Positions 1 to 63,229 of a DNA stretch of 63,229 nucleotides are shown here, piece by piece. Each line of letters starts with the position of its first letter. Position 1 is the stretch's first letter. The DNA comes from a delta proteobacterium ML8_F1 (GTDB lineage Bacteria > Bacillota > Clostridia > Peptostreptococcales > Acidaminobacteraceae): assembly GCA_002029975.1 (NCBI GenBank), contig LQBE01000054.1, positions 44,374 through 107,602 of the forward strand, given 5' to 3'. The notes beneath the pieces were generated by a model. The model saw only the letters and a list, made by a program, of their open reading frames with translations. It ran no database searches and was not told where the DNA came from. The position numbers and the translations under genes are program-made.

Positions 1-87
1 TGTCTATAAAAAATGGAAATTGCTACTTAAGATGTAAAAACTACCCGGTAGAAGGGTTGATCGAATTGTAAGTTTTCACGCAAAGTA

Positions 88-123
88 ACTCCCCCTCAGA
101 AATTTCAAAAAGTGCGGGGGAGT
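88..123 (-). terminator. Possible terminator hairpin downstream of the small membrane protein gene
   Basis: An 8-bp inverted repeat (ACTCCCCC at 88-95, GGGGGAGT at 116-123) lies 20 bases beyond the stop of the minus-strand gene at 144-515. It has no clean U-run, so it may be a weak terminator or only a mRNA 3' end structure. I see nothing else in bases 1-143. Confidence 0.35.
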
Positions 124-143
124 CAAAAGTGTGCTTTAGGTAT

Positions 144-515
144 TTAGTCGATTTCCTTGGAATTTGTCTCGACAGGTTTGTCTTTTTTCTCTTCTTTGGA
201 AAACCGCTCTTTGATGTGCTTGACATTGGTCATTTTTTCGGTAATATTAGCAAGATTTTCCACTGTGCCATTGAAGGCAGCCACATCCTTGGCCAGGTTT
301 TTTGAAAGGCTGTCAAAATTCTTGGTAATCCCTGGCGCCGTCTTGAGGATCTCATCGATATGATCTCGATTGTCTTCCAGGACTTTATTGATGTCTCGCA
401 GGGACATAAAAATCCGTCTAAGAATAAAGATTATATAAATGAGCACAATAATCAAGGCAGCCCAGAGGGCAAATTTCCCCAAATCATTCAAGGTGAATAC
501 GATCTGTGTATTCAT
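144..515 (-). CDS. Small membrane-anchored coiled-coil protein (DUF948-like)
   Basis: About 123 residues. One hydrophobic segment near residues 12-32 is followed by basic residues and a long amphipathic, probably coiled-coil stretch (about 40-100) and a charged Lys/Glu-rich tail. This is the layout of DUF948-type proteins, which are anchored by the N-terminus with the helix facing the cytoplasm; their function is unknown. The ATG at 515 has a GGAG site 8 bases upstream; a GTG at 524 is a poorer start. It lies downstream of lpdA in the same direction with a short gap, so it may share that transcript. Confidence 0.6.
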   Translation of the reverse strand: MNTQIVFTLNDLGKFALWAALIIVLIYIIFILRRIFMSLRDINKVLEDNRDHIDEILKTAPGITKNFDSLSKNLAKDVAAFNGTVENLANITEKMTNVKHIKERFSKEEKKDKPVETNSKEID

Positions 516-574
516 TTTGATCACTCCAATTCTATATCTTTATTATAGAACAATTTTCATCCGGGAACAAATAA

Positions 575-1975
575 CTATTTTTTCTTTTTCGGGGACATGT
601 GAATCGAGGTTTCTGTGATACCGTTGACAGCTTCCATAAAGGCTTCTGAGAGGGTAGGATGGGCATGAATCGTATGGGCGATGGCCTTGACATCCAGATC
701 GTTGTTGATGGCCAGGGCGGCTTCATGGACAATGTCCGAGGCATGGGGGCCCATGATATGGACGCCGAGGATCTTTTTGGTTTCCTCGTGGGCGACGACT
801 TTAATAAAGCCGTCGGTGTTTCCCATGGAAAGTGATTTGCCATTGGCGGCAAAAAGGAATTTGCTGCTGGTGAAGGGGATTCCTTTTTCCACAGCCATTT
901 CCTCAGTCATCCCTACATAGGCGATTTCGGGCTCAATGAAAACGCAGTCGGGGACAACGTCAAAATTCGTTGACGGACTGTGTCCGAGAAGGCCCTCAAC
1001 CGCATCAATGGCCTCATGAGAAGCGACATGGGCGAGCATTAAACCCCCGATGGCATCGCCAACGGCTAAAATTCCCGGGACATTGGTTTCAAACCGCTCA
1101 TTGACGGTGATTCCCTTGGAAGTATAGGCAACACCGGCTTTTTCGAGGGCAAGGTTATCGTAGTAGGGTCTCCTGCCGGTAGCCATGAGGAGGTATTCCG
1201 CTTCCAGGATGGTTTCCTTCTCCTTTTTTTTGTCAAAAACAGTGATAGACAGCCCATCTTTAGCTTTGGCAACGGCCTTGACCCGGGTGTCCTTGAGGAT
1301 AGTAAGGCCTTGTCGTTTGAGGATGGGCGAAAGCCGCTTCTGGATTTCCGTATCAATGCGCTTGAGGAGTGTCGAGGAAATCACGGTGACCTCAGTGCCC
1401 ATGGCATTGAAGATTGAAGCGAATTCGATGCCGATTACGCCGCTGCCTGCGATGGCGAGACTTTTCGGAAGTTCTTTGAGTTCCAAGAGCTCATCGCTGG
1501 TGATGACCTTGTCCAGATCGATTCCTGGAATTTCAGGTCGTGTCGGGACAGAGCCCGTGGCGATGACAATCTGTTCCGACTCCAGATCGATTTCTCCCTG
1601 GGAGGTCTTCACACGCAGCTTCGACGATGAGACAAAGGAGGCTTCACCCTGGATCACTTCCACACCGTAATCTCTGAGCAGCTGTTCCACCCCTCTTACG
1701 AGCTGGTTCACCACCTGGTCTTTCCGGGCCATGATTTTTGCAAAGTCAATGGTATAGTCAGAGACACTGATTCCAAAATCATCTATGTGGCTCAGGGTGT
1801 TGAGGATTTCTGCATTCTTGAGCAGGGCTTTTGTGGGAATGCAGCCTCTGTTCAAGCAGGTACCGCCAATGTCAGCCTTTTCTATCAGGGTAACCTTGGC
1901 TCCGAGCTGTGCCCCCCGGATAGCACCGACATAGCCTGCTGTGCCGCCGCCGATAATAATCAGTTCTTTTTTCAT
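575..1975 (-). CDS. lpdA: Dihydrolipoyl dehydrogenase
   Basis: A 466-residue flavoprotein that reoxidises dihydrolipoyl groups with NAD+. The N-terminal FAD-binding GGGTAG motif (residues 9-14), the redox disulfide in GGTCLNRGCIP (Cys40/Cys45), a mid-protein NAD-binding GSGVIG motif and the C-terminal HPTLSE His-Glu pair are all present. Length is normal and there is no N-terminal lipoyl domain. A strong AAGGAGG site precedes the ATG. No 2-oxoacid dehydrogenase or glycine-cleavage genes lie nearby, so its partner complex cannot be told from this window. Confidence 0.92.
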   Translation of the reverse strand: MKKELIIIGGGTAGYVGAIRGAQLGAKVTLIEKADIGGTCLNRGCIPTKALLKNAEILNTLSHIDDFGISVSDYTIDFAKIMARKDQVVNQLVRGVEQLLRDYGVEVIQGEASFVSSSKLRVKTSQGEIDLESEQIVIATGSVPTRPEIPGIDLDKVITSDELLELKELPKSLAIAGSGVIGIEFASIFNAMGTEVTVISSTLLKRIDTEIQKRLSPILKRQGLTILKDTRVKAVAKAKDGLSITVFDKKKEKETILEAEYLLMATGRRPYYDNLALEKAGVAYTSKGITVNERFETNVPGILAVGDAIGGLMLAHVASHEAIDAVEGLLGHSPSTNFDVVPDCVFIEPEIAYVGMTEEMAVEKGIPFTSSKFLFAANGKSLSMGNTDGFIKVVAHEETKKILGVHIMGPHASDIVHEAALAINNDLDVKAIAHTIHAHPTLSEAFMEAVNGITETSIHMSPKKKK

Positions 1976-2128
1976 AAAGCGACCTCCTTGTAAGTTAGAA
2001 AATTTGAATTGGAAGCGTTGTCAGAAAATTTTCCAGCCATTGCCATGACGGCTTATCCTTGAAATGGCATGAACCTCTTTTCTATTTTACTAACAACAGC
2101 AGATAAATGGAAGAAAAACAGCAATAAA

Positions 2129-2157
2129 AAGCTGAATCCATTTTCCGGATTCAGCTT
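2129..2157 (-). terminator. Intrinsic terminator of the stalk-domain protein gene
   Basis: An 11-bp perfect stem (AAGCTGAATCC at 2129-2139 with GGATTCAGCTT at 2147-2157) is followed on the minus strand by TTTTATT. It sits 32 bases past the stop at 2189. Confidence 0.8.
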
Positions 2158-2188
2158 CCAGGACACATTGCTTCAGACAGTGACAGGA

Positions 2189-3157
2189 TTAATGCATCTG
2201 TTCTCCGTTGTTGATTTCAATCTGCCCTTCAAAGACATAAGCGTTGTTAAGGGCCAGGACATTTCTAAAAAAACTGATGGGGACGAAGGTGCGACCATTG
2301 ATGATGACAGGTGCAGTTCCCAGGGAATGCTGGTTGCCTCCGGCGTCCCGGTAAAGATCCCTGCCAACAGGAACGATGATTTTTCCATCAATAAGGACTT
2401 CCCGTTTTTTTTCATCCCAGGAGACCGTTAGTTCCAGGGCTTCAGCAATAGCTCTCAAGGGAAGCATGACATAGCCTTCAGCGTTGAAAAAAGGCCTGGG
2501 AGTTTCAATGATTTGATCTTCTACAACAATCGGCATTTCCTCTACTTTGAGAGTATAGATAGTATTTTCGTTTTCCGTCAACACGACAATTTCCAGTGGC
2601 GTGGTTTGAGCGGGAATACTTTTGGTGGCAGCCCCATAGGTGACAACGAGGTTGTGACAGGCGATATCTCCCTCGAAGGGCCTGCCGAAACGATCGGTGA
2701 CGGGGAGGTCGTCGGTAGGATTGAGTTTAAGGGTCTTGTCAGAGCTAATTAGTTCCTCCGAGAAATAATCAACTGTGACCTGTCTGGAGGCCTCTTTTAC
2801 GACCACCACCTCGGCAGGATACCGGGGGGGATAAATCAGGGTGATAGGGACATCTGATTTTAAAAAGCCCTCAACTTCAGCACCGGCTTCAAGGGCATCT
2901 CCATTGACAAGGTAGGTTTCATCCTCAATCACAAGATAAAACATTCCGTGTGTTTCATGGGTTACTTCCAGGATAGTGGTGGAATTTTCCTCATCTTCAA
3001 TGGTTTTGACAATTCCTGAAAATGAGACATAAGCCGGGGTTTCTTTCTCTGCACCAGCCACAGGCAGTGAAAGCGCCAGGGAGGGCATCAGGGCGCTGAA
3101 AACAATCATTACGCTGATTGTCAGAAGCATTGAGATTTTTTTTGTAGTCTTTTTCAA
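2189..3157 (-). CDS. Secreted copper-amine-oxidase N-terminal (stalk) domain protein
   Basis: 322 residues with a clear Sec signal peptide (KKTTKK, hydrophobic 9-32, SLALS-type cleavage region). The C-terminal third (about 220-315) has the hallmarks of the copper amine oxidase N-terminal domain: a VMLPLRAIAEAL-type stretch, a VLIDGK-type beta strand and NGRTFVPISFF. In Firmicutes this fold is a cell-wall or substrate-binding stalk, not an oxidase. The middle (about 40-200) is beta-rich and unassigned. It is monocistronic, with an AGGAGG site upstream and a terminator downstream. Probable extracellular envelope-associated protein. Confidence 0.75.
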   Translation of the reverse strand: MKKTTKKISMLLTISVMIVFSALMPSLALSLPVAGAEKETPAYVSFSGIVKTIEDEENSTTILEVTHETHGMFYLVIEDETYLVNGDALEAGAEVEGFLKSDVPITLIYPPRYPAEVVVVKEASRQVTVDYFSEELISSDKTLKLNPTDDLPVTDRFGRPFEGDIACHNLVVTYGAATKSIPAQTTPLEIVVLTENENTIYTLKVEEMPIVVEDQIIETPRPFFNAEGYVMLPLRAIAEALELTVSWDEKKREVLIDGKIIVPVGRDLYRDAGGNQHSLGTAPVIINGRTFVPISFFRNVLALNNAYVFEGQIEINNGEQMH

Positions 3158-3244
3158 GGCTATTACCTCCTGTAAAATAGGGTTCAGGCTTTAGACGACA
3201 GACAGTTCAGTTTAGTTCACTTAATTGTCGAGAGTCCTACAAAA

Positions 3245-3283
3245 CGTCGCCTTAAAAGCCCCCACTTCAGCCAGGGGTGATGC
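3245..3283 (-). repeat. IS200/IS605-end-like GC-rich hairpin (relic)
   Basis: Read on the minus strand it runs CATCACCCC, a short loop with CTGAAG, then GGGGGCTT and a trailing GGCG. The hairpin at 49583-49618 has the same pattern (CATCCC, CTAAAG, GGGGGTT, GGCG). No transposase gene is attached here. Calling it an IS-end relic is inference from this resemblance. Confidence 0.3.
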
Positions 3284-3416
3284 CAGTCGACGGTCTCGAT
3301 ATTTTGCCATAGTTTATTCTATTAGGACAATGTTTGATAAAGGACCCTTGTGAGAGCTGTCAAATCGACAAAAAAATGCTTGACAGCTGTGAAAATGAAA
3401 AAAATGAGAAATAAAA

Positions 3417-3456
3417 GAACATTGCCGCTTCAGGATTTTTAGAAGCGGCAATGTTC
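3417..3456 (-). terminator. Intrinsic terminator of the first cstA-like gene
   Basis: A 15-bp perfect stem (GAACATTGCCGCTTC at 3417-3431 and its complement at 3442-3456) with a 10-base loop; on the minus strand it is followed by TTTTATTTCTC. Confidence 0.85.
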
Positions 3457-3541
3457 ATGAATCCTTTTATTGGGTGGTGTCAGGGTTCAGGACCTGATGC
3501 AATAGTGTGTATTAAACCATAATGATATCAGTATTGTTGTG

Positions 3542-5173
3542 CTATTTGATTTTCTCATTTGACTCTAAAAGCGTCGGAGTCAGGGCATTTTTGGCCTCAA
3601 AGATGAGAATAACCGCCAGGATGAAAAGTGCAATTGGGAAAAAGAGTAGTACTGGATTTGATAGATTGGCAAACATAAGAAGTACCAGTGCCAGGAGTGT
3701 TACTGTAAACATGAACACGATGGGGATGACAGCCATGGTGTAGTTTTTTCCTTCTTTTTTTAGCCAGAGGGCCAGGGTAAGGAGTGTCAAGGCGGCCAAT
3801 AACTGGTTGGCTGAACCAAAGAGCGGCCATATAGAACTCCATCCGTTAAAGGCCAAGGCACCACTAATGACAACGGTTATGGTGGTGGCTACAAATTTGT
3901 CACTCATCAGATTTGTGAGATTTGAAGTGGAGACATCTCCAGTGGGGTCCACCTCAAAGAACTCCTGGAAAATGAATCTGGCCAGGCGTGTGGCAGTATC
4001 AAGCGTGGTTAGGGCAAAGGCTGAGATTGAGAGGGTTACAAAAGTTTTTGCAATAGAGAAACTTATACCCATGGATGCAATAAAGGTTCCCAGACCATCA
4101 GCAAAAACATTCAGAGCTCCGCCGGTGCCCATTAATTCGGTAAGCCTTCCCTGGGAAATATATGCGGCGGACAGGATGGCCAAGGTAGCTAGAACACCTT
4201 CTATCAGCATGCCTCCGTAACCAATCAGTTGGATATCCGATTCATTATCAAGCTGTTTTGAGGTAGTCCCAGAACCGACAAGGGAATGGAATCCGGAGAT
4301 AGCGCCACAGGCCACTGTGATGAAGAGAATGGGAAACATGAAATTGTTGCCGACCTTGAAACTCGTAAATGCGGGAAGTTGAATCTCTGGTCTCAAAAAA
4401 ACAAGACCTAGAATACCACCTGCCAGCATGGCATACAGGATGAAGGAGTTGAGATAGTCCCTTGGCTGAAGCAGAATCCAGACGGGGGTCACCGAAGCAA
4501 TGAATATGTAAAGCAGTAAAATGATCATCCAGGTTTGTACGCTGAGGAGCAGTGGGAACCTTACTCCAGCCCAGATGATGGCAATCATGAGAACAACTCC
4601 GATGATGGTACCCATGGTCAGATTCATGCCACCTTTGTAGACCATCAAACCGAAGGCGACGGCAAGGAATATGAAAAGCATGGAAGCGGTTGCTGCTGAG
4701 GGAGTGGCTACGAAAGAAAGGGAGACGATGTTGACGAAGGCGGCGATGATCAGAATCAGGGTCAACCAGGCAAAAACTGCAAACAATTTCTTCCCCTTCC
4801 TCCCCATGGTTTCCCCGATGACTTCTCCAATGGACTTTCCATCATGTCTGACAGAAGCAAAGAGAGACCCCATGTCGTGAACGCCACCAAAGAAAACTGA
4901 TCCAATAACAATCCAGAGTAGAACCGGGAGCCATCCGAACATGGCGGCGGTGATTGGGCCGATAATCGGTCCGGCTCCTGAAATGGACGCGAAATGATGA
5001 CCCAGCAGGACTGGTGCCTTTGCAGGCACAAAATCAACCCCGTCGGTTTGCGTATGGGCAGGGGTTTTTCTCTGTGGATCCAGCCCCCATTGTTTCGAAA
5101 GCCATGCGCCATAAGTGGTGTAGGCTGCCAAAAAAGCGATGATGACGAAAATGATTAAGTAAAGCGAGTTCAT
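3542..5173 (-). CDS. CstA-family carbon-starvation transporter (copy 1)
   Basis: A 543-residue polytopic membrane protein of the CstA/BtsT family. Members move peptides or pyruvate; E. coli BtsT is a pyruvate/H+ symporter. The sequence shows the family motifs AYTTYGAWL, GHHFASISGAGPI, GGVHDMGS, SGFHSLVGSGTTSKQ and LDTATRLARFIFQE. The ATG at 5173 has an AAAGGAGG site; the reading frame extends further upstream but without a site. It closely resembles copy 2 (6731-8356) over the full length. It has its own terminator and a roughly 220-bp upstream region with possible operators. The substrate cannot be read from the sequence. Confidence 0.88.
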   Translation of the reverse strand: MNSLYLIIFVIIAFLAAYTTYGAWLSKQWGLDPQRKTPAHTQTDGVDFVPAKAPVLLGHHFASISGAGPIIGPITAAMFGWLPVLLWIVIGSVFFGGVHDMGSLFASVRHDGKSIGEVIGETMGRKGKKLFAVFAWLTLILIIAAFVNIVSLSFVATPSAATASMLFIFLAVAFGLMVYKGGMNLTMGTIIGVVLMIAIIWAGVRFPLLLSVQTWMIILLLYIFIASVTPVWILLQPRDYLNSFILYAMLAGGILGLVFLRPEIQLPAFTSFKVGNNFMFPILFITVACGAISGFHSLVGSGTTSKQLDNESDIQLIGYGGMLIEGVLATLAILSAAYISQGRLTELMGTGGALNVFADGLGTFIASMGISFSIAKTFVTLSISAFALTTLDTATRLARFIFQEFFEVDPTGDVSTSNLTNLMSDKFVATTITVVISGALAFNGWSSIWPLFGSANQLLAALTLLTLALWLKKEGKNYTMAVIPIVFMFTVTLLALVLLMFANLSNPVLLFFPIALFILAVILIFEAKNALTPTLLESNEKIK

Positions 5174-5225
5174 TAGTAATGCCTCCTTTAGAACGATGTA
5201 TTTAAAAAATTTGCCACCCAATAGC

Positions 5226-5297
5226 AACCTCTAAGAGGTTAAGGACCTAATTAAGCAAAAAAAAATAATTAACAGTTATATATTAATGTTGACAGTC
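5226..5297. promoter_or_regulatory. Possible regulator sites upstream of cstA-like copy 1
   Basis: The region holds a 15-base perfect inverted repeat (AACCTCTAAGAGGTT, 5226-5240) and two direct ACAGT-type repeats at 5272-5277 and 5292-5297, 20 bases apart. LytTR regulators bind direct repeats of ACAGTT-like boxes about two helical turns apart, and a LytR gene lies at 8984-9727. The match is imperfect (one mismatch in each box). Confidence 0.3.
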
Positions 5298-5400
5298 AGG
5301 CGGAGGTATTTCAAGTTAAATTTCACTAATATGGATAATTTTAGTGTTTTGCAGTTGTGTTTTTGTATCCCTCAAGGCGTGAAACCCTGAATACATTCAA

Positions 5401-5434
5401 CAAAAGCTCTGTGGGTAATCTCACAGAGCTTTTG
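5401..5434 (-). terminator. Hairpin terminator downstream of the ArsA-like gene
   Basis: A 13-bp perfect stem (CAAAAGCTCTGTG at 5401-5413, complement at 5422-5434), extended by imperfect flanks, lies 11 bases after the stop at 5445. The U-run on the minus strand is formed within the stem (TTTTG). Confidence 0.65.
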
Positions 5435-5444
5435 CTGAATGGGT

Positions 5445-6359
5445 CTAGGCATCTTGAAAGTATTCGGCTATGGAATCAATTGTATTTTTTCTGATATCGG
5501 AGTCAATCAGGGGAATCCTGATCAGTCGCTTGTTGGGAAAGGTCTTTTCAATGATTTCGAGATACAGTTTTTCCTGTTCCTTCTTTTTCTTCCAGAAGGG
5601 GTTGTCGAGCTCCTCCGGGAGGATGCGATTGATGACAAGGGCTTCTACGGGGAGATTGAATTTCTCCAGCTGAGCAATTGCCTTTTTGGTTTCTTCAATA
5701 GCCAGCTGTTCCGGGTTCAAAACAAATCTCAGGGCGAGGGCATTGCCGTCAAGGAGTATTTTCTTGATTTCACCAAAGCGTTGCTGCCGTTTTTCAAGAA
5801 TCTCAAGAACCGGGTCCTTCTCGTCGTATTTTTTGCTGAGCATCCGGTTCATCCCCACAATGCTCTTTCGTTTTTTGATCAGTGAAGCCATCCAGTTTTC
5901 CAGGAGGCCCGGAAGGGTCAGGAGTCTCAGGGTATGACCTGTGGGCGCTGTATCAAAAATCATCACATCATATTCTTCGAATTTCTCTATGATGATTTCC
6001 GCCATTTTGTCGAATAGCGCCGATTCATGGGTTCCGGGTGAAACCATGGCGGCATCAAGTTGGGTGTTGATTTCATCAATGATGACATTGGATAGAATGG
6101 TTTTCATATTCTGCCGGATTTTATTGATGTACAGTGATGCTTCGTACTCCGGATCGATTTCTAAGCCATAAAGGTTGTCTCTGACTTTGGTAATATCCTT
6201 GCCGATTTTCATTTCCAGTACATCGGAAATCGAGTGTGCGGGATCAGTTGAAATGAGCAGGGTTTTTTGTCCGTTGGCGGCAAAATGGATACTGTTTGCC
6301 GTAGAAGAAGTGGTTTTGCCCACACCTCCCTTGCCACCGTAAAAAATTGTTTTGGCCAT
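5445..6359 (-). CDS. ArsA/GET3-like P-loop ATPase
   Basis: A 304-residue cytoplasmic ATPase with the deviant Walker A GGKGGVGKTT (residues 8-17), the DPAHS switch motif near residue 40 and DTAPTGHTLRLL in the middle, all typical of the ArsA/GET3 class. It is one half of a two-domain arsenite pump ATPase, and no arsB, arsD or arsR is nearby. It sits between two cstA-like genes and 15 bases after a small unknown gene. A role in membrane-protein handling or energising of the CstA-type transporter is inferred from context only. Confidence 0.8.
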   Translation of the reverse strand: MAKTIFYGGKGGVGKTTSSTANSIHFAANGQKTLLISTDPAHSISDVLEMKIGKDITKVRDNLYGLEIDPEYEASLYINKIRQNMKTILSNVIIDEINTQLDAAMVSPGTHESALFDKMAEIIIEKFEEYDVMIFDTAPTGHTLRLLTLPGLLENWMASLIKKRKSIVGMNRMLSKKYDEKDPVLEILEKRQQRFGEIKKILLDGNALALRFVLNPEQLAIEETKKAIAQLEKFNLPVEALVINRILPEELDNPFWKKKKEQEKLYLEIIEKTFPNKRLIRIPLIDSDIRKNTIDSIAEYFQDA

Positions 6360-6374
6360 GTGTGATCTCCCTTC

Positions 6375-6663
6375 TTAAGGATCTAAATCGTAGTCTGCCC
6401 AACGCTCTTCCCAGACACTCTTTCGGTTCATCATCCGCTTGTCCCAGTCATTGATTTCATCATTGAGATAGGGTAGAAGTTCAAGTGTGTAGTAGCTGAT
6501 GGGTAGAGGGATACCCAGCAAATCCGAGTAGCAGATCAAGAGGAAGTTGTCCATCTCAATGCGGGCTTCGGTTTGCAGCAGTTCATAGGCTCTTCCCTTG
6601 AAGTCTGTCGCCCCTTGAAAGAAGAGTTTGAAGTTTTCAATAAAATTCTTTAAAGCGTTCATG
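6375..6663 (-). CDS. Small conserved protein paired with ArsA-like ATPase and CstA
   Basis: About 95 residues, soluble, rich in aromatic and acidic residues (EMDNFLLICYSDLLGIP, YYTLELLPYL, ending in WADYDLDP). The start used is the ATG at 6663, which has an AGGTG site 7 bases upstream; an upstream in-frame GTG at 6671 lacks one. It lies 15 bases before the ArsA-like gene, so the two are almost surely co-translated. From memory it resembles short proteins annotated 'cory-CC-star' that co-occur with ArsA-like ATPases; I cannot verify this. Function unknown. Confidence 0.6.
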
Positions 6664-6681
6664 GTTTTCACCTTCTAAAAA

Positions 6682-6703
6682 GAGAGAAGCCAAAGCTTCT
6701 CTC
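6682..6703 (-). terminator. Terminator between cstA-like copy 2 and the small gene/ArsA pair
   Basis: A 9-bp stem (GAGAGAAGC/GCTTCTCTC) with a four-base loop is followed on the minus strand by TTTTT, 28 bases past the stop of cstA copy 2. Its position 19 bases before the next start suggests partial read-through or separate control of the ArsA pair. Confidence 0.7.
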
Positions 6704-6730
6704 CTTTAATAGTTTTGCAAATGGGCTTTG

Positions 6731-8356
6731 TTATTCCTTGATTTCTTTTGGAATGACTTTGAATGCCTTTTGTGATTCGAGGATCAGGACAATAGCCAGT
6801 ACAAAGAGAGCTACCGCAAAGAACAGCAGCAGTGGGTTGGTCAGGTTCTGGATCATGAGCAGAACCAGGGCCACCAGGGTTACGGCAAACATGAAAGCCA
6901 TGGGATAGCTGGCCATTCGGTATTCTTTTCCGGTTTGCTTGAACCAGACAGCTAGGGCCAGAAGCGTAAGGGCTGCAAGCAGCTGGTTGGCGGAACCGAA
7001 TATGGGCCAGATTCTTGTCCAGCCACTGAAGGCCAAGAAGCCGCCAAGGACTACAGTAATCAAGGTTGCCACATATTTGTTGGTCATGATATTGGCAGCT
7101 GCGGCAGCATTCGGATTCTTTTCAGGATCCACTTCGAAGAACTCCTGGAAGATGAAACGTGCCAGACGGGTTGCCGTATCAAGAGAAGTGAGAGCAAAGG
7201 CAGAGACAGCCAGGGTGACAAAAGTCTTGGCCAGTGCGAATTCAACGCCAAAGGCGGCCATGAAGGTTCCCAGACCAGTTGCGAAAACGTTGACAGGGCC
7301 GCCGGCTCCTGACAATTCACCGAGCTGTGCCTGGGTGATGTAGGCGGCGGTGATAATGGCGAGAGTTGCGAGAACTCCCTCAATCAGCATGGCGCCGTAG
7401 CCCACAAGTTTCACGTCTTTTTCAGAATCCAGCTGCTTTGAGGTGGTACCGGATCCCACCAGGGAGTGGAAGCCGGAGATGGCGCCACAAGCGATGGTTA
7501 CAAAAAGCATGGGGAACATCAGATTGTAGGTGCTTGGAGCAAAAGAAGTCACAGCAGGAAGCTGGATGGCGGGTCTCATGACTAAAAGACCAATGATTCC
7601 GCCGGCAAGCATTGCGTAGAGCAGGAATGAATTGAGATAATCACGAGGTTGCAGGAGAATCCAAACCGGAGTGACAGAAGCGATGAAAATGTAGATAATC
7701 ATCAGAACCATCCAGTTTTGAGCGGACAAGGCAATGGGGAACTGAACTCCCAGCCAGATGGAAAGAGCCATCAAGGCAACCCCTACCACAGTACCGATTC
7801 CAAGGTTGACATTGCCTCTGTAAACGACCATACCGAAACCGATGGCCAGAAGGATAAACAATAATGACGCTGTAGCTGCGGAAGGAGAGGCGACAAAGGC
7901 ATTGGCAACGATGTTGGTAAAGGCGGCGACAACTAGAATAAGTGTCAACCAGGCAAACACGGCAAAGAGTTTCTTTCCTTTTGAGCCCATGGTGTCTCCG
8001 ATGACTTCACCGATGGATTTTCCTTCGTGCCTGACTGAAGCGAAGAGCGATCCCATGTCATGAACGCCACCAAAGAAGATTGACCCGAGAACTATCCAGA
8101 GCATTACCGGAAGCCAACCAAAGGCCGCTGCGATAATGGGGCCGTTGATGGGACCGGCGCCTGCAATGGAAGCAAAGTGATGGCCCAGGACGACTGGCGC
8201 CTTTGCGGGCACGTAGTCTACGCCGTCGGTCATGGTGTGGGCAGGTGTTTTGATTGATTCATCGACCCCCCACTTTTTGGTCAGCCATGCGCCGTAGGTT
8301 GCGTAGGCCACAATAAAGGCCACGAGTGATCCTACGATTAGAAATACTGAATTCAT
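6731..8356 (-). CDS. CstA-family carbon-starvation transporter (copy 2)
   Basis: 541 residues, polytopic, with the same motifs as copy 1 (GHHFASIAGAGPI, GGVHDMGSLFASVRH, SGFHSLVGSGTTSKQ, LDTATRLARFIFQEFF). Its start overlaps the stop of the 178-residue gene by 4 bases, and it has an AAAGGAGG site. It lies just downstream of lytS-lytR. In enterobacteria the LytTR-type BtsSR system senses pyruvate and induces the CstA-family BtsT transporter, so a similar pair is likely here. A terminator follows. Confidence 0.88.
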   Translation of the reverse strand: MNSVFLIVGSLVAFIVAYATYGAWLTKKWGVDESIKTPAHTMTDGVDYVPAKAPVVLGHHFASIAGAGPINGPIIAAAFGWLPVMLWIVLGSIFFGGVHDMGSLFASVRHEGKSIGEVIGDTMGSKGKKLFAVFAWLTLILVVAAFTNIVANAFVASPSAATASLLFILLAIGFGMVVYRGNVNLGIGTVVGVALMALSIWLGVQFPIALSAQNWMVLMIIYIFIASVTPVWILLQPRDYLNSFLLYAMLAGGIIGLLVMRPAIQLPAVTSFAPSTYNLMFPMLFVTIACGAISGFHSLVGSGTTSKQLDSEKDVKLVGYGAMLIEGVLATLAIITAAYITQAQLGELSGAGGPVNVFATGLGTFMAAFGVEFALAKTFVTLAVSAFALTSLDTATRLARFIFQEFFEVDPEKNPNAAAAANIMTNKYVATLITVVLGGFLAFSGWTRIWPIFGSANQLLAALTLLALAVWFKQTGKEYRMASYPMAFMFAVTLVALVLLMIQNLTNPLLLFFAVALFVLAIVLILESQKAFKVIPKEIKE

Positions 8357-8889
8357 TCTTTTCCCTCCTTTAGGAATTTGAAATTTTCCAAAATTTCTTG
8401 GAAATTCTTCTTGTCCCTGTTGCCAAATCTATTGGTATAAACCTCCTTGGAGGCGGGGACCAAAATTACGATTTTCAACTTTGTCCAGCCGTTGAGGCCA
8501 AAGGCGAAATTCTTGAGGTAATTGGTTTTCCGTTTCAGATAGCTTACGGTTTCTGCGGAGGGGGATTCCTTCGCAATCAGAAAATAGGTAATATAGGTTT
8601 CCATGTGTTCTTCGTCAATTTTCGAGTAGAAATCGACAATTCTCTTGGTCATGGCAAGAAGCTGCTCCAGATTCTCCCGGGTGACAGTGTCCATGGTCTT
8701 GTAAAATAAATGATCGTAATTGGAATAGGAATAATACTCCAGTTTCTTGGACATGAGATATTTGGAATTCCTGGCATAAAAATGACCATAAAAATCAAAC
8801 TCCCAGTCCTCTACGGAATAGGGGGATTCGATATCGTAATTATTAGTCAAACTTTTAATCATATAGTCACGAAATGCATCATAGATCAT
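8353..8889 (-). CDS. Uncharacterised protein translationally coupled to CstA copy 2
   Basis: A 178-residue soluble protein with no membrane segment and no motif I recognise. It is rich in Tyr, Phe and charged residues, with a central helical stretch (about 75-100) and a C-terminal half containing NGWTKLKIVILVP and an RFGNRDKKNFQE stretch. A GAGGTG site precedes the ATG, and the stop overlaps the CstA start (ATGA). Strict coupling and its place between lytR and cstA suggest a helper or regulator of the transporter; this is inference. Confidence 0.6.
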   Translation of the reverse strand: MIYDAFRDYMIKSLTNNYDIESPYSVEDWEFDFYGHFYARNSKYLMSKKLEYYSYSNYDHLFYKTMDTVTRENLEQLLAMTKRIVDFYSKIDEEHMETYITYFLIAKESPSAETVSYLKRKTNYLKNFAFGLNGWTKLKIVILVPASKEVYTNRFGNRDKKNFQEILENFKFLKEGKE

Positions 8890-8906
8890 AAATTCACCTC
8901 ACTTGA

Positions 8907-8912
8907 ATTATA
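8907..8912 (-). promoter_or_regulatory. Probable -10 of the unknown gene-cstA operon
   Basis: On the minus strand a TATAAT hexamer sits 18 bases before the ATG at 8889, with no good -35 at the expected distance (TTCCAG). A weak -35 fits an activator-dependent promoter, and lytR lies immediately upstream. Confidence 0.35.
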
Positions 8913-8983
8913 TACCATGGGTTTGCAAACTGGAACCTATTGGAATCAATGGCCAGGATTGAAGGTTGAATTGTACATTTTTC

Positions 8984-9727
8984 CTAGTAAATTGACATGA
9001 TTTCCTTGAAACTGTTGGAGTTGGAACGGGCCACAGGAATCAATTCCTCGTAGTGCTTCATTTTGAGGATGAAGCTGCGTTCAGTAGGTTCGATTTTTTC
9101 AATGAAATTGATGTTTACAATGAAACTCCGGTGGGTTCTGAAAAAATACGGGTAGTCGATATGTTCCTCAAGGGCTAGCAGTGTGCCCGGGAAGCTGTAG
9201 GTTTTGTCAAGGGTGTGAAGAATCACGGTGCCATCCTCCGATTTGATATAAATGACAGACTCGAAGCGGACGGGGACGAAATAACCGTTATTGTAGACCG
9301 AGATGAAATCTTTTTTATTGCGGATGGTTGAGAGCATTCTTTTGATGTTTTCCTGATAGAGGGGCTTTTCCATCTGCAGGGCCTTGTGAAGGGCTTGATT
9401 CAGACGCTCCTGGCTGGTGGGTTTCAGAAGATAATCCACCGCATTGATATTGAAAGCATCAATGGCATATTTGTCATAGGCTGTCACAAAAATAATTCTT
9501 GTGTCAGGGTAGCTTTCCAGAATCATCTCTGCGATTTCCAGGCCGGATTTCTTGGGCATCTCAATATCTAGGAAAATCAGGTCTGCCTGATGGTGCTTGA
9601 GGTATTCAATCAGTGTCATGGGGTTGGTGAAGGTGGCAGAGATTTCGATGTCGGAATAGCCCGACAGCAGAAATTTCAATTCTTCTATAGCCAGCACTTC
9701 ATCATCCAGAATGAGAATTTTATGCAT
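8984..9727 (-). CDS. LytTR-family response regulator
   Basis: A 247-residue regulator. The N-terminal receiver domain has the acidic DD pair (residues 8-9), the phospho-acceptor Asp54 in FLDIEMP, and VTAYDKYA with the conserved Thr and Lys (DYLLKP). The C-terminal LytTR DNA-binding domain covers about 135-240 (FRTHRSFIVNINFI, KMKHYEELIPVARS). The start overlaps the lytS stop by 8 bases, so it is co-translated with its kinase. The likely target is the cstA operon just downstream, by analogy with BtsR and LytR. Confidence 0.88.
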   Translation of the reverse strand: MHKILILDDEVLAIEELKFLLSGYSDIEISATFTNPMTLIEYLKHHQADLIFLDIEMPKKSGLEIAEMILESYPDTRIIFVTAYDKYAIDAFNINAVDYLLKPTSQERLNQALHKALQMEKPLYQENIKRMLSTIRNKKDFISVYNNGYFVPVRFESVIYIKSEDGTVILHTLDKTYSFPGTLLALEEHIDYPYFFRTHRSFIVNINFIEKIEPTERSFILKMKHYEELIPVARSNSNSFKEIMSIY

Positions 9728-11414
9728 AAATCTTGTCTCCTAAAGGAATTTCTATTCTTACTGTGGTGCCCTGGTAGGGCTTGCTCATGATCTTGAGGCC
9801 GTGATGTTCTCCATAAATCGTCTTGAGTCGCTTGTGGGTATTGATAATCCCGACAGAAGTTTTTGAATAATTGTCTGCAAGGAGTTTTTCTATGGTGTCG
9901 GGGTTCATGCCGATGCCATTGTCGGAGACCTCAATCATGAGCGTATCAGTATTTTCCTTAAAGGTAATAATGATTTTTCCTCTTTCTCTGAGGGAGAAGA
10001 TACCGTGTTTGATGCTGTTCTCTACAAGAGGCTGAACAATAATGGGGGGGACCCGTATTCCGAGGTCGGCGTCAATGTGGTACTCAATCTCAAGGTTGTC
10101 CTGATAACGGGCTTTTTCAATTTCAAGGTAGGATTTCACCTGGTTGAGTTCCTTCTCCAGGGTGACTTCCTCCTCCATCAATGTGAGATTGTGTCTGAAA
10201 TAGTCGGCAAGATTGACAAGTTGTCTTCTGGCATTGTCGGGGTCGATGCGCACCAGAGAGTTGATGGTATTCAGGGCATTGAATAAAAAATGAGGATTGA
10301 TCTGTGCCTGGAGAGCCTTGAGCTCGGTCATGGCCAGCAGCTTTGTCTGATTTTCCAGCTTGCTGAGTTCCAGCTGCGTTGAGAACAGAGAGGCCAGGCC
10401 CAGAACCAGTTCGAGGTCTACCTGACGGATCTCGGATTTTTTTGCATTGTAGAATTTCAAGGTTCCAATGGTCTGGTTGTTGATTTTAAGAGGTGCGATA
10501 ACCGCCGCCTGAAGGGTGCAGTCCCTGCGGTCGCAGCCTATCTCGCTTTTGTCCAGGGCGATTTTGTAGGTGCCGGTTTTCAGGACTTCCTTTGTAAGGG
10601 TGGTGTGGATCAGGTCATTGGTCAGATGGTGGTCGCTGGAGGCGCCGTAGTGGGCGAGGATTCTCTTGTTGTCTGTGATGGCGATGGCGTCCACTTTGGC
10701 CACCTCGTGAATAATGCGGGTAGTCTGCTCGGCAGCTGCCACCGTTAGCCCCTTGCTGAGATAGGGCAGGGTTTTATTGGCGATTTTCAGAGCCATCTGG
10801 GCTCTGAAAGCGGCCTGGGCATCGTTCTGTTTTTTGATGTTCTCAATGATGGCGATAATGATGGCGATACCCACTGAATTGATGACAATCATGGGAAATG
10901 CTATGATTTCAACCAGGGCAAAGGCATCCTCCACGGGTCTGGCTGTGAGAATAATGATGACCATTTGAAGAAACTCCGTTACCAGTCCCACAACAAAAGC
11001 AAAGGCGACTTTGATATCGGATTTGTAAAAGATAGGGCTTAACAAGCCGGCGACAAGCCCCTCTGTGAGGGTGGAAAGACCGCAGGAAAAAGCTGTGAAG
11101 CCTCCGATGTCGATTAAGAAGCGGTGACCACCGGCAATGAGTCCGGACAGCACACCCACTACGGGTCCTCCGATAAGCCCGCCGATGACGACACCAATGA
11201 CCCGGTTGTTCACAATAGCTCCCATGTAGGGGATACCACTGTAGGTTCCAATGATTCCGATGGCGCCGAAATAGAGGGACATCAGGATTTTTTCTTTAAA
11301 ATGAAAATTTTCGCTGTTCAGGGTTTTGCTGAAAACCCTGGAATTGGAGAAAAGATATGAAATGACAATAATGATGGATACTTTGGTCAGCAGTTCCCAG
11401 AAAAGAGTGGACAA
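9720..11414 (-). CDS. LytS-type sensor histidine kinase
   Basis: 564 residues. The N-terminal 5TM-Lyt membrane region spans about 1-200 (GGLIGGPVVGVLSGLIAGGHRF is the family signature region). A GAF-like domain (about 215-355) contains a Cys pair in the stretch SEIGCDRRDC. The His-kinase domain carries ALQAQINPHFLFNALN, and the HATPase has the N box (PLVENSIKHG) and DNGIGM. The start is TTG at 11414 with a GAGGTG site. Such kinases sense small metabolites or envelope state. The CDRRDC Cys pair could bind metal or react to redox; this is inference. Confidence 0.88.
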   Translation of the reverse strand: MSTLFWELLTKVSIIIVISYLFSNSRVFSKTLNSENFHFKEKILMSLYFGAIGIIGTYSGIPYMGAIVNNRVIGVVIGGLIGGPVVGVLSGLIAGGHRFLIDIGGFTAFSCGLSTLTEGLVAGLLSPIFYKSDIKVAFAFVVGLVTEFLQMVIIILTARPVEDAFALVEIIAFPMIVINSVGIAIIIAIIENIKKQNDAQAAFRAQMALKIANKTLPYLSKGLTVAAAEQTTRIIHEVAKVDAIAITDNKRILAHYGASSDHHLTNDLIHTTLTKEVLKTGTYKIALDKSEIGCDRRDCTLQAAVIAPLKINNQTIGTLKFYNAKKSEIRQVDLELVLGLASLFSTQLELSKLENQTKLLAMTELKALQAQINPHFLFNALNTINSLVRIDPDNARRQLVNLADYFRHNLTLMEEEVTLEKELNQVKSYLEIEKARYQDNLEIEYHIDADLGIRVPPIIVQPLVENSIKHGIFSLRERGKIIITFKENTDTLMIEVSDNGIGMNPDTIEKLLADNYSKTSVGIINTHKRLKTIYGEHHGLKIMSKPYQGTTVRIEIPLGDKIYA

Positions 11415-11529
11415 GAGATCACCTCAATCTGATTATACAATATCCGTAAAATAAACAAAAATTTATTTTAAAGCAGGGTTTTTAGGTATAAACAAAAAAC
11501 AAGCACCACAAAAAGAAAGGGGAGTATTC

Positions 11530-12759
11530 ATGGAAAAATGTATTGCCATTATCGGCACCCTGGACACGAAGGGTCGGGAATTCAAGTTCATTAAGGATGC
11601 AATAGAGGGAAACGGCCTTCAAACCCTTGTGATTGACACCGGTGTCATGGGAGGGGCGGCTTTTACCGCTGACATTGCCAGTGAAGAGGTAGCCCTGGCG
11701 GGAGGAAAGTCCCTGGAAGCCCTCAGAGAAGCCAGAGACCGGGGAATGGCCATGGATGTGATGATGACCGGGGCCCGCAAAGTTCTTGAAGACCTCTATG
11801 AGGCCGGGGCTATTCACGGCGTCATCGGCATGGGAGGATCAGCGGGGACCACCATTGGGTCCTATGCCATGCAGGGCATGCCGGTGGGTTTTCCCAAAAT
11901 GATGGTATCCACGGTGGCATCCGGTGATACCAGTCCCTATGTGGATGTCAAGGATATCACCATGATGTATTCGGTGGTGGATATTTCCGGAGTCAACAGT
12001 CTGTCGAAGGTGATTCTCAGTAATGCGGCGGACGGTATTTCCGGAATGGTTCTTCTGGCCAAAGCAATGGAAATTGAGGAAAAACCACTCATAGGCGCAA
12101 CCATGTTCGGTGTGACCACCCCGGCCGTGACAGCGGCAAGAGAGTATCTGGAATCCAAGGGTTATGAGGTCCTGGTCTTTCATGCCACCGGATCCGGGGG
12201 CCGTGCCATGGAAAGCCTGATAGAAGCGGGTTATATCAAAGGAGTGCTGGATGTTACAACGACAGAGTGGTGCGATGAACTCATGGGCGGCGTTCTGAGC
12301 GCCGGGGCCCATCGGCTGGAAGCTGCCGCCAGAAAGGGAATTCCCCAGGTGGTCTCCACCGGGGCTCTGGATATGGTCAATTTCGGACCCTACCAAACCG
12401 TGCCGGAGCATTATAAAAGTAGAAATCTGTACAAGCACAATGCCACCATCACCCTGATGCGGACAACTCCGGAGGAAAATCGGCAGCTGGGATCAGTCAT
12501 TGCTGCGAAGCTCAATGAATCCAAGGGTAAAACAGTGCTTTTCCTGCCGCTTAAGGGGGTCTCTATGATTGATGTTGAGGGGCAGCCTTTTTATGACCCG
12601 GAAGCGGACAGGGTTCTTTTTGAGACGCTGCAGGCCGAAATCGACCCGGGAATTGTCACAGTAGAAGCAATGGATACGGATATCAATGATCCGGCATTTG
12701 CCATAGCCATGGCGAAGCGGCTGATTGATCTGATGGAGGTGCAATCGAGTGAAAATTGA
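11530..12759 (+). CDS. Tm-1-like ATP-binding domain protein (UPF0261)
   Basis: A 409-residue cytoplasmic protein of the UPF0261/Tm-1 N-terminal family. Visible family features are the start [14 protein letters not shown], the glycine-rich [14 protein letters not shown] loop, [12 protein letters not shown], and [15 protein letters not shown]. The AAAGGGGAG site fits the ATG. It overlaps the next gene, which encodes the partner TIM-barrel domain. In plants the two domains are one protein (tomato Tm-1, which blocks tobamovirus replication). The bacterial role is unknown; a nucleotide- or PEP-related enzyme is suspected. Confidence 0.85.
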
Positions 12760-13576
12760 CCGCATAGAAGCCCTCAGGCGTTTGAAAAACCAGGCAAGCC
12801 AGGGAATAGCCGTAATCGGCGCCGGTGCAGGGACAGGCATTTCAGCAAAATCCGCCGAGGCCGGCGGTGTCGACATGATAATCATCTACAATTCAGGCCG
12901 CTACCGTATGGCGGGGAGAGGCTCCCTGGCGGGACTCATGCCCTATGGGGACGCCAATGGGATTGTGGTAGACATGGCACGGGAGGTCCTCACTGTGGTG
13001 GAGGATACACCGGTACTGGCGGGGGTCTGCGGCACGGACCCCTTCAGGGACATGGAGCTTTTTCTCCGGGAATTGAAGGCCCTTGGCTTTACCGGCGTCC
13101 AGAATTTTCCCACCGTGGGTCTGATTGACGGCGTATTCAGGGCGAATCTTGAGGAAACCGGGATGGGTTACGACAAAGAAGTGGAAATGATTCATAAGGC
13201 CCATGATCTGGGATTGCTGACGACACCCTATGTGTTCAACGAAGCGGAGGCCGTTAAAATGGCGGAGGCTGGTGCCGATGTTCTGGTAGCCCACATGGGG
13301 CTCACCACCAAAGGGACCATCGGAGCCACAACTGCTCTGAGCCTGGATGATTCGGTGAAAAGAATCCAGAGAATCGCCGATGCCGGCAGGGAAGTGAATC
13401 CCCATATCATGGTGATCTGCCACGGGGGGCCAGTGGCGGAGCCGGAGGATGCGGCCTACGTTCTTGAGAGGACCGAGGGTGTCATGGGATTCTTTGGCGC
13501 CTCAAGCGTGGAACGGCTGCCGACGGAAGTGGCGATACGCAATCAGGTAAAGGCTTTTAAGAATATCAAGGTTTGA
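12749..13576 (+). CDS. Phosphoenolpyruvate-hydrolase-family TIM-barrel protein
   Basis: A 275-residue single-domain protein of the PEP hydrolase-like (Tm-1 C-terminal) family, with [17 protein letters not shown] near residue 22, [32 protein letters not shown] and the C-terminal [12 protein letters not shown], typical of this barrel. The GTG start has a GGAGGTG site inside the upstream gene; the two genes overlap by 11 bases, so they are translationally coupled. A strong terminator follows. Annotated activity in the family is weakly supported, so I give the fold rather than a reaction. Confidence 0.82.
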
Positions 13577-13589
13577 GGCAATTAAAAAA

Positions 13590-13612
13590 CCCCGGTCGAT
13601 TTGTGACCGGGG
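13590..13612. terminator. Terminator of the Tm-1-like operon
   Basis: An 8-bp GC-rich stem (CCCCGGTC/GACCGGGG) with a 7-base loop is followed by TCTTGTTT on the plus strand. The run of A residues before it gives a U-run on the minus strand, so it may also serve the convergent gene at 13619. Confidence 0.8.
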
Positions 13613-13618
13613 TCTTGT

Positions 13619-13984
13619 TTATTGACTCATTTTGTTGAGGATCAGGTTTTTTCCGCCAATGCTGATATTTTCCGCTTCGATGAGCAGGGACTTGTCCCTG
13701 AGGTCCAGAGAAAAGTTCGGGACTGAGAAAATTTCTTCAAATTCGTCATCAGAGGAGACAAATTCAACAAAGCCCTCTTCGTAGAATTCAATTGAACCCA
13801 CCTCTTTGTCATCGGAAAAGGTGAGGTCGTCTTCGACATATAAAAAGGACCGGACTCCCGTGAATTCGATAGGCGCGAGATCCTTGAACTGCAGCCTGAT
13901 TTTCTGCTGGTTGACGGAAATGTCGATTTGATGGATTTTCTGCTTTTTATAGGAGGTCAAGAGCGAACCCAAGGTATTCATCAT
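13619..13984 (-). CDS. Uncharacterised acidic protein
   Basis: A 121-residue soluble protein with no recognised motif. It is strongly acidic in the middle (YVEDDLTFSDDKEVG, SSDDEFEEIF) with alternating beta-type patterns, and starts with a short amphipathic helix (MNTLGSLLTSYKKQK). An AAAGGA site precedes tandem ATGs at 13984/13981. It is monocistronic, convergent with the Tm-1-like operon and divergent from the metG leader. Function unknown. Confidence 0.55.
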   Translation of the reverse strand: MMNTLGSLLTSYKKQKIHQIDISVNQQKIRLQFKDLAPIEFTGVRSFLYVEDDLTFSDDKEVGSIEFYEEGFVEFVSSDDEFEEIFSVPNFSLDLRDKSLLIEAENISIGGKNLILNKMSQ

Positions 13985-14071
13985 ATTGTGCGTCCTTTCT
14001 AAAACTCGGATAGTTTGTTTATTATTATCATAAACGATGATGAATTACAACACCCCTGTGCAATAAATATT

Positions 14072-14100
14072 TTGAATTGTGATAAGGGTTGTTGTATAAT
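14072..14100 (+). promoter_or_regulatory. Promoter of the metG T-box leader
   Basis: TTGAAT at 14072-14077 and TATAAT at 14095-14100 are separated by 17 bases, just before the T-box leader. Confidence 0.7.
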
Positions 14101-14360
14101 GGCACAAAGTGATGAAGAGAAGAGTAGATTGCGCTGCGGTGACAAGAGAGCCTGGCAAGGGTGGAATCCGGGTACTGAATCGCAATTGAAGATGGTCTCT
14201 GAGCAGAGCGGATGAGCTTTTCATGGTGAATCCCTACGGTGAGTGACGCCGTTAACGGTACAGTGTTTTGAACACAAAGAGGCTTTTAGAGGAATCTAAG
14301 AGTGAATTAGGGTGGTACCGCGAATAGCTTCGCCCCTAGGGTCTGAAGGTATTTTTTTAT
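14101..14360 (+). ncRNA. T-box riboswitch, Met specifier
   Basis: The T-box core AGGGTGGTACCGCG is at 14309-14322, followed by a terminator (CTTC..CCC paired with GGG..GAAG, then TTTTTTT near 14350). Stem I spans about 14115-14215. The specifier region reads TGAAG-ATG-GTCTCTGAG, placing an ATG codon (14192-14194) where the second T-box in this window has TAC. It therefore should sense uncharged tRNA-Met and allow read-through into metG. Confidence 0.9.
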
Positions 14361-14382
14361 TTTTTGTGAAGAGGTGATTGAA

Positions 14383-16293
14383 TTGAACAAAGGAACCTAT
14401 TATTTGTCAACCCCCATCTATTATCCCAGTTCGAAGTTGCACATCGGACACACCTATACCACTGTGGCGGCGGATGTGCTTGCCCGGATCAAGAGAGCCC
14501 AGGGCTACGAGGTCATGTTCATGACCGGAACTGACGAACACGGTGAAAAGATTCTCAATGTAGCAAAGGACAAGGGTCTTGAGCCCAAGGTGTATCTGGA
14601 CCAGGTGGTTTCTGAAATCAAGGATCTGTGGGAAACCATGGAAATTTCCTATGACCACTTTATCAGAACCACCGATGAATATCATGAAAAGGCCGTACAA
14701 GAGATTTTTCAACGATTGTATGACAAGGGGGATATCTACAAGGGAGAGTATGAGGGATGGTACTGCACCCCCTGTGAATCCTTTTGGACGGAATCCCAGC
14801 TCAAGGAAGGCCGGTGTCCCGACTGTGGCCGGGAGGTGGATAAAACCAAGGAGGAAACCTATTTCTTCAGACTGTCCAAATACCAGGACAGACTGCAGCA
14901 GCTTCTGGAGGAGACGGATTTTCTGCTGCCTCGAAACCGTGTGAATGAGATGATCAACAATTTCATCAAACCGGGGCTGGAGGACCTTTCTGTCAGTCGA
15001 ACGAGTTTTGACTGGGGAATCAAGGTGCCCTTTGACGAGAAACACGTTATTTACGTCTGGATAGACGCCCTGAGCAATTATATCACCGGACTGGGCTATC
15101 CCGGGGATTCCGGGGGGCTGTACAAAAAGTTCTGGCCGGCGGATGTTCATTTTGTCGGCAAGGAGATTGTTCGCTTCCATACCATCATCTGGCCGGCGAT
15201 TCTGATGGCTCTGGATGAGCCGGTCCCCAAGAGAGTATTCGGCCATGGCTGGATTCTTCTGGAGGGCGGCAAAATCTCAAAATCAAAGGGCAATGTCGTA
15301 GATCCCGTGATACTGATTGAACGCTACGGGGTAGACGCCTTGAAATACTTCCTGATGAGAGAATATACCTTCGGTCAGGACGGACTCTTCACCAACGAGG
15401 TCCTGCTGAACCGTTTGAATTCAGACCTTGCCAATGATTTGGGCAATCTGGTGAGCCGTACCATCGCCATGATTAAAAAATACAATCAGGGCATTGTGGT
15501 CAAATCCGGCGGCGGGACCCCCTATGACGAGAGTCTCAAGATTCTGGGGACCACAACGAAAGACAAGGTCGAGGCCCATGTGGATGACATGGCCTTTAGC
15601 CATGCTCTGGAGGAAATCTGGAAATTTGTGGCCAGAACCAACAAATACATCGATGAGACCACCCCCTGGATTGTGGCAAAGGATGAGAACCGGAAAGAGG
15701 AACTCCAGGCGATTCTTTACAATCTTTCAGAGAGCATTCGCATTATCAGCGGTCTTATCAACCCCTTCATGCCCCATACAGCGGCAAAGATTTTCAAAGC
15801 CTTCAATATCGGGGAGGATCTGAGGAGATGGGAGACCACCACAACCTTCGGTCTGCTGCCGGACAACTCAAAGGTCAATGAGCTGGAGGTGCTTTTCCCG
15901 AGAATCGATGTCGCCCGGGAGCTTGAATATCTCAATGGCCTCTCGGCACCACAGGAAAAAGAGATTCTCTTCAAAGATGAGATCACCATGGAGGATTTTG
16001 AAAAGCTTGATCTGAGGATGGCAGAAATTACAGGAGTTGAAAAACATCCCAAGGCAGACCGGTTGCTTGTGATCCAGCTAAAAGTCGGCGATACCAGCAG
16101 ACAAGTCGTTTCAGGAATTGCAGAGTATTTCAATCCGCAGGAACTTGTTGGCAGACAGGTGGTGCTGGTGGCGAATCTCAAGCCGGTGAAGCTCAGAGGA
16201 ATCGAGAGTCAGGGGATGATTCTGGCAGCCAGTCACGACAAGGACCTCAAACTGCTGACAGCAGATATTGAATCGGGAACCCCGATCACATAA
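14383..16293 (+). CDS. metG: Methionyl-tRNA synthetase
   Basis: 636 residues; charges tRNA-Met in the cytoplasm. Visible motifs are HIGH (residues 20-23), the zinc-knuckle CTPC/CPDC pair at about 125-147, the KISKS form of KMSKS, and a C-terminal tRNA-binding domain from about 535 (DLRMAEITGVEKHPKADRLL). The TTG at 14383 has an AGGTG site 6 bases upstream and gives the usual MNKGTYYLSTPIYYP start; the GTG at 14374 overlaps that site. It is under the Met T-box and is followed 9 bases later by tatD. Confidence 0.95.
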   Translation: MNKGTYYLSTPIYYPSSKLHIGHTYTTVAADVLARIKRAQGYEVMFMTGTDEHGEKILNVAKDKGLEPKVYLDQVVSEIKDLWETMEISYDHFIRTTDEYHEKAVQEIFQRLYDKGDIYKGEYEGWYCTPCESFWTESQLKEGRCPDCGREVDKTKEETYFFRLSKYQDRLQQLLEETDFLLPRNRVNEMINNFIKPGLEDLSVSRTSFDWGIKVPFDEKHVIYVWIDALSNYITGLGYPGDSGGLYKKFWPADVHFVGKEIVRFHTIIWPAILMALDEPVPKRVFGHGWILLEGGKISKSKGNVVDPVILIERYGVDALKYFLMREYTFGQDGLFTNEVLLNRLNSDLANDLGNLVSRTIAMIKKYNQGIVVKSGGGTPYDESLKILGTTTKDKVEAHVDDMAFSHALEEIWKFVARTNKYIDETTPWIVAKDENRKEELQAILYNLSESIRIISGLINPFMPHTAAKIFKAFNIGEDLRRWETTTTFGLLPDNSKVNELEVLFPRIDVARELEYLNGLSAPQEKEILFKDEITMEDFEKLDLRMAEITGVEKHPKADRLLVIQLKVGDTSRQVVSGIAEYFNPQELVGRQVVLVANLKPVKLRGIESQGMILAASHDKDLKLLTADIESGTPIT

Positions 16294-16302
16294 GGAGCCG
16301 CC

Positions 16303-17070
16303 ATGTTATTTGATTCCCATGCCCATATCAACGATGAACGTTACAAGGATGACCGTCACGAAATGATCATGAGAGCTTATGAAGGGGGAGTCCGGTGGAT
16401 ATTGGTTCCCGGCGCCTCCCTGGAATCCTCGGTCTCAGGGGTGGCACTCACCAGGGAATACGAATTTGTTTATGCCTCTGTGGGGGTTCACCCCCACGAG
16501 GCCGGGACCATGGATGACATGACCCTGGAAATGATCAAGGACCTGGCCCGGGACCCCAAGGTCAGGGCCATAGGTGAAATCGGACTTGATTTTCACTACG
16601 ATTTTTCTCCCAGAGAGATTCAGCGCATCTGGTTCAAGAGACAGATTCAACTGGCCCGTTCCCTGGACCTGCCGGTGATCATCCATGACCGGGAGGCCCA
16701 TCGGGAGGTTTTTGACATGCTGGTGGCCCACAAGGCCTTTGACCACGGGGTTATCATGCACTGTTTCTCCGCAAGCAAAGAACTTGCCCTGGAATACGTC
16801 AACAAGGGTGCGTATATTTCCCTGGCGGGGCCGGTGACCTTCAAAAATGCAAAAAAAGCCAAAGAGGTAGCGCTGGCAGTGCCCCTGGACAGACTGCTGA
16901 TAGAAACCGACAGCCCATACCTGACGCCGGAGCCCTTCAGAGGCCGACGCAATGAACCCGATTATGTGAGATTTGTCGCTATGACCATTGCAGGGATTAA
17001 AGGAATGACCTTTGACGAGTTGGGGGAAGCCACAGCGGAAAATGCCAGGAAAGCATTTGGAATCAGGTGA
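16303..17070 (+). CDS. tatD: TatD-family metal-dependent hydrolase/DNase
   Basis: A 255-residue TIM-barrel hydrolase. Metal ligands are visible: the N-terminal HAH pair (LFDSHAHIND), Glu in AIGEIGLDFHYD, His in PVIIHDREAH and in IMHCFSAS, and Asp in LIETDSPYL. An AAGGAG site precedes the ATG. The order metG-tatD-rnmV-rsmA is a conserved Firmicute block for tRNA/rRNA work. TatD enzymes act as 3'-5' exonucleases or in DNA quality control. Confidence 0.92.
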   Translation: MLFDSHAHINDERYKDDRHEMIMRAYEGGVRWILVPGASLESSVSGVALTREYEFVYASVGVHPHEAGTMDDMTLEMIKDLARDPKVRAIGEIGLDFHYDFSPREIQRIWFKRQIQLARSLDLPVIIHDREAHREVFDMLVAHKAFDHGVIMHCFSASKELALEYVNKGAYISLAGPVTFKNAKKAKEVALAVPLDRLLIETDSPYLTPEPFRGRRNEPDYVRFVAMTIAGIKGMTFDELGEATAENARKAFGIR

Positions 17071-17091
17071 AACAGAGAAAGGAGCACGGCA

Positions 17092-17140
17092 CTCCTAGCC
17101 CCTAAGGATAGTGGGTTTTTGTGCCACAAACATTTATGAA
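17092..17140 (+). repeat. Dispersed hairpin repeat, copy A
   Basis: About 50 bases shared with 61261-61310. Both have CCCCTAA(A)GG in the loop of a small hairpin, then GTGGGTTTTTGTG or its near match, then the almost identical GTGCCACAAA.ATTTATGAA. The stem sequence differs between copies but pairing is kept (CACTCC/GG-AT-AGTG here). It ends at the start codon region of rnmV. Confidence 0.55.
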
Positions 17141-17687
17141 GGAAAGAATCAATGAAATCATAGTGGTTGAGGGTCGCGATGACCAAATCAACCTCAAGAA
17201 ATATGTTGAAGCGGAGATTATAGTCACCCATGGCTTCGGTATCCGGGAGGAGACTATCCGCAGAATTCAACTGGCGGCACAGAAAAAGGGCATCATCATC
17301 TTCACGGACCCTGATTTTGCCGGAGAAGCCATCAGAAAACGGATTAACCAGATGGTCAAGGGGGCCAAGCACGCCTTTATCAGTGCTGAAGAGGCAACCA
17401 GGGGAAACGATATCGGAATCGAGAACGCCTCCGGGGAGGCAATTCTCAAGGCTTTGAAAAAAGTGAGAACCTTTGGAGAAATTCAAGAGCCTCTGTTTTC
17501 CAGGACCGACCTCATCCAGGCCGGACTTGTGGGCGAAGCCGATGCCGCCTGCAGAAGAGACCGGCTGGGACATTATCTGGGGATAGGCTACACCAACGGC
17601 AAGCAGTTTTTATATCGTCTCAACCATTACGGCATTACCAGAGAAGAATTTCAAAGAGGTCTGGAAGAATTGGAGAAATCAATATGA
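17136..17687 (+). CDS. rnmV: Ribonuclease M5
   Basis: A 183-residue Toprim nuclease that matures 5S rRNA in Firmicutes. The Toprim catalytic Glu is in IIVVEGRDD at the N-terminus, and the TDPDFAGEAIRKRI motif supplies the DxD pair. The C-terminal half (GLVGEADAACRRDRLGHYLGIGYTNGKQ in two adjoining parts) is typical. The ATG at 17136 has no good ribosome site; a GTG at 17121 inside the repeat is an alternative with AAGGA about 12 bases upstream. It overlaps rsmA by 4 bases. Confidence 0.9.
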   Translation: MKERINEIIVVEGRDDQINLKKYVEAEIIVTHGFGIREETIRRIQLAAQKKGIIIFTDPDFAGEAIRKRINQMVKGAKHAFISAEEATRGNDIGIENASGEAILKALKKVRTFGEIQEPLFSRTDLIQAGLVGEADAACRRDRLGHYLGIGYTNGKQFLYRLNHYGITREEFQRGLEELEKSI

Positions 17688-18547
17688 CTAAAGGCTCCCT
17701 TGCCACCAGGATCAAGGAAATCACCCTGGCACACAATTTTAGAATGTCCAAGGCTCTGGGTCAAAACTTTCTCAAAGACCCCCACATCCTTGAGAGCATC
17801 ATAGACTCGGCGGAACTGACTGAAGGGGACACAGTCATTGAGGTGGGTCCCGGCATCGGCGTATTGACCGAGGCTATCGCCCAAAGGGCAAAACAGGTCA
17901 TCGGCATTGAAATTGACAGGCATCTGATTCCGATACTGGAGCAAACCCTCAGGGATTATCCTGGTGTCCGGATTATCCATGAAGATGTGCTGAAGGTTAA
18001 TCTTGCGGCGATTGAAAAACAGTTTTTCCCTGGGGCAGAGCCAAAAATCATAGCGAATCTGCCGTACTACATCACCACACCCATTATCATGCATTTTCTG
18101 GAATCCTCAATGAGATTCAAGTCCATGACAGTCATGATGCAGAAGGAGGTTGCCGACAGGATTATTTCTGAACCGGGTCTGAAGACCTATGGAACAATTT
18201 CTGTGGCAGTCCAGTATTACACCCGGGTTGAAAAGGTCACTGAGGTTCCGAGGGGGGCCTTTATTCCGGAACCCAAGGTGGATTCCACAGTCATCAAACT
18301 GACTCCCCATTCAGTACCTCCGGTTATCCTTGAAAGCCATGTGCACTTTTTCAGGACGGTCAAAGCGGCCTTCAGTACCAGGAGAAAGACTCTTGTCAAT
18401 GCTTTGAGTAATGCCTTTGACAAAGAGCAGGTCAAAGAGGCGGTGAAAACGTCGGGAATCGACCCTTCAAGACGGGGAGAAACCCTCACAATTGAAGAAT
18501 TCGCCAGGCTGAGCAATGAGCTTTACCGCATTGAAAAATCGTCCTAG
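17684..18547 (+). CDS. rsmA: 16S rRNA dimethyladenosine transferase KsgA
   Basis: 287 residues; dimethylates the two adjacent adenines near the 3' end of 16S rRNA using SAM. GQNFLKDP (about 27-34), the SAM loop EVGPGIGVLT, and the catalytic NLPYYITTP are present. The ATGA overlap couples it to rnmV. The TAG stop lies inside the loop of the terminator hairpin shared with recU. Confidence 0.95.
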   Translation: MTKGSLATRIKEITLAHNFRMSKALGQNFLKDPHILESIIDSAELTEGDTVIEVGPGIGVLTEAIAQRAKQVIGIEIDRHLIPILEQTLRDYPGVRIIHEDVLKVNLAAIEKQFFPGAEPKIIANLPYYITTPIIMHFLESSMRFKSMTVMMQKEVADRIISEPGLKTYGTISVAVQYYTRVEKVTEVPRGAFIPEPKVDSTVIKLTPHSVPPVILESHVHFFRTVKAAFSTRRKTLVNALSNAFDKEQVKEAVKTSGIDPSRRGETLTIEEFARLSNELYRIEKSS

Positions 18548-18560
18548 AAGGACGATTTTT
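18534..18560. terminator. Bidirectional terminator shared by rsmA and recU
   Basis: An 11-bp stem (AAAAATCGTCC/GGACGATTTTT) with a 5-base loop. Both converging genes end in the loop: the rsmA TAG (18545-18547) and the recU stop (18544-18546 on the minus strand) overlap. Confidence 0.85.
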
Positions 18561-19083
18561 TATAGTCGAGATAGTCATTGAGAACCGGAAGATAATTGAG
18601 AATTCCTGTGTGTTCCCTTTTGATTCTGAAACAATCCGCCATGGCTTTGTAGGGGATGGACTGTCTGCCTTTTTTTTTGGATTCAGTAAAGTACTCCAGG
18701 ATGAGTTCAAAGGGAATCAGGTAATATTCATCATAATACTTGAAATGGACGATGATAAAGGCAAGTCCCCCCTGGTAGGTGAAATGCTTCATGTAATCCA
18801 CCTGGTGGGCGTGAATATTGTACAGGGGCAGGGATTTCAAATCCGTTTCCTTGGCATCGAAGGCCACGGGAATGCCTTGAACAATTCCGACAAAGTCCAC
18901 AGTGGATTTTTTTTCGAAAAATCCCTTGGTTATCATGCCGCCCTGGTCGATTTCCACGACTTTAATGGGTGTGCTGGCTTTGTCTATCAGGGCGTATTGA
19001 TGGTTTTTGTAGTATTCGTTGGTGAGAAGGATCAAATCCTCAAGCGCATCTCCCCGATGGCCCCTTGTTCGCCATACTGTCAT
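18544..19083 (-). CDS. recU: Holliday junction resolvase RecU
   Basis: A 179-residue Firmicute Holliday junction resolvase. Catalytic features are STVDFVG and VAFDAKET (Asp and the E/D-x-K type motif), with the family start TRGHRGDALEDLI and the KYYDEYYLIPFE region. The ATG at 19083 has a GGAGGTG site; the frame stays open upstream without one. It is convergent with rsmA. No ponA neighbour is present, unlike in Bacillus. Confidence 0.88.
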   Translation of the reverse strand: MTVWRTRGHRGDALEDLILLTNEYYKNHQYALIDKASTPIKVVEIDQGGMITKGFFEKKSTVDFVGIVQGIPVAFDAKETDLKSLPLYNIHAHQVDYMKHFTYQGGLAFIIVHFKYYDEYYLIPFELILEYFTESKKKGRQSIPYKAMADCFRIKREHTGILNYLPVLNDYLDYKKSSF

Positions 19084-19147
19084 GGTTTCACCTCCAGATA
19101 CAATATACCATACCGGCAAATCAATTGTGCATACAACTGTTGACAAT

Positions 19148-19260
19148 CTGTACACAGGGGTTGAAAACTGTGGATATCTGTGAATAGACGAACAAAATTT
19201 CAGGAACTTTCGGGATTTTGAGGACTTTATGAACAGGTGTTTTGTGGATAATGGGGATAA
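19148..19260. promoter_or_regulatory. DnaA-box cluster 1
   Basis: Relative to TTATCCACA, the region holds one perfect box (minus strand, 19243-19251), two with one mismatch (19169-19177 and 19252-19260), one with two mismatches (19179-19187) and a weaker one (19148-19156). It lies between the divergent recU and HesB-like selenoprotein genes. No dnaA or dnaN is near, so this is a DnaA-binding cluster outside the origin rather than a demonstrated oriC. Confidence 0.5.
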
Positions 19261-19287
19261 CTTCCTCTGTGATTTTTTTTTGCGCTC

Positions 19288-19316
19288 TTGACAAAAGGGT
19301 GATAGATTTATAGAAT
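19288..19316 (+). promoter_or_regulatory. Promoter of the HesB-like selenoprotein/glutaredoxin operon
   Basis: TTGACA (19288-19293) and TAGAAT (19311-19316) with a 17-base spacer, 33 bases before the selenoprotein ATG. Confidence 0.75.
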
Positions 19317-19349
19317 AGTCGAAGACTATAAAAACTCACGGAGGATTTT

Positions 19350-19655
19350 ATGTCGATTCAAATTTCAGACAGGGCTCTTGGGCGGATCAGGGAAATACTG
19401 GGACAGACCGGTTTAAGTGAAAAACAGTTTGTCAGAATTTTCCTCAAAGGATTTACCTGAGGAGGGCCCGGCTTCGGCATTTCTCTGGATGAGAAATATC
19501 AAGAGGATCACCTCATCACCCTGGACGGGATACCCTTTGTAATAGAGGCATCGCTTTTCGAGGACTATCAAGACTTCGAAATCGATTATTCTGATAACTG
19601 GATGTCTAAGGGGTTTTTGGTCAGAGCCAGGTGGGCACCGCAAAGTCAATGTTAA
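19350..19655 (+). CDS. HesB/IscA-like selenoprotein (in-frame UGA = selenocysteine)
   Basis: A 101-residue reading frame interrupted by one UGA at 19458-19460 (codon 37). Translation through it gives FLKGFT-U-GGPGFGISLDE, the position where HesB/IscA-like proteins have Cys in the CGGP motif. The frame continues to a TAA at 19653-19655, with a sensible beta-rich second half. HesB-like selenoproteins with UGGP are a known clostridial family. The ATG has a CGGAGG site, and a 17-bp-spaced promoter lies upstream. The sequence just after UGA can fold into a stem (GGGCCCGGC TTC GGC region) as a bSECIS candidate. The glutaredoxin gene follows, and its ribosome site overlaps this stop. Confidence 0.85.
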
Positions 19656-19669
19656 GGAGGATTAATAAT

Positions 19670-19897
19670 ATGAAAAATGTCGTGATTTACACCAGCAACA
19701 CCTGCGGATATTGTCACGCAGCAAAGAAATTTCTGGAGTCTATGAGTGTGAACTATACAGAAAAGAATGTATCCGTCGACGCTGAAGCCAGAAAAGAGTT
19801 GATTCAAAAGGGCTTCATGGGTGTTCCGGTAATCATTGTGGACGAAGAAGTTGTCCAGGGATTCGATAAAGCAAAGCTTCAGGAATTGCTCGCTTAA
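19670..19897 (+). CDS. Glutaredoxin-like protein
   Basis: A 75-residue thioredoxin-fold protein with the CGYC redox pair (residues 10-13), the GVPVIIVDEE cis-Pro strand and a GFDKAKLQELL helix; it matches the short glutaredoxin/NrdH-like family. The ATG at 19670 has AAGGAGG 9 bases upstream, overlapping the end of the HesB-like gene. The operon pairing suggests it reduces the selenoprotein or delivers Fe-S/thiol equivalents; this is inference. Confidence 0.85.
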   Translation: MKNVVIYTSNTCGYCHAAKKFLESMSVNYTEKNVSVDAEARKELIQKGFMGVPVIIVDEEVVQGFDKAKLQELLA

Positions 19898-19905
19898 GGG
19901 AAAAG

Positions 19906-19931
19906 GTCCCCATTCCAAAGAGAATGGGGAC
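19906..19931. terminator. Bidirectional terminator after the glutaredoxin gene
   Basis: A 10-bp stem (GTCCCCATTC/GAATGGGGAC) with TTTTTTA on the plus strand and a U-run (CCTTTTCCC) on the minus strand. It serves the glutaredoxin gene and the convergent Crp/Fnr gene. Confidence 0.85.
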
Positions 19932-19935
19932 TTTT

Positions 19936-20607
19936 TTATCTGAAAAGTTCATCTTCCAGAGCCTCCATGTCCAGGATTGTGAATCGGGACTGCTCAAAAT
20001 CAATCCAACCGAGTTCCTTCATGTGGATGAGCTCCCTTGAGAGGGAAGGTCTTTCAACAGCCAGGTGTTCGGAAAGACGCTTGCGGTTGAGAGGAATCTC
20101 GAAACGGTTTGTTTTTTTTTGTCTGGCCTCCCCCAGCAGATACATGGCAATTTTTTTTCGAATGGTGCTGAGGGAAAGGATTTTTACCTTGGCGTTCATC
20201 TGGTAAAGCTTGTTGGACAGGAGCATCAGGAAGTTTTCCAGGAGAATGGGATGATGGAGCAGTCCGTGGACAAGTTTCTCTTTTTTGATTAAGAGCAGGG
20301 TAGTGGGGGTTTTTGTCTGGACGGTGACAGGGAACTGGTTGTGGGTGGAGAAAATCATGGCCTCGGCAAAGACCTCGCTTTCCCCCAGCTCCATGTGGGT
20401 GATTACCTTGCCGCTGGGAAAAATCGTCTGAAGCTCTACGGCGCCCTTGAGAACAATGGCAATCCCGTTGCAGTCCTCTTCTTCCATGAAAACAATTGTA
20501 TTCTTTTCATAAGTCTGAGTTTGGGTATCTATAAAACCGAGGAGATGCTGGATCTGGGATTCTGATAGCCCCCTGAAAAGCAGGGAATTCTTCAAGATAT
20601 TGTACAT
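19936..20607 (-). CDS. Crp/Fnr-family regulator, probable HcpR
   Basis: 223 residues: an N-terminal cyclic-nucleotide-binding-like domain (about 15-125) and a C-terminal winged helix (about 145-210) with recognition helix RKRLSEHLAVERPSLSREL. No FNR-type N-terminal Cys cluster is present. It is divergent from hcp, with a GTAAC-N4-GTTAC palindrome between. In clostridia such neighbours (HcpR) activate hcp under nitrosative stress. The assignment rests on context and fold. Confidence 0.8.
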   Translation of the reverse strand: MYNILKNSLLFRGLSESQIQHLLGFIDTQTQTYEKNTIVFMEEEDCNGIAIVLKGAVELQTIFPSGKVITHMELGESEVFAEAMIFSTHNQFPVTVQTKTPTTLLLIKKEKLVHGLLHHPILLENFLMLLSNKLYQMNAKVKILSLSTIRKKIAMYLLGEARQKKTNRFEIPLNRKRLSEHLAVERPSLSRELIHMKELGWIDFEQSRFTILDMEALEDELFR

Positions 20608-20621
20608 GGGACCTCCTAATC

Positions 20622-20635
20622 GTAACGCCTGTTAC
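20622..20635. promoter_or_regulatory. Crp/Fnr-type operator upstream of hcp
   Basis: A perfect palindrome GTAACGCCTGTTAC. Its centre (20628.5) is about 41.5 bases upstream of the start expected from the TATACT -10 at 20658-20663, the class II activator position. The other half of the region serves the divergent regulator, which could autoregulate. Confidence 0.7.
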
Positions 20636-20696
20636 ATATTTTATGTCTCACAATCAGTATACTGGATTGCGAGGTAGATTTTAAGGAGGAAATGAA

Positions 20697-22325
20697 ATGA
20701 GTATGTTTTGCTATCAATGCCAGGAGACTGCCAGGAATCAAGGGTGTACAGTCAAGGGGGTCTGCGGCAAGCCTGCGGATGTGGCTAATCTTCAGGATTT
20801 GCTGATTTATCTGACCAAGGGACTGGCAAAGGTCAATGCCATTGCCGAAGAAAACGGTCTTGACAATCCCGGGGTGGCCGTGGCCATCAAAGACAACCTC
20901 TTCACCACCATCACCAATGCCAACTTTGACAAGGAGGCAATTGTGAAGAAAATCAAGACCACCCTGAGTTTGAGAGAGGCTGTCAAAAGTGAACTTGGCC
21001 TTGACAACCAGGGACTGCATGACGCCGCTACATGGATTGCCGAAGATGTCCCGGCCATGGAGGAAAAAGCCCAGACCATCGGGGTGCTTTCTATTGAAAA
21101 CGAAGATGTTCGCTCACTGAAAGAATTGATCACCTACGGTCTCAAGGGCATGGCCGCCTATGGCGAGCATGCCTACAATCTCAAGGAGGTTGATCTCGAT
21201 GTCGACCACTTCATTCAGGAGACGATGTCTACGCTTTTGGATGAGGTTTCCGTTGAGGACCTGATTGCGCTCACCTTGAAGACCGGAGAGTACGGCGTCA
21301 AGGTGATGGCCCTGCTCGACAAGGCCAATACCCAGGCCTATGGCAATCCAGAGATTACCCAGGTGGATATCGGTGTCAGGAATCTTCCGGGCATTCTAGT
21401 CAGCGGCCATGATCTCAAGGATTTTGAGATGCTTTTGGAGCAGACCAAGGACCAGGGAATTCACATCTACACCCATAGTGAAATGCTGCCCGCCAACTAC
21501 TATCCCAAATTCAAGCAATACGAGCATTTTGTTGGAAACTACGGGAATGCCTGGTGGAAACAGGACAAGGAATTCGAGACCTTCAACGGCCCGATCTTGA
21601 TGACCACCAACTGCATTGTTCCGGTAAAAGACAGTTACAGGGACAGAATCTATACGACAGGGTCTGCTGGTTATCCGGGGGTGCCCCATATCGAAGCCGA
21701 TGACCAGGGTTATAAGAATTTTGGCAAAATCATTGAGCAGGCTAAAAAATCTCCGGCACCCACGGAGATTGAAAAGGGAACCATTATCGGGGGATTTGCC
21801 CATGACCAGGTGGTTCAGCTGGCGGACAAGATTGTAGATGCAGTGAAAACAGGCGCAATCCGGCAGTTCTTTGTAATGGCCGGCTGTGATGGCAGGATGA
21901 AGTCCAGGGAATACTATACGGAATTCGCTGAGGCGCTTCCAAAGGATACTGTCATTCTGACAGCGGGATGTGCGAAGTATCGATACAACAAACTGAATCT
22001 CGGAGACATCGGCGGCATTCCAAGAGTGCTTGATGCCGGACAGTGCAATGATTCCTATTCTCTTGCCGTCATTGCCCTGAAACTCAAGGAAATATTCCAG
22101 CTCAATGACATCAATGAGCTTCCCATCTCCTACAATATCGCCTGGTATGAGCAAAAGGCAGTCATTGTTCTTTTGGCTCTTCTGAGTCTCGGGGTCAAGG
22201 ATATTCACCTTGGACCGTCCTTGCCGGCATTTCTCTCTCCCAATGTTGTGAATGTCCTGGTGGAGAATTTCGGAATCGCCGGTATTAGCGATGTGGAGAA
22301 TGATCTGAAAATCTTTTTGGGATAA
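20697..22325 (+). CDS. hcp: Hybrid cluster protein (hydroxylamine/NO reductase)
   Basis: 542 residues. N-terminal Cys5, Cys8, Cys17 and Cys23 form the CX2CX8CX5C pattern of strict-anaerobe type Hcp that binds a cubane cluster. Hybrid-cluster ligands are visible in [27 protein letters not shown] and [13 protein letters not shown] plus GQCNDSYS. It protects from nitric oxide and hydroxylamine in the cytoplasm. An AAGGAGG site precedes the ATG. The putative HcpR gene and operator lie immediately upstream. Confidence 0.95.
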
Positions 22326-22362
22326 CAGGCAATCATTAGACGGCTGGATTAGAGTACATGGA

Positions 22363-22390
22363 AAGGACTTCGAAGGTTATCGGAGTCCTT
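22363..22390 (+). terminator. Terminator of hcp
   Basis: AAGGACT and AGTCCTT pair, with CG/CG extension in the loop, followed by TTTTTTG. Confidence 0.75.
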
Positions 22391-22447
22391 TTTTGTTCTA
22401 TAAAATTGTTAATATAATCTCAATCCCTTGCAATGACTCAATTAAGG

Positions 22448-22477
22448 TTGATAAGTAACGGCACAATAAGATATAAT
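22448..22477 (+). promoter_or_regulatory. Promoter of the CoA-disulfide reductase gene
   Basis: TTGATA at 22448-22453 and TATAAT at 22472-22477, 18-base spacer, about 100 bases before the ATG; the leader has no recognised riboswitch. Confidence 0.6.
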
Positions 22478-22577
22478 GGGTGTCGAAGACTCTCAATGTC
22501 ACTACTGAAGACCGCCATCATCCGGCGGGATCATTCAGTTACAGAATTTATTTCTGATCAAATTTGAGGAGGATGTC

Positions 22578-24323
22578 ATGTCGAAAAAAGTAATCGTTGT
22601 GGGCGGTGTTGCAGGCGGCGCCACAGCAGTAGCCCGTCTCAGAAGGGTGGATGATCATGCTGAGATCATCATGATGGAAAAGGGCGAATTCATTTCCTTT
22701 GCAAACTGTGGGTTGCCCTACTACGTGGGGGGTACGATTGAGGATAGGGAGTCCTTGCTCGTGCAGACCCCGGAGGCGATGGAAAGTCGCTTCAATGTTT
22801 CAGTCAGGACTTTTAATGAAGTCACCGCAATAGACAGAGAGAAGAAACTGGTTGAGGTGAAAAATCTCAAAACGGGGGAGGTCTATGAGGAAAGCTATGA
22901 TACCTTGCTGCTTTCTCCGGGCTCTGTTCCACTAAAGCCTCCGATTCCCGGAATCGATTCGCCCAATATCTTCACGCTTTGGACTATTCCCGATGTGGAC
23001 CAGATCAAGAGCTATGTCACAGAAAACGACATTCGGGAGGTAGCGGTCATCGGTGGCGGCTTTATCGGCATTGAAATGGCTGAAAATTTCAGAGAACTTG
23101 GCATCAGTGTAACCATTGTCGAGATGCTCGACCAGGTGATGGCCCCAATTGATTTTGATATGGCCCAGATTGTTCACCAGCATCTAAAGGATCATGGCGT
23201 GAACCTGGTCCTGGGTGATGGTGTGGATCATTTCGAAAATCAAGGCAAGCAAACCGATGTGGTCCTCAAAAGCGGCAACAGAGTCAAGGCGGACATGGTC
23301 ATGCTGTCCATCGGCGTCAGACCGCAGACAGAGCTGGCAAAGGCCGCCGGTCTTGAGGTTGGTCCCCGGGGACACATTGTCGTGGATGACTATATGATGA
23401 CCAGTGACGAGAATATTTATGCCATTGGTGATGCCATTGAAGTGGTGGATTATATCACGAAAACCAAAACAGCGGTTCCCCTGGCAGGGCCTGCCAACAA
23501 GCAAGGCAGGATCGCCGCCAACAATATCCTGGGCGACAAGAAGGAAAAATACAATGGCACTCAAGGGACGTCCATTGCAAAGGTCTTTGACATCTCAGTG
23601 GCTTCTACAGGTCACAATGAAAAAATGCTCAAGCGCAATGGCCTTGAACTCAGAAAAGACTATTTGAAAATGGTGCTTCATCCCAAGCATCATGTGGATT
23701 ACTATCCCGGTGCTGAAGCCATGACCCTCAAGGTTCTTTTTGACAGCAAGGGCAAAATTCTGGGTGCCCAGGGGATTGGTGGGGAAGGCGTGGACAAACG
23801 CATTGACATTATCGCCACCGCGATTCGCTTTGGCGCCACAGTCTACGACCTGAAGGAGCTTGAGCTGGCCTATGCGCCCCCCTACAATGGCGCAAAAGAT
23901 CCGGTCAACTTTGTCGGTTTCTTCGGGGAGAATATTCTCGAAGGCATGATTGACCTGGTTTTTGCCGACGAGGTTGCGCTTCAGGACAAGGAAAACACTG
24001 TTTTTCTGGACGTCCGCGGTCCTGAGGAGGTCGAGGCCAGAGGAAAAATTGCCGGATCTGTCAATATCCCTCTGGGGATGCTGAGAAATCGACTGAGCGA
24101 ACTCGATGCTTCGAAGAAGATTGTGGTCTACTGCATCATGGGTGTTTCCGGTTATGTGGCCACAAGGATTCTCAAACAGAACGGCTTCGACAAGGTCTAC
24201 AATCTGGCCGGAGGCTATCAGAGCTATTCCATCGAGTTCTGCCAAGAGGGATCAGACCTCAGCAGCTGTGGCGGACATGTCTATGAAAAAGCAGAATTTA
24301 CAGAAGCGGGAGAAGCAGAATAG
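22578..24323 (+). CDS. CoA-disulfide reductase with C-terminal rhodanese domain (CoADR-Rhd)
   Basis: A 581-residue flavoprotein. The FAD motif GGVAGGATA (9-17), the single active Cys44 in SFANCGLPYY, the NAD motif GGGFIGIEMAE and the C-terminal dimer segment match CoA-disulfide reductases. The rhodanese domain (about 455-550) carries VVYCIMGVSGY with the catalytic Cys. Known relatives reduce CoA disulfide, polysulfide or CoA persulfide. The tail adds two more Cys (FCQEG, SSCGGH). Context is redox stress, next to hcp and a TlpA protein. Confidence 0.9.
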   Translation: MSKKVIVVGGVAGGATAVARLRRVDDHAEIIMMEKGEFISFANCGLPYYVGGTIEDRESLLVQTPEAMESRFNVSVRTFNEVTAIDREKKLVEVKNLKTGEVYEESYDTLLLSPGSVPLKPPIPGIDSPNIFTLWTIPDVDQIKSYVTENDIREVAVIGGGFIGIEMAENFRELGISVTIVEMLDQVMAPIDFDMAQIVHQHLKDHGVNLVLGDGVDHFENQGKQTDVVLKSGNRVKADMVMLSIGVRPQTELAKAAGLEVGPRGHIVVDDYMMTSDENIYAIGDAIEVVDYITKTKTAVPLAGPANKQGRIAANNILGDKKEKYNGTQGTSIAKVFDISVASTGHNEKMLKRNGLELRKDYLKMVLHPKHHVDYYPGAEAMTLKVLFDSKGKILGAQGIGGEGVDKRIDIIATAIRFGATVYDLKELELAYAPPYNGAKDPVNFVGFFGENILEGMIDLVFADEVALQDKENTVFLDVRGPEEVEARGKIAGSVNIPLGMLRNRLSELDASKKIVVYCIMGVSGYVATRILKQNGFDKVYNLAGGYQSYSIEFCQEGSDLSSCGGHVYEKAEFTEAGEAE

Positions 24324-24400
24324 GCAGCAGATAGAGAGTCACAGAGATTGAAGGGAGTGGGCCCGTGAGTGCCTGCTCCCTTTGTATAGGAGGAGTAGTG

Positions 24401-24979
24401 GTGATAAAGAAGATTATCAGTCTCACAACTGTATTGATGGTCATGGTAGTGCTTGTTTCAGGATGTGCCGCTGAGGTTGCCGTGAAAGTCGCCGATGAGG
24501 CCACCCCCCCTGCAAAGCCTGCCGCCTCAGAGGAGGAAGCTGTTGAAGAAGGCGCTTTTCCGGGGATGAGGGCTTATGATTTCATGCTTGAGGATTTTGA
24601 GGGGAATTCAGTCAGGCTTTCGGACTTTCAGGGGAAAACCGTGATGCTTTTTTTCTGGGCCTCCTGGTGTCCCTACTGCGGAGAACAGATGACACAGATG
24701 AGTCGGCTGTATGCGGAGCTTGATCCCGATCGTTACGTGATTCTCGGCATCAACCTTATTGAGGCGGAAAAAAATCGCGACGATGCACTGAACAAGATTG
24801 AGGAAAAACAGGCAGAGTTCATTAATCTCATGGATGCTCAAAGCGAAGTTTCCCTCAAGTACGGCGCCCGGACGATTCCCCTGAGTGTTTTTATTGACCC
24901 TGATGGTATCATTACGGCCAGTATTGTGGGTCCCCTGGATGAAGGTCAGATCATGGCTCAGTTCATGGGAGCCAATTGA
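24401..24979 (+). CDS. TlpA/ResA-like thioredoxin lipoprotein
   Basis: About 192 residues. The lipobox LVSGC gives a lipid-anchored protein outside the membrane, followed by an Ala/Glu/Pro-rich linker. The AhpC/TSA-TlpA fold follows with the active WASWCPYC motif and the cis-Pro ARTIPLSVFID. The GTG at 24401 is 7 bases from AGGAGG and gives a proper signal peptide; a GTG at 24398 is also possible. It is probably a thiol-disulfide reductase serving extracytoplasmic proteins such as the rhodanese lipoproteins; this link is inference. Confidence 0.85.
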   Translation: MIKKIISLTTVLMVMVVLVSGCAAEVAVKVADEATPPAKPAASEEEAVEEGAFPGMRAYDFMLEDFEGNSVRLSDFQGKTVMLFFWASWCPYCGEQMTQMSRLYAELDPDRYVILGINLIEAEKNRDDALNKIEEKQAEFINLMDAQSEVSLKYGARTIPLSVFIDPDGIITASIVGPLDEGQIMAQFMGAN

Positions 24980-24991
24980 TTATGAAGACAA

Positions 24992-25017
24992 GGGGGATTC
25001 CCGGCCGGGGGTCCCCC
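24992..25017 (+). terminator. Terminator of the TlpA-like gene
   Basis: GGGGGA pairs with TCCCCC around an inner CCCGGCCGGG palindrome, followed by TTTGTTTT. Confidence 0.75.
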
Positions 25018-25095
25018 TTTGTTTTATTGGGAATAGATCCGGGAACTGTGCCGGTTCAAGGGCTTTACCGGGAACAGTAGCGGGTGACAGAGGAA

Positions 25096-25140
25096 TTGAC
25101 CTTTTAACAAGAGAATGATAAAATTAATGTAATGATTACA
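25096..25140 (+). promoter_or_regulatory. Promoter with PerR-type box for the oxygen-defence operon
   Basis: TTGACC (25096-25101) and TAAAAT (25119-25124) with a 17-base spacer. The perfect palindrome TGTAATGATTACA (25128-25140) lies right after the -10, over the expected transcript start, so it is placed for repression. It fits the PerR consensus (TAAT-N-ATTA core). A perR-like gene is third in the operon. Confidence 0.7.
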
Positions 25141-25223
25141 ACTTTGAAAGAAAATAGTTCATTAATTTTATTTACAATGGGTATCATACTATTACATCGA
25201 TTATGAAAAGTGAGGTGAAATCA

Positions 25224-25388
25224 ATGCAAAAGTATATTTGTACCGCATGCAGCTACATCTATGATCCCGAGCTTGGGGATGAAGATGGCGGCATTGCACC
25301 GGGAACCGCCTTTGAGGACATTCCAGAGGACTGGATTTGTCCGGTCTGCGGTGTTGGCAAGGATTTGTTTGAAATCTATGAAGGATAG
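25224..25388 (+). CDS. Rubredoxin 1
   Basis: 54 residues with the two iron-binding knuckles CTAC and CPVC and the [12 protein letters not shown] core. The ATG at 25224 has GAGGTG 6 bases upstream; an upstream in-frame ATG (25203) lacks a site. A small cytoplasmic electron carrier, likely donor to superoxide reductase and rubrerythrin encoded in the same operon. It differs from rubredoxin 2 at few positions, indicating a tandem duplication. Confidence 0.93.
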
Positions 25389-25407
25389 AAATAAAGGGAG
25401 GAAAAAA

Positions 25408-25566
25408 ATGAAATATGTTTGCACTGCCTGTCAGTACGTTTATGATCCAGAGTTGGGGGACCTCGATGGAGGGATTGCTCCGGGAACAGCCTTTGAAGAT
25501 ATTCCGGAAGACTGGGTATGCCCGGTCTGCGGTGTTGGAAAGGACATGTTCGAACCGGTAGAGTAA
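25408..25566 (+). CDS. Rubredoxin 2
   Basis: 52 residues, CTAC and CPVC knuckles, nearly the same core as rubredoxin 1 ([16 protein letters not shown] in both). The ATG at 25408 follows GGAGG. Tandem rubredoxins give dosage or partner choice for the operon's peroxide and superoxide reductases. Confidence 0.93.
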
Positions 25567-25584
25567 GCTGAAAGGATGTTCTTT

Positions 25585-26010
25585 GTGAATAAAACAGTCA
25601 TTGACAATGTTGGAGAGTATTTGAAATCCAATGAAATCAAACCATCCTTTCAGAGGATAAGAATTTTTGAATACCTTTTGAATTCAAAAGAACATCCGAA
25701 GGTAGATGATATCTATCGCAGTTTGATCAGTGAAATTCCGACATTGTCCAAAACGACGGTTTACAATACCCTCAACCTCTTCATGGAAAAGGGTATTGTT
25801 CATCTTGTAACCATTGAAGGCACAGAAAACCGCTATGATGTGAATGTTGAGGACCACGGCCATTTCAAGTGTGAGGTCTGTGGCAGGGTCTATGATTTTG
25901 AGCTGCTGGAACTGGTTCTTGAAACGGACCTGCCAGAGGGCTTTGTCGTGAAAAAAAAGGATCTGTTTTTTAGAGGAATCTGTGAGGAATGCTACCAGAA
26001 AATGAATTAG
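25585..26010 (+). CDS. perR: Fur-family regulator, probable PerR
   Basis: About 141 residues: an N-terminal winged helix ([13 protein letters not shown] is the recognition region), then the C-terminal metal domain with [10 protein letters not shown] and CEECY zinc Cys pairs. The HGHFKC motif and the neighbours (rubredoxins, superoxide reductase, rubrerythrin) support PerR over Fur. The GTG at 25585 has AAAGG 9 bases upstream; the ATG at 25576 is an alternative. It likely represses its own operon through the palindrome at 25128. Confidence 0.82.
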
Positions 26011-26020
26011 GAGTGTTGAT

Positions 26021-26404
26021 ATGCCAAAAAGACTAGAAGTTTACAAATGTGAGAAATGCGGAAACATTGTCCAGGTCCATGAGGGCAGTGAGTTTCCTCT
26101 TGTTTGTTGCGGCCAGGAAATGACGCTGCTAGAGGAACAAAATGCAGACCAGACGACAGAAAAGCATGTGCCTATGATTGAGGCCATAGAGGGTGGATAC
26201 AAGGTTACAGTCGGTTCCACCATTCATCCCATGACCGATGCCCATTATATCCAGTGGATCCAGCTCATCACCGATGAAGAGGTGGTGATGACGGCCTATC
26301 TCAAGCCCGGTCAGGAACCAGTGGCGGTTTTCAAGACAGACGCCAGGAAGGTGACCGCCAGGGAGTTTTGCAACATTCACGGCTTGTGGAAAAACGAAGC
26401 CTAA
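26021..26404 (+). CDS. Desulfoferrodoxin (superoxide reductase)
   Basis: 127 residues. The N-terminal desulforedoxin domain binds iron through CEKC and CC (residues 10-13 and 29-30). The C-terminal superoxide reductase centre shows the His ligands in [19 protein letters not shown] and the CNIHGLW Cys/His pair. It reduces superoxide to peroxide with electrons from rubredoxin. It is the fourth gene of the PerR-type operon. Confidence 0.95.
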
Positions 26405-26424
26405 TAATTTCATAGGAGGATTAC

Positions 26425-26937
26425 ATGATCAGTCAGAAGATGCAAGATGCCATTAACGCACAAATCAACGAAGAACTTTTTTCGTCCTATCTCTATCTGT
26501 CCATGTCAGCTTTTTTTGAGGACATGAGTTTGACAGGGTTTGCCAACTGGATGAGAATACAGGCTCAGGAAGAACAGTTCCATGCGATGAAATTTTTCGA
26601 CTACTTGAACGAAAGAGGCGGAAAAGTCGAGCTCCTGGCTATTGAAAAACCGGAAAATCAATGGAAGGACATTGTGACGGTTTTTGAACAGACCCAAAAG
26701 CATGAAGAGCACATCACAGCAAAGATCAATGAATTGGTCAAGATTGCCTCCGATGAGAATGACTATGCCTCCAGCAATTTTTTACAGTGGTACGTCAATG
26801 AGCAGGTTGAGGAGGAAGCAACAGCTTCAGAAATCCTCGAACAGATACGGTTCCTCGGAGAAAACAAACACGGGATTCTGATGCTGGACAGAGAATTCAA
26901 AGGCAGAAGTTTCCAGGCACCCGTTGACGGGGAGTAG
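26425..26937 (+). CDS. ftnA: Ferritin
   Basis: A 170-residue four-helix ferritin with ferroxidase residues in the NEELFSSYLYLSM and EEQFHAMKFFDYL helices and in NEQVEEEATA. A non-haem iron store that limits Fenton chemistry; a fitting member of the peroxide operon. AGGAGG precedes the ATG. Confidence 0.93.
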   Translation: MISQKMQDAINAQINEELFSSYLYLSMSAFFEDMSLTGFANWMRIQAQEEQFHAMKFFDYLNERGGKVELLAIEKPENQWKDIVTVFEQTQKHEEHITAKINELVKIASDENDYASSNFLQWYVNEQVEEEATASEILEQIRFLGENKHGILMLDREFKGRSFQAPVDGE

Positions 26938-26962
26938 TCAAAGAAACGAAGGGAGAAAGTAG

Positions 26963-27538
26963 ATGAATAGCATTAAAGGAACAGCAACTGAAAAGAATCT
27001 ATTGAAATCCTTTGCGGGTGAATCCCAGGCCAGACAGCGCTATGTGATGTTTGCCCAAAGGGCTCGGGAAGAAGGCTATGAGCAGATTGCCAGATTTTTT
27101 GAAGAAACCGCAGACAACGAGCGGGTGCATGCCGCGCGATTCTTCGGCTACCTTGAGGGTGGCATGGTGACCATTGAGGCGGCCTATCCGGCGGGTAAAG
27201 TGGGAACCACTTTGGAAAACCTTCTTGAGGCGGCGGCAGGTGAAAATGAAGAGCACACCGAGCTGTATCCGGCTTTTGCAAAGGTGGCCAAGGAAGAGGG
27301 ATTTTCGGAAATTGCTTCAGCCTGGCTGATGATTGCCAAGGTCGAGGTGGAGCATGAAAAGAGATATTTGAAGCTGGCGGAGAATCTCAAGGAAGGCAAG
27401 GTCTTCAAGAGAGACAGTGCGGTTCGTTGGAAATGTGAACTCTGCGGCTATGTTCATGAAGGACCGGAGGCTCCCAATGTCTGTCCGTCATGTCTGGAAA
27501 AACAGAATCAGTTTGGGTTGAAGGAATCCAACTACTGA
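26963..27538 (+). CDS. Rubrerythrin
   Basis: 191 residues. The diiron four-helix domain (about 1-140) has the ExxR/ExxH ligands (GESQARQRY, ETADNERVHA, AAAGENEEHTE, KVEVEHEKR). The C-terminal rubredoxin-like domain has CELCGYV and CPSC. It is an NADH/rubredoxin-linked peroxide reductase and the last gene of the operon, followed by a terminator. Confidence 0.95.
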   Translation: MNSIKGTATEKNLLKSFAGESQARQRYVMFAQRAREEGYEQIARFFEETADNERVHAARFFGYLEGGMVTIEAAYPAGKVGTTLENLLEAAAGENEEHTELYPAFAKVAKEEGFSEIASAWLMIAKVEVEHEKRYLKLAENLKEGKVFKRDSAVRWKCELCGYVHEGPEAPNVCPSCLEKQNQFGLKESNY

Positions 27539-27554
27539 GACATCGAATGATGGA

Positions 27555-27590
27555 AAAATGCCAGTTGATAAAGTGATCAGCTGGCATTTT
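27555..27590 (+). terminator. Terminator of the oxygen-defence operon
   Basis: A 10-bp stem AAAATGCCAG/CTGGCATTTT with an inner GAT/ATC pair, followed by TAAGC. Confidence 0.8.
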
Positions 27591-27603
27591 TAAGCAAGTC
27601 GAT

Positions 27604-27632
27604 TTGACATAGGCGCCTTAAAGTAGTAGAAT
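27604..27632 (+). promoter_or_regulatory. Promoter of the betaine-transporter leader
   Basis: TTGACA (27604-27609) and TAGAAT (27627-27632), 17-base spacer. Confidence 0.75.
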
Positions 27633-27869
27633 ACAACGGTAGGAAAAATTAATAAAAACATGAAGTAGACCGACGAGGAGTATTCCAGTGCCAGGATGGC
27701 ATCGGGTGAAATCGCGGTTGAAAAATGCTTTTAGAACTGGAGTCTGCATAGGTTCTGTGATTATTGCCCGCAGGACATGTGCTTTCAATTTTGATATTGA
27801 AAAAAACCGGTCTCTTGGACTGGTTCAAGACATTCTAACTCTATTCACTTAGAGTTAGAATTTTTTTTT
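27633..27869 (+). ncRNA. Structured leader RNA with attenuator upstream of the betaine transporter
   Basis: About 240 untranslated bases between a good promoter and the transporter gene end in an intrinsic terminator: a 12-bp stem at 27832-27843/27850-27861 followed by nine T. Several hairpins lie within: TGCC-AGGA-TGGCA enclosed by TTCCAG/CTGGAG, GTTCTG..CAGGAC, and ACCGGTC/GACTGGT. A terminator placed before the first gene of a regulated operon implies attenuation. It does not match the T-box, c-di-AMP, glycine, SAM, lysine or guanidine riboswitch motifs I know. Confidence 0.6.
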
Positions 27870-27916
27870 ATCAGTTGTATATGGAATGAATTTGTAAAAA
27901 AGGTGGTGTTGATAGT

Positions 27917-29110
27917 ATGAACAAAGTTTCAGTAAAAAATCTCTACATGATTTACGGGAACCATCCTAAAAAGCCCCTGTCTCTGGTCAAGGGCGGGATG
28001 TCAAAGGATGAGCTCCTGGAAAAAACTGGCCACGGCATCGGAGTGAACAATGTAAGCTTTGATGTGAAAGAGGGAGAAACCTTTGTGGTCATGGGGTTGT
28101 CCGGCAGTGGAAAGTCTACCTTGATCCGTTGTCTGAATCGCCTGATAGAACCTACTGAAGGAGAGATTCTGATTGACGGGGAAAATATCGTAGGTTGCTC
28201 GAAAGAGACGCTTCTGGAAATTAGAAGAAAAAAGGTGGCCATGGTGTTTCAGCACTTCGCCCTCTTTCCCCATCGCAATATCTGGAATAATGTGGCCTAT
28301 GGTCTTGAAGTCCAGGCCGTGGATGTGCCCACCAGAAAGGAAAAAGCCTATGAAGCCCTTGAAATGGTGGGTCTGAAGGGTTATGAGGAATCCATGCCGA
28401 CTCAGTTGAGCGGTGGAATGCAGCAACGGGTGGGCCTGGCAAGGGCCCTGGCGACCGATGCGGACATCCTGCTGATGGATGAGGCCTTCAGTGCCCTTGA
28501 TCCCTTGATTCGAAAGGAAATGCAGGATGAGCTTCTCGCCCTCCAGGCAGGGATGAAAAAAACCATTGTATTCATTACCCATGACCTTGACGAGGCCCTG
28601 AAAATCGGGGATCGCATTGCCATCATGAAGGATGGTGTGGTGGTGCAGATTGGGACACCGGAGGAAATACTCAACAAGCCTGCTGACGCCTATGTCAAGG
28701 AATTTCTTCAGGATGTCAACCGGGTGAAGGTTGTGGCGGCTTCCTCGATTATGAAAAAACCGGATGCCATTGTCTCCTCCAAGGACGGCACCCGGGTTGC
28801 GGTAAGAAAAATGAAAGAGTCGGGCATTTCAAGTATTTTTGTCGTAGACAAGGATCGAAGACTTCAAGGGATTATCACTATTGATGATGCCCTGGAGTTG
28901 CTCAAAAAAGAAATCCACAGCATAGACAGCATCATTATCGATGAAATACATACCACTTCTGCGGAAACTCCGATAATTGATTTGCTGCCCACTGCAATCA
29001 ACACAAAATACCCTATTGCCGTGACCAGTGAAGACAATCGGTTGATTGGTATTATTGTCAGGGTTTCGGTGCTTGCAGGTATTCTGGGAGAGGAGGATTC
29101 CGATGACTAA
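27917..29110 (+). CDS. Glycine betaine/proline-type ABC transporter ATPase (ProV/OpuAA-like)
   Basis: 397 residues. Walker A GLSGSGKST, the Q-loop VFQHFALFPHR, signature LSGGMQQRVG and Walker B ILLMDEAFSALD are present, with the N-terminal extension typical of ProV. The C-terminal third (about 275-390) is a tandem CBS-domain regulator that in relatives senses ionic strength or c-di-AMP. The ATG follows AAGGTGG. It is the first gene of an ATPase-permease-binding protein operon. Confidence 0.92.
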   Translation: MNKVSVKNLYMIYGNHPKKPLSLVKGGMSKDELLEKTGHGIGVNNVSFDVKEGETFVVMGLSGSGKSTLIRCLNRLIEPTEGEILIDGENIVGCSKETLLEIRRKKVAMVFQHFALFPHRNIWNNVAYGLEVQAVDVPTRKEKAYEALEMVGLKGYEESMPTQLSGGMQQRVGLARALATDADILLMDEAFSALDPLIRKEMQDELLALQAGMKKTIVFITHDLDEALKIGDRIAIMKDGVVVQIGTPEEILNKPADAYVKEFLQDVNRVKVVAASSIMKKPDAIVSSKDGTRVAVRKMKESGISSIFVVDKDRRLQGIITIDDALELLKKEIHSIDSIIIDEIHTTSAETPIIDLLPTAINTKYPIAVTSEDNRLIGIIVRVSVLAGILGEEDSDD

Positions 29111-29930
29111 AATTCCAATAGGAAGCTATTTTGAGATATTCATTGATTGGCTGATGGACAATTTTGAACCGGTCTTCGATGGCATCAAAAGCGGGATTAT
29201 GTGGGTTATCGGCGGCTTTGAAACAGCACTGCTGTCTGTTCCGGCCCTGATTCTGATTGCCATCATCTCACTGATTGCCTGGAAGGTCGCCAAACGGCGG
29301 ATAGCGCTTTTCACTTTGTTTGGACTGCTATTGATTGACAATTTGAAACTCTGGGACAAAACCATGGAGTCCCTGGCGTTAGTGTTCACTGCGACGGTGA
29401 TTGCCCTTGTGATTGGAATCCCCATGGGCATATGGATGGCCCGCAAGGACCGTGTAGACAGGACGATGAGACCCGTACTGGACTTCATGCAGACCATGCC
29501 GGCTTTTGTCTATCTGATACCGGCAGTAATCTTTTTTGACCTGGGCAAGGTTCCTGGAGCCTTTTCAACCATCATCTTCGCCATGCCTCCGGTGGTGAGA
29601 CTTACCAATCTGGGCATCAGGCAGGTGCCCAAGGAAGTGGTGGAAGCTTCCAAATCCTTTGGATCGACTTCCAAGCAACTTTTACTGAAGGTACAACTGC
29701 CCCTGGCCACGCCGACCATTCTGGCGGGGGTCAATCAAACCATTATGCTCGCCCTGTCCATGGTTGTCATTTCTGCCATGATCGGTGCGCGGGGACTTGG
29801 TGAAGAAGTGCTCAAAGGGGTCACCCAGATGCAGATTGGCAAGGGTTTCGAGGGGGGTATCGCAGTGGTGATACTCGCCATGATTCTGGACAGGATTACC
29901 CAGGCCCTGGGAACATCCAGCACAAAATAA
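29103..29930 (+). CDS. Glycine betaine/proline-type ABC permease (ProW/OpuAB-like)
   Basis: 275 residues, polytopic, with the permease EAA-type loop (EASKSFGSTSKQLLLKVQLPLA). The ATG at 29103 has GAGGAGG upstream and overlaps the ATPase stop by 8 bases. The N-terminal LMDNFEPVFDGIKSGI stretch is typical of the family. Confidence 0.92.
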   Translation: MTKIPIGSYFEIFIDWLMDNFEPVFDGIKSGIMWVIGGFETALLSVPALILIAIISLIAWKVAKRRIALFTLFGLLLIDNLKLWDKTMESLALVFTATVIALVIGIPMGIWMARKDRVDRTMRPVLDFMQTMPAFVYLIPAVIFFDLGKVPGAFSTIIFAMPPVVRLTNLGIRQVPKEVVEASKSFGSTSKQLLLKVQLPLATPTILAGVNQTIMLALSMVVISAMIGARGLGEEVLKGVTQMQIGKGFEGGIAVVILAMILDRITQALGTSSTK

Positions 29931-29996
29931 TTCCCTTGGAAATCATCGGTTGAAGGATCGGTGGTTTCTAAAATAAATTTTTAAGGAGATGAGAAC

Positions 29997-30935
29997 ATGA
30001 AGAAAAACTTAATGATGTCGACAATTCTGATTCTAGTGTTATTGCTGGGAGGAGTATTGCTAAGCGGTTGCGCTCAGGAGGCGCCAACTTCCGAGGAACC
30101 GGCAGCGGAGGAACCGGCAACTGAAGAACCCGCAGAGGAAACACCGGAAGCCCCCAAAGAAGTCGCCCTGGGTTATGTCAACTGGGCTGAGGGGGTTGCC
30201 ATGACCTTCCTTGCAGAAGCGATTCTTGAGGATCACATGGGATATGAAGTTGAATCCACCATGGCTGACGTGGCACCTATTTTCACTTCTATTGCAAATG
30301 GCGGAACCGATGCCTTTATGGATGGCTGGCTGCCCGTGACCCATGAAAGCTACATGGAGAATTTCGGAGACGACCTGGTGGACCTCGGATACAACAATGA
30401 AGGGGCGCGCATTGGCCTGGTGGTACCGGCTTATATGGACATAGAAACCATCGAAGAACTCAATGACGTAGTGGACGACCTGGAAGGTCAGATTATCGGA
30501 ATTGACTCCGGTGCCGGAATCATGGGAGCGACTGAAAAGGCCATAGATGAATACGGACTGGATTTGGAACTGATTCCCGGCAGCGGTCCCACTATGACGG
30601 CTTCCCTGGACAAGGCCATCGAACGGGAAGAGGCTATTGTGGTCACAGGCTGGGCACCTCACTGGAAGTTCGCCCGATACGACCTGAAATTCCTGGAGGA
30701 TTCCAAGGGGATTTTTGGAGATGTAGAAAATATTCATACCATTGCACGGGTCGGACTGGAAGATGAAATGCCTGAAGTGGCACAGTTCTTAAAGAACTTC
30801 TATCTCGATGGCCAGCAGCTGGGTGACCTGATGGGTGCCTTTGCAGATGCCGGCGATGCCGACGAGCTGGAAACGGCCCGCCAATGGATGGCTGAAAACG
30901 AAGATCTGGTCATGAGCTGGATACCGGAAAAATAA
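29997..30935 (+). CDS. Quaternary-amine-binding lipoprotein (ProX/OpuAC-like)
   Basis: 312 residues. Signal peptide with lipobox LLSGC, then a Glu/Pro/Ala-rich linker (several EEPA repeats) and the OpuAC-type binding fold: ALGYVNWAEG, GGTDAFMDGWLPVTHESYM, VTGWAPHWKFARYDL. Trp residues in these motifs form the aromatic cage for the quaternary ammonium group in known members. Completes the transporter. Confidence 0.92.
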   Translation: MKKNLMMSTILILVLLLGGVLLSGCAQEAPTSEEPAAEEPATEEPAEETPEAPKEVALGYVNWAEGVAMTFLAEAILEDHMGYEVESTMADVAPIFTSIANGGTDAFMDGWLPVTHESYMENFGDDLVDLGYNNEGARIGLVVPAYMDIETIEELNDVVDDLEGQIIGIDSGAGIMGATEKAIDEYGLDLELIPGSGPTMTASLDKAIEREEAIVVTGWAPHWKFARYDLKFLEDSKGIFGDVENIHTIARVGLEDEMPEVAQFLKNFYLDGQQLGDLMGAFADAGDADELETARQWMAENEDLVMSWIPEK

Positions 30936-30953
30936 GCTACGATGACAAGCAGA

Positions 30954-30990
30954 AAAGCTTCGATCAATTGATCGAAGCTTTTTTTTTGAG
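30954..30990. terminator. Terminator shared by the betaine operon and rnhA
   Basis: A perfect 30-base palindrome whose half is AAAAGCTTCGATCAA, with T-runs on both strands. The last codons and stop of rnhA (from 30964) lie inside it. Confidence 0.85.
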
Positions 30991-31521
30991 TTCATCGATG
31001 CCTCTGTTTGCCAGGGCATCGACCCGGTGGTTGTAGGCAACAATCTCTTCAAACCGCCGGGAGGTGACCGGGGGGTTGTTTTCGTTGTATTTATTGTACC
31101 AGTGTGTCATTTCTTTTTCAGAATCCCTTTTGAGATGTCCCTTGACCCGGTGGAAGTTGACCTGTGTAAAGGACGCCACCAAATCAATCAAAGGGATCCA
31201 GAGATCCTGGTTTTCAACGGGTTTTTTACTGGCGGTCATCCAGTTGTTTTTCCGCCATTTTTTGTACCAGCCCTTGGTGAAACACTCGACAAGATAAGAA
31301 CTGTCTGAAAAAATATTCACCTCAAGATCCTTTTCCTTCAAGACCTTGAGCGCTTCAATCAGGGCGGTCATTTCCATCCGGTTGTTGGTGGTGTCTTTTT
31401 CTGATCCGTAGAGTTCCCTTTCCTGGCCGCCGTACACAAGAATTGCTCCCCAGCCACCGAAGTTTTCCCTGGCCTGATTGTTCGAGCAGCCGCCATCGGT
31501 ATAGATATTGACTTTTTTCAT
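30964..31521 (-). CDS. rnhA: Ribonuclease HI
   Basis: 185 residues. Catalytic acids are visible in YTDGGCSNN, NNRMEMTAL, FSDSSYLVE and the C-terminal HRVDALANRG; the HRVKGHL loop is also present. It degrades RNA in RNA-DNA hybrids. It is slightly longer than the E. coli enzyme because of an insertion (about 125-150). A GAGGTG site precedes the ATG. Confidence 0.93.
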   Translation of the reverse strand: MKKVNIYTDGGCSNNQARENFGGWGAILVYGGQERELYGSEKDTTNNRMEMTALIEALKVLKEKDLEVNIFSDSSYLVECFTKGWYKKWRKNNWMTASKKPVENQDLWIPLIDLVASFTQVNFHRVKGHLKRDSEKEMTHWYNKYNENNPPVTSRRFEEIVAYNHRVDALANRGIDELKKKASIN

Positions 31522-31591
31522 AATTCACCTCAGCTAAGAATAGTATATCACATGATAATGAATAACAATTGCAATAAAACAATTGAAAGGA

Positions 31592-31619
31592 TTGACAGGG
31601 TTGACAGCAGGAGTATAAT
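31592..31619 (+). promoter_or_regulatory. Promoter of the Mrp/MinD-type cluster, with a possible Fur-like box upstream
   Basis: TTGACA (31592-31597) and TATAAT (31614-31619) with a 16-base spacer. Just upstream, GATAATGAATAACAATTGC (around 31554-31572) matches a Fur box at 13 of 19 positions by my count, and a Fur-family gene is in this cluster. Confidence 0.5.
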
Positions 31620-31654
31620 TTAATTAGCATATGCCAATAAGGAGGAAAAGTATT

Positions 31655-32473
31655 ATGTCATTTGATTTACCCACTAAAAATGTCCCTTTAAAAGAGAAAC
31701 CTAACAAGCATTCTAAAATTAATCATATCATAGCTGTGATGAGTGGGAAAGGTGGAGTTGGAAAATCTTCCGTGGCCGCTCTGACAGCCATTGCTCTTCG
31801 AGACCAGGGATTCAATGTCGGGATTCTTGATGCGGATATTACCGGACCCAGCATTCCTAAAATTTTCGGCCTTGACGGTCAGCGCAGCAGTTATTCCGAC
31901 AAGGGCATCAAACCGATAGAAACAGCCCTCAAGGGCATCAAAGTGATTTCCATCAATGTGATTCTGGAAGATGAAGAAGCTCCTGTCATCTGGCGGGCGC
32001 CACTGATTACCCAGACCATCAAGCAGTTCTTTACAGAGGTTGAGTGGGGAGAGCTGGATTACCTGGTAATCGACCTGCCACCGGGAACAGGAGATGTTCC
32101 ACTGACCATTATGCAATCTATTCCTCTCAACGGCATAATGATTGTCACTTCTCCCCAGGATCTGGTGCGGTTGATTGTCAAGAAATCGGTGAACATGTCC
32201 AAGACCATGAGAATTCCAGTACTGGGTATTGTAGAGAATATGGCGTATTTCAAGTGTCCTGACTCAGGGAATAAATACAATATTTTCGGTGAAGGGAAGG
32301 TACAAAGTGCGGCTGAGGAAATGGGTCTCACTCTGATGGGACAGCTGCCCATTGATCCGGAACTGGTGCGATTGACAGACAGTGGAAGAATTGAGGAGTA
32401 CCCCTCTGTAAATCCGGAATTCAAAGCAGTGTTCTCAGACAAGGTATTAGAAATTATTGGAGGTTTGAAATAA
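31655..32473 (+). CDS. mrp: Mrp/ApbC-type P-loop ATPase (Fe-S cluster carrier)
   Basis: 272 residues with the deviant Walker A SGKGGVGKSS (about 35-44), DADITGPSIPKIFG and DLPPGTGDVPL, diagnostic for the Mrp/Nbp35 group. The usual CxxC cluster site near the C-terminus reads CPDSG, so only one of the two Cys is kept. There is no N-terminal DUF59 domain. The ATG at 31655 follows GGAGG. It is the first of at least seven co-directional genes with tiny gaps or overlaps. Confidence 0.88.
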   Translation: MSFDLPTKNVPLKEKPNKHSKINHIIAVMSGKGGVGKSSVAALTAIALRDQGFNVGILDADITGPSIPKIFGLDGQRSSYSDKGIKPIETALKGIKVISINVILEDEEAPVIWRAPLITQTIKQFFTEVEWGELDYLVIDLPPGTGDVPLTIMQSIPLNGIMIVTSPQDLVRLIVKKSVNMSKTMRIPVLGIVENMAYFKCPDSGNKYNIFGEGKVQSAAEEMGLTLMGQLPIDPELVRLTDSGRIEEYPSVNPEFKAVFSDKVLEIIGGLK

Positions 32474-32841
32474 TGAAAATTGTATTGACAGCAAAGGGGA
32501 AAGAGGCGTCATCCCCCATTGACGAGCGGTTTGGACGGGCGGAATACTTTATTCTCTATGATGATGTGCTACAGACATACAGTGTGATTGACAACCCTGG
32601 ACAATATGAAAATTCCGGTGCCGGGGTAAAAGCTTCACAGATTGTCATCGAATCCGGTGCAGAGGCGGTAATCACGGGGAGTCTGGGACCCAAAGCCTTC
32701 ATGGTTCTAAAAGACGCTGGCATCAAGGGATATCAGAACTTTTTCGGCACCCTGGAGGATAATGTGGCAGCCTACAAGGAGAACAAGCTCAAGGAGCTCC
32801 TCACACCGGGTGAAGAGGTCAAGTCAAGAGGGAGATTATAG
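32473..32841 (+). CDS. NifX/NifB-C-terminal-like (dinitrogenase iron-molybdenum cofactor) protein 1
   Basis: 122 residues with the family pattern: an N-terminal strand, then SPIDERFGRAEYFI, a central NPGQYENSGAGVKASQIV and GAEAVITGSLGPKAF. Such proteins bind metal-sulfur clusters or precursors. Overlaps the mrp stop (TAATG). No nif structural genes are near, so nitrogen fixation is not implied. Confidence 0.85.
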   Translation: MKIVLTAKGKEASSPIDERFGRAEYFILYDDVLQTYSVIDNPGQYENSGAGVKASQIVIESGAEAVITGSLGPKAFMVLKDAGIKGYQNFFGTLEDNVAAYKENKLKELLTPGEEVKSRGRL

Positions 32842-33686
32842 TGAAAATTGCAGTATTGAGTGGAAAGGGCGGTACCGGGAAGACAACTGTCTCGACTAAT
32901 CTTGCCGCCGCCATGGGAATCGCCTATGTGGATTTTGATGTAGAGGAGCCCAACGGTCATATTTTTTTGAAACCACGGAATCTGGAGGAAACGGATGTCA
33001 ATATAATGACTCCGGTCATCGATCACGAAAAATGCACCCTGTGCAATATCTGCGTAGAGACTTGCCAGTTCAATGCCCTGGCCAATACCGGCAAAAAGAT
33101 CCTGGTCTTTGAGGACCTGTGCCACGGATGCGGGGCCTGCTCTTTGGCTTGTCCCGAGGAGGCGATCAGTGAATATCCAAGAAAGATTGGTGTTCTTTAT
33201 GAAGGAACCTATGATGAATCGGGTTTCTACAGCGGGAAAATGGCCCTCAATGAGCCCATGGCCGGGCCGATCATTACTGAAATCAAGAGGAGGATTCCCA
33301 AGGGAACCGACCACATCGTGGACTGTTCCCCGGGAACATCCTGCAATGTGGTCAAGGGAGTCGATGGTGCCGATTATGCCATAATGGTGACGGAGCCCTC
33401 GGTTTTTGGGCTACATGATTTGAAACTGGCGGTTGAGCTCGTGGAAGAGATGACAATCCCCATGGGTATTGTCATCAACCGGTCCAATGAATACGACCAT
33501 TTGATAGAGGATTATGCCAGAGAATCCAATCTCAGGATTTTGGGAAAGATTCCATTCAGCAAGCAGGCGGCAAGGATTTATTCCGAGGGAAGGCTACTGA
33601 GTGAGGACCCTCAGATAGCCGGGATTTTCGATTCAATCAAGGCAACCGTTTTAGAGGAGGTGTCCCATGCAGTTAGTCATTCTTAG
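32841..33686 (+). CDS. MinD/ParA-like ATPase with inserted ferredoxin domain, 1
   Basis: 281 residues. The N-terminal SGKGGTGKTT loop is followed by an inserted 2[4Fe-4S] ferredoxin (CTLCNICVETC and CHGCGACSLACP, about 62-110), then the ATPase core resumes (VDCSPGTSCNV). Known as the MinD-superfamily Fe-S ATPases of anaerobes and archaea. GTG start overlapping the previous stop. The following homologue overlaps it by 20 bases, so the pair probably forms a heterodimer. Confidence 0.88.
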   Translation: MKIAVLSGKGGTGKTTVSTNLAAAMGIAYVDFDVEEPNGHIFLKPRNLEETDVNIMTPVIDHEKCTLCNICVETCQFNALANTGKKILVFEDLCHGCGACSLACPEEAISEYPRKIGVLYEGTYDESGFYSGKMALNEPMAGPIITEIKRRIPKGTDHIVDCSPGTSCNVVKGVDGADYAIMVTEPSVFGLHDLKLAVELVEEMTIPMGIVINRSNEYDHLIEDYARESNLRILGKIPFSKQAARIYSEGRLLSEDPQIAGIFDSIKATVLEEVSHAVSHS

Positions 33687-34539
33687 CGGCAAGGGGGGGA
33701 CCGGAAAAACCACCCTCGTTTCATCCTTTGCCTATTTGTCAGGCAAGGAAAGCATCAAGGTTGATTGTGATGTGGACGCCTCAAACCTGCATTTGATGTT
33801 TGAAGGAAGGGATATCGAAAAGCGACCCTTTTCAGGATCCAAAAAAGCGGTCATTGATCCCGATGCCTGCATCAATTGTGGCAAGTGCATGGAGGTCTGC
33901 CGCTTTGATGCCATTGAACAGGGACAAAAGGCCTTTCAGGTCATAGAAAGAAGCTGTGAGGGCTGCAATGCCTGCCGGGTGGTCTGTCCTGTGGATGCCA
34001 TTACTCTGGAAGAAGAGGATTCCGGCGAAATGATTATGACGGTGCTCAAGGATGAAAGCTATCTGTCAAGGGCCAATCTTTTTCCGGGTGCGGATGGGTC
34101 AGGAAAACTCATCAGCGAAATCAGAAAAGCCTCGCTTCAATTGGAAAATGCAAGAGAAAAACTGATTATCATTGACGGTTCGCCGGGAATAGGTTGTCCA
34201 GTGATGTCCTCGATTACCGGGGTGGAATACGGTATCATTGTGACTGAGCCCACCCAGTCAGGCTTTGAGGATTTTACAAGAATCTATGAAGTGGCCAGAC
34301 ACTTCAGGGTGAAAAGCTACGTAGTGATTAACAAATATGACCTCAACCCGGATATGAGTGAGAAAATAGAGGCTTACTGCAAGTCAAGGGACCTGGTGGT
34401 TCTGGGTAAGATTCCATATGATGCCGTGGTGAATCAATCAAACTTTGAGTCTAAACCATTAGTAGGTTATAATGAATCTATAGCAGGCAGGGAAATCAAA
34501 AAAATCTGGGATTCAATAAAATCTGAAATGGGGGTTTGA
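33667..34539 (+). CDS. MinD/ParA-like ATPase with inserted ferredoxin domain, 2
   Basis: 290 residues with the same layout: LSGKGGTGKTT, ferredoxin Cys sets CINCGKCMEVC and CEGCNACRVVCP, and IIDGSPGIGCPV. The start lies inside the end of its paralogue. Tandem pairs of this type are common beside NifX-like and Mrp genes in clostridia and sulfate reducers. Role inferred: Fe-S assembly or electron-coupled cofactor insertion. Confidence 0.88.
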   Translation: MQLVILSGKGGTGKTTLVSSFAYLSGKESIKVDCDVDASNLHLMFEGRDIEKRPFSGSKKAVIDPDACINCGKCMEVCRFDAIEQGQKAFQVIERSCEGCNACRVVCPVDAITLEEEDSGEMIMTVLKDESYLSRANLFPGADGSGKLISEIRKASLQLENAREKLIIIDGSPGIGCPVMSSITGVEYGIIVTEPTQSGFEDFTRIYEVARHFRVKSYVVINKYDLNPDMSEKIEAYCKSRDLVVLGKIPYDAVVNQSNFESKPLVGYNESIAGREIKKIWDSIKSEMGV

Positions 34540-34542
34540 CGG

Positions 34543-34905
34543 ATGATTGTAGCTATCGCCAAGGAAGGGAACGAGGTAGCAAAGCATTTTGGTCATTGTC
34601 AGGGATTCGAAGTACTAAGACTTGAGAATGGATTAGTGGGGGATTTTCATTTTGTCGAAAATCCCGGCCACCGGCCTGGGTATCTTCCGATTTTTCTGAA
34701 GGAACAGGGGGTTGAAGTCATCATATCAGGTGGCATGGGGGCATCCGCCCAGGAAATGTTCAGAAGAAGTGGCATTGACGTGGTGGTCGGTGCCGAGGGA
34801 GAGATTCTGGAGGTCATCAACAAGTATGTCCAGGGGGAACTTGAATCATCAGAAGAAATCTGTGAGGAACACATGCATGCCGGAGAACATCATCACGATA
34901 AGTGA
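34543..34905 (+). CDS. NifX-like protein 2 with His-rich tail
   Basis: 120 residues; the same fold as 32473-32841 (VAKHFGHCQGF, ENPGHRPGYLP, VIISGGMGASAQEMF). The C-terminus carries a metal-binding HMHAGEHHH tail. Start 3 bases after the MinD-like stop. Probably binds a metal or Fe-S intermediate. Confidence 0.82.
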   Translation: MIVAIAKEGNEVAKHFGHCQGFEVLRLENGLVGDFHFVENPGHRPGYLPIFLKEQGVEVIISGGMGASAQEMFRRSGIDVVVGAEGEILEVINKYVQGELESSEEICEEHMHAGEHHHDK

Positions 34906-34917
34906 GGAAGTGAAAAA

Positions 34918-35355
34918 ATGGATCGTTTGACGGAAATCGAACTGATTCTCAAAGAAAAAAACTATAAACTGACCTTTTCAAGAAGAGAAATTTTAAAATG
35001 TTTTCTTGATGAAGAAAAGCATTTGAAAGCCGAGGACATTTATTATACGGTGAAAAAAGAAGGCATCAGTCTGCCCACGGTTTACCGGAATATTGAGGTT
35101 CTCAAAAACAACGACATTATTTCTGAAATCAGTATCAATGGGGATCGTTTCTTTGAACTCAAAACCTTCAGTCGCAAACGGGTTCATTTTCATTTCAAGT
35201 GCAAGAACTGCAACAAAATCAAGGAATATTTCGATACGGACCTGGTGGTCAACCTGATCGACATCAAAAATGAAATAGAGAAAAGATACGACAATCAAGT
35301 TGAAAATATTGATATTGTCTTTGAAGGAACCTGCAAAGAATGTGAGGACAAGTAA
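34918..35355 (+). CDS. Fur-family metalloregulator
   Basis: 145 residues. Winged helix with ISLPTVYRNIEVL, then HFHFKCKNCNK and the C-terminal CKEC zinc-type Cys pairs. It is distinct from the PerR-like protein at 25585 and sits inside the Fe-S cluster operon. Its stop overlaps the DUF134 start (TAATG). A candidate regulator of the operon promoter, where a weak Fur-like box is seen. Confidence 0.82.
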   Translation: MDRLTEIELILKEKNYKLTFSRREILKCFLDEEKHLKAEDIYYTVKKEGISLPTVYRNIEVLKNNDIISEISINGDRFFELKTFSRKRVHFHFKCKNCNKIKEYFDTDLVVNLIDIKNEIEKRYDNQVENIDIVFEGTCKECEDK

Positions 35356-35801
35356 TGTCACGACCGACTAAACCCAGAAAAGTGGAGGACCTGCCCGTCT
35401 ACACCCATTTCAAGCCCGCCGGTATTCCCTTTGCTCGTTTAGAGGAGATTGACCTGTTGATTGAAGAACTCGAAGCCATGCGGCTCAAAGATCTTGAAGA
35501 ACTGTCCCAGGAAGAGTGTGCACAGAAAATGGGAATTTCGAGGCAGACTTTTCAGTTGATTATCGATGTGGCTAGGAAAAAGGTCACCCGGGCCCTGATA
35601 CAAGGACTGGCAATCCGGATTGAAGGGGGCAACTACACCCTGAATCTTTGCCAGTATGAATGCCTGGCCTGTGGTGAAATCTATACCGGGCCCTATGAAC
35701 AGCTTCTCCATCAGTGTCCCTCCTGCGGGTCCTATCAGGCAAGATGCCGGATGCAGGAGGATTTCTGCAGAGAGACCTGTATGAAATCAAAAAACAAGTA
35801 G
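35355..35801 (+). CDS. DUF134 (UPF0251) DNA-binding protein
   Basis: 148 residues. Begins with the family signature MSRPTKPRKVEDLP, then a sigma-70-region-4-like helix-turn-helix (SQEECAQKMGISRQTFQLII) and a C-terminal Cys-rich part with CLACGEI and CPSCGSY. Commonly found beside NifX-like and MinD-like Fe-S ATPase genes. A probable regulator; followed by a terminator. Confidence 0.85.
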   Translation: MSRPTKPRKVEDLPVYTHFKPAGIPFARLEEIDLLIEELEAMRLKDLEELSQEECAQKMGISRQTFQLIIDVARKKVTRALIQGLAIRIEGGNYTLNLCQYECLACGEIYTGPYEQLLHQCPSCGSYQARCRMQEDFCRETCMKSKNK

Positions 35802-35826
35802 GAGCAGGTTCTTTTGAACCTGCTCC
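35801..35826. terminator. Terminator between DUF134 and the convergent reductase gene
   Basis: An 11-bp perfect stem GGAGCAGGTTC/GAACCTGCTCC with a TTTT loop, followed by CTTTT on the plus strand. Confidence 0.8.
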
Positions 35827-35837
35827 CTTTTAATGAG

Positions 35838-37055
35838 TTACAGTTTTGATTGAATGTCCTCTTTTGACGGAAGACCCTTGATGACTTCAACGACTTTCTT
35901 GTCTTTGACAACCACCACGCAGGGGTATTCTTTGACCCCGAGGCGGTCAGCAATCCCCGTCGATTTATAGACGTCCACAATGTTGATTTTTGCCTCAACC
36001 TCATCTTCCAGTTTCTCCATGGTGGTGAGGTAGGCCCTTGAATCCCCATCGATGGCATTGTAGATGTAGGAGAGGGAAAGCTCTTCCGTGAGGATCTGCT
36101 CCTCGAAGATTTCGCTTTCAGCGATGTATTTTTCAGTTGCAAAACCGGCAATGGCACCGTCGCCTACAGCGGTGGCCACTTGCTTGAGATATTTTTCCGT
36201 GACATCGCCACAGGCGAATACGCCCTGGATATTGGTTTCCATGTTTCTGGTGACATTGATGTAGCCTCTGTCAGTCATGTCCACGATGCCCTTGAAGATG
36301 TCCGTGTTTGGCAGATAGCCTATGAACTCGAAGCAGGTATCGGCTTCAATGGGAATCAGTTCGTCTGTTTTGATATTTTTGAGAACAACGCGCTCTAAAT
36401 GGTCTTCTCCCTCAAAACGCTCCACCACACTGTTCCACACAAATTCCATTTTGGGATTCCTCAGAGCAGCTTCCTTGGCAATCTCGTTGCAGTCCATGAT
36501 GCCTTCGTCGTGCAGCACTGAGACAATTACCTTGCTGGCAAATTTTGTGAGGAAGGTTCCCTCTTCAATAGCCGCATCCCCTGAGCCAATGACCACAACG
36601 ACCTTGTCGGTATTTGCGGCGGCATCACAGGTAGCACAGAAGGAAATGCCCTTATCGTAGAGGAAGATGTCCTCGTTTTCAGCGCCAGTGGTACGGGGTC
36701 TTCCGCCGGCGGCGATAATGACAACCTTGGCTTCAAAAATATTTCTAAAGGTTTCAACTTTTTTGATTTCCCCGTCCAGATGTACTTTTTGAACATCAGT
36801 GCCCTTGAATTTCACATCAAATTTCTTGGCCTGCTCCTGAAAGAGCTTCATGAGTCCCAGTCCCGTGGTGCCTTCTGGAAAACCGGGATAGTTTTCAATT
36901 TCATTGGTATAGGTGGCCAGTCCCCCCACCAGGGCTTTCTCAATCAAAAGGGTATTGAGTCGGGCGCGGCCGCAGTAGATTCCCGCTGTCAGACCTGCAG
37001 CACCACCGCCGATAATCACTACATCATATTGTTCTACTTTTTTTTCTCTAGGCAT
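35838..37055 (-). CDS. Thioredoxin-reductase-like flavoprotein with degenerate thioredoxin-fold tail
   Basis: 405 residues. The TrxB-type core (about 1-315) has GGGAAGLTA for FAD, the CATC redox pair in SFCATCDAA, GSGDAAIEEG for NADPH and ACGDVTEKYLKQ. A C-terminal thioredoxin-like domain (about 320-405) keeps the cis-Pro region (YPCVVVV) but has lost the CXXC site (sequence there reads AIDGDSRAY). It lies upstream-adjacent to YeeE/TusA genes on the same strand. Likely a redox partner in sulfur or selenium uptake; inferred. Confidence 0.82.
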   Translation of the reverse strand: MPREKKVEQYDVVIIGGGAAGLTAGIYCGRARLNTLLIEKALVGGLATYTNEIENYPGFPEGTTGLGLMKLFQEQAKKFDVKFKGTDVQKVHLDGEIKKVETFRNIFEAKVVIIAAGGRPRTTGAENEDIFLYDKGISFCATCDAAANTDKVVVVIGSGDAAIEEGTFLTKFASKVIVSVLHDEGIMDCNEIAKEAALRNPKMEFVWNSVVERFEGEDHLERVVLKNIKTDELIPIEADTCFEFIGYLPNTDIFKGIVDMTDRGYINVTRNMETNIQGVFACGDVTEKYLKQVATAVGDGAIAGFATEKYIAESEIFEEQILTEELSLSYIYNAIDGDSRAYLTTMEKLEDEVEAKINIVDVYKSTGIADRLGVKEYPCVVVVKDKKVVEVIKGLPSKEDIQSKL

Positions 37056-37069
37056 AGCTTGACCTCCAT

Positions 37070-37621
37070 CTACATAAAGTATTTAACGAGCAGTTTGCTT
37101 CCGAAAAAGGCTCCGATAAAGAGGAAAACGCCAAATACCCAACCGGATAGACTAAAGGACGCGATTCCACTGTAAAGAGCTCCGATATTGCAGCCAAAAC
37201 CGAGTCTTGCACCGTAACCCATCATGAAACCCCCGAGGATTGCAGCGACAACCTGCTTTTTGGTTTTGATTTTCTTGATTTTGAATTCAGAGGCAATCAG
37301 AGTTGCCAGAAGGGCTCCTGCGATAACGCCGACGTTTCTGATGGATCCCCCGTCGTTTAGAAAGCCGTTTTCCAGGGTTGCCCTGGCACCTTCGCTACTG
37401 AAGTAATACCATTTGTCTACACTGCCACCGAAGGCTTGATATATCCATGCTCCCCAGTTGGCCAAGGGGCCTGAGACCCCCCAGGGATTCCCGGTAGAGG
37501 CCAGGGTGAAGATCTGGAAAATCGACAGCAGAATGGCTCCAACAACATAAGGGTAGGCAACTTTGAACCACATTTTGTAATACTTGTTGCTTTTCAAATC
37601 ATCAAAGACTTTAGCACTCAC
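37070..37621 (-). CDS. YeeE/YedE-type permease, C-terminal-half subunit
   Basis: About 183 residues with four or five membrane segments and the conserved GYGARLGFGCNIGAL motif, which forms the second Cys-bearing gate in YeeE/TsuA thiosulfate permeases. Full-length members have two such halves; here the other half is the gene at 38155. The GTG at 37621 has GGGAGG upstream; the frame is open further but overlaps tusA-like copy 1. Confidence 0.82.
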   Translation of the reverse strand: MSAKVFDDLKSNKYYKMWFKVAYPYVVGAILLSIFQIFTLASTGNPWGVSGPLANWGAWIYQAFGGSVDKWYYFSSEGARATLENGFLNDGGSIRNVGVIAGALLATLIASEFKIKKIKTKKQVVAAILGGFMMGYGARLGFGCNIGALYSGIASFSLSGWVFGVFLFIGAFFGSKLLVKYFM

Positions 37622-37637
37622 TTTGTGACCTCCCCGA

Positions 37638-37865
37638 TTACTTGGTTTTTTCGATGAATACTTCCCATTCTCCATCTTCGATTTCTTCAATTTCCACATT
37701 GTAGCCCTGGCCTCTGGCCCACTCGGGGACGTTTTTCATGGCACAGGAGTGATCAATCTGGACAATCAGCAGATCGCCGATTTCCAGGTCTACCATGGCT
37801 TTTTCAGCCTTGACTAAAGGAACAGGACAAGCCTCTCCAAAACAATCCAATACAACTTCTTTCAT
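37638..37865 (-). CDS. TusA/SirA-like sulfur-carrier protein, copy 1
   Basis: 75 residues with DCFGEACPVPLVKAEKA (Cys of the CPxP motif is the sulfur carrier) and a second Cys in DHSCAMKNVPEW. The ATG at 37865 follows AGGAGG. It differs from copy 2 by one residue (Ile/Val). TusA-like proteins paired with YeeE accept thiosulfate sulfur or, in selenium users, are linked with selenium traits. Confidence 0.9.
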   Translation of the reverse strand: MKEVVLDCFGEACPVPLVKAEKAMVDLEIGDLLIVQIDHSCAMKNVPEWARGQGYNVEIEEIEDGEWEVFIEKTK

Positions 37866-37903
37866 TTTTAAATCCTCCTTGAATTCATATAGTTTAAAAT
37901 AAT

Positions 37904-38131
37904 TTACTTGGTTTTTTCGATGAATACTTCCCACTCGCCGTCTTCGATTTCTTCAATTTCCACATTGTAACCCTGGCCTCTGGCCCACTCGGGGACGTTT
38001 TTCATGGCGCAGGAGTGATCAATCTGGACAATCAGCAAATCGCCGACCTCCAGGTCTACCATGGCTTTTTCAGCCTTGACTAAAGGAACAGGACAAGCCT
38101 CTCCAAAACAATCCAATACAACTTCTTTCAT
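37904..38131 (-). CDS. TusA/SirA-like sulfur-carrier protein, copy 2
   Basis: 75 residues, 74 identical to copy 1, including ribosome site and flanks, so the duplication is recent or kept uniform by gene conversion. ATG at 38131 with AGGAGG. Sits between the two permease half genes. Confidence 0.9.
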   Translation of the reverse strand: MKEVVLDCFGEACPVPLVKAEKAMVDLEVGDLLIVQIDHSCAMKNVPEWARGQGYNVEIEEIEDGEWEVFIEKTK

Positions 38132-38154
38132 TTTCAAATCCTCCTTGAATTTGA

Positions 38155-38868
38155 TTAATGACCGCCTTGGCCATCAGAATGTTTGATTTCCCATTTGTCT
38201 GCAATGATGAAAAGAACGAGAATCAGAGCCAGCTGAGCGAAGAGAGCTCCGAACCAACCGAGATAGTCAGGCAGGAAAACCGCGGTTCCCTTTGAAATCA
38301 CATTATCCTGCCACCAACCCATATCGTGGGCACCCACCAGGGAGCCAAGAACAAAGAAGGCAAGGGACAGAATCTGCATCATGAAGCCTTCACCCACACG
38401 CATCAGAGTTCCTGAGGCACAGCCGCCTGCTATAACCATGCCGACACCGAAAACGACGGCACCAATGGCTGTGGCAAAACTGATGGGGACCACATATCCC
38501 ATGCCCGGGATGGGAAGCCCTTTGACAAAGGCCCCGTATTTGATGGCCCAGAAGCCGATGGAAGTGATAGCCAGGGCAACCAGCACTGACCTGAGAACAC
38601 TGGTGACACCGGTCAAGAGTGGATCACGCATTGAAGCCGTAAAACAGAATCTGGACCGCTGGAGAATGAAACCGAAAGCGATTCCAGTCATCCACATGAT
38701 TCCCAGGCTGGGCTCCTTTGAGGTCAACCAGGCTCCGAGAAGGATGAAAATGATAAAGGTCGCAATCCCGTGGGGGATCAGGTTCTTCTTGGGCTTTCTT
38801 GTTCTGCCTGATTCTCTTGAGGCGGATCTTCTTTGTGATAGTGAACTTGTAGCGTTTGTTTCAGACAA
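38155..38868 (-). CDS. YeeE/YedE-type permease, N-terminal-half subunit
   Basis: 237 residues. After a basic N-terminal stretch come about six membrane segments with QRSRFCFTASMRD and AGGCASGTLMRVGEG, the conserved Cys-bearing motifs of YeeE/TsuA. The TTG at 38868 has AAAGGGGTG 7 bases upstream. Probably forms one transporter with the product of 37070-37621 for thiosulfate or a selenium compound. Confidence 0.82.
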   Translation of the reverse strand: MSETNATSSLSQRRSASRESGRTRKPKKNLIPHGIATFIIFILLGAWLTSKEPSLGIMWMTGIAFGFILQRSRFCFTASMRDPLLTGVTSVLRSVLVALAITSIGFWAIKYGAFVKGLPIPGMGYVVPISFATAIGAVVFGVGMVIAGGCASGTLMRVGEGFMMQILSLAFFVLGSLVGAHDMGWWQDNVISKGTAVFLPDYLGWFGALFAQLALILVLFIIADKWEIKHSDGQGGH

Positions 38869-39008
38869 GTAATTCACCCCTTTAAATCGTTTTATTATTA
38901 ACAATCTTTTCATGTATATCTTACCACACTTGATAAATTTTTAACCATCTATTTCTGTGATACAATATAATAAATACTGATATCAAGAATGATACCGATT
39001 TATATTTA

Positions 39009-39017
39009 TGGTATAAT
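39009..39017 (+). promoter_or_regulatory. Extended -10 promoter of the LysR gene
   Basis: TG-G-TATAAT, about 30 bases before the LysR ATG, in the 180-bp region shared with the divergent permease operon. That region is AT-rich with TGATATCA-type dyads that could be LysR sites. Confidence 0.5.
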
Positions 39018-39048
39018 TTGCATAGTTGATTCAATCAGGAGTGATGAA

Positions 39049-39945
39049 ATGCACATTGAATGCTTCGCATACTTTTACAAGGTAGCCATGGCCAAGAGCA
39101 TCTCAAAAGTGGCGGGGAGTTCCCATATCTCCCAATCCGCTCTCAGCCAGCAGATCCAAAAGCTCGAGGAGAGTCTGGGGCATCAACTGTTGATTCGCAG
39201 CAATAAAGGGGTTGAACTGACCCAGATTGGTGACATTGTTTTCAAATATTCCGACAACATCATCCGCACCTACAATAAAATGGTGGAAGAAATCAGCAAT
39301 TATGAAAACAACACTCAGAAGCTGCACATCGAAGCCTGCTGGCCCATTGCCACCTATGCCCTGCCCTGTACCCTGTACGACATGAAAAAAAAATACATGG
39401 CCCACAACTATATACTCAAATCCAATTCCTCACGGATGATCGAGCAGAATATTCTCAACAATATCAGCGATTTGGGATTCATTTATGGAGAACCCCAGGA
39501 TAAGAATCTTACGAGTTTTGAAATCGGTTTTGATGATATTGTGCTGGTGGCTCCCTTTGACATGGACATTCCAGACAGGGTTTCAGTGAAGGAGCTGTTT
39601 TCTTACCAGCTGGTCATGTTGGAAGACAATCTCCGGGTAAAGCGATTCATCCGCTCCCATTTGATGAGTATTGGTTTTAAATTCGAAGAGCTCAATATCC
39701 TTTTCGACATGGATACCGCAGAGGCTGTGAAATCCTCCTTGAGTCAGGGGGTGGGGCTTTCCTTTCTGCCCTATATTTCCGTAAAAAAAGAGCTGTATCG
39801 CAAACAGCTCAAAACCATCAAAATCACCGATATGGATATCCGCTATCCCATCTACCTGGTTTACAAGAAGGAAACAAACCAAAGCGAAGTTTTGATGGAA
39901 TTTGTCAAATCCTTTATGGAAACGGGAAAGAAGAGCTTTTGCTAG
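39049..39945 (+). CDS. LysR-family regulator of the YeeE/TusA operon
   Basis: 298 residues. N-terminal HTH (SISKVAGSSHISQSALSQQ region, about 14-32, then LEESLGHQLLIRSNKGVELT) and a periplasmic-binding-like effector domain. The ATG at 39049 has AGGAG. It is divergent from the permease/tusA operon, the usual layout for a LysR regulator and its target. The ligand is unknown; a reduced sulfur or selenium compound is likely. Confidence 0.85.
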   Translation: MHIECFAYFYKVAMAKSISKVAGSSHISQSALSQQIQKLEESLGHQLLIRSNKGVELTQIGDIVFKYSDNIIRTYNKMVEEISNYENNTQKLHIEACWPIATYALPCTLYDMKKKYMAHNYILKSNSSRMIEQNILNNISDLGFIYGEPQDKNLTSFEIGFDDIVLVAPFDMDIPDRVSVKELFSYQLVMLEDNLRVKRFIRSHLMSIGFKFEELNILFDMDTAEAVKSSLSQGVGLSFLPYISVKKELYRKQLKTIKITDMDIRYPIYLVYKKETNQSEVLMEFVKSFMETGKKSFC

Positions 39946-39951
39946 CTCTTC

Positions 39952-40170
39952 TTATTTTTCTCTAAGAATCAGAATTTCCCATACCCCTCGCAGAGGCTCG
40001 GAAACGGTATATTCCAAACCGTAAAGGGGGAGCAGGGTTTCCAGAGAAGAGAAGACACAGCTGTGGTCTGTGACGAGCTGGATATCCTCTTTGCCGGGTC
40101 TGTCCAGAATTTTTTTGAGTTTGATGACAGGGACGGGACAGACGTCCCCCAGGCAATCCATGATAATCAT
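39952..40170 (-). CDS. TusA-like protein 3 (divergent)
   Basis: 72 residues with DCLGDVCPVPVIKLKK and DHSCVFSSLETLL. It keeps both Cys motifs but is clearly different from copies 1 and 2. GGAG lies 5 bases before the ATG. It converges on the LysR gene with a 6-base gap and is a single-gene unit. Probably another sulfur/selenium carrier. Confidence 0.85.
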   Translation of the reverse strand: MIIMDCLGDVCPVPVIKLKKILDRPGKEDIQLVTDHSCVFSSLETLLPLYGLEYTVSEPLRGVWEILILREK

Positions 40171-40226
40171 ACATTCTCCTATATTGATATATTTTTAACT
40201 ATATTGTAGCATAAAGAGGAAAGATC

Positions 40227-40937
40227 ATGAATATTTCTATTGTAGTTCCAGTATATAATAGTGAAAAATCCTTAATGGAATTGAATGAAAGGCTAATTGG
40301 AGTGCTTGAGGGCGAGTCTTACGAGATTATTTTTGTCGATGATGCCAGTCATGATGCTTCCAGAGAGGTCATCGAAGCCTTGTCCAGGGGGAATCCTCAG
40401 ATTCGGTATATTTTTTTTGACCGGAACTACGGCCAGCAGGCGGCAATTTTTGCAGGGCTTAAAAAATCCAGGGGAGAAAGAGTCATCACCCTTGACGATG
40501 ATTTGCAGCATCTGCCGGAGGATATCCCCATGATTCTGGAGGCGCTTGAGGATTGTGAGGGTATTTTTGCCTTTCCGGAAATCAAGCCCCACAAGGGGTA
40601 TCGCCGGCTGGGGTCCTTTATGACCCATCATCTGTTCAATGGTCTCTTCAAGAAGGACAAAGCCCTGAGAATCAGCTCCTATCGGGGCATCAAAAGATCT
40701 CTGGTGGATAGGATGATCCGGGAGGAGGCGGCGTTTGTGTATATCTCGGCCCTGATGATCCAGCATTCGGACAGCCTTAAGACCATCTACCATCGGCAGA
40801 ATCAGAGAAAGCATGGAGAGTCCAATTACAATTTCAGGAAACTTCTGTCACTCTATATGAAAATCATCATATACTACGGACCATGGAAGGGAATGAGATC
40901 CAATCAACCCCTCTATAGGATACAAAGGGAGAATTAA
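40227..40937 (+). CDS. Family 2 glycosyltransferase (soluble)
   Basis: 236 residues of GT-A fold: IVVPVYNSEKSL at the N-terminus, FVDDAS nucleotide-binding Asp pair and the metal-binding TLDDDLQH near residue 90. No C-terminal membrane helices, unlike most DPM1/ArnC-type enzymes. An AGAGGAAAG site precedes the ATG. Its stop abuts the ATP-grasp GTG, so it is the first gene of an operon with an ATP-grasp enzyme and an ABC transporter. Confidence 0.82.
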   Translation: MNISIVVPVYNSEKSLMELNERLIGVLEGESYEIIFVDDASHDASREVIEALSRGNPQIRYIFFDRNYGQQAAIFAGLKKSRGERVITLDDDLQHLPEDIPMILEALEDCEGIFAFPEIKPHKGYRRLGSFMTHHLFNGLFKKDKALRISSYRGIKRSLVDRMIREEAAFVYISALMIQHSDSLKTIYHRQNQRKHGESNYNFRKLLSLYMKIIIYYGPWKGMRSNQPLYRIQREN

Positions 40938-42137
40938 GTGGAAAAAGTATTGGTTCTTGGGGCGGGTCAGAGTCAACTCAATTTAATCAAAGCGCTGAAA
41001 AAAAGAGGATACTATGTCATAGTGGCGGACTACTTCAGGCATTCCCCGGGAAAAGCCTTCGCAGACAAGAGCTATCTTTCAAGCACCTTTGATGAAAAAG
41101 AAATTCTCAACATTGCCCGCAAGGAAGCGGTCAAGGCTCTTTTTACCCTGGGGACGGACCAGCCGGTGCGCACCATGGGATATGTCAGCGAAAAACTGGG
41201 ACTCAGGAATTTTCTTTCCTATGAACAGGCCCTTGACATGACCAACAAAAAACGCATGAAGCTCAAATTCACTTCCTGTGGAATTCCAACAGTGGCCTAT
41301 CAGTTGATTACAAAAGCATGTCACAGCAGCCAGATTCACCTGGAGTATCCCCTGGTCATCAAACCCCTGGATTCCCAGGGACAAAGAGGGATTTTTCTCA
41401 TCAGGGATTTCAAGGAACTCAAAAAAGCCCTTCCGGTCACCTTCGGCTTCACTTCCCAGGAGGAGGTGCTTGTGGAGCGCTTTTATCCCTCGGATGAAAT
41501 CACCGTCAGCGGCTGGGTCAAGGGGGGAAGGGCGACAATTTTCACAGTGGTGGACCGGGAGACCTTCAGTGAAGGGAATCATATAGGCATCTGCAAGGGG
41601 CACCGTTATCCAAGCCGGCATTTTCACAGGATGAAGGAGGATATTTACCGGCTGACGCTGAAGATTGTAGAGGACTTCGGAATCAAAGAGGGTCCCATCT
41701 ACTTTCAGATGCTCATCGGCGGGGAAGGCCTCAAGGTCAATGAAATTGCGGCTCGCATCGGGGGAGCCTATGAGGATGAATACATTCCCCTCGTCACAGG
41801 CGTTGATGTGCTTGAGCTGCTGATTGATGAAACCCTGCAGCCCCGAGAGAACCTGGATTTTGACCAGGAGGAGCTTTTCAACATCAAGGCCCACGGCTAT
41901 ATCCATCTGCTGTTTGCCCCCCAGGGAAAGGTAATCCGGCTGCCGTCTTTGGACCGGATTCCTGAGGTCGTCAAAGGAAGGTTTTTCGTTGAACCGGGGG
42001 TTGAACTGCCCCCTATCGAAAATGCAACCCAGCGCATCGGATATGCCATGGTCTTCGGGAAGAATCCTTCCGAGCTGGAACACAACAACCAGACTTTCAC
42101 AAGCATTTACTGGGATCAATTGGAGGTTACGATTTGA
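40938..42137 (+). CDS. ATP-grasp enzyme of unknown substrate
   Basis: 399 residues. The N-terminal Rossmann part (VLVLGAGQSQLNLIKAL, VADYF) is PurK/carbamoyl-phosphate-synthase-like, followed by the ATP-grasp core (YPLVIKPLDSQGQRG, VNEIAARIGGAYEDEY with the metal-binding Glu/Asn). Such enzymes ligate a carboxylate to an amine or thiol. The GTG start abuts the glycosyltransferase stop; the end overlaps the binding protein start. Substrate unknown. Confidence 0.8.
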   Translation: MEKVLVLGAGQSQLNLIKALKKRGYYVIVADYFRHSPGKAFADKSYLSSTFDEKEILNIARKEAVKALFTLGTDQPVRTMGYVSEKLGLRNFLSYEQALDMTNKKRMKLKFTSCGIPTVAYQLITKACHSSQIHLEYPLVIKPLDSQGQRGIFLIRDFKELKKALPVTFGFTSQEEVLVERFYPSDEITVSGWVKGGRATIFTVVDRETFSEGNHIGICKGHRYPSRHFHRMKEDIYRLTLKIVEDFGIKEGPIYFQMLIGGEGLKVNEIAARIGGAYEDEYIPLVTGVDVLELLIDETLQPRENLDFDQEELFNIKAHGYIHLLFAPQGKVIRLPSLDRIPEVVKGRFFVEPGVELPPIENATQRIGYAMVFGKNPSELEHNNQTFTSIYWDQLEVTI

Positions 42138-43072
42138 AATTCAAATTTTTGGGAATGATTTTGTTGATGCTTTTGCCAGTCTTGATTTCCGGGTGTGCCC
42201 CAGAGCCCACCAAAACCCTTAAAATCGCCCAGCAATACGGGCTGGCCTACGCCCCCCTGCAGATTGCCGAGGAGCTTCAACTCATAGAAAAGCACCTGCC
42301 GGGATATCGGATTGAATGGGTGAGGATGATCAATACCGCCGGGATACGGGAAGCCATGGTGTCGGGGGATCTCGATATTGGATTTATGGGTATCCCGCCT
42401 TTTCTGATTGGTGTGGACAGGGGTATGGAATGGAAGATTTTCAGGGCCCTTGCCCGGACACCCGTGGGACTGGCATATGATACGGCACGAATCACCAGCC
42501 TGGAGGACATTGGACCCAATCACAAGATTGCCCTGCCCCAGCCTGGAAGTATTCAGCATATTCTTTTGAACATGTACATTGCAGACCGCTATCCCCAGGG
42601 ACTCGATCTTGAGAATTATCTCACCACCCTTTCTCATCCTGACGGTCAGATGGCCCTGGAGAGCGACACGGAAATTGCGGCCCATTTCACCTCGCCACCC
42701 TATCTTTTTGAGGAGCTTTCAAAGGACTCCATTGAGCTAATGATTGACGGGGAAGAAGCCTTTGGAGGACCCTTTACCTTTATTGTCGGGGTAGTCAGGG
42801 GGAACTTCAAGGATGCTGAAGTGATTGAAGGGGTCAACAGGGCCATTGAAGAGGCGGCTGAACTGATTCAACGCCACCCCGGGAGGGCGGTGGAGATTCT
42901 TGCGCCTGTTTATGAACTTCCCGAGTCGGTACTCAGGGAGTATCTGGAAAAAGAGGGCATGGACTTCTCCAGTGAGGTCCTGGGGACACAGAGATTCAGT
43001 GACTTCATGTTCGACTCCGGCCTGCTGTCAGGGGCCATTTCACAAGAGGATGTTTTTTATGAAAAAGAATAA
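42134..43072 (+). CDS. NitT/TauT-type ABC substrate-binding lipoprotein
   Basis: 312 residues. Signal peptide and lipobox LISGC; the mature protein is of the NMT1/SsuA-like fold (AQQYGLAYAPLQIAEEL, DIGFMGIPPFLIG). TTG start overlapping the ATP-grasp stop by 4 bases. Substrate unknown; relatives take up sulfonates, thiamine precursors or nitrate. Confidence 0.85.
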   Translation: MKFKFLGMILLMLLPVLISGCAPEPTKTLKIAQQYGLAYAPLQIAEELQLIEKHLPGYRIEWVRMINTAGIREAMVSGDLDIGFMGIPPFLIGVDRGMEWKIFRALARTPVGLAYDTARITSLEDIGPNHKIALPQPGSIQHILLNMYIADRYPQGLDLENYLTTLSHPDGQMALESDTEIAAHFTSPPYLFEELSKDSIELMIDGEEAFGGPFTFIVGVVRGNFKDAEVIEGVNRAIEEAAELIQRHPGRAVEILAPVYELPESVLREYLEKEGMDFSSEVLGTQRFSDFMFDSGLLSGAISQEDVFYEKE

Positions 43073-43817
43073 TATCCTATACGGAATCCTTCTTGCCGGG
43101 TTATGGGAAGGTACCGCCAGAATACTGGACAGCCCCCAGCTCATGCCCACCCTGGTGGCAATACTCAGATCCCTGCTTGTGGAACTGTCCGCCGGAGACC
43201 TCTGGCGGTACAGTCTCTATTCCCTGGCCAGTATCCTGGTCGGCCTGTCGCTGAGTCTTGTTCTGGCGCTGCTTATTACTCTCTTGAGTACGAAATATTC
43301 ATGGTTGATGGAATTTTTCCGGTTTTTGAATACACTGCTCCATCCTCTGCCGGGGATTGCGATTCTTCCCCTGATGATTCTCTGGTTTGGAGTCGGTTAT
43401 AAGTCTATCATTTTTTTGATTGTCCATTCGGTGCTGTGGCCAGTACTCAGCAATCTCTTCCTGGCCCTGGATACCTTCCCAGTGACCCTGTCCATGGTGG
43501 GCGACAACTACGAGATGGGGCTTGTGAGAAAGTTTGTCTATCTTTTTTTGCCGGGGAGCATGCCCCAGCTGATTGCCGGAATCAAAACCGGATGGGCGAG
43601 GGCCTTCAGGGCGGTAATCAGTGCGGAAATGTTCTTCGGGGCCATAGGTGCAACCGGTGGACTGGGCTGGTATCTAGTCAAAAAACGGGTTTTTATGGAC
43701 ACCACCGGAGTGTTTTCAGGGATTGTCATGATTCTTGTTCTGGGTGTTCTTTTTGAAAATGTTGTTTTGAAGGGCCTGGAGAACAGGACCATGGCCAAAT
43801 GGGGGTTCAAATCATGA
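43059..43817 (+). CDS. NitT/TauT-type ABC permease
   Basis: 252 residues, about six membrane helices, with the permease EAA-like loop (LPGSMPQLIAGIKTGWARAF). The ATG at 43059 has AGAGG 9 bases upstream, inside the binding protein gene (14-base overlap). Forms the channel of the transporter. Confidence 0.85.
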   Translation: MKKNNILYGILLAGLWEGTARILDSPQLMPTLVAILRSLLVELSAGDLWRYSLYSLASILVGLSLSLVLALLITLLSTKYSWLMEFFRFLNTLLHPLPGIAILPLMILWFGVGYKSIIFLIVHSVLWPVLSNLFLALDTFPVTLSMVGDNYEMGLVRKFVYLFLPGSMPQLIAGIKTGWARAFRAVISAEMFFGAIGATGGLGWYLVKKRVFMDTTGVFSGIVMILVLGVLFENVVLKGLENRTMAKWGFKS

Positions 43818-44521
43818 TCCTGACCTTGGAAAATATCCATAAGGGATATGGGAACCAAATGCTTTTCAGAAATCTCGACCTGTCAATCGCCCAGGGAGAG
43901 TTCATCACGGTGGTGGGAAGGACGGGTGTGGGTAAAAGCACTCTTTTGGGGATACTTGGCTCCTTTATCAAAGCCGATGAGGGAAGGGTGCTCTTTCAGG
44001 GGAAGGCTGTCAGCAAACCGGACAAGGAGCGGGTGATCATTTTCCAGACCTTCGACCAGCTTCTACCCTGGCGACGGGTCAGTGAAAATATTCTCTTTTC
44101 CCTGGAACAAACCCGCAAAGAGGGTTTTGATATCCAGGAAGTCATCAAAGCCCTCCACCTTGAAGGGACACAGGCCCTTTATCCCCATCAGTTGTCCGGG
44201 GGGATGAAGCAGCGGGTTGCCATGGCAAGGGCTTTGATTGCAAAGCCACAGGTTCTTTTGATGGATGAACCCTTTGGATCCCTGGATCCCAATACCAGAA
44301 GCGCGCTTCAGCGGGAACTGCTGCGAATCTGGGAAGAGTACAGGCTGACTATCATTTTTGTGACCCATGATGTGACAGAGGCGCTGCTGCTGGGAGACAG
44401 GACTTTGATCGTGACAGATTCCGGCATCGAAGAAATCCCCAATCCCCTTGGGAGGCCCCGGGACAAGGAGTCAATCAATTTCAGAATGTTTGAGAGTGAG
44501 ATTGTCCAGTATATCAAATAG
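43814..44521 (+). CDS. NitT/TauT-type ABC ATPase
   Basis: 235 residues: Walker A GRTGVGKST, Q-loop IIFQTFDQLLPWR, signature LSGGMKQRVAMARAL, Walker B VLLMDEPFGSLD, H-loop FVTHDVTEAL. The ATG at 43814 overlaps the permease stop; an in-frame ATG at 43799 lacks good spacing. Last gene of the operon. Confidence 0.88.
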   Translation: MILTLENIHKGYGNQMLFRNLDLSIAQGEFITVVGRTGVGKSTLLGILGSFIKADEGRVLFQGKAVSKPDKERVIIFQTFDQLLPWRRVSENILFSLEQTRKEGFDIQEVIKALHLEGTQALYPHQLSGGMKQRVAMARALIAKPQVLLMDEPFGSLDPNTRSALQRELLRIWEEYRLTIIFVTHDVTEALLLGDRTLIVTDSGIEEIPNPLGRPRDKESINFRMFESEIVQYIK

Positions 44522-44541
44522 CTCCCCTATGGGGAGCTATT
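44517..44541. terminator. Hairpin between the converging ABC and GT39-like genes
   Basis: An 11-bp perfect stem AATAGCTCCCC/GGGGAGCTATT with a 3-base loop, containing the stop of the plus-strand ATPase gene and the last codons of the minus-strand gene. U-runs are poor, so termination strength is uncertain. Confidence 0.6.
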
Positions 44542-46035
44542 GACTTTGTAAAGAATCACCCTGTAGGGTTTTTTCTCAATATACCGGACAATCCGCATGC
44601 CGTAGGTGGGGCTTTCGAAGGTCCCGGCTTCCTGGCAGGATTCCTCGAAAAAAAGCTGCATCTGTTCATAATAGGGATAGAGGTTTCCGTACAGGTCATT
44701 CCACAGGGGACGCCGCTCATAGATGAAGTCCATTTCTTCGGAATAGAGAATGTATTCGATATCTCTTTCCCGGATGTAATCTTCAAAGGTCGAGGTCTCC
44801 GGCAGATATCTGAGATTGCGCAGGTCGAAGAAATTTTCAGGACGAAAGGCGAAGAGGGCATTGAGATTGCCCAGGACCCTAGTGTTTTGAGGGACCAGTT
44901 CCTTGAAATGACTCAGGTAGTCTTCATAAGACTGCTCATAATAATGGGACTGGAGGTTTTCTAAGGTATTGAAACCGGTGAAAAGAAGCATGAGGCCCAT
45001 CAGCAGCCCCACCAGGCTCCTGGGCTTTATTTGTGCCAGGACCAGGCCCAGTCCCGCCAGGTAGAGGGGAAGGGTTAAAATGATGCTGGTCTGATTGTAG
45101 CGTCCGATGACAATCAGTCCCAGATGAAGCCCCATCAGAGCGGCCAGGGGAAAGGCGTGGATTTTTCCTCTCAGGACAAGGTAGAGATTGAAAAGGGTTG
45201 AAAAGCCGAAAACCAGAAAAAACCCCCTGATGTCGGGTGTGTAGTAGGTTCCTGAGACACCATAGTAAAGCTTTTGATAGAAGATGCCCAGCTGCAGTAA
45301 TTTATCCCAGAAACTCATTGTGACCCCCAGCTCCCTGCCATAGCTGAAGTAATGGGGTATGAACAGCGGGTCCAGGGCGAGGCTGAAGAGGACAAAAGCC
45401 AGGGCGAGTGCACCCACGGTGCCAACAAAGTGCAGAATTTTCTTCCAGTCTTTTGTCAGGAGCCAAAAAGCCAGGACCGGCAGGAAGATCAGAAAGCTGT
45501 TGGGATGGATGCCGATGGCGAGACCGGCAATCAGGCCTGAAACCCCGGGGGACGCTCCGGGCTTATGAAATACATAATAGAGGTTAAGGAGCATTAAAAA
45601 AAGAAGAACGGCTTCCTGCCGGGCCATATGGGACATGTAGATGAACTGGATATTCAATAGCAAAAGCAGGGTTATGGCCAGGGCCAGCCCTTTACGACAA
45701 AGGATTTTACTCAGGAGAAGATAAAACAGCACGGCTGAAGCCAGGGAAAATACCAGAGAAATCAGGCGCACGGAAAATATCCTGAAACCCAGGAGTTTGA
45801 TGGCCGTGATTTGCAGGGCGTTGAAGAAAATCTTGATCCCATGGGGATACCGTGGATAGAGGTCAAAGAAGGATTCAGTGGTTTTGACTGTGTTTTCGCT
45901 GATCATGGTCTGGCTCAGTCCCGCCAGCCAGGCTTCATCCGAGTGGACAAAGGGGAACTGTGTCAGGGAAAAAAAGCTGATGATGGCGTAAAATACAAGT
46001 CCGACAATGAGTAAATGAGAAGTTTTTACATTCAT
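44527..46035 (-). CDS. GT39-like polytopic glycosyltransferase
   Basis: 502 residues. About nine to eleven membrane helices cover residues 8-350, and a soluble C-terminal domain (about 370-502) follows. The first outside loop has FVHSDEAWLAG, the Asp-Glu motif of dolichyl/undecaprenyl-phosphate-sugar-dependent GT-C enzymes. Probably transfers a sugar from a lipid carrier to a wall or protein acceptor. It is monocistronic and convergent with the ABC operon. Confidence 0.75.
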   Translation of the reverse strand: MNVKTSHLLIVGLVFYAIISFFSLTQFPFVHSDEAWLAGLSQTMISENTVKTTESFFDLYPRYPHGIKIFFNALQITAIKLLGFRIFSVRLISLVFSLASAVLFYLLLSKILCRKGLALAITLLLLLNIQFIYMSHMARQEAVLLFLMLLNLYYVFHKPGASPGVSGLIAGLAIGIHPNSFLIFLPVLAFWLLTKDWKKILHFVGTVGALALAFVLFSLALDPLFIPHYFSYGRELGVTMSFWDKLLQLGIFYQKLYYGVSGTYYTPDIRGFFLVFGFSTLFNLYLVLRGKIHAFPLAALMGLHLGLIVIGRYNQTSIILTLPLYLAGLGLVLAQIKPRSLVGLLMGLMLLFTGFNTLENLQSHYYEQSYEDYLSHFKELVPQNTRVLGNLNALFAFRPENFFDLRNLRYLPETSTFEDYIRERDIEYILYSEEMDFIYERRPLWNDLYGNLYPYYEQMQLFFEESCQEAGTFESPTYGMRIVRYIEKKPYRVILYKVNSSP

Positions 46036-46260
46036 TGGGGTTCCTCCCCTAGAAGGGTATTAAAATTTCTTATAGCCTGTAATTCAGTATATCACAGTTG
46101 TCTGGGGGGAATATCAGATTCAACTATGACAAAAAATTAACTAACATAAGAAAAAATAATAACAAAATTTCTATAAAGAGGGTATAATGATACTGTCAAT
46201 TGATACATTATTAACAATCTTTCGCACAATCAATCTTTTCAAATTTTACGGAGGGGTAAA
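46036..46260 (+). promoter_or_regulatory. Upstream region and -10 of the two-gene rhodanese operon
   Basis: AT-rich 225-bp gap between divergent genes. TATAAT at 46183-46188 is the clearest -10, about 75 bases before the first rhodanese ATG; no strong -35 is seen. I see no RNA gene here. Confidence 0.45.
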
Positions 46261-47175
46261 ATGAAGAAACTAATATTTCTAATGCTAATGATTTCAGTAC
46301 TTGTCATCGGAGTCACCGGATGTACGGCCGGGGTCAACAGTGACCTTGGAGAGTACATCATTACTGCACAAGAGGCCTTGGAAAAAGTTGAGGCCGGGGC
46401 ACTTTTAGTGGATGCTCAAAACAGTGCAGAGGCTTATCAGGAAAAACATCTGCAGGGCGCTGTTTCTATTACAAGGAATATGGTCATGACCTCTGAACCG
46501 GTGGTCAATTCACTGATTGATCTTGAAACCTTCGAAGGAGTCATGGAAGCAGCAGGTATTGCCAATGATACGGAGGTAATCATCTACGACAACAACAAAA
46601 CCATGGACTCAGGAAGACTTTTCTGGACAATGGTCAGTTATGGCCATGACAATGTCAAAGTTGTCAGCGGGGGACTGGAAGCCCTTGTTGCTGCCGGAGC
46701 CACCGTCAGTACCGAGGTGCCGGAAGTGACACCATCGTCCTATACGGGGACGCCGCTGAATACGGATCACTATGCCAGCATTGATGATGTCATTGACCAG
46801 TTGAACTACCCTGATCCGAACACGGTCATTCTTGACACGAGGACACCTGAGGAATTTGAAGCAGGCACTATCCCCACTTCAATTCTTATTCCCTTTACAG
46901 AGAACCTCTATGAGGACGGCACCATGATGCCGGCGCAGCAGATCAGAATCATGTACAAGAAGGCCGGAATTGAAGAGGATGATACCGTGATTGCCTACTG
47001 CAAGACCTCTGTCAGAGCTGCTCAGACGTTTGTCGCCCTTAAAAGTGCCGGGTATGAAAATGTCAAAGTTTATGACGGGGCCTACACTGAGTGGGAGAGT
47101 GATCCGGCCTTGCCTATCCAGTTGCCGGAAGAAAATGAAGCACCAGTGATTTCCAATGAACAAGATGCATCTTAA
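46261..47175 (+). CDS. Two-domain rhodanese lipoprotein
   Basis: 304 residues. Lipobox VTGC near residue 20 anchors it outside the membrane. Domain 1 (about 35-150) has rhodanese strands (LLVDAQNSAEAYQEKHLQGA) but IYDNN where the catalytic Cys loop should be, so it is probably inactive. Domain 2 (about 175-285) has AYCKTSVRAAQT with the active Cys. This is a thiosulfate-sulfurtransferase (TST) layout. It is followed 26 bases later by a second rhodanese lipoprotein. Confidence 0.88.
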   Translation: MKKLIFLMLMISVLVIGVTGCTAGVNSDLGEYIITAQEALEKVEAGALLVDAQNSAEAYQEKHLQGAVSITRNMVMTSEPVVNSLIDLETFEGVMEAAGIANDTEVIIYDNNKTMDSGRLFWTMVSYGHDNVKVVSGGLEALVAAGATVSTEVPEVTPSSYTGTPLNTDHYASIDDVIDQLNYPDPNTVILDTRTPEEFEAGTIPTSILIPFTENLYEDGTMMPAQQIRIMYKKAGIEEDDTVIAYCKTSVRAAQTFVALKSAGYENVKVYDGAYTEWESDPALPIQLPEENEAPVISNEQDAS

Positions 47176-47201
47176 TCTATTGAAAAAAAGGGGAGGATTA
47201 T

Positions 47202-48977
47202 ATGAAAAAGTTCAAGTATTTGCCACTCATTTTGATTTTTGTGATGTTGTTTACGGCAGGATGCGGTGCCAGTGAGGCCCCGGCGGCTGAAGAGCCCAAA
47301 CCAGTGATTGAAAAGACAGTGGAAGAGCCGGCGCCGAGTGCAGGAGACCAGGAAGAAACCGGTATTGTTGCTGAAGTAGCCCTGGCCCATCTGGCGGAGA
47401 AGCCCAGCGACAACTATATGATTTCAGCGGCGGATATGATTGAAAAGATGGAAGCGGGAGAGAATGTGACCATCCTCGATATCCGTCAGGCCGACGCCTA
47501 TGAAGCGGGTCACCTCAAAGGCGCCATGAATCTTTCCTGGGGACCTGATTTTGCCCAGGGACTTAAAAATGTGCCGTCAGACCAGACTATCTACGCCTAC
47601 TGCTATACCGGCCAGACCTGTGCCCAGGCGGTAGCGACCATGAACATGCTGGGATTCGATGCCAAATCGATTTCCCTGGGATGGAATTTCGGAATCAGCA
47701 AAGTGGACGGGTACGAGGCTTTTACCGAGACCCAAACCAATCCCCTTGGTACGACCAATCCCCTGGATTTCAATCCAGAAGTGTTTGAAGCTGTCGATGC
47801 CTACTATCAAGAACTGGCCAAGGTTGCCGGGACCACCTTTGCAAACCATAAAATCAGCGAAGCAGATACCAACGAAAACCTGGACAACGAGGATTTCTAC
47901 TTCCTTTCCATCCGGCAGGAAGCCGACTACAATGAAGCGCATATCCCGGGAGCAAAGAATATCCCCTGGGGCAATGATATGGTGAATTCCTTTGACAGTC
48001 TGCCCAAGGACAAGACGATTGTTGTGAACTGCTACACCGGCCAGACAGCCGGTCAGACGGTTTCTGTGCTGAGACTGCTGGGCTACAACGCAGTTTCAGT
48101 CAACGGCGGCATAGGGACACCGGCCAACGGTGACCAGGGGTATGGAAAAATGTTTGATACCATTTCAACCATCGAAGAGGATGCCGCGGCAGTCCTCATC
48201 AATAAACCAGAAAACAGCTATATCGTCGGAACAGAGGAGATCTTCCCCATGATTGACACTCAGGAAGACCTGTTGATTCTGGATATCCGACAAAACGATG
48301 TGTATTCAGCGGGACATCTCAAAGGGGCGGTGAATGCGCCCTGGGGACCTGGTTTTGCCGAGGTCATTGAAAAGCTCCCCATGGACAAGCCGATCTATGT
48401 CAATTGCTACACCGGCCAGACAGCCGGCCAGGCGGTGGGTGTCCTCAATGCCCTGGGCTTTGAGGCCTACTCCATCCGATACGGCTGGAACCTGGGAATC
48501 ACCCAGACCGAAGGCTATGAAGCTTATACTGAGGAAGCTGCCAATGAATTGCAGGATTACGGTGCTGCGGTCAATGAGCACAAGCTCAACGCCGGCAAAG
48601 CCTACTTCGAGGGTCTGGCTGAAGTAGCGGGAACCACCTTTGCAAATTACAAGATCAGCGAAGAAGATACCTACAATGCCGCCAAGGCCAATGACGGGAC
48701 AGTTTTCCTTGATATCCGGCAAGCAGATGTCTATGGAGAAGGCCATATTCCGGGAGCGGTCAATGTTCCCTGGAGCAATGAGATGGTGGATGGTTTCAAG
48801 GACCTGCCGACGGACAAGAAAATCGTTGTCAACTGCTACAGCGGACAGACAGCGGGACAGGCCGTCGCCATCATGAGACTCATGGGCTTTGATGCGGTAT
48901 CGGTCAATGCCGGCATGGGTACGCCGGTAACAGATCCGGCAGGGTATGCCAATCAAGGCTACGAACTGGTGCAATAA
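47202..48977 (+). CDS. Four-domain rhodanese lipoprotein
   Basis: 591 residues with lipobox FTAGC and an acidic linker, then four rhodanese domains. Each keeps an active-site Cys: AYCYTGQTCAQ, VNCYTGQTAGQT, VNCYTGQTAGQA and VNCYSGQTAGQA (about residues 130, 275, 405 and 545). Domains 1 and 3 resemble each other (AGHLKGA, WGPGFA-type), as do 2 and 4 (AHIPGA/GHIPGA, W-N-MV), which indicates duplication of a two-domain unit. Extracytoplasmic; likely handles thiosulfate, polysulfide or persulfide. A terminator follows. Confidence 0.9.
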   Translation: MKKFKYLPLILIFVMLFTAGCGASEAPAAEEPKPVIEKTVEEPAPSAGDQEETGIVAEVALAHLAEKPSDNYMISAADMIEKMEAGENVTILDIRQADAYEAGHLKGAMNLSWGPDFAQGLKNVPSDQTIYAYCYTGQTCAQAVATMNMLGFDAKSISLGWNFGISKVDGYEAFTETQTNPLGTTNPLDFNPEVFEAVDAYYQELAKVAGTTFANHKISEADTNENLDNEDFYFLSIRQEADYNEAHIPGAKNIPWGNDMVNSFDSLPKDKTIVVNCYTGQTAGQTVSVLRLLGYNAVSVNGGIGTPANGDQGYGKMFDTISTIEEDAAAVLINKPENSYIVGTEEIFPMIDTQEDLLILDIRQNDVYSAGHLKGAVNAPWGPGFAEVIEKLPMDKPIYVNCYTGQTAGQAVGVLNALGFEAYSIRYGWNLGITQTEGYEAYTEEAANELQDYGAAVNEHKLNAGKAYFEGLAEVAGTTFANYKISEEDTYNAAKANDGTVFLDIRQADVYGEGHIPGAVNVPWSNEMVDGFKDLPTDKKIVVNCYSGQTAGQAVAIMRLMGFDAVSVNAGMGTPVTDPAGYANQGYELVQ

Positions 48978-48982
48978 TCATT

Positions 48983-49017
48983 AAAAAAGTGACGCTTAAA
49001 CCAAGCGTCACTTTTTT
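48983..49017 (+). terminator. Terminator of the rhodanese operon
   Basis: A 15-bp stem AAAAAAGTGACGCTT/AAGCGTCACTTTTTT with a 5-base loop and a long T-run. Confidence 0.9.
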
Positions 49018-49241
49018 TTTGAATTTTTTCAAATAAAGGGGAATTCCCCGCCCTCCAAGTCACCTTGCTCCTTGAAGTGAGAGTGTCGGGTGGGGAGGGA
49101 TTTTCTTCTCTGAAAGAGGATAGAATGTGACACTCCCCACGAATACACCCGGAGGATTCGCAGGTGATGGAACCGAAGTGCCTCTTTGCTGACGGATTAT
49201 GCCCCTGAACCAAGGAGACTGCCATGCCAGGCAGCGCCTAA

Positions 49242-49484
49242 AACGCAATGAGGCCTGAAGTGCTATGCTATCAGGCTCTTTAAACCATGGGTATTCATTT
49301 TTCAAATCAGGCAGCTGCTTTTAACAAGCCCAGTAGCTGAGGCCTTTACCGGATTCTTTGTAAGCAGTATTCCAAAAATCTAAAAAATAATTAAACACAA
49401 ACCGGCTGCTACCAATCGTTTAAGGATCTGTTCTTCTTGGGTTTTATTGGGTTTGAGTCTGAATTTAGTCGCCTTGTAAACCAA
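49242..49484 (-). pseudogene. tnpB (IS200/IS605 OrfB) N-terminal relic
   Basis: From a TTG at 49484 with an AGAGGTG site, the frame reads MVYKATKFRLKPNKTQEEQ. After a one-base shift near 49415-49425 it continues TIGSSRFVFNYFLDFWNTAY and KESGKGLSYWAC, then a TAA stop, then in the same frame KQLPDLKNEYPWFKE and DSIALQASLR. These are the first about 80 residues of a TnpB protein (normally about 370-400). The rest, including the RuvC active site, is gone, so it cannot be functional. Confidence 0.8.
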
Positions 49485-49582
49485 TGGCTTCACCTCTTCT
49501 CAGAACGCTTGTTCCACTGTCAACGCTAACACAATTTTGCGCACAATTGACAATTAAACCTTTTTTTCACGAAAAAAAAGCC

Positions 49583-49618
49583 ATTCATCCCACGACTAAA
49601 GTCACGGGGGTTCTGGCG
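49583..49618 (+). repeat. IS605-type end hairpin next to the tnpB relic
   Basis: Reads CATCCCACGACTAAAGTC then ACGGGGGTTCTGGCG. The stem CCC..GACT/AGTC..GGG has two central mismatches, in line with decay. It lies about 100 bases upstream of the tnpB relic start. Confidence 0.5.
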
Positions 49619-49696
49619 TTGATTATAAAAGGGGTTAGTGCATGCCGGCACAATTAGAAAAGCCTCGGAAAATGTTTTATAAAATAATGAAAGTCT

Positions 49697-50773
49697 TCAT
49701 TCGGTCTTGCCGACAAGGCAGTATCCCAGGGGGAGACGACTGATCAAGCGGGTCATCAGGATGGATAATGCTATCGAACCAATAAAAAGAAGCAAATAGA
49801 GGGAAAGGGGTTTGAATGAAAAATCGAAGGAATGAAAGAGCGCTTCACCCAGGGCCAGGAAAATCATATGGATCAGGTAAATGCCAAAGGAATAGCGGCT
49901 TAAGAAGGTAAGGATGGATGAGGTGGTGTCATGGAGATGAGCCCATCGGTACAACAAGGGGATGGCGGTTGAAGCGAAAAGAAAAAGATCGATACGTTTG
50001 GAATCGTTCTCTAGAATCCAACCGGCTGTGTAAACGGCAAGCAGACCCAGCATGGAAATGACAAAGGCGAGACGGATTTCCACAAGATGAGTCGTGATCC
50101 ATTCAAGAGTGTTGTTTTTTGGATCACCTGCCATGAGTCCCAGGTGGAAGTAAAAAATCCAGGAGGGGAAGGCCCCCCATCGAAGGCCGCGCCACAAAAG
50201 AGGGCCCCAGGAAACTTCGGGAGGCGGGACGAAGTTGAAGAAGCCAAGAAAGGTCAGATTGAGGAGCAGTGCCAGCCAGAGAAGTTTTTTTGCACCAAGA
50301 GCAAAAAGACGTCGGGAAAAGAAATGATAGTACAGGAAACCTTGGAGAATCACCAGGAGAAAGTACCCATGCCTGTAGAAACCGAAAACCCAGTTTTTTG
50401 CCAGGTACCGAAGGAAGGTGGAAAAACCACCTTCAGGGCCTTCAAAGATCATCACAAGAGCATAGACAAGACCCATGGAGAGGTAGGGCAAGCCGATATA
50501 TCGGAAGCGTTTTTTAAAAAACAGGGGGGGGAGTCCGTCAGGGTAGGCGTAACTCAGAAGATAGGCAGAGAGGAACATAAATATCGGTGTGCCTGTCGTG
50601 GTGACAAGCCGAAAAAACCACCACCAGTAGAAAGCCAATGGTCCCATATTACTGGACAGTTCTGTCACCCGGGTAACGGTATGGGAACTGACAATGCACA
50701 GGATGGCGAGACTCCTCATCCTGTCCAGGGAGGTAATACGCACCTTCTTTTTTTTCACGGGCATGAATGTCAA
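49697..50773 (-). CDS. Acyltransferase-3 family membrane protein
   Basis: 358 residues with about ten membrane helices. The N-terminal SLDRMRSLAILCIVSSH carries the Arg and His of the OafA/YrhL acyltransferase family, and FMFLSAYLLSY follows. It probably O-acetylates a wall or lipid-linked glycan. The TTG start has GGGGG 8 bases upstream and overlaps the stop of the LTA-synthase-like gene by 4 bases. Confidence 0.82.
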   Translation of the reverse strand: MTFMPVKKKKVRITSLDRMRSLAILCIVSSHTVTRVTELSSNMGPLAFYWWWFFRLVTTTGTPIFMFLSAYLLSYAYPDGLPPLFFKKRFRYIGLPYLSMGLVYALVMIFEGPEGGFSTFLRYLAKNWVFGFYRHGYFLLVILQGFLYYHFFSRRLFALGAKKLLWLALLLNLTFLGFFNFVPPPEVSWGPLLWRGLRWGAFPSWIFYFHLGLMAGDPKNNTLEWITTHLVEIRLAFVISMLGLLAVYTAGWILENDSKRIDLFLFASTAIPLLYRWAHLHDTTSSILTFLSRYSFGIYLIHMIFLALGEALFHSFDFSFKPLSLYLLLFIGSIALSILMTRLISRLPLGYCLVGKTE

Positions 50774-52659
50774 GGAAGATTCCCCCTCATCATCTCATGG
50801 ATATATGCGAGGCCATGCTCAGTGACCATTGGAACAAGATCGTTTTCGAGGATGTACTCTGAAAGCATTATTTCACCCAGGGCACGTTCATAGCCTTCCC
50901 GGCAGACATCGGTGGAGATCTTCTCCATTGTCCTGCGATTCCTGGCGGTGCTGTTTTCGAAAATTCCGTCCGGTGAGAAGAAAAAACTGATCTTATCGTT
51001 GATGAAGGAACCTCTGGCAACATGGACTTGTTTGGCGACAAATCCTTCGGTGGCATTGATCAGATCCTGACCGATCATACGATCGGGTTGAGGCTCCCAC
51101 CCCATGAGATTGCGCATTGTGGGATAGAAATCAATCTGACCGCCCGCTGTGGCGATGCGTTCAGATTCATCCATTCCGGGGACATGAATAATCAGAGGAA
51201 CATTGAACATGTCTTCCTCAAGATAGGGGCGGCCTAGAAGCTGGTGCATCTGCTCTTTGACCCCGGGGTCTCGGTGGTCAAGTCCCTGGTGATCACCGTA
51301 AATCACAATCGCGGTATCTTTGTAAAGACCGGCTTCTTTAAGATCGTTGAGAAAGGCATCTATCGAGGTGTCGAGGTAGCGAATACTTTGGAGATAGTTT
51401 CCCACCGCGGTATCAATCAGGTAATCTGGAAGTTCGAGGTGTTGGTGATTTTCCGGAAGCGTATAGGGATGATGGGAGGTGAGGGTGACAAAAAAGGCAT
51501 AAAAGGGTCTCTCTGTCGCCTCTAGTATTGGAATCGCCTGTCGAAACAGGGAACGGTCACTCAGACCGATTCCGATGATTTCATCCATCACCAGTTCTTC
51601 TGAACTGTAGAAGGTTTCGATTCCCTGTTTGGGATAAATTGTCTTGCGGTTCCAGAAGCTTCCTTCGTTGCCGTGGAAGGCCAGGGTTTGATAGCCTGCA
51701 TTTTGAAGTTCTTGGGGAAGGGTTCTGAAGTGATTGTTTTCATAGGCCTTGTAACTGAAGGACTTGAGGGCGGGATAATAGCCATTGTGGGAGACAAATT
51801 CAGCGTCTGAGGTATTGCCCCATCCCACTTGCTCGAAGAAGGAATCGAAGGTAAAACTGTCCTTAGTGATTAATTTGTCGAGGCTGGGGGTGATGGGTTG
51901 CCCCCCGATTTCGGATTCAATAACGAAGGCTTGAAGGGATTCAGCCTGGATGACAATGACATTTTTACCCTCGAGGAGGCCCGAATACTTGTCAAACTGC
52001 TGTTCCTCTGTCAGGGAATCCATGGCCTGGTCGACGAGTTCTTCATCGCCGTTTTGTGGCAGTGCCAGGGTGACAAGATCGTAAAGATGATAATGGAGGA
52101 TGCCCAGATTCTGGGGTGTGTAATGCCCGGCGATTCCGAAGAATTGAGGAAGAGTGAAGGATATGAGGAGGAAGAAGACACCATAAAGAGGAAGTCTCTT
52201 ATGATTGAAAAGAAAAATTCCAGGTATCAGGGTTTCTTTTTTTCTCAACAGAAGGTAGAGAAGAAGTACCAGATCAAGAAAAAGAAGGCCGTATGATGGA
52301 CGAAACAGAGCAACAATACTTTGGGTAACGGGTCCGAGCTGTCCCATCTGCAGGATGCTGTGGGCGGGAAGCAGGGTGTAGAAGTGACTGAAGTACATAA
52401 GATCGCCAATCACCAAAAGTGTGAAGATTACTTGAAGGGCAAATAGACGCCACAGATGAATCGCCTGCCTGCGACAGCTCAACAAGAGAGAAAGCACAAG
52501 CAGATTGATCAGATTCAACAGGGTCACTGGGATAAAAAGCCAGGGATTGATGCCGATGACAAGATGGATCCAGACGATTTTCACTAGACCAGTCAGAGTA
52601 AAAATGCCGGTTAACCGCCTTTGATAGTCAAGATGCGGGAATATTTTCAAATATTTCAT
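50770..52659 (-). CDS. LTA-synthase-like sulfatase-fold phosphoglycerol transferase
   Basis: 629 residues. Five membrane helices (about 15-190) precede an extracellular sulfatase-type domain: VIVIQAESLQAF (metal Glu), GWGNTSDAEF with the catalytic Thr, AFHGNEGSFWNRK, YGDHQGLDH (metal Asp/His). This is the LtaS/YfnI layout that polymerises glycerol-phosphate from phosphatidylglycerol. It is coupled to the acyltransferase gene, so the two may build and modify a teichoic-acid-like polymer. Confidence 0.88.
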   Translation of the reverse strand: MKYLKIFPHLDYQRRLTGIFTLTGLVKIVWIHLVIGINPWLFIPVTLLNLINLLVLSLLLSCRRQAIHLWRLFALQVIFTLLVIGDLMYFSHFYTLLPAHSILQMGQLGPVTQSIVALFRPSYGLLFLDLVLLLYLLLRKKETLIPGIFLFNHKRLPLYGVFFLLISFTLPQFFGIAGHYTPQNLGILHYHLYDLVTLALPQNGDEELVDQAMDSLTEEQQFDKYSGLLEGKNVIVIQAESLQAFVIESEIGGQPITPSLDKLITKDSFTFDSFFEQVGWGNTSDAEFVSHNGYYPALKSFSYKAYENNHFRTLPQELQNAGYQTLAFHGNEGSFWNRKTIYPKQGIETFYSSEELVMDEIIGIGLSDRSLFRQAIPILEATERPFYAFFVTLTSHHPYTLPENHQHLELPDYLIDTAVGNYLQSIRYLDTSIDAFLNDLKEAGLYKDTAIVIYGDHQGLDHRDPGVKEQMHQLLGRPYLEEDMFNVPLIIHVPGMDESERIATAGGQIDFYPTMRNLMGWEPQPDRMIGQDLINATEGFVAKQVHVARGSFINDKISFFFSPDGIFENSTARNRRTMEKISTDVCREGYERALGEIMLSEYILENDLVPMVTEHGLAYIHEMMRGNLP

Positions 52660-52826
52660 TGGTTACTCCTATCAGAACAGGTTGAATCAATCGCAATATG
52701 GACCGCCTTCTCATTCTATCAAAAAAGCGAAGCAGTATGAAGAGGACCTGGACAATGTTTTAAACTTCCTTTTCTCTTTGATATACTGGGTTTGACAAGA
52801 CAACTCCAAAGAAACAGGTGATTGAT

Positions 52827-54587
52827 TTGTTGACACTTCTCTTTGAAAGCCTGGGGGCCTTTCACAGGGCCTGGAAACGGTATCTGTTGTTCGGTCTTTT
52901 CGATATGCTGTTGACGAGCTTTGTTTTTTTACCGCTCAGGAGTGCAATCCTCCACCGTCTGTTGCTGACAGTCAGCTCTGGGGTACTGGTGAACTCCAAG
53001 GCCTATCTGCTCTTCTTTGACCTGAGGGGATGGCTGGGGATACTGGTGCTTATGGTAATGGTTCTGTTTTTTGTGTTTATCGAGATGGGGACTCTTATTT
53101 TGATGAGTGAGGACCAGAATCGGGGAAGGACACCTTATGTCAGCAGTGGTTTCATCAGAAGCCTCCAGCGGTTTCCCAGGATTCTTGGGATAGATTTGAT
53201 ACTGATGGCACTAATATTGTTTGTGATTTTGCCCCTGATCAGGGTGCCCATAAGACCCCAAGCCCTTTCAGGGATCGCCCTGCCTGAAATCTTGACGGAG
53301 TGGATCGGGATGCATCCTCTGATCAGCGGGATGTATTGGATAATTCTGGGCGCACTGGCCTATTGGTTTCTCCGTGGCATATTTACGCTTCATGGGTGTC
53401 TTGTGGATCAAAAGTCCTTGAGAGAGGCTTTTAAGACCAGTCTGCAAAGGACCCGGCGGGGTAGTTTGGTGCTGGTGACCCAATTGATTCTTTTTAATAT
53501 GGTCCTATTTCTCGCGGGGACGGTTTCCTTTGCATTTTTGGCCAAGGCGGGCGGATTGGTTGGTTCCTCAACGCCATCGGCAATGGGACAGATGCTGGTT
53601 ATGTTTTCAGGAGTATTGACTATGGTTTCGTCAGTTCTCCTTATGCCGTTGAATATGATTTTCTTGACAAGACTCCACGACAGAAATGCCGCTCAGCTGC
53701 CTTCAGCAGCCGTTGAAGCGGGTGCTTTTGAAAAAAAATGCATTCAATATGAACGCAGTATCTATCAGTTCTTTGGGAAAAGAAAGAGTGCCACTGTTGT
53801 GTTGATGGCGGTTGTCCTCCTCCTGTCCTATGGACTTGGATCGATTGCAGGACAAAAGACCATCTACGGAGGCCGCCCTGTGGAGGTTGTTTCACACCGC
53901 GCCGTGGTGGAAGACGAGGTTGAAAATTCTCTTGAGGCCATCCGGGCTTCTCTTGAGGCTGGCATCGATGCGGTGGGAATTGATGTGCAGATGACCCTCG
54001 ATGGGGTGATTGTGCTTCACCATGACCGGAGTTTAAAGAGAATTCACGGGGTGGATGCCAATATCGACAGCCTTACCTATGATGAACTCAATGAACTGAT
54101 GCACGCCATGGCCCATCCAACGGCTTCTGAGCGCATTCAATTCCCCACCCTTGCAGAGGCTCTGGCCCTCATTGACGGTGAAATGGAGCTGCATATCGAC
54201 TGCAAGACCTATGGAAAGCCTGAAGAACTCGCCAAGGGAATCCTTGAGCAAGTTGTGGCGGCAAAGATGCAGGAAAGTGTAGTGCTTCAGTCCTTTGATC
54301 GGGATTTTCACAGGTCGGTGGAAGCCCTTTCTCCCGCTATCCGGACCAGTCAGATTCTGTACTTTGCTCTGGGAGATCTCAATAGACTCGAAGCGGATGA
54401 TTTGACAATTCACCGGGGTATGCTGGACCATGATCTGGTTGGAAGGGCACGGTATCACGAAAAAGGAATCTGGGTGTGGACCCTCAATACTGAGGATTCG
54501 GTGAAGGAAGCCCTCCAGTATGACATCGATGGCATCATCACGGACCGCCCCTTGATGGTGATGGAGATTCTGGGGCGGGGGGAGTGA
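52827..54587 (+). CDS. Membrane glycerophosphodiester phosphodiesterase-like protein
   Basis: About 586 residues. The N-terminal half (1-350) has six to eight membrane helices (GPDPase membrane domain); the C-terminal half is a GDPD TIM barrel (VVSHRAVVEDEVENSLEAI, VLHHDRSLKRIHG, FPTLAEALAL). Two metal-binding Glu look replaced: the usual E-x-D reads GIDV, and the usual E in the ELK motif reads HIDCK. The TTG at 52827 has AGGTG 6 bases upstream; the GTG at 52818 overlaps it. Divergent from the LTA-synthase-like gene; may turn over glycerophosphate polymers. Confidence 0.8.
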   Translation: MLTLLFESLGAFHRAWKRYLLFGLFDMLLTSFVFLPLRSAILHRLLLTVSSGVLVNSKAYLLFFDLRGWLGILVLMVMVLFFVFIEMGTLILMSEDQNRGRTPYVSSGFIRSLQRFPRILGIDLILMALILFVILPLIRVPIRPQALSGIALPEILTEWIGMHPLISGMYWIILGALAYWFLRGIFTLHGCLVDQKSLREAFKTSLQRTRRGSLVLVTQLILFNMVLFLAGTVSFAFLAKAGGLVGSSTPSAMGQMLVMFSGVLTMVSSVLLMPLNMIFLTRLHDRNAAQLPSAAVEAGAFEKKCIQYERSIYQFFGKRKSATVVLMAVVLLLSYGLGSIAGQKTIYGGRPVEVVSHRAVVEDEVENSLEAIRASLEAGIDAVGIDVQMTLDGVIVLHHDRSLKRIHGVDANIDSLTYDELNELMHAMAHPTASERIQFPTLAEALALIDGEMELHIDCKTYGKPEELAKGILEQVVAAKMQESVVLQSFDRDFHRSVEALSPAIRTSQILYFALGDLNRLEADDLTIHRGMLDHDLVGRARYHEKGIWVWTLNTEDSVKEALQYDIDGIITDRPLMVMEILGRGE

Positions 54588-54675
54588 AAAAACGCGGGTG
54601 AGTTTTAAGCCGAGGAAGATGCATTTGAAAGAAAAATTGAAAAACCTTGAATCAAAAATAAAAGTTAAAAATTTG

Positions 54676-54800
54676 TTATACACATTTTGTGGATAAGTAC
54701 AATCTGTTTGTGGATGGATAGGGGTTGAAATATTAAGGTTTTATTAACAACGTGTTAATATCCACAGTCCTGTTGATTATTCAGGGGATATTGTGGAAAA
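54676..54800. promoter_or_regulatory. DnaA-box cluster 2
   Basis: Five boxes in 125 AT-rich bases: TTATACACA (54676-54684), perfect TTATCCACA on the minus strand (54688-54696), TGTGGATGG (54709-54717), ATATCCACA (54758-54766) and TGTGGAAAA (54792-54800). It lies directly upstream of the cobalamin riboswitch promoter (TATAAT at 54831-54836). No replication initiation genes are nearby. Confidence 0.55.
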
Positions 54801-54857
54801 AGAAATTCGCTAATCTATCCAGTATTGTGGTATAATTTTTGTGAAAATTGAATAGCA

Positions 54858-54985
54858 GTTTTCTGGTTGTCCTTTGGACATAACAAGGAAGTCCGGTGAA
54901 ATTCCGGCACGGTCCCGCCACTGTAAAAGTCGTAAAGACTTAAAGTCAGATACTTACCAGTTAACCCAGTATCACAATTCTCACG
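54858..54985 (+). ncRNA. Cobalamin riboswitch
   Basis: The core is clear: AAGGAAG, CCGGTGAAATTCCGG, then CGGTCCCGCCACTGTAA (the B12 box, about 54909-54926) and AGTCAGATACTTACC. The ligand is expected to be adenosylcobalamin or another corrinoid. It is followed by a terminator and the BtuF-like gene, so corrinoid should switch the transporter off. Confidence 0.92.
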
Positions 54986-55018
54986 AGGATGGGAACGTGC
55001 TTTAAAATACTTTAAGGT

Positions 55019-55047
55019 GCTTTCCGTATGGAAAGCTTTTTTATTTT
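55019..55047 (+). terminator. Expression-platform terminator of the cobalamin riboswitch
   Basis: GCTTTCC/GGAAAGC stem with GTAT loop followed by TTTTTTATTTT. Confidence 0.8.
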
Positions 55048-55083
55048 GAAGCCTTCTTATCAAAAAAAAAGGAGGTTATTTTT

Positions 55084-56028
55084 ATGCTAAGAAAAACAGG
55101 GCTGCTATTGATGGTGGTCGGTCTCCTCTTGCTTGGCGCTTGTACCCAGGAACCTGAACAAGAAGAAGTCGCAACTTCCGGTGAAGAGGTGCAATCCGTG
55201 GAATCTGAGAGCCTCTATCCTATGACGGTGACGGATAGTTACGACAGAGAAATCATTCTCCCTGAGCAACCCGAACGGGTGATTTCCATGGCCCCTTCAA
55301 TTACCGAGACGATTTTCGCCCTGGAGGCGGAATCCCAGTTGGTGGGCCGGACCGAATACTGTGATTATCCCGAAGAGGTTGCCAAGATTCCCACCGCCGG
55401 CAGTTTGATGACGCCAAATATGGAGAGAATCATTGAGCTGGAACCGGATCTTGTAATCGCTTCAACCCATTTCCCTATGGAAGCCGTTGAGACCCTGGAG
55501 GAATTGGGGGTGCAGGTGGTGGTCTTTGTTCCCCAGGAATCCTTTGAGGGGACCTACCGGATTATTGAAGAAGTGGGCAGAATTCTGGGAAAGGATGAGA
55601 AGGCACAAACCATCAATCAATCCATTGAAGAAAAGGTCCGCGAAGTGGCAGAGCGAGTCGCCGACCTGCCAGGAAAACGCGTGTATTTTGTCGTGGGTTT
55701 CGGAGAACATGGAGACTACACCGCCGGTGGTGATACTTTCATCAATGAAATGATTGAAATGGCCGGCGGCGTCAATATTGCCGGGGATGTATCGGGATGG
55801 GGGTACTCTCTGGAAAAAATCATCGAGAAAGATCCGGAAGTCATTATTATCTCAAAATTTTTTGGGCTCAAAGATGCCTTCGAGATGACACCGAACTACA
55901 TGGATTTGAATGCTGTGAAGAAGGGTGAGCTCCACGGTCTGGATATCAATGAGATTGAAAGACAGGGACCGAGGATCGGCCTTGGTCTGGAAAGTCTGGC
56001 AAAGGCCATCCATGGAGACCGGTACTGA
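55084..56028 (+). CDS. btuF: Corrinoid ABC transporter binding lipoprotein (BtuF-like)
   Basis: 314 residues. Lipobox LLGAC, then an acidic linker and the BtuF/FepB-type helical-backbone fold: PERVISMAPSITETIFAL, EPDLVIASTHF, TAGGDTFINEMIEMAGG. AAGGAGG precedes the ATG. The cobalamin riboswitch upstream supports cobalamin over iron-siderophore as substrate. Confidence 0.88.
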   Translation: MLRKTGLLLMVVGLLLLGACTQEPEQEEVATSGEEVQSVESESLYPMTVTDSYDREIILPEQPERVISMAPSITETIFALEAESQLVGRTEYCDYPEEVAKIPTAGSLMTPNMERIIELEPDLVIASTHFPMEAVETLEELGVQVVVFVPQESFEGTYRIIEEVGRILGKDEKAQTINQSIEEKVREVAERVADLPGKRVYFVVGFGEHGDYTAGGDTFINEMIEMAGGVNIAGDVSGWGYSLEKIIEKDPEVIIISKFFGLKDAFEMTPNYMDLNAVKKGELHGLDINEIERQGPRIGLGLESLAKAIHGDRY

Positions 56029-56033
56029 GTACC

Positions 56034-57080
56034 ATGAAGGAAACAACCCTTAGTCGGGGAAAATTCAAAGGGGTCATTGTCGGTTGCAGTATTCTGGCTT
56101 TGGTCATCCTGATGGGCTGTGTGACCCAGGGAACGGTGGCAATACCCTTGAAGGTGATTATCAGGGTTGTGGGTGAGGAACTCGGTCTGATTCCCGCGAC
56201 CCTTGATGAGGACAGTGTCCTGTCGGCCTATCGGCTGATCCTGGTGAAACTGAGGATTCCCCGGGTTGTCATGGCCTTTATCGTCGGGGCGGGCCTGGGG
56301 ACCTCAGGACTGATATTTCAGGGCATCTTCACCAATCCCATGGCCGAGCCCTATGTCCTGGGGATTTCCTCTGGGGCGGCCTTCGGGGCCACGCTGATGT
56401 CTGTTTTTGGAGTCGGTGGCTCCCTGCTGGGGTTCAGCATGATTTCCCTGGGAGCCTTTGTCGGAGCTTTGGGAACCTCCCTTGTGGTATTTGGAATCGC
56501 CCGGGGAAACCGTTCAAACCAGATGACGGTACTGCTGTTGTCCGGCATTGCCATCAGTTTTTTTCTTTCCTCCCTGATTTCCCTCATGATGACCCTCAAC
56601 CGCGAGGTGATTGAAAGCATCTTTTTCTGGACCATGGGAAGTGTGTCAACAGCCACCTGGGACAAAATACTTCCCGTGGGAACTGGAACTGTTCTGGGAA
56701 TCGCCGTTTTTTCCTATTATGCCCGGGAGCTCAATATCATGCTTACCGGTGAGGACAGTGCAAAAGCTTTGGGAGTGGATGTGAGAAGGGTGAGACTCAT
56801 CCTGCTACACACCGCCTCCTTCATTACGGCCTTGGCGGTATCCGTCAGCGGTATCATTGGCTTTGTCGGCTTGATAGTTCCTCATAGTGTCAGACTGGTC
56901 ATTGGACCGGACCACCGGCGGCTCATACCGCTGACAATTATTACAGGGGGACTTTTCCTGAGCATCACCGATATGATCGCCAGGACCGTGGTGCCCCCCA
57001 TGGAAATTCCCCTGGGTGTCATGACGGCTTTGGTTGGAACACCCTATTTTCTCTATTTGTTGATTAGAAAGAAGAGGTGA
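56034..57080 (+). CDS. btuC: Corrinoid ABC permease (BtuC/FecCD family)
   Basis: 348 residues, about nine to ten membrane helices, with the family regions LRIPRVVMAFIVGAGLGTSG, NPMAEPYVLGISSGAAFGA, SGIIGFVGLIVPHSVR. Start 6 bases after btuF. Its stop overlaps the ATPase ribosome site. Confidence 0.88.
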   Translation: MKETTLSRGKFKGVIVGCSILALVILMGCVTQGTVAIPLKVIIRVVGEELGLIPATLDEDSVLSAYRLILVKLRIPRVVMAFIVGAGLGTSGLIFQGIFTNPMAEPYVLGISSGAAFGATLMSVFGVGGSLLGFSMISLGAFVGALGTSLVVFGIARGNRSNQMTVLLLSGIAISFFLSSLISLMMTLNREVIESIFFWTMGSVSTATWDKILPVGTGTVLGIAVFSYYARELNIMLTGEDSAKALGVDVRRVRLILLHTASFITALAVSVSGIIGFVGLIVPHSVRLVIGPDHRRLIPLTIITGGLFLSITDMIARTVVPPMEIPLGVMTALVGTPYFLYLLIRKKR

Positions 57081-57085
57081 AAAGG

Positions 57086-57871
57086 TTGGAGACATGCGCC
57101 TACAAGACTTACAATCTCTCCTTTGGATACCACAAGGAAGCCGACATACTCAAGGCCGTCACCATGGGATTGTCGGAGGGAAAGATAACCGGAATCATCG
57201 GTCCCAACGGCTCAGGAAAAACCACTCTGATCAAGAATCTCTCAAGGGTGCTGAGCCCGGATTCAGGAAGCATCACCGTGCTGGGAAAGGCCTTGTCGGA
57301 GTATCGGCAAAAAGAACTGGCCCTCATCACCGGACTGGTATTCCAGGAAAAGGAATCGGACTTTCAGTTTTCCGTCTTCGAGATTGTCATGATGGGCCGA
57401 TATCCCTACAAAAAGAAATTTGAAACAGAAAACGAAAGGGACAACTGCAGGGTTTTTGAGGCCCTTGAAAAGACACAAACCCTTCACCTCAAGGACCGGC
57501 GCTTCAATGAGCTCAGCGGTGGGGAGAAACAGCGGGTGATGATAGCGAGAGCCCTGGCCCAGGAGCCGAAGATTCTCATTCTGGATGAACCCATCGCTCA
57601 TCTGGACATTCATCACCAGGTTGAAATTCTCAACCTGGTCCGCAGGCTTGTAAAAGAGAAGGCCATGTCAGTCCTGGTGATTCTCCACGATCTCAATTTT
57701 GCCTATGGGTTTTGTGATGAAGTGGTGCTGCTCAAATCCGGCGAGGTATTCAAACAAGGCGTGCCGCAGCAAGTGATTACCAAAGAAAATATCAAAAGTG
57801 TCTACAACGCCAATATTGAGATTATTCTGGACCACCGAACCAACCGCTATCACATTATTCCCGCCTATTGA
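57086..57871 (+). CDS. btuD: Corrinoid ABC ATPase (BtuD-like)
   Basis: About 261 residues: Walker A GPNGSGKTT, signature LSGGEKQRVMIARAL, Walker B ILILDEPIAHLD, H-loop VILHDLNFAY. The TTG at 57086 has AGAGGTG 6 bases upstream; the GTG at 57077 overlaps the ribosome site. The third gene of the riboswitch-controlled operon. Confidence 0.88.
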   Translation: METCAYKTYNLSFGYHKEADILKAVTMGLSEGKITGIIGPNGSGKTTLIKNLSRVLSPDSGSITVLGKALSEYRQKELALITGLVFQEKESDFQFSVFEIVMMGRYPYKKKFETENERDNCRVFEALEKTQTLHLKDRRFNELSGGEKQRVMIARALAQEPKILILDEPIAHLDIHHQVEILNLVRRLVKEKAMSVLVILHDLNFAYGFCDEVVLLKSGEVFKQGVPQQVITKENIKSVYNANIEIILDHRTNRYHIIPAY

Positions 57872-58111
57872 TGGGATGCCCGCCCCGGCTTGTATTCCCG
57901 GAGATTGTTCCATATAATGAAATTGAATGATTAACCAGGAAAAGATGCCTTTTAGCAATTTTGAAAAAGGAGCCGGGATTCAAAGCCAAAGATTCCCGGC
58001 AATGACGAAAATGACAGGTCCCGGGCCGGCCTGAAAAAATCCGGAGGGTCAAAGGACGTGTCTGTTCCCAGGAAAACAGCGCTGTATTGTCACAGAGAGG
58101 AGTTGCTTAAA

Positions 58112-58678
58112 ATGAAATACCGCAGTGTGACGGATGTGAGATGTGCCTATCCTTTTTTGTATGATGAAGATTCCAGGAGTGATTTTGAGGTCTTATCCGA
58201 TCAAATCACCGTTGAAATCGCTATGGTGATCGCCCTTTTGCAAGAGAGCAGTTATGCAGAATTGATTCAGGACCTGAGATTGTTTCAGGAAAAAACCATG
58301 GATCTCAATGGCTCTGTCCGAGGTCGAATCGGGGTGTCCGAAGAGGATCTGGCCCATGCAATCAATAGATATGACCACTACAAGGGGATGGCACAGAAGT
58401 CCGACAGTGGTTTTGTACTCCCTTCAGGAAGTCCGGGTGCTCTCAGTGCCCACCGGGTCAGAGGCATGTTCAAGGCCCTGGTGAGGGTGATGAGAAGGGT
58501 GGAGGCTGAAGGATTCACTGTAGCCCCGGTACTTTTCGACTACGCCAATGTGATGAGCAATGTCTTTTTCGTGGTAGCCGGTGCCATCAATTTTTCAGAG
58601 GGCGAGAAACCCATACCCTATGAATCCAGGAATTATCCAATATCGCCGAAAAGCCCCCCGCCCCCGCCAGGGGAATAA
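58112..58678 (+). CDS. Uncharacterised helical protein in the corrinoid locus (possible adenosyltransferase-like)
   Basis: 188 residues, mostly helical, with no signal or membrane helix. A late segment (HRVRGMFKALVRVMRRVEAEG then FDYANVMSNVFFVVAGAINF) weakly recalls the last helices of PduO-type corrinoid adenosyltransferases, but the N-terminal ATP motif is not seen. The tail is Pro-rich (PKSPPPPPGE). The ATG at 58112 has AGGAG 9 bases upstream. Its place after btuFCD supports a corrinoid role; the function is not established. Confidence 0.5.
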   Translation: MKYRSVTDVRCAYPFLYDEDSRSDFEVLSDQITVEIAMVIALLQESSYAELIQDLRLFQEKTMDLNGSVRGRIGVSEEDLAHAINRYDHYKGMAQKSDSGFVLPSGSPGALSAHRVRGMFKALVRVMRRVEAEGFTVAPVLFDYANVMSNVFFVVAGAINFSEGEKPIPYESRNYPISPKSPPPPPGE

Positions 58679-58724
58679 ATGGCGACTGTCTTGATGTTTT
58701 GTCCTGTTTTAATCCCATTAAAGG

Positions 58725-59010
58725 AGAGCTGTTACAATCAGGCTGCTCCCAAAACCGGGGGGAGAAGACCTGCTTCAAGACCGTCCATGAGCTTGTGGTT
58801 GAGAGGGTCCAAGCAGAGCGATTGCCCAAGCCTCAGGTAGAAAGGATACCTCAAGGCGTGGGTGTCTTTCCAAGAGAGATTCAGTTATCCTGGGCGCCTG
58901 TGACTGCCGGCTCTGCCAGGCATGGACCGGGGTGATGACACCCCCCTTTAGATCAGGGTCACAATCCGGTAGCCTGGAGGGGCTTTGGTTGCCTTAGCTG
59001 AGAATTCCCC
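58725..59010 (+). ncRNA. Structured RNA of unknown class upstream of the DUF4430/ECF operon
   Basis: This 370-bp gap has no plausible gene but many nested helices: CTCCC/GGGAG (58746/58760), CTGCTT/AAGCAG (58770/58811) enclosing GACC/GGTC, a long hairpin CCCA-GCCT-AGGTA/TACCT-AGGC-TGGG (58825-58862), GTGAC/GTCAC (58900/58958) and GGGGTG-ATGA-CACCCC (58929-58944). It lacks the cobalamin box and RNase P, SRP and tmRNA signatures. It is probably a leader RNA or riboswitch for the next genes. Confidence 0.5.
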
Positions 59011-59048
59011 GAATTTATTCGAGGAGAATGTCAATAGGAGATGAGCAA

Positions 59049-60101
59049 ATGAAAAAGAAACTGTTGAGCATTATTATCGTCATTCTTTTAGTGGCGGGCC
59101 TCTTTTGGATTTACAATTATTTTTTTGGGCCATCGGTTGTCCAGGGGGAAAAAACTGTAACCCTTGAAATTGCCAACCAAAAGACCGGAGATGATTTTTC
59201 CAGGGTTTTGACCACGGAAGGGGAGACCTTGTATGATTTGCTTCTAGAGCAGCAGAATGAGCTGGCCATTGTCTTTGAAAAATACGATTTTGGATTCATG
59301 GTGGTGGGTATGCTGAATTATCAGGCCACCAATGAAAACCAGGAGTATTTTCATCTTGCTGTCGGCGGAGAAGATGCCATGACAGGACCCCAGGGCATTG
59401 CCCTGGCTGACGGTGAGACCTACAGCTTTTCCTTGAGAAGCTTCAATGATTTTTCTGCTTCGGCTTCAGCCGGGGTGGAAAAAACCCTGACCCTTGAAAT
59501 CATCAATGAAAAGACCAAAGAGAATTTCTCTGAGGTTCTGACGACGAAAAGCGAGACTCTTCATGACCTGTTAATGGAATTCAAGGAACAAGCTGGGGTG
59601 GTCACCGAAGCATCGGGTTCAGATTCTGAAATCATCGGACTCAGGGGGTACGTTCCTGAAAAAACGGAATATTTCCACAGTTTCATCAATGGTCAGGAGG
59701 CTGTGACGGGCCCCAAAACCACCCCCTTGAAAGACGGGGGAGTCTACAGGTTTGAACTCAGAAGTTTCAGTGAAGAGGTGTTGGCGCCTTCAGAAGGGGA
59801 ACTCAAGACCATCACCTTCGAAGTGGTCCATGATGAGGCTGGCCTGGATTTTTCGGAGGTCTTTGAGACAAACTTACAAACCCTCGGCGACTGGCTAGTA
59901 AAACAAGAGGCTCAATTGGAAGTTGTGATGGAGGAATACGATTTCGGGACCGTAGTCATTTCCTTTTTTTCACACGAGGCCGATGCTGAAAATCAGGAGT
60001 ACTACCATCTAACCGTCGACGGAGTAGATGCCACGTCTGGACCCGATCAAATCGAATTGACCGATGGTGGAATCTACCGATTCGAATTGAGAAAATACTG
60101 A
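59049..60101 (+). CDS. Membrane-anchored protein with three DUF4430 domains
   Basis: 350 residues. One N-terminal helix (about 4-24) anchors three repeats of about 105 residues, each ending in a strand such as YFHLAVGGEDAMTGP, YFHSFINGQEAVTGP or YYHLTVDGVDATSGP followed by L.DG..Y.F.LR. This is the DUF4430 (transcobalamin C-terminal-like) fold. The ATG at 59049 has GGAG 8 bases upstream. Its coupling to an ECF S component suggests an extracellular corrinoid or cofactor catcher. Confidence 0.78.
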   Translation: MKKKLLSIIIVILLVAGLFWIYNYFFGPSVVQGEKTVTLEIANQKTGDDFSRVLTTEGETLYDLLLEQQNELAIVFEKYDFGFMVVGMLNYQATNENQEYFHLAVGGEDAMTGPQGIALADGETYSFSLRSFNDFSASASAGVEKTLTLEIINEKTKENFSEVLTTKSETLHDLLMEFKEQAGVVTEASGSDSEIIGLRGYVPEKTEYFHSFINGQEAVTGPKTTPLKDGGVYRFELRSFSEEVLAPSEGELKTITFEVVHDEAGLDFSEVFETNLQTLGDWLVKQEAQLEVVMEEYDFGTVVISFFSHEADAENQEYYHLTVDGVDATSGPDQIELTDGGIYRFELRKY

Positions 60102-60595
60102 TGAAACCCAAAGAAATTACGACCGTTGCCATCCTGTCGGCCTCTTTGACGGCTGGGAAACTGGCCCTCAGTGCGGTTCCCAACATCGAGATTGTATCCT
60201 TTCTTTTTATCGTTTTCACGGTGGTTTTCGGAGTAAAAAGAACCCTGCTCACCGCTGTGATTTTTACAACTACGGAAATGCTGATTTACGGATTCGGCAT
60301 ATGGATTCTGGGATATTATCTGATTTGGCCGACCTTGATACTTTTGACTGCTCTTTTGAAGCCCCACCTCAAGTCAGAGTACGGTTACAGCATTTTTTCC
60401 GGCTTGTTCGGTCTTTTTTTCGGGTTGTATTTTGCTGTTTTCGAATCGTTTTTCTATGGAATCGGCTACGGAATCACCTACTGGATCCAGGGGATTCCCT
60501 TTGACTTGCTGCACGGTGGATCCAACTTCATAGTCATGCTGGTACTCTTCAAGCCCATCACCCGGTCTGTCCTCAAAATGAAAGAAAAAACCTGA
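60101..60595 (+). CDS. ECF transporter S component (substrate unknown, perhaps corrinoid)
   Basis: 164 residues with five or six membrane helices (AILSASLTAGKLAL, FLFIVFTVVFGVKRTLLTAV, LFGLFFGLYFAVF). Typical ECF S-component size and pattern; the energising EcfA/A'/T genes are not here, as in group II ECF systems. Start overlaps the DUF4430 stop (TGATG). Followed by a terminator. Confidence 0.78.
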   Translation: MKPKEITTVAILSASLTAGKLALSAVPNIEIVSFLFIVFTVVFGVKRTLLTAVIFTTTEMLIYGFGIWILGYYLIWPTLILLTALLKPHLKSEYGYSIFSGLFGLFFGLYFAVFESFFYGIGYGITYWIQGIPFDLLHGGSNFIVMLVLFKPITRSVLKMKEKT

Positions 60596-60622
60596 AGACA
60601 TCAAAAAGATGTCTCTTTTTTT
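60596..60622 (+). terminator. Terminator of the DUF4430/ECF operon
   Basis: AGACATC/GATGTCT stem with a five-A loop followed by CTTTTTTTT. Confidence 0.85.
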
Positions 60623-60661
60623 TCAAAGATGGGATACAATACGCTATAAGGAGGGTTTTGA

Positions 60662-61213
60662 ATGAAAGGGTTGAGGGAAATAGCGTCACTCATGAACGGC
60701 CTGGATGTTCTTTGGGCTTTGGGCGCCTCATCGGTACTGTATTTCAATGGCCATCCGAAGATGCCGGAGGATTTTGATATTTTTGTGAGATTCGAGGATT
60801 ATCCCAGAGTGTATCAGGCCCTTGGAGCCCTCGGATCCGAGCTGCCGGTGGAGAAGAAAAACAGCTTGTATCACACCCAGGGTTTTGCCAGATTCAGTTG
60901 TTTTCACGTTGGGGTGGACCTGATAGGGGGCTTCAATATCTTTCATGCCGAGGGAGAATATCGAATGATATTTGATGATAAATCCATCGATCTGGTTAGG
61001 GAGGAACAGGGAGAACCGGTCAATGTGATGGCCCTGGAGGATTGGTGGATTCTTTACGCCTTGATTCCAGGACGGGAGGCGAAATCCCGATGGGTCTTTG
61101 AAAGGTCCGCTTCAGAGGGATTCCCCCGGAGAGACCTTCTTGAAAGGGCGCTGTCACTGGAGGTGCCTCTTGAGATCAGAGAAAAAATTGAAAAAATATT
61201 AAAGCATGGATGA
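60662..61213 (+). CDS. Nucleotidyltransferase-fold protein (unassigned)
   Basis: 183 residues. An N-terminal LWALGASSVLYFNGH followed by EDFDIFVRFED gives the GS-x(n)-DxD motif of the nucleotidyltransferase fold (MNT/AbiEii-like or aminoglycoside-type), with a possible third acid in HVGVDLIGG. The C-terminal part is helical. AAGGAGG precedes the ATG. No toxin/antitoxin partner is adjacent. It may be a stand-alone, possibly inactive, family member. Confidence 0.6.
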   Translation: MKGLREIASLMNGLDVLWALGASSVLYFNGHPKMPEDFDIFVRFEDYPRVYQALGALGSELPVEKKNSLYHTQGFARFSCFHVGVDLIGGFNIFHAEGEYRMIFDDKSIDLVREEQGEPVNVMALEDWWILYALIPGREAKSRWVFERSASEGFPRRDLLERALSLEVPLEIREKIEKILKHG

Positions 61214-61260
61214 GAGTGACAAGCCAACAAAGGGGTAATAAATGGTTAACTTATCGTCAA

Positions 61261-61310
61261 CTACCCATCCCCTAAAGGAAATGGGTTTGTGTGCCACAAA
61301 AATTTATGAA
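61261..61310 (+). repeat. Dispersed hairpin repeat, copy B
   Basis: Matches copy A (17092-17140). Hairpin CCCAT-CC / GG-AA-ATGGG with a two-base bulge in the same place as in copy A, then GGGTTTGTGTGCCACAAA and ATTTATGAA. Lies just upstream of the small gene at 61324. Confidence 0.55.
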
Positions 61311-61323
61311 AGTGGGTGGTGAT

Positions 61324-61590
61324 ATGACCGATGCGACATTTATTGACCTGGCCCAGATCGAGTTTGATTTGTCGACTTTGCTGACAAAGGAAGATTACCT
61401 GCTTGGAGATTATGTCATGTTCAATGTGGAACTGGATTTAGGAACCTTTACCATCAGTGGCATGGTTGTGGATAAAGAACTTGTCGGTGAACAGAACCTC
61501 TATTTCATCGATTTGATCGAGGATTACGAGGAACTCAAGAATGTGCTTTATGACTACGGCAGTCAGCGGTATTCGGTCAAATACAATTAG
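61324..61590 (+). CDS. Small acidic protein of unknown function
   Basis: 88 residues, acidic, beta-rich, no signal or membrane helix (FIDLAQIEFDLSTLL, VELDLGTFTISGMVVD, FIDLIEDYEELKN). The ATG at 61324 has GGGTGG upstream; a GTG at 61291 lies within repeat copy B and would add MPQKFMKVGGD. Three bases separate its stop from the tyrS promoter. I do not recognise the family. Confidence 0.5.
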   Translation: MTDATFIDLAQIEFDLSTLLTKEDYLLGDYVMFNVELDLGTFTISGMVVDKELVGEQNLYFIDLIEDYEELKNVLYDYGSQRYSVKYN

Positions 61591-61592
61591 AC

Positions 61593-61620
61593 TTGACAAC
61601 GATCCCCGATTTGCTATGAT
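61593..61620 (+). promoter_or_regulatory. Promoter of the tyrS T-box leader
   Basis: TTGACA (61593-61598) and TATGAT (61615-61620) with a 16-base spacer. Confidence 0.8.
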
Positions 61621-61629
61621 AAAAAAAAA

Positions 61630-61858
61630 GAGTTGAGGCGTTGAAAAGAACAGTAGCAGTCGACGGGAAATCAAGAGAGCGGGATGGCTGGTGGAAATCC
61701 CGACAGAGTCGATGTGTGAATTACGATCTTTGAGCCACCATGGGAAACCGTGGCGTGGATTCACGCGTTAAGTGAAGCAAGGCATCCTCAGGGATGCGAA
61801 AAAAGGTGGTACCACGGGAACCCTCGTCCTTTACCGGATGAGAGTTCCTTTTTTATTG
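61630..61858 (+). ncRNA. T-box riboswitch, Tyr specifier
   Basis: The T-box core AAGGTGGTACCACGG is near 61804-61818. A terminator follows: GGAAC-CCTCGTCC paired with GGATGAGAGTTCC, then TTTTTTATT (to 61857). The specifier region reads TGAAT-TAC-GATCTTTGAG, giving a Tyr codon at the position where the metG leader has ATG. It controls tyrS by sensing uncharged tRNA-Tyr. Confidence 0.92.
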
Positions 61859-61871
61859 AAGAGGAGGCTAA

Positions 61872-63104
61872 ATGATGAGTAAAAATGTGTTGGATGTATT
61901 GACTGAAAGAGGATTTCTGGAACAGTTGACCCATCCAGAGGAAATCAGGGAACTATTGGACAAAGAGAAGGTCACCTTTTACATCGGATTTGACCCAACG
62001 GCGGACAGTCTGCATATCGGGCACTACATACAGATTATGGTCATGAGCATCATGCAGCAGCATGGGCACCGGCCCATTGCCCTGCTGGGGGGTGGGACCA
62101 CCATGGTGGGGGATCCCAGCGACCGGACCGGGATGCGTCAGATGATGACCTTTGAAACCATCAATCACAATGCCATGCAGTTTAAAAAAGTCTTTGAGAA
62201 GTTTCTTGACTTCAGTGAGGGCAAAGCGATTATGGTCAACAATGCCGACTGGTTGATGGAACTGAACTATATCGAATTTCTCAGAGAAGTGGGTATTCAT
62301 TTTTCCGTCAACCGGATGCTTTCCGCAGAGGCCTACAAAAACAGAATGGAAAGAGGACTGACCTTTCTGGAATTCAACTACATGATCATGCAGGCCTACG
62401 ACTTCCTAGTCCTCAGTGAAAAATATGACTGTAAAATGCAGTTTGGCGGGAACGACCAATGGTCCAATATTCTTGCCGGAACAGAGTTGATTCGCAAGAA
62501 AAACCAAAAGGACGCCTTCGGGATGACCTTCACCCTTCTGACTAACAGCGAGGGAAAAAAGATGGGCAAAACCGAGAAGGGAGCCCTGTGGCTTGATGCC
62601 GCCAAGACTTCCCCCTACGATTTCTACCAGTACTGGCGCAATGTGGATGATGCCGATGTGAAGACCTGTCTCAGTCTCCTCACCTTTATTCCCATGGAAG
62701 AGGTCAATGCCCTGAGTGCCCTTGAAGGCTCCGATATCAACAAGGCAAAGGAAAGACTGGCCTATGAGGTCACTGAAATGGTACACGGAACAACAGCGGC
62801 CAAGGAAGCTCAATCAGCTGCAAGGGCGCTTTTCGCGGGAGGAGCCGATCTGAGCAATGTGCCCACGGTCCAGATAGAGGCTCAGCGGGTGGCAAAGGGT
62901 GTGAATCTCGTTGAATTCATGGTGGAAAAAGAAATCATCCAGACAAAGTCTGAGGGAAGAAGGCTGATTGAACAGAGGGGGATCTATCTTGGAGACCAGA
63001 CGCTTGAGACCCATGAAGCCCTTTTGAAGACCGGGGATTTCAAAGATGGCTTCGTCATGCTCAGAAAAGGGAAGAAAAAGTACTACAGGATTGAGCTGGT
63101 ATAG
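61872..63104 (+). CDS. tyrS: Tyrosyl-tRNA synthetase
   Basis: 410 residues. Class I motifs HIGHYIQ (about 52-55) and KMGKTEKGA, Tyr-binding YIGFDPTAD and GGNDQWSNI, and a C-terminal S4 RNA-binding domain (about 345-405: [21 protein letters not shown]). ATG at 61872 or 61875, AGGAGG upstream. Under the Tyr T-box. Confidence 0.95.
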
Positions 63105-63229
63105 ATGAGTCAGGCCAAGACAATCGGTACTGTGTTGAGGATTCTGCAAAGCACTGAGAAGGGGGGACCCCGAAAATCACTGGAGCAAGGAGATTTTGTG
63201 GCGGGCAAGGGCCTTCTGGGAGACCGGCT
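63105..63229 (+). CDS. MOSC-domain protein, 5' end only
   Basis: The ATG follows the tyrS stop directly. The first about 41 codons read GTVLRILQSTEKGGPRKSLE and later AGKGLLGDR, the N-terminal pattern of small clostridial MOSC-domain proteins (GxVxxI..S..KG.PK, then GLxGDxH). MOSC domains act as sulfur carriers in molybdenum cofactor work. The gene runs off the window edge. Confidence 0.65.
   Translation, partial: MSQAKTIGTVLRILQSTEKGGPRKSLEQGDFVAGKGLLGDR

Follow-up and report, generated by a model that had tools for sequence, protein, structure and literature searches.

A HesB-like selenoprotein gene with a single C-terminal cysteine and an adjoining glutaredoxin gene in delta proteobacterium ML8_F1

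The listing of HesB-like selenoproteins goes back to 2005 or earlier (PMC1088965), and they are catalogued under TIGR01911 with the motif UxGP (PMC13188914; PMC9312934); these statements, and those on the literature below, follow the available parts of the papers cited. In one survey, the family was sixth by organism number, with 90 proteins from 86 organisms (PMC5029168). Another survey was unable to cluster it, the sequences being short and diverged (PMC1914089). The HesB-like protein of Methanococcus maripaludis was found via mutagenesis and 75Se labelling, and its function is given as "not clear" (PMC11097638). Selenoprotein glutaredoxins and UXX-star proteins are both among the listed selenoprotein families (PMC13188914). 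An earlier note on the DNA analysed here, made from the letters alone, had stated that HesB-like UGGP selenoproteins are known while their job is unresolved, which agrees with the published lists (PMC13188914) and with the wording quoted above (PMC11097638).

The gene described here is a divergent member of this known family (TIGR01911) and is not a new kind of gene. What we add, for the relatives sampled, is a split of the family into two tail types, the occurrence of one of them, with a single cysteine, only as selenoprotein, and a linkage to glutaredoxin genes which is confined to that type. The available parts of PMC1794560, PMC13188914, PMC11097638, PMC1242214, and PMC9312934 describe neither a split by tail nor a linkage to glutaredoxin genes, and neither was found in those of PMC1914089, PMC5029168, PMC1088965, and PMC2933860; a prior description elsewhere is possible.

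The window, that is, the whole stretch of DNA analysed, comprises 63,229 nt from delta proteobacterium ML8_F1 (GCA_002029975.1, contig LQBE01000054.1, positions 44,374–107,602, forward strand). The features of the two-gene unit are as follows.

19288–19316, + strand: sigma-70-type promoter-like site, −35 TTGACA, 17 nt, −10 TAGAAT (consensus scan, 11 of 12 matches)
19340–19344, + strand: Shine-Dalgarno sequence GGAGG of the HesB-like gene (read from the sequence)
19350–19655, + strand: HesB-like selenoprotein gene, start codon ATG, 101 aa, with Sec37 and a single cysteine, Cys101, at the C terminus
19458–19460, + strand: in-frame UGA for selenocysteine at codon 37, the alignment position of the family's first conserved Cys
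19479–19497, + strand: SECIS-type hairpin, stem 19479–19485/19491–19497, loop 19486–19490 (from folding, covariation, and its loss in most Cys homologues)
19655–19660, + strand: Shine-Dalgarno sequence AGGAGG of the glutaredoxin gene (read from the sequence)
19670–19897, + strand: glutaredoxin gene, 75 aa, active site CGYC (PF00462, E 1.1e-18)
19906–19937, + strand: intrinsic-terminator-like stem GTCCCCATTC/GAATGGGGAC followed by TTTTTT, ending the two-gene unit (read directly)

The TGA at 19458–19460 is the sole break in the frame 19350–19655, which is terminated by TAA at 19653–19655; the glutaredoxin gene starts 14 nt past this TAA. The earlier note had described a promoter, a ribosome site, and a frame interrupted only by a UGA at the family Cys, with coding continuing to a TAA and a glutaredoxin gene behind it. 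All of these could be recovered, and for the position of the UGA frame and alignment both agree. The promoter-like site is a predicted one, a consensus match and not proof of function. The terminator scan listed the stem at 19906–19937 for the − strand only. From this arrangement, the HesB-like gene and the glutaredoxin gene apparently share one transcription unit. An ordinary ORF listing (at least 60 aa) omits the gene at 19350–19655, as had been foreseen for standard gene callers.

The earlier note had named selA, selB, selD, and tRNA-Sec as the machinery to be looked for, and all four are present in the genome of strain ML8_F1. The tRNA-Sec scores 69.4 bits (cut-off 47), selB scores above its cut-off, and selD, selA, and selB are consecutive on one contig (C35). 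The selD gene (about 1637–2701 of locus L049, + strand) itself has an in-frame TGA in SGUAAK, which we take to be the known Sec position of selD; its plain ORF begins too late. Glycine reductase selenoprotein A gave no match in this genome, and the controls likewise gave no match.

Matches to the HesB-like protein at E<=0.001 were found in 51 of the 61 genomes searched (its own included), the closest with exactly one TGA, and the gene is therefore more than a chance frame. The UGA is kept at the same codon in relatives, namely in each of the 120 sampled genes with a single-Cys tail, and U37-GGP is invariant in an alignment of 20 relatives; a paralogue in the same genome also has a TGA. Frame decay beyond the UGA, which the note had named as a sign against its reading, is not seen. 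Against a same-genus relative, dN is 0.30 and dS 1.71 upstream of the UGA, with 0.14 and 1.81 downstream, dS being near saturation. Downstream dN is below upstream dN in seven of the eight pairs compared (the exception is L055/L056), so that purifying selection persists past the UGA.

The hairpin directly after the UGA has a core of six pairs (19480–19485 with 19491–19496). It was analysed in a gap-free alignment of 45 nt from the UGA for 100 window-type sequences, no two of which are more than 93% identical; with the UGA as columns 1–3, columns 23–28 pair with 34–39 around a five-base loop. Paired cells amount to 93.0% (shuffled mean 76.1%) and covariation to 0.516 (0.199 when shuffled), and neither value was reached in any of 500 shuffles; sliding the stem partner gave a covariation of 0.152 at best. 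Two of the five measures were not exceptional, the number of pairs changed on both sides (5, equalled in 68 of 500 shuffles) and that of further pair types (15, equalled in 86 of 500). Two codon comparisons rely on protein-silent changes, with ancestry ignored. In the 85 sequences with a Glu codon at columns 34–36, every C26 (71 of 71) is accompanied by GAG, and 11 of 13 U26 by GAA; in the 48 with a Leu codon at columns 22–24, G24 goes with C38 in 34 of 34 cases and other bases go with other partners in 13 of 14.

The stem is complete, with its six pairs, in 74 of the 100 single-Cys Sec genes and 15 of 21 multi-Cys Sec genes, compared to one of the 22 Cys genes which served as negative control. 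The loop base G30 occurs in 94 of 100, 17 of 21, and 7 of 22 of these, respectively. G31 is found in all genes, including 22 of 22 Cys genes, and is uninformative on SECIS function for this reason, reflecting an Asp codon. A quick rule for bacterial SECIS elements asks for a hairpin of at least four pairs with G as the first or second loop base; it holds for 56 of the 60 sequences scoring best, a count without a control, to which we give no weight. When the window sequence is folded alone, the hairpin appears with a stability no greater than that of shuffled sequences (z 0.14 to 0.32), and minimum-free-energy folding was discarded as uninformative. The element which the note had suggested to look for is thus present just after the UGA, is upheld by compensatory and synonymous changes, and is mostly lost in Cys relatives. 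That a few Cys genes retain some of the pairing is consistent with the remnant SECIS-like structures reported for a Cys HesB-like gene (in the available parts of PMC1794560).

From this genomic evidence, we are nearly certain that the UGA at 19458–19460 is decoded as selenocysteine. If the UGA were a real stop, the gene would be a decayed or truncated pseudogene, and nothing but the in-frame stop itself favours this. It is contradicted by the Sec machinery in the genome, by the purifying selection downstream of the UGA, by the presence of the UGA in each of the 120 single-Cys genes, which represent 27 families, and by a hairpin which covaries and is mostly lost in Cys homologues; we consider the chance of a pseudogene negligible.

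Pfam gave no family for the HesB-like protein at E<=0.001, and its assignment is based on NCBIfam, a PDB profile search, and the predicted fold. The score is 54.2 bits for TIGR01911 (HesB_rel_seleno; cut-off 66.35), which only one of the 10 relatives tested passes (L012, 69.9), and 55 bits for NF038090 (IscA_HesB_Se; cut-off 85), which none of the 10 passes (best 77.5). For TIGR00049 (iron-sulfur cluster assembly accessory protein) it is 36.6 bits (cut-off 58.8), so that the protein is below every equivalog cut-off it was scored against. It has the Sec or Cys at UxGP/CxGP of the HesB domain which is characteristic of HesB-like proteins, in the form U37-GGP, together with UGA decoding by the cellular machinery and a SECIS element. 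It resembles the HesB-like selenoproteins of TIGR01911 and NF038090 in family, Sec at UxGP, length, and UGA decoding. It differs from them in being below both cut-offs and in its single C-terminal Cys and glutaredoxin partner, of which the available parts of the published descriptions make no mention.

A-type carriers have three conserved cysteines as Fe-S ligands, the first Cys and a C-terminal CxC. The window protein has only Sec37 and Cys101. A PDB profile search with 20 relatives retrieved IscA-family structures (1nwb, E 2e-15; IscA 1s98 and 1r94). In these comparisons, the lone C-terminal Cys aligns with the end-of-match Cys in 1nwb and 2apn and with position 99 of IscA 1s98, which we take to be the first Cys of its C-terminal CxC motif. 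An AlphaFold2 model computed from four sequences has the A-type fold (pLDDT 77, pTM 0.67), with a poorly predicted C-terminal tail (pLDDT 67 at residues 91–100 and 49 at residue 101). Foldseek matched it to IscA 1r94 (E 5.1e-6), to 1x0g and SufA 2d2a, and more weakly to DsrR of Allochromatium vinosum (2k4z, E 4.9e-4). With IscA/SufA/ErpA, the protein thus has in common the predicted fold and two aligned ligand positions, but Sec replaces the first Cys and the second Cys of the C-terminal CxC is absent. DsrR, with which it has the A-type fold in common, is not known to be a selenoprotein and belongs to a sulfur-oxidation cluster.

The glutaredoxin scores 67.6 bits for PF00462 (gathering score 22.9), with CGYC as its CxxC motif, and 82.7 bits for TIGR02196, below the cut-off of 88.55; its PDB match is 7c10 (E 1.9e-25). 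It has a glutaredoxin-like fold in common with selenoprotein glutaredoxins and UXX-star proteins (PF00462, NF041212) but is without Sec.

To place the window gene among its relatives, 166 distinct genes were collected by script from 214 loci, which cover part of the genome matches. A tail was called multi-Cys when the last 25 residues held three Cys or a CxxC. The single-Cys type, to which the window gene belongs, has Sec in 120 of 120 genes. The multi-Cys type (46 genes) has Sec in 24 and Cys in 22. Among the single-Cys genes, the whole protein has one Cys in 103, two in 15, and none in 2, and the last Cys is at most two residues from the end in 116 of 120. Multi-Cys proteins belong to the same family, have Sec or Cys at the same place, and carry the same hairpin when they are Sec members; they differ in their CxxC-rich C-terminal tail and in having no adjoining glutaredoxin at 46 loci.

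Cys members were searched for at 40 further loci with no stop in the table entry, some of them already in the sample. Of the 41 Cys-type rows obtained, 40 contain several Cys and end in a tail that is Cys-rich or holds CGCG, which in four cases was recognised only on reading further back from the end; the remaining one (L245) is an odd sequence without motif or terminal Cys. Four more rows are UGA genes. A scan of the genome contigs for the Cys form of one ten-residue core pattern returned nine stretches, with three relatives (L069–L071), all with Cys-rich tails; the pattern back-translates Cys, and Sec forms can thus not be counted by it. A pattern scan of viral contigs gave two matches, rejected by eye as the frames at both are not HesB-like. 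No clear Cys form of the single-Cys type was found in the 166 genes and the 40 further no-stop loci. On a weakly resolved tree, tail type and Sec/Cys state each change eight times, and an independent-pairs test of one against the other has just two or three pairs on well-supported branches, too few for significance. The restriction of the single-Cys type to Sec is therefore best read as a consistent pattern in the sample, not as a proven rule, and may owe something to shared ancestry.

A second HesB-like selenoprotein gene in the genome of strain ML8_F1 (about 4090–4404, + strand, of L050, i.e. G000:C8:17500–25500; also L048) belongs to the multi-Cys type, with the UGA in GMGUSGP and the tail CSSCGGTCG, and is preceded by trp-like genes (by eye). 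At three loci (L031, L033, L034), two HesB-like genes stand in tandem; the Cys gene has a Cys-rich tail, the UGA gene a short one, and the two might act as a pair.

A downstream glutaredoxin gene on the same strand within about 1 kb was found for 43 of 107 single-Cys genes and for none of 40 multi-Cys genes when loci with at least 1.4 kb were considered, and for 44 of 120 and none of 46 without length limit. (A spurious second glutaredoxin row with 0 bits at L193, where a real one also occurs, was passed over.) The linkage is found in six of the 27 families sampled, at 21 of 27 genes in f1, 4 of 4 in f5, 2 of 2 in f7, 12 of 14 in f11, 2 of 2 in f12, and 3 of 3 in f33; in the other 21 families it is seen at none of 68 single-Cys genes. 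For 7 of the 76 unlinked single-Cys genes, the flanking sequence is too short to tell. Linkage changes four times on the tree. The dithiol motif CxYC is common to all 44 linked glutaredoxins. Their genes are on the same strand as the HesB-like gene, at a distance of either 10–82 nt or 538–974 nt; in the second arrangement, a small membrane-protein-like gene usually precedes the glutaredoxin. Among the matches listed, orthologues of the glutaredoxin score equally high in genomes whose sole HesB-type match lacks the UGA (for example G016, G011, G036, and G028).

The small membrane-protein-like gene with two Cys-rich motifs (HCSxYCPRG, CxxCPMG) occurs at 19 single-Cys loci (L062:4405–4920, + strand, and 18 others), 15 of which also have the glutaredoxin. 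It has no Pfam family at E<=1e-5; from its Cys motifs, as read by eye, it appears NapH-like and may be an electron-transfer partner. A CoA-disulfide-reductase-like neighbour was seen at 19 single-Cys loci and one multi-Cys locus, and a recU-like gene lies upstream on the opposite strand at 21 single-Cys loci. Glutaredoxins of the same type which carry an in-frame TGA are among the matches listed in genomes with unlinked HesB (G443:C164, G449:C58, G453:C1, G460:C10, G465:C15, G466:C35, G477:C13, G487:C33, and G037:C8). In other genomes with unlinked HesB, the glutaredoxin listed is without TGA, whilst a second copy in some linked genomes does carry one.

In the window, recU is located upstream of the HesB-like gene on the other strand, preceded by ksgA, a toprim gene, and tatD-like and metS-like genes (the latter two named by eye). 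The region 19936–27538 codes for a Crp/Fnr-type regulator, hydroxylamine reductase (Hcp), a CoA-disulfide-reductase-like protein with a rhodanese domain, a thioredoxin-like protein, two rubredoxins, a Fur-family regulator, desulfoferrodoxin, ferritin, and rubrerythrin. It looks like the oxygen/nitrosative stress neighbourhood of an anaerobe, from which the HesB-glutaredoxin unit seems to be separate. A TusA gene is found elsewhere in the window, 18 kb from the HesB-like gene. The window also contains a T-box leader (14103–14340) ahead of a gene which by eye resembles those for methionyl-tRNA synthetase, as well as a cobalamin riboswitch (54847–54975).

From what is observed above on gene, Sec machinery, hairpin, residue pattern, and linkage, we infer a mechanism in which the selenylsulfide, the substrate, and the glutaredoxin as reductant are the conjectural parts. 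A 101-residue protein of the predicted HesB/IscA fold is, almost certainly, made by UGA decoding with SelB, tRNA-Sec, and the hairpin in the following codons. Besides Sec37, its sole other chalcogen residue is Cys101, at the position of the first C-terminal Cys ligand of IscA (the second one is absent). Sec37 and Cys101 could form a selenol/thiol pair. Sec37 would attack an oxidised or persulfidic substrate, the product would resolve as a Sec37-Cys101 selenylsulfide, and the CGYC glutaredoxin from the two-gene unit would reduce it. The iron-sulfur carrier fold would then serve as a small selenium-dependent oxidoreductase, probably with a role in redox, reactive-sulfur, or oxygen/nitrosative stress. 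We hold the selenylsulfide and its reduction by the adjoining glutaredoxin to be plausible, at a little short of an even chance, and the explanation as a whole, Sec decoding of an A-type protein included, to be evenly balanced. Contrary to it are the linkage in just six of 27 families and the presence of the glutaredoxin orthologue where the UGA-type HesB is missing.

The earlier note had left the choice between a Sec/thiol redox module and a module for Fe-S or Se delivery. As a carrier of Fe-S clusters (or Fe), two subunits would ligate a cluster through two Sec and two Cys residues, the glutaredoxin inserting or removing clusters or keeping the ligands reduced. The predicted A-type fold (IscA 1r94, 1x0g, SufA 2d2a), the match to TIGR00049 below its cut-off, and Sec37 and Cys101 at two of the three IscA ligand positions fit such a carrier; the fold and the two kept ligand positions would suit chalcogen carriage as well. 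However, the second C-terminal Cys is absent, the linked glutaredoxins have the dithiol motif CxYC, and no Cys form of the single-Cys type occurs in the sample even though Cys should suffice as a ligand. A sample without Cys forms is easier to reconcile with catalysis than with ligand binding, and the shortened tail agrees with catalysis as well. Moreover, a disruption mutant of the HesB-like gene of M. maripaludis, which may be of either tail type, still fixed nitrogen (an unpublished observation cited in the available part of PMC11097638). We consider an Fe-S carrier unlikely, although not far-fetched.

Sec reacts well as a nucleophile with sulfane sulfur, and Sec37 could instead hold a per-selenide or persulfide for delivery, to be released by the glutaredoxin. 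This nucleophilicity, the CoA-disulfide-reductase-like neighbours (that of the window with its rhodanese domain), and the TusA gene would agree with a selenium/sulfur carrier; yet the TusA gene is 18 kb distant, and among the recurrent neighbours listed neither selD nor a sulfurtransferase cascade was recognised, which makes such a carrier improbable. Finally, the pairing might reflect chromosome history only, the HesB gene occupying a conserved ksgA-recU site and the glutaredoxin being a general housekeeping redoxin. The recU-like gene at 21 single-Cys loci, the glutaredoxin in genomes without the single-Cys type, and the linkage in six of 27 families with four changes on the tree point in this direction. 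Against it, the glutaredoxin keeps its strand through both distance arrangements, is linked as well in f33 (3 of 3), which is of the same class but outside the order, and never adjoins the multi-Cys type (0 of 46, 40 of these with at least 1.4 kb). We judge this to be rather unlikely; it is compatible with any of the other readings, and the probabilities expressed here thus do not sum to one. Overall, the functional data lean, not decisively, to redox over Fe-S/Se delivery.

Taken together, the Sec machinery, the hairpin, the UGA homologues, and the intact frame bear out the central claim of the earlier note, that a HesB/IscA-like selenoprotein and a glutaredoxin are encoded in one unit. The window gene scores below the NCBI cut-offs and would probably be missed by annotation, and annotators could gain a better model from these findings. 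With the split into two types, a single Sec/Cys pair, and a glutaredoxin alongside, the function of the family becomes a direct question, namely whether Sec37 and Cys101 form a selenylsulfide which this glutaredoxin reduces. Tentatively, and with more doubt than for that bond itself, we suggest that this branch of the HesB-like proteins may have left the Fe-S machinery, shedding the cluster-binding CxC tail and retaining Sec37 and one terminal Cys, with no Cys version in nature, to become an oxidoreductase working through a selenylsulfide, with a dithiol glutaredoxin of its own encoded alongside in many lineages. If this is true, an iron-sulfur carrier fold would have turned into an obligate selenoenzyme.
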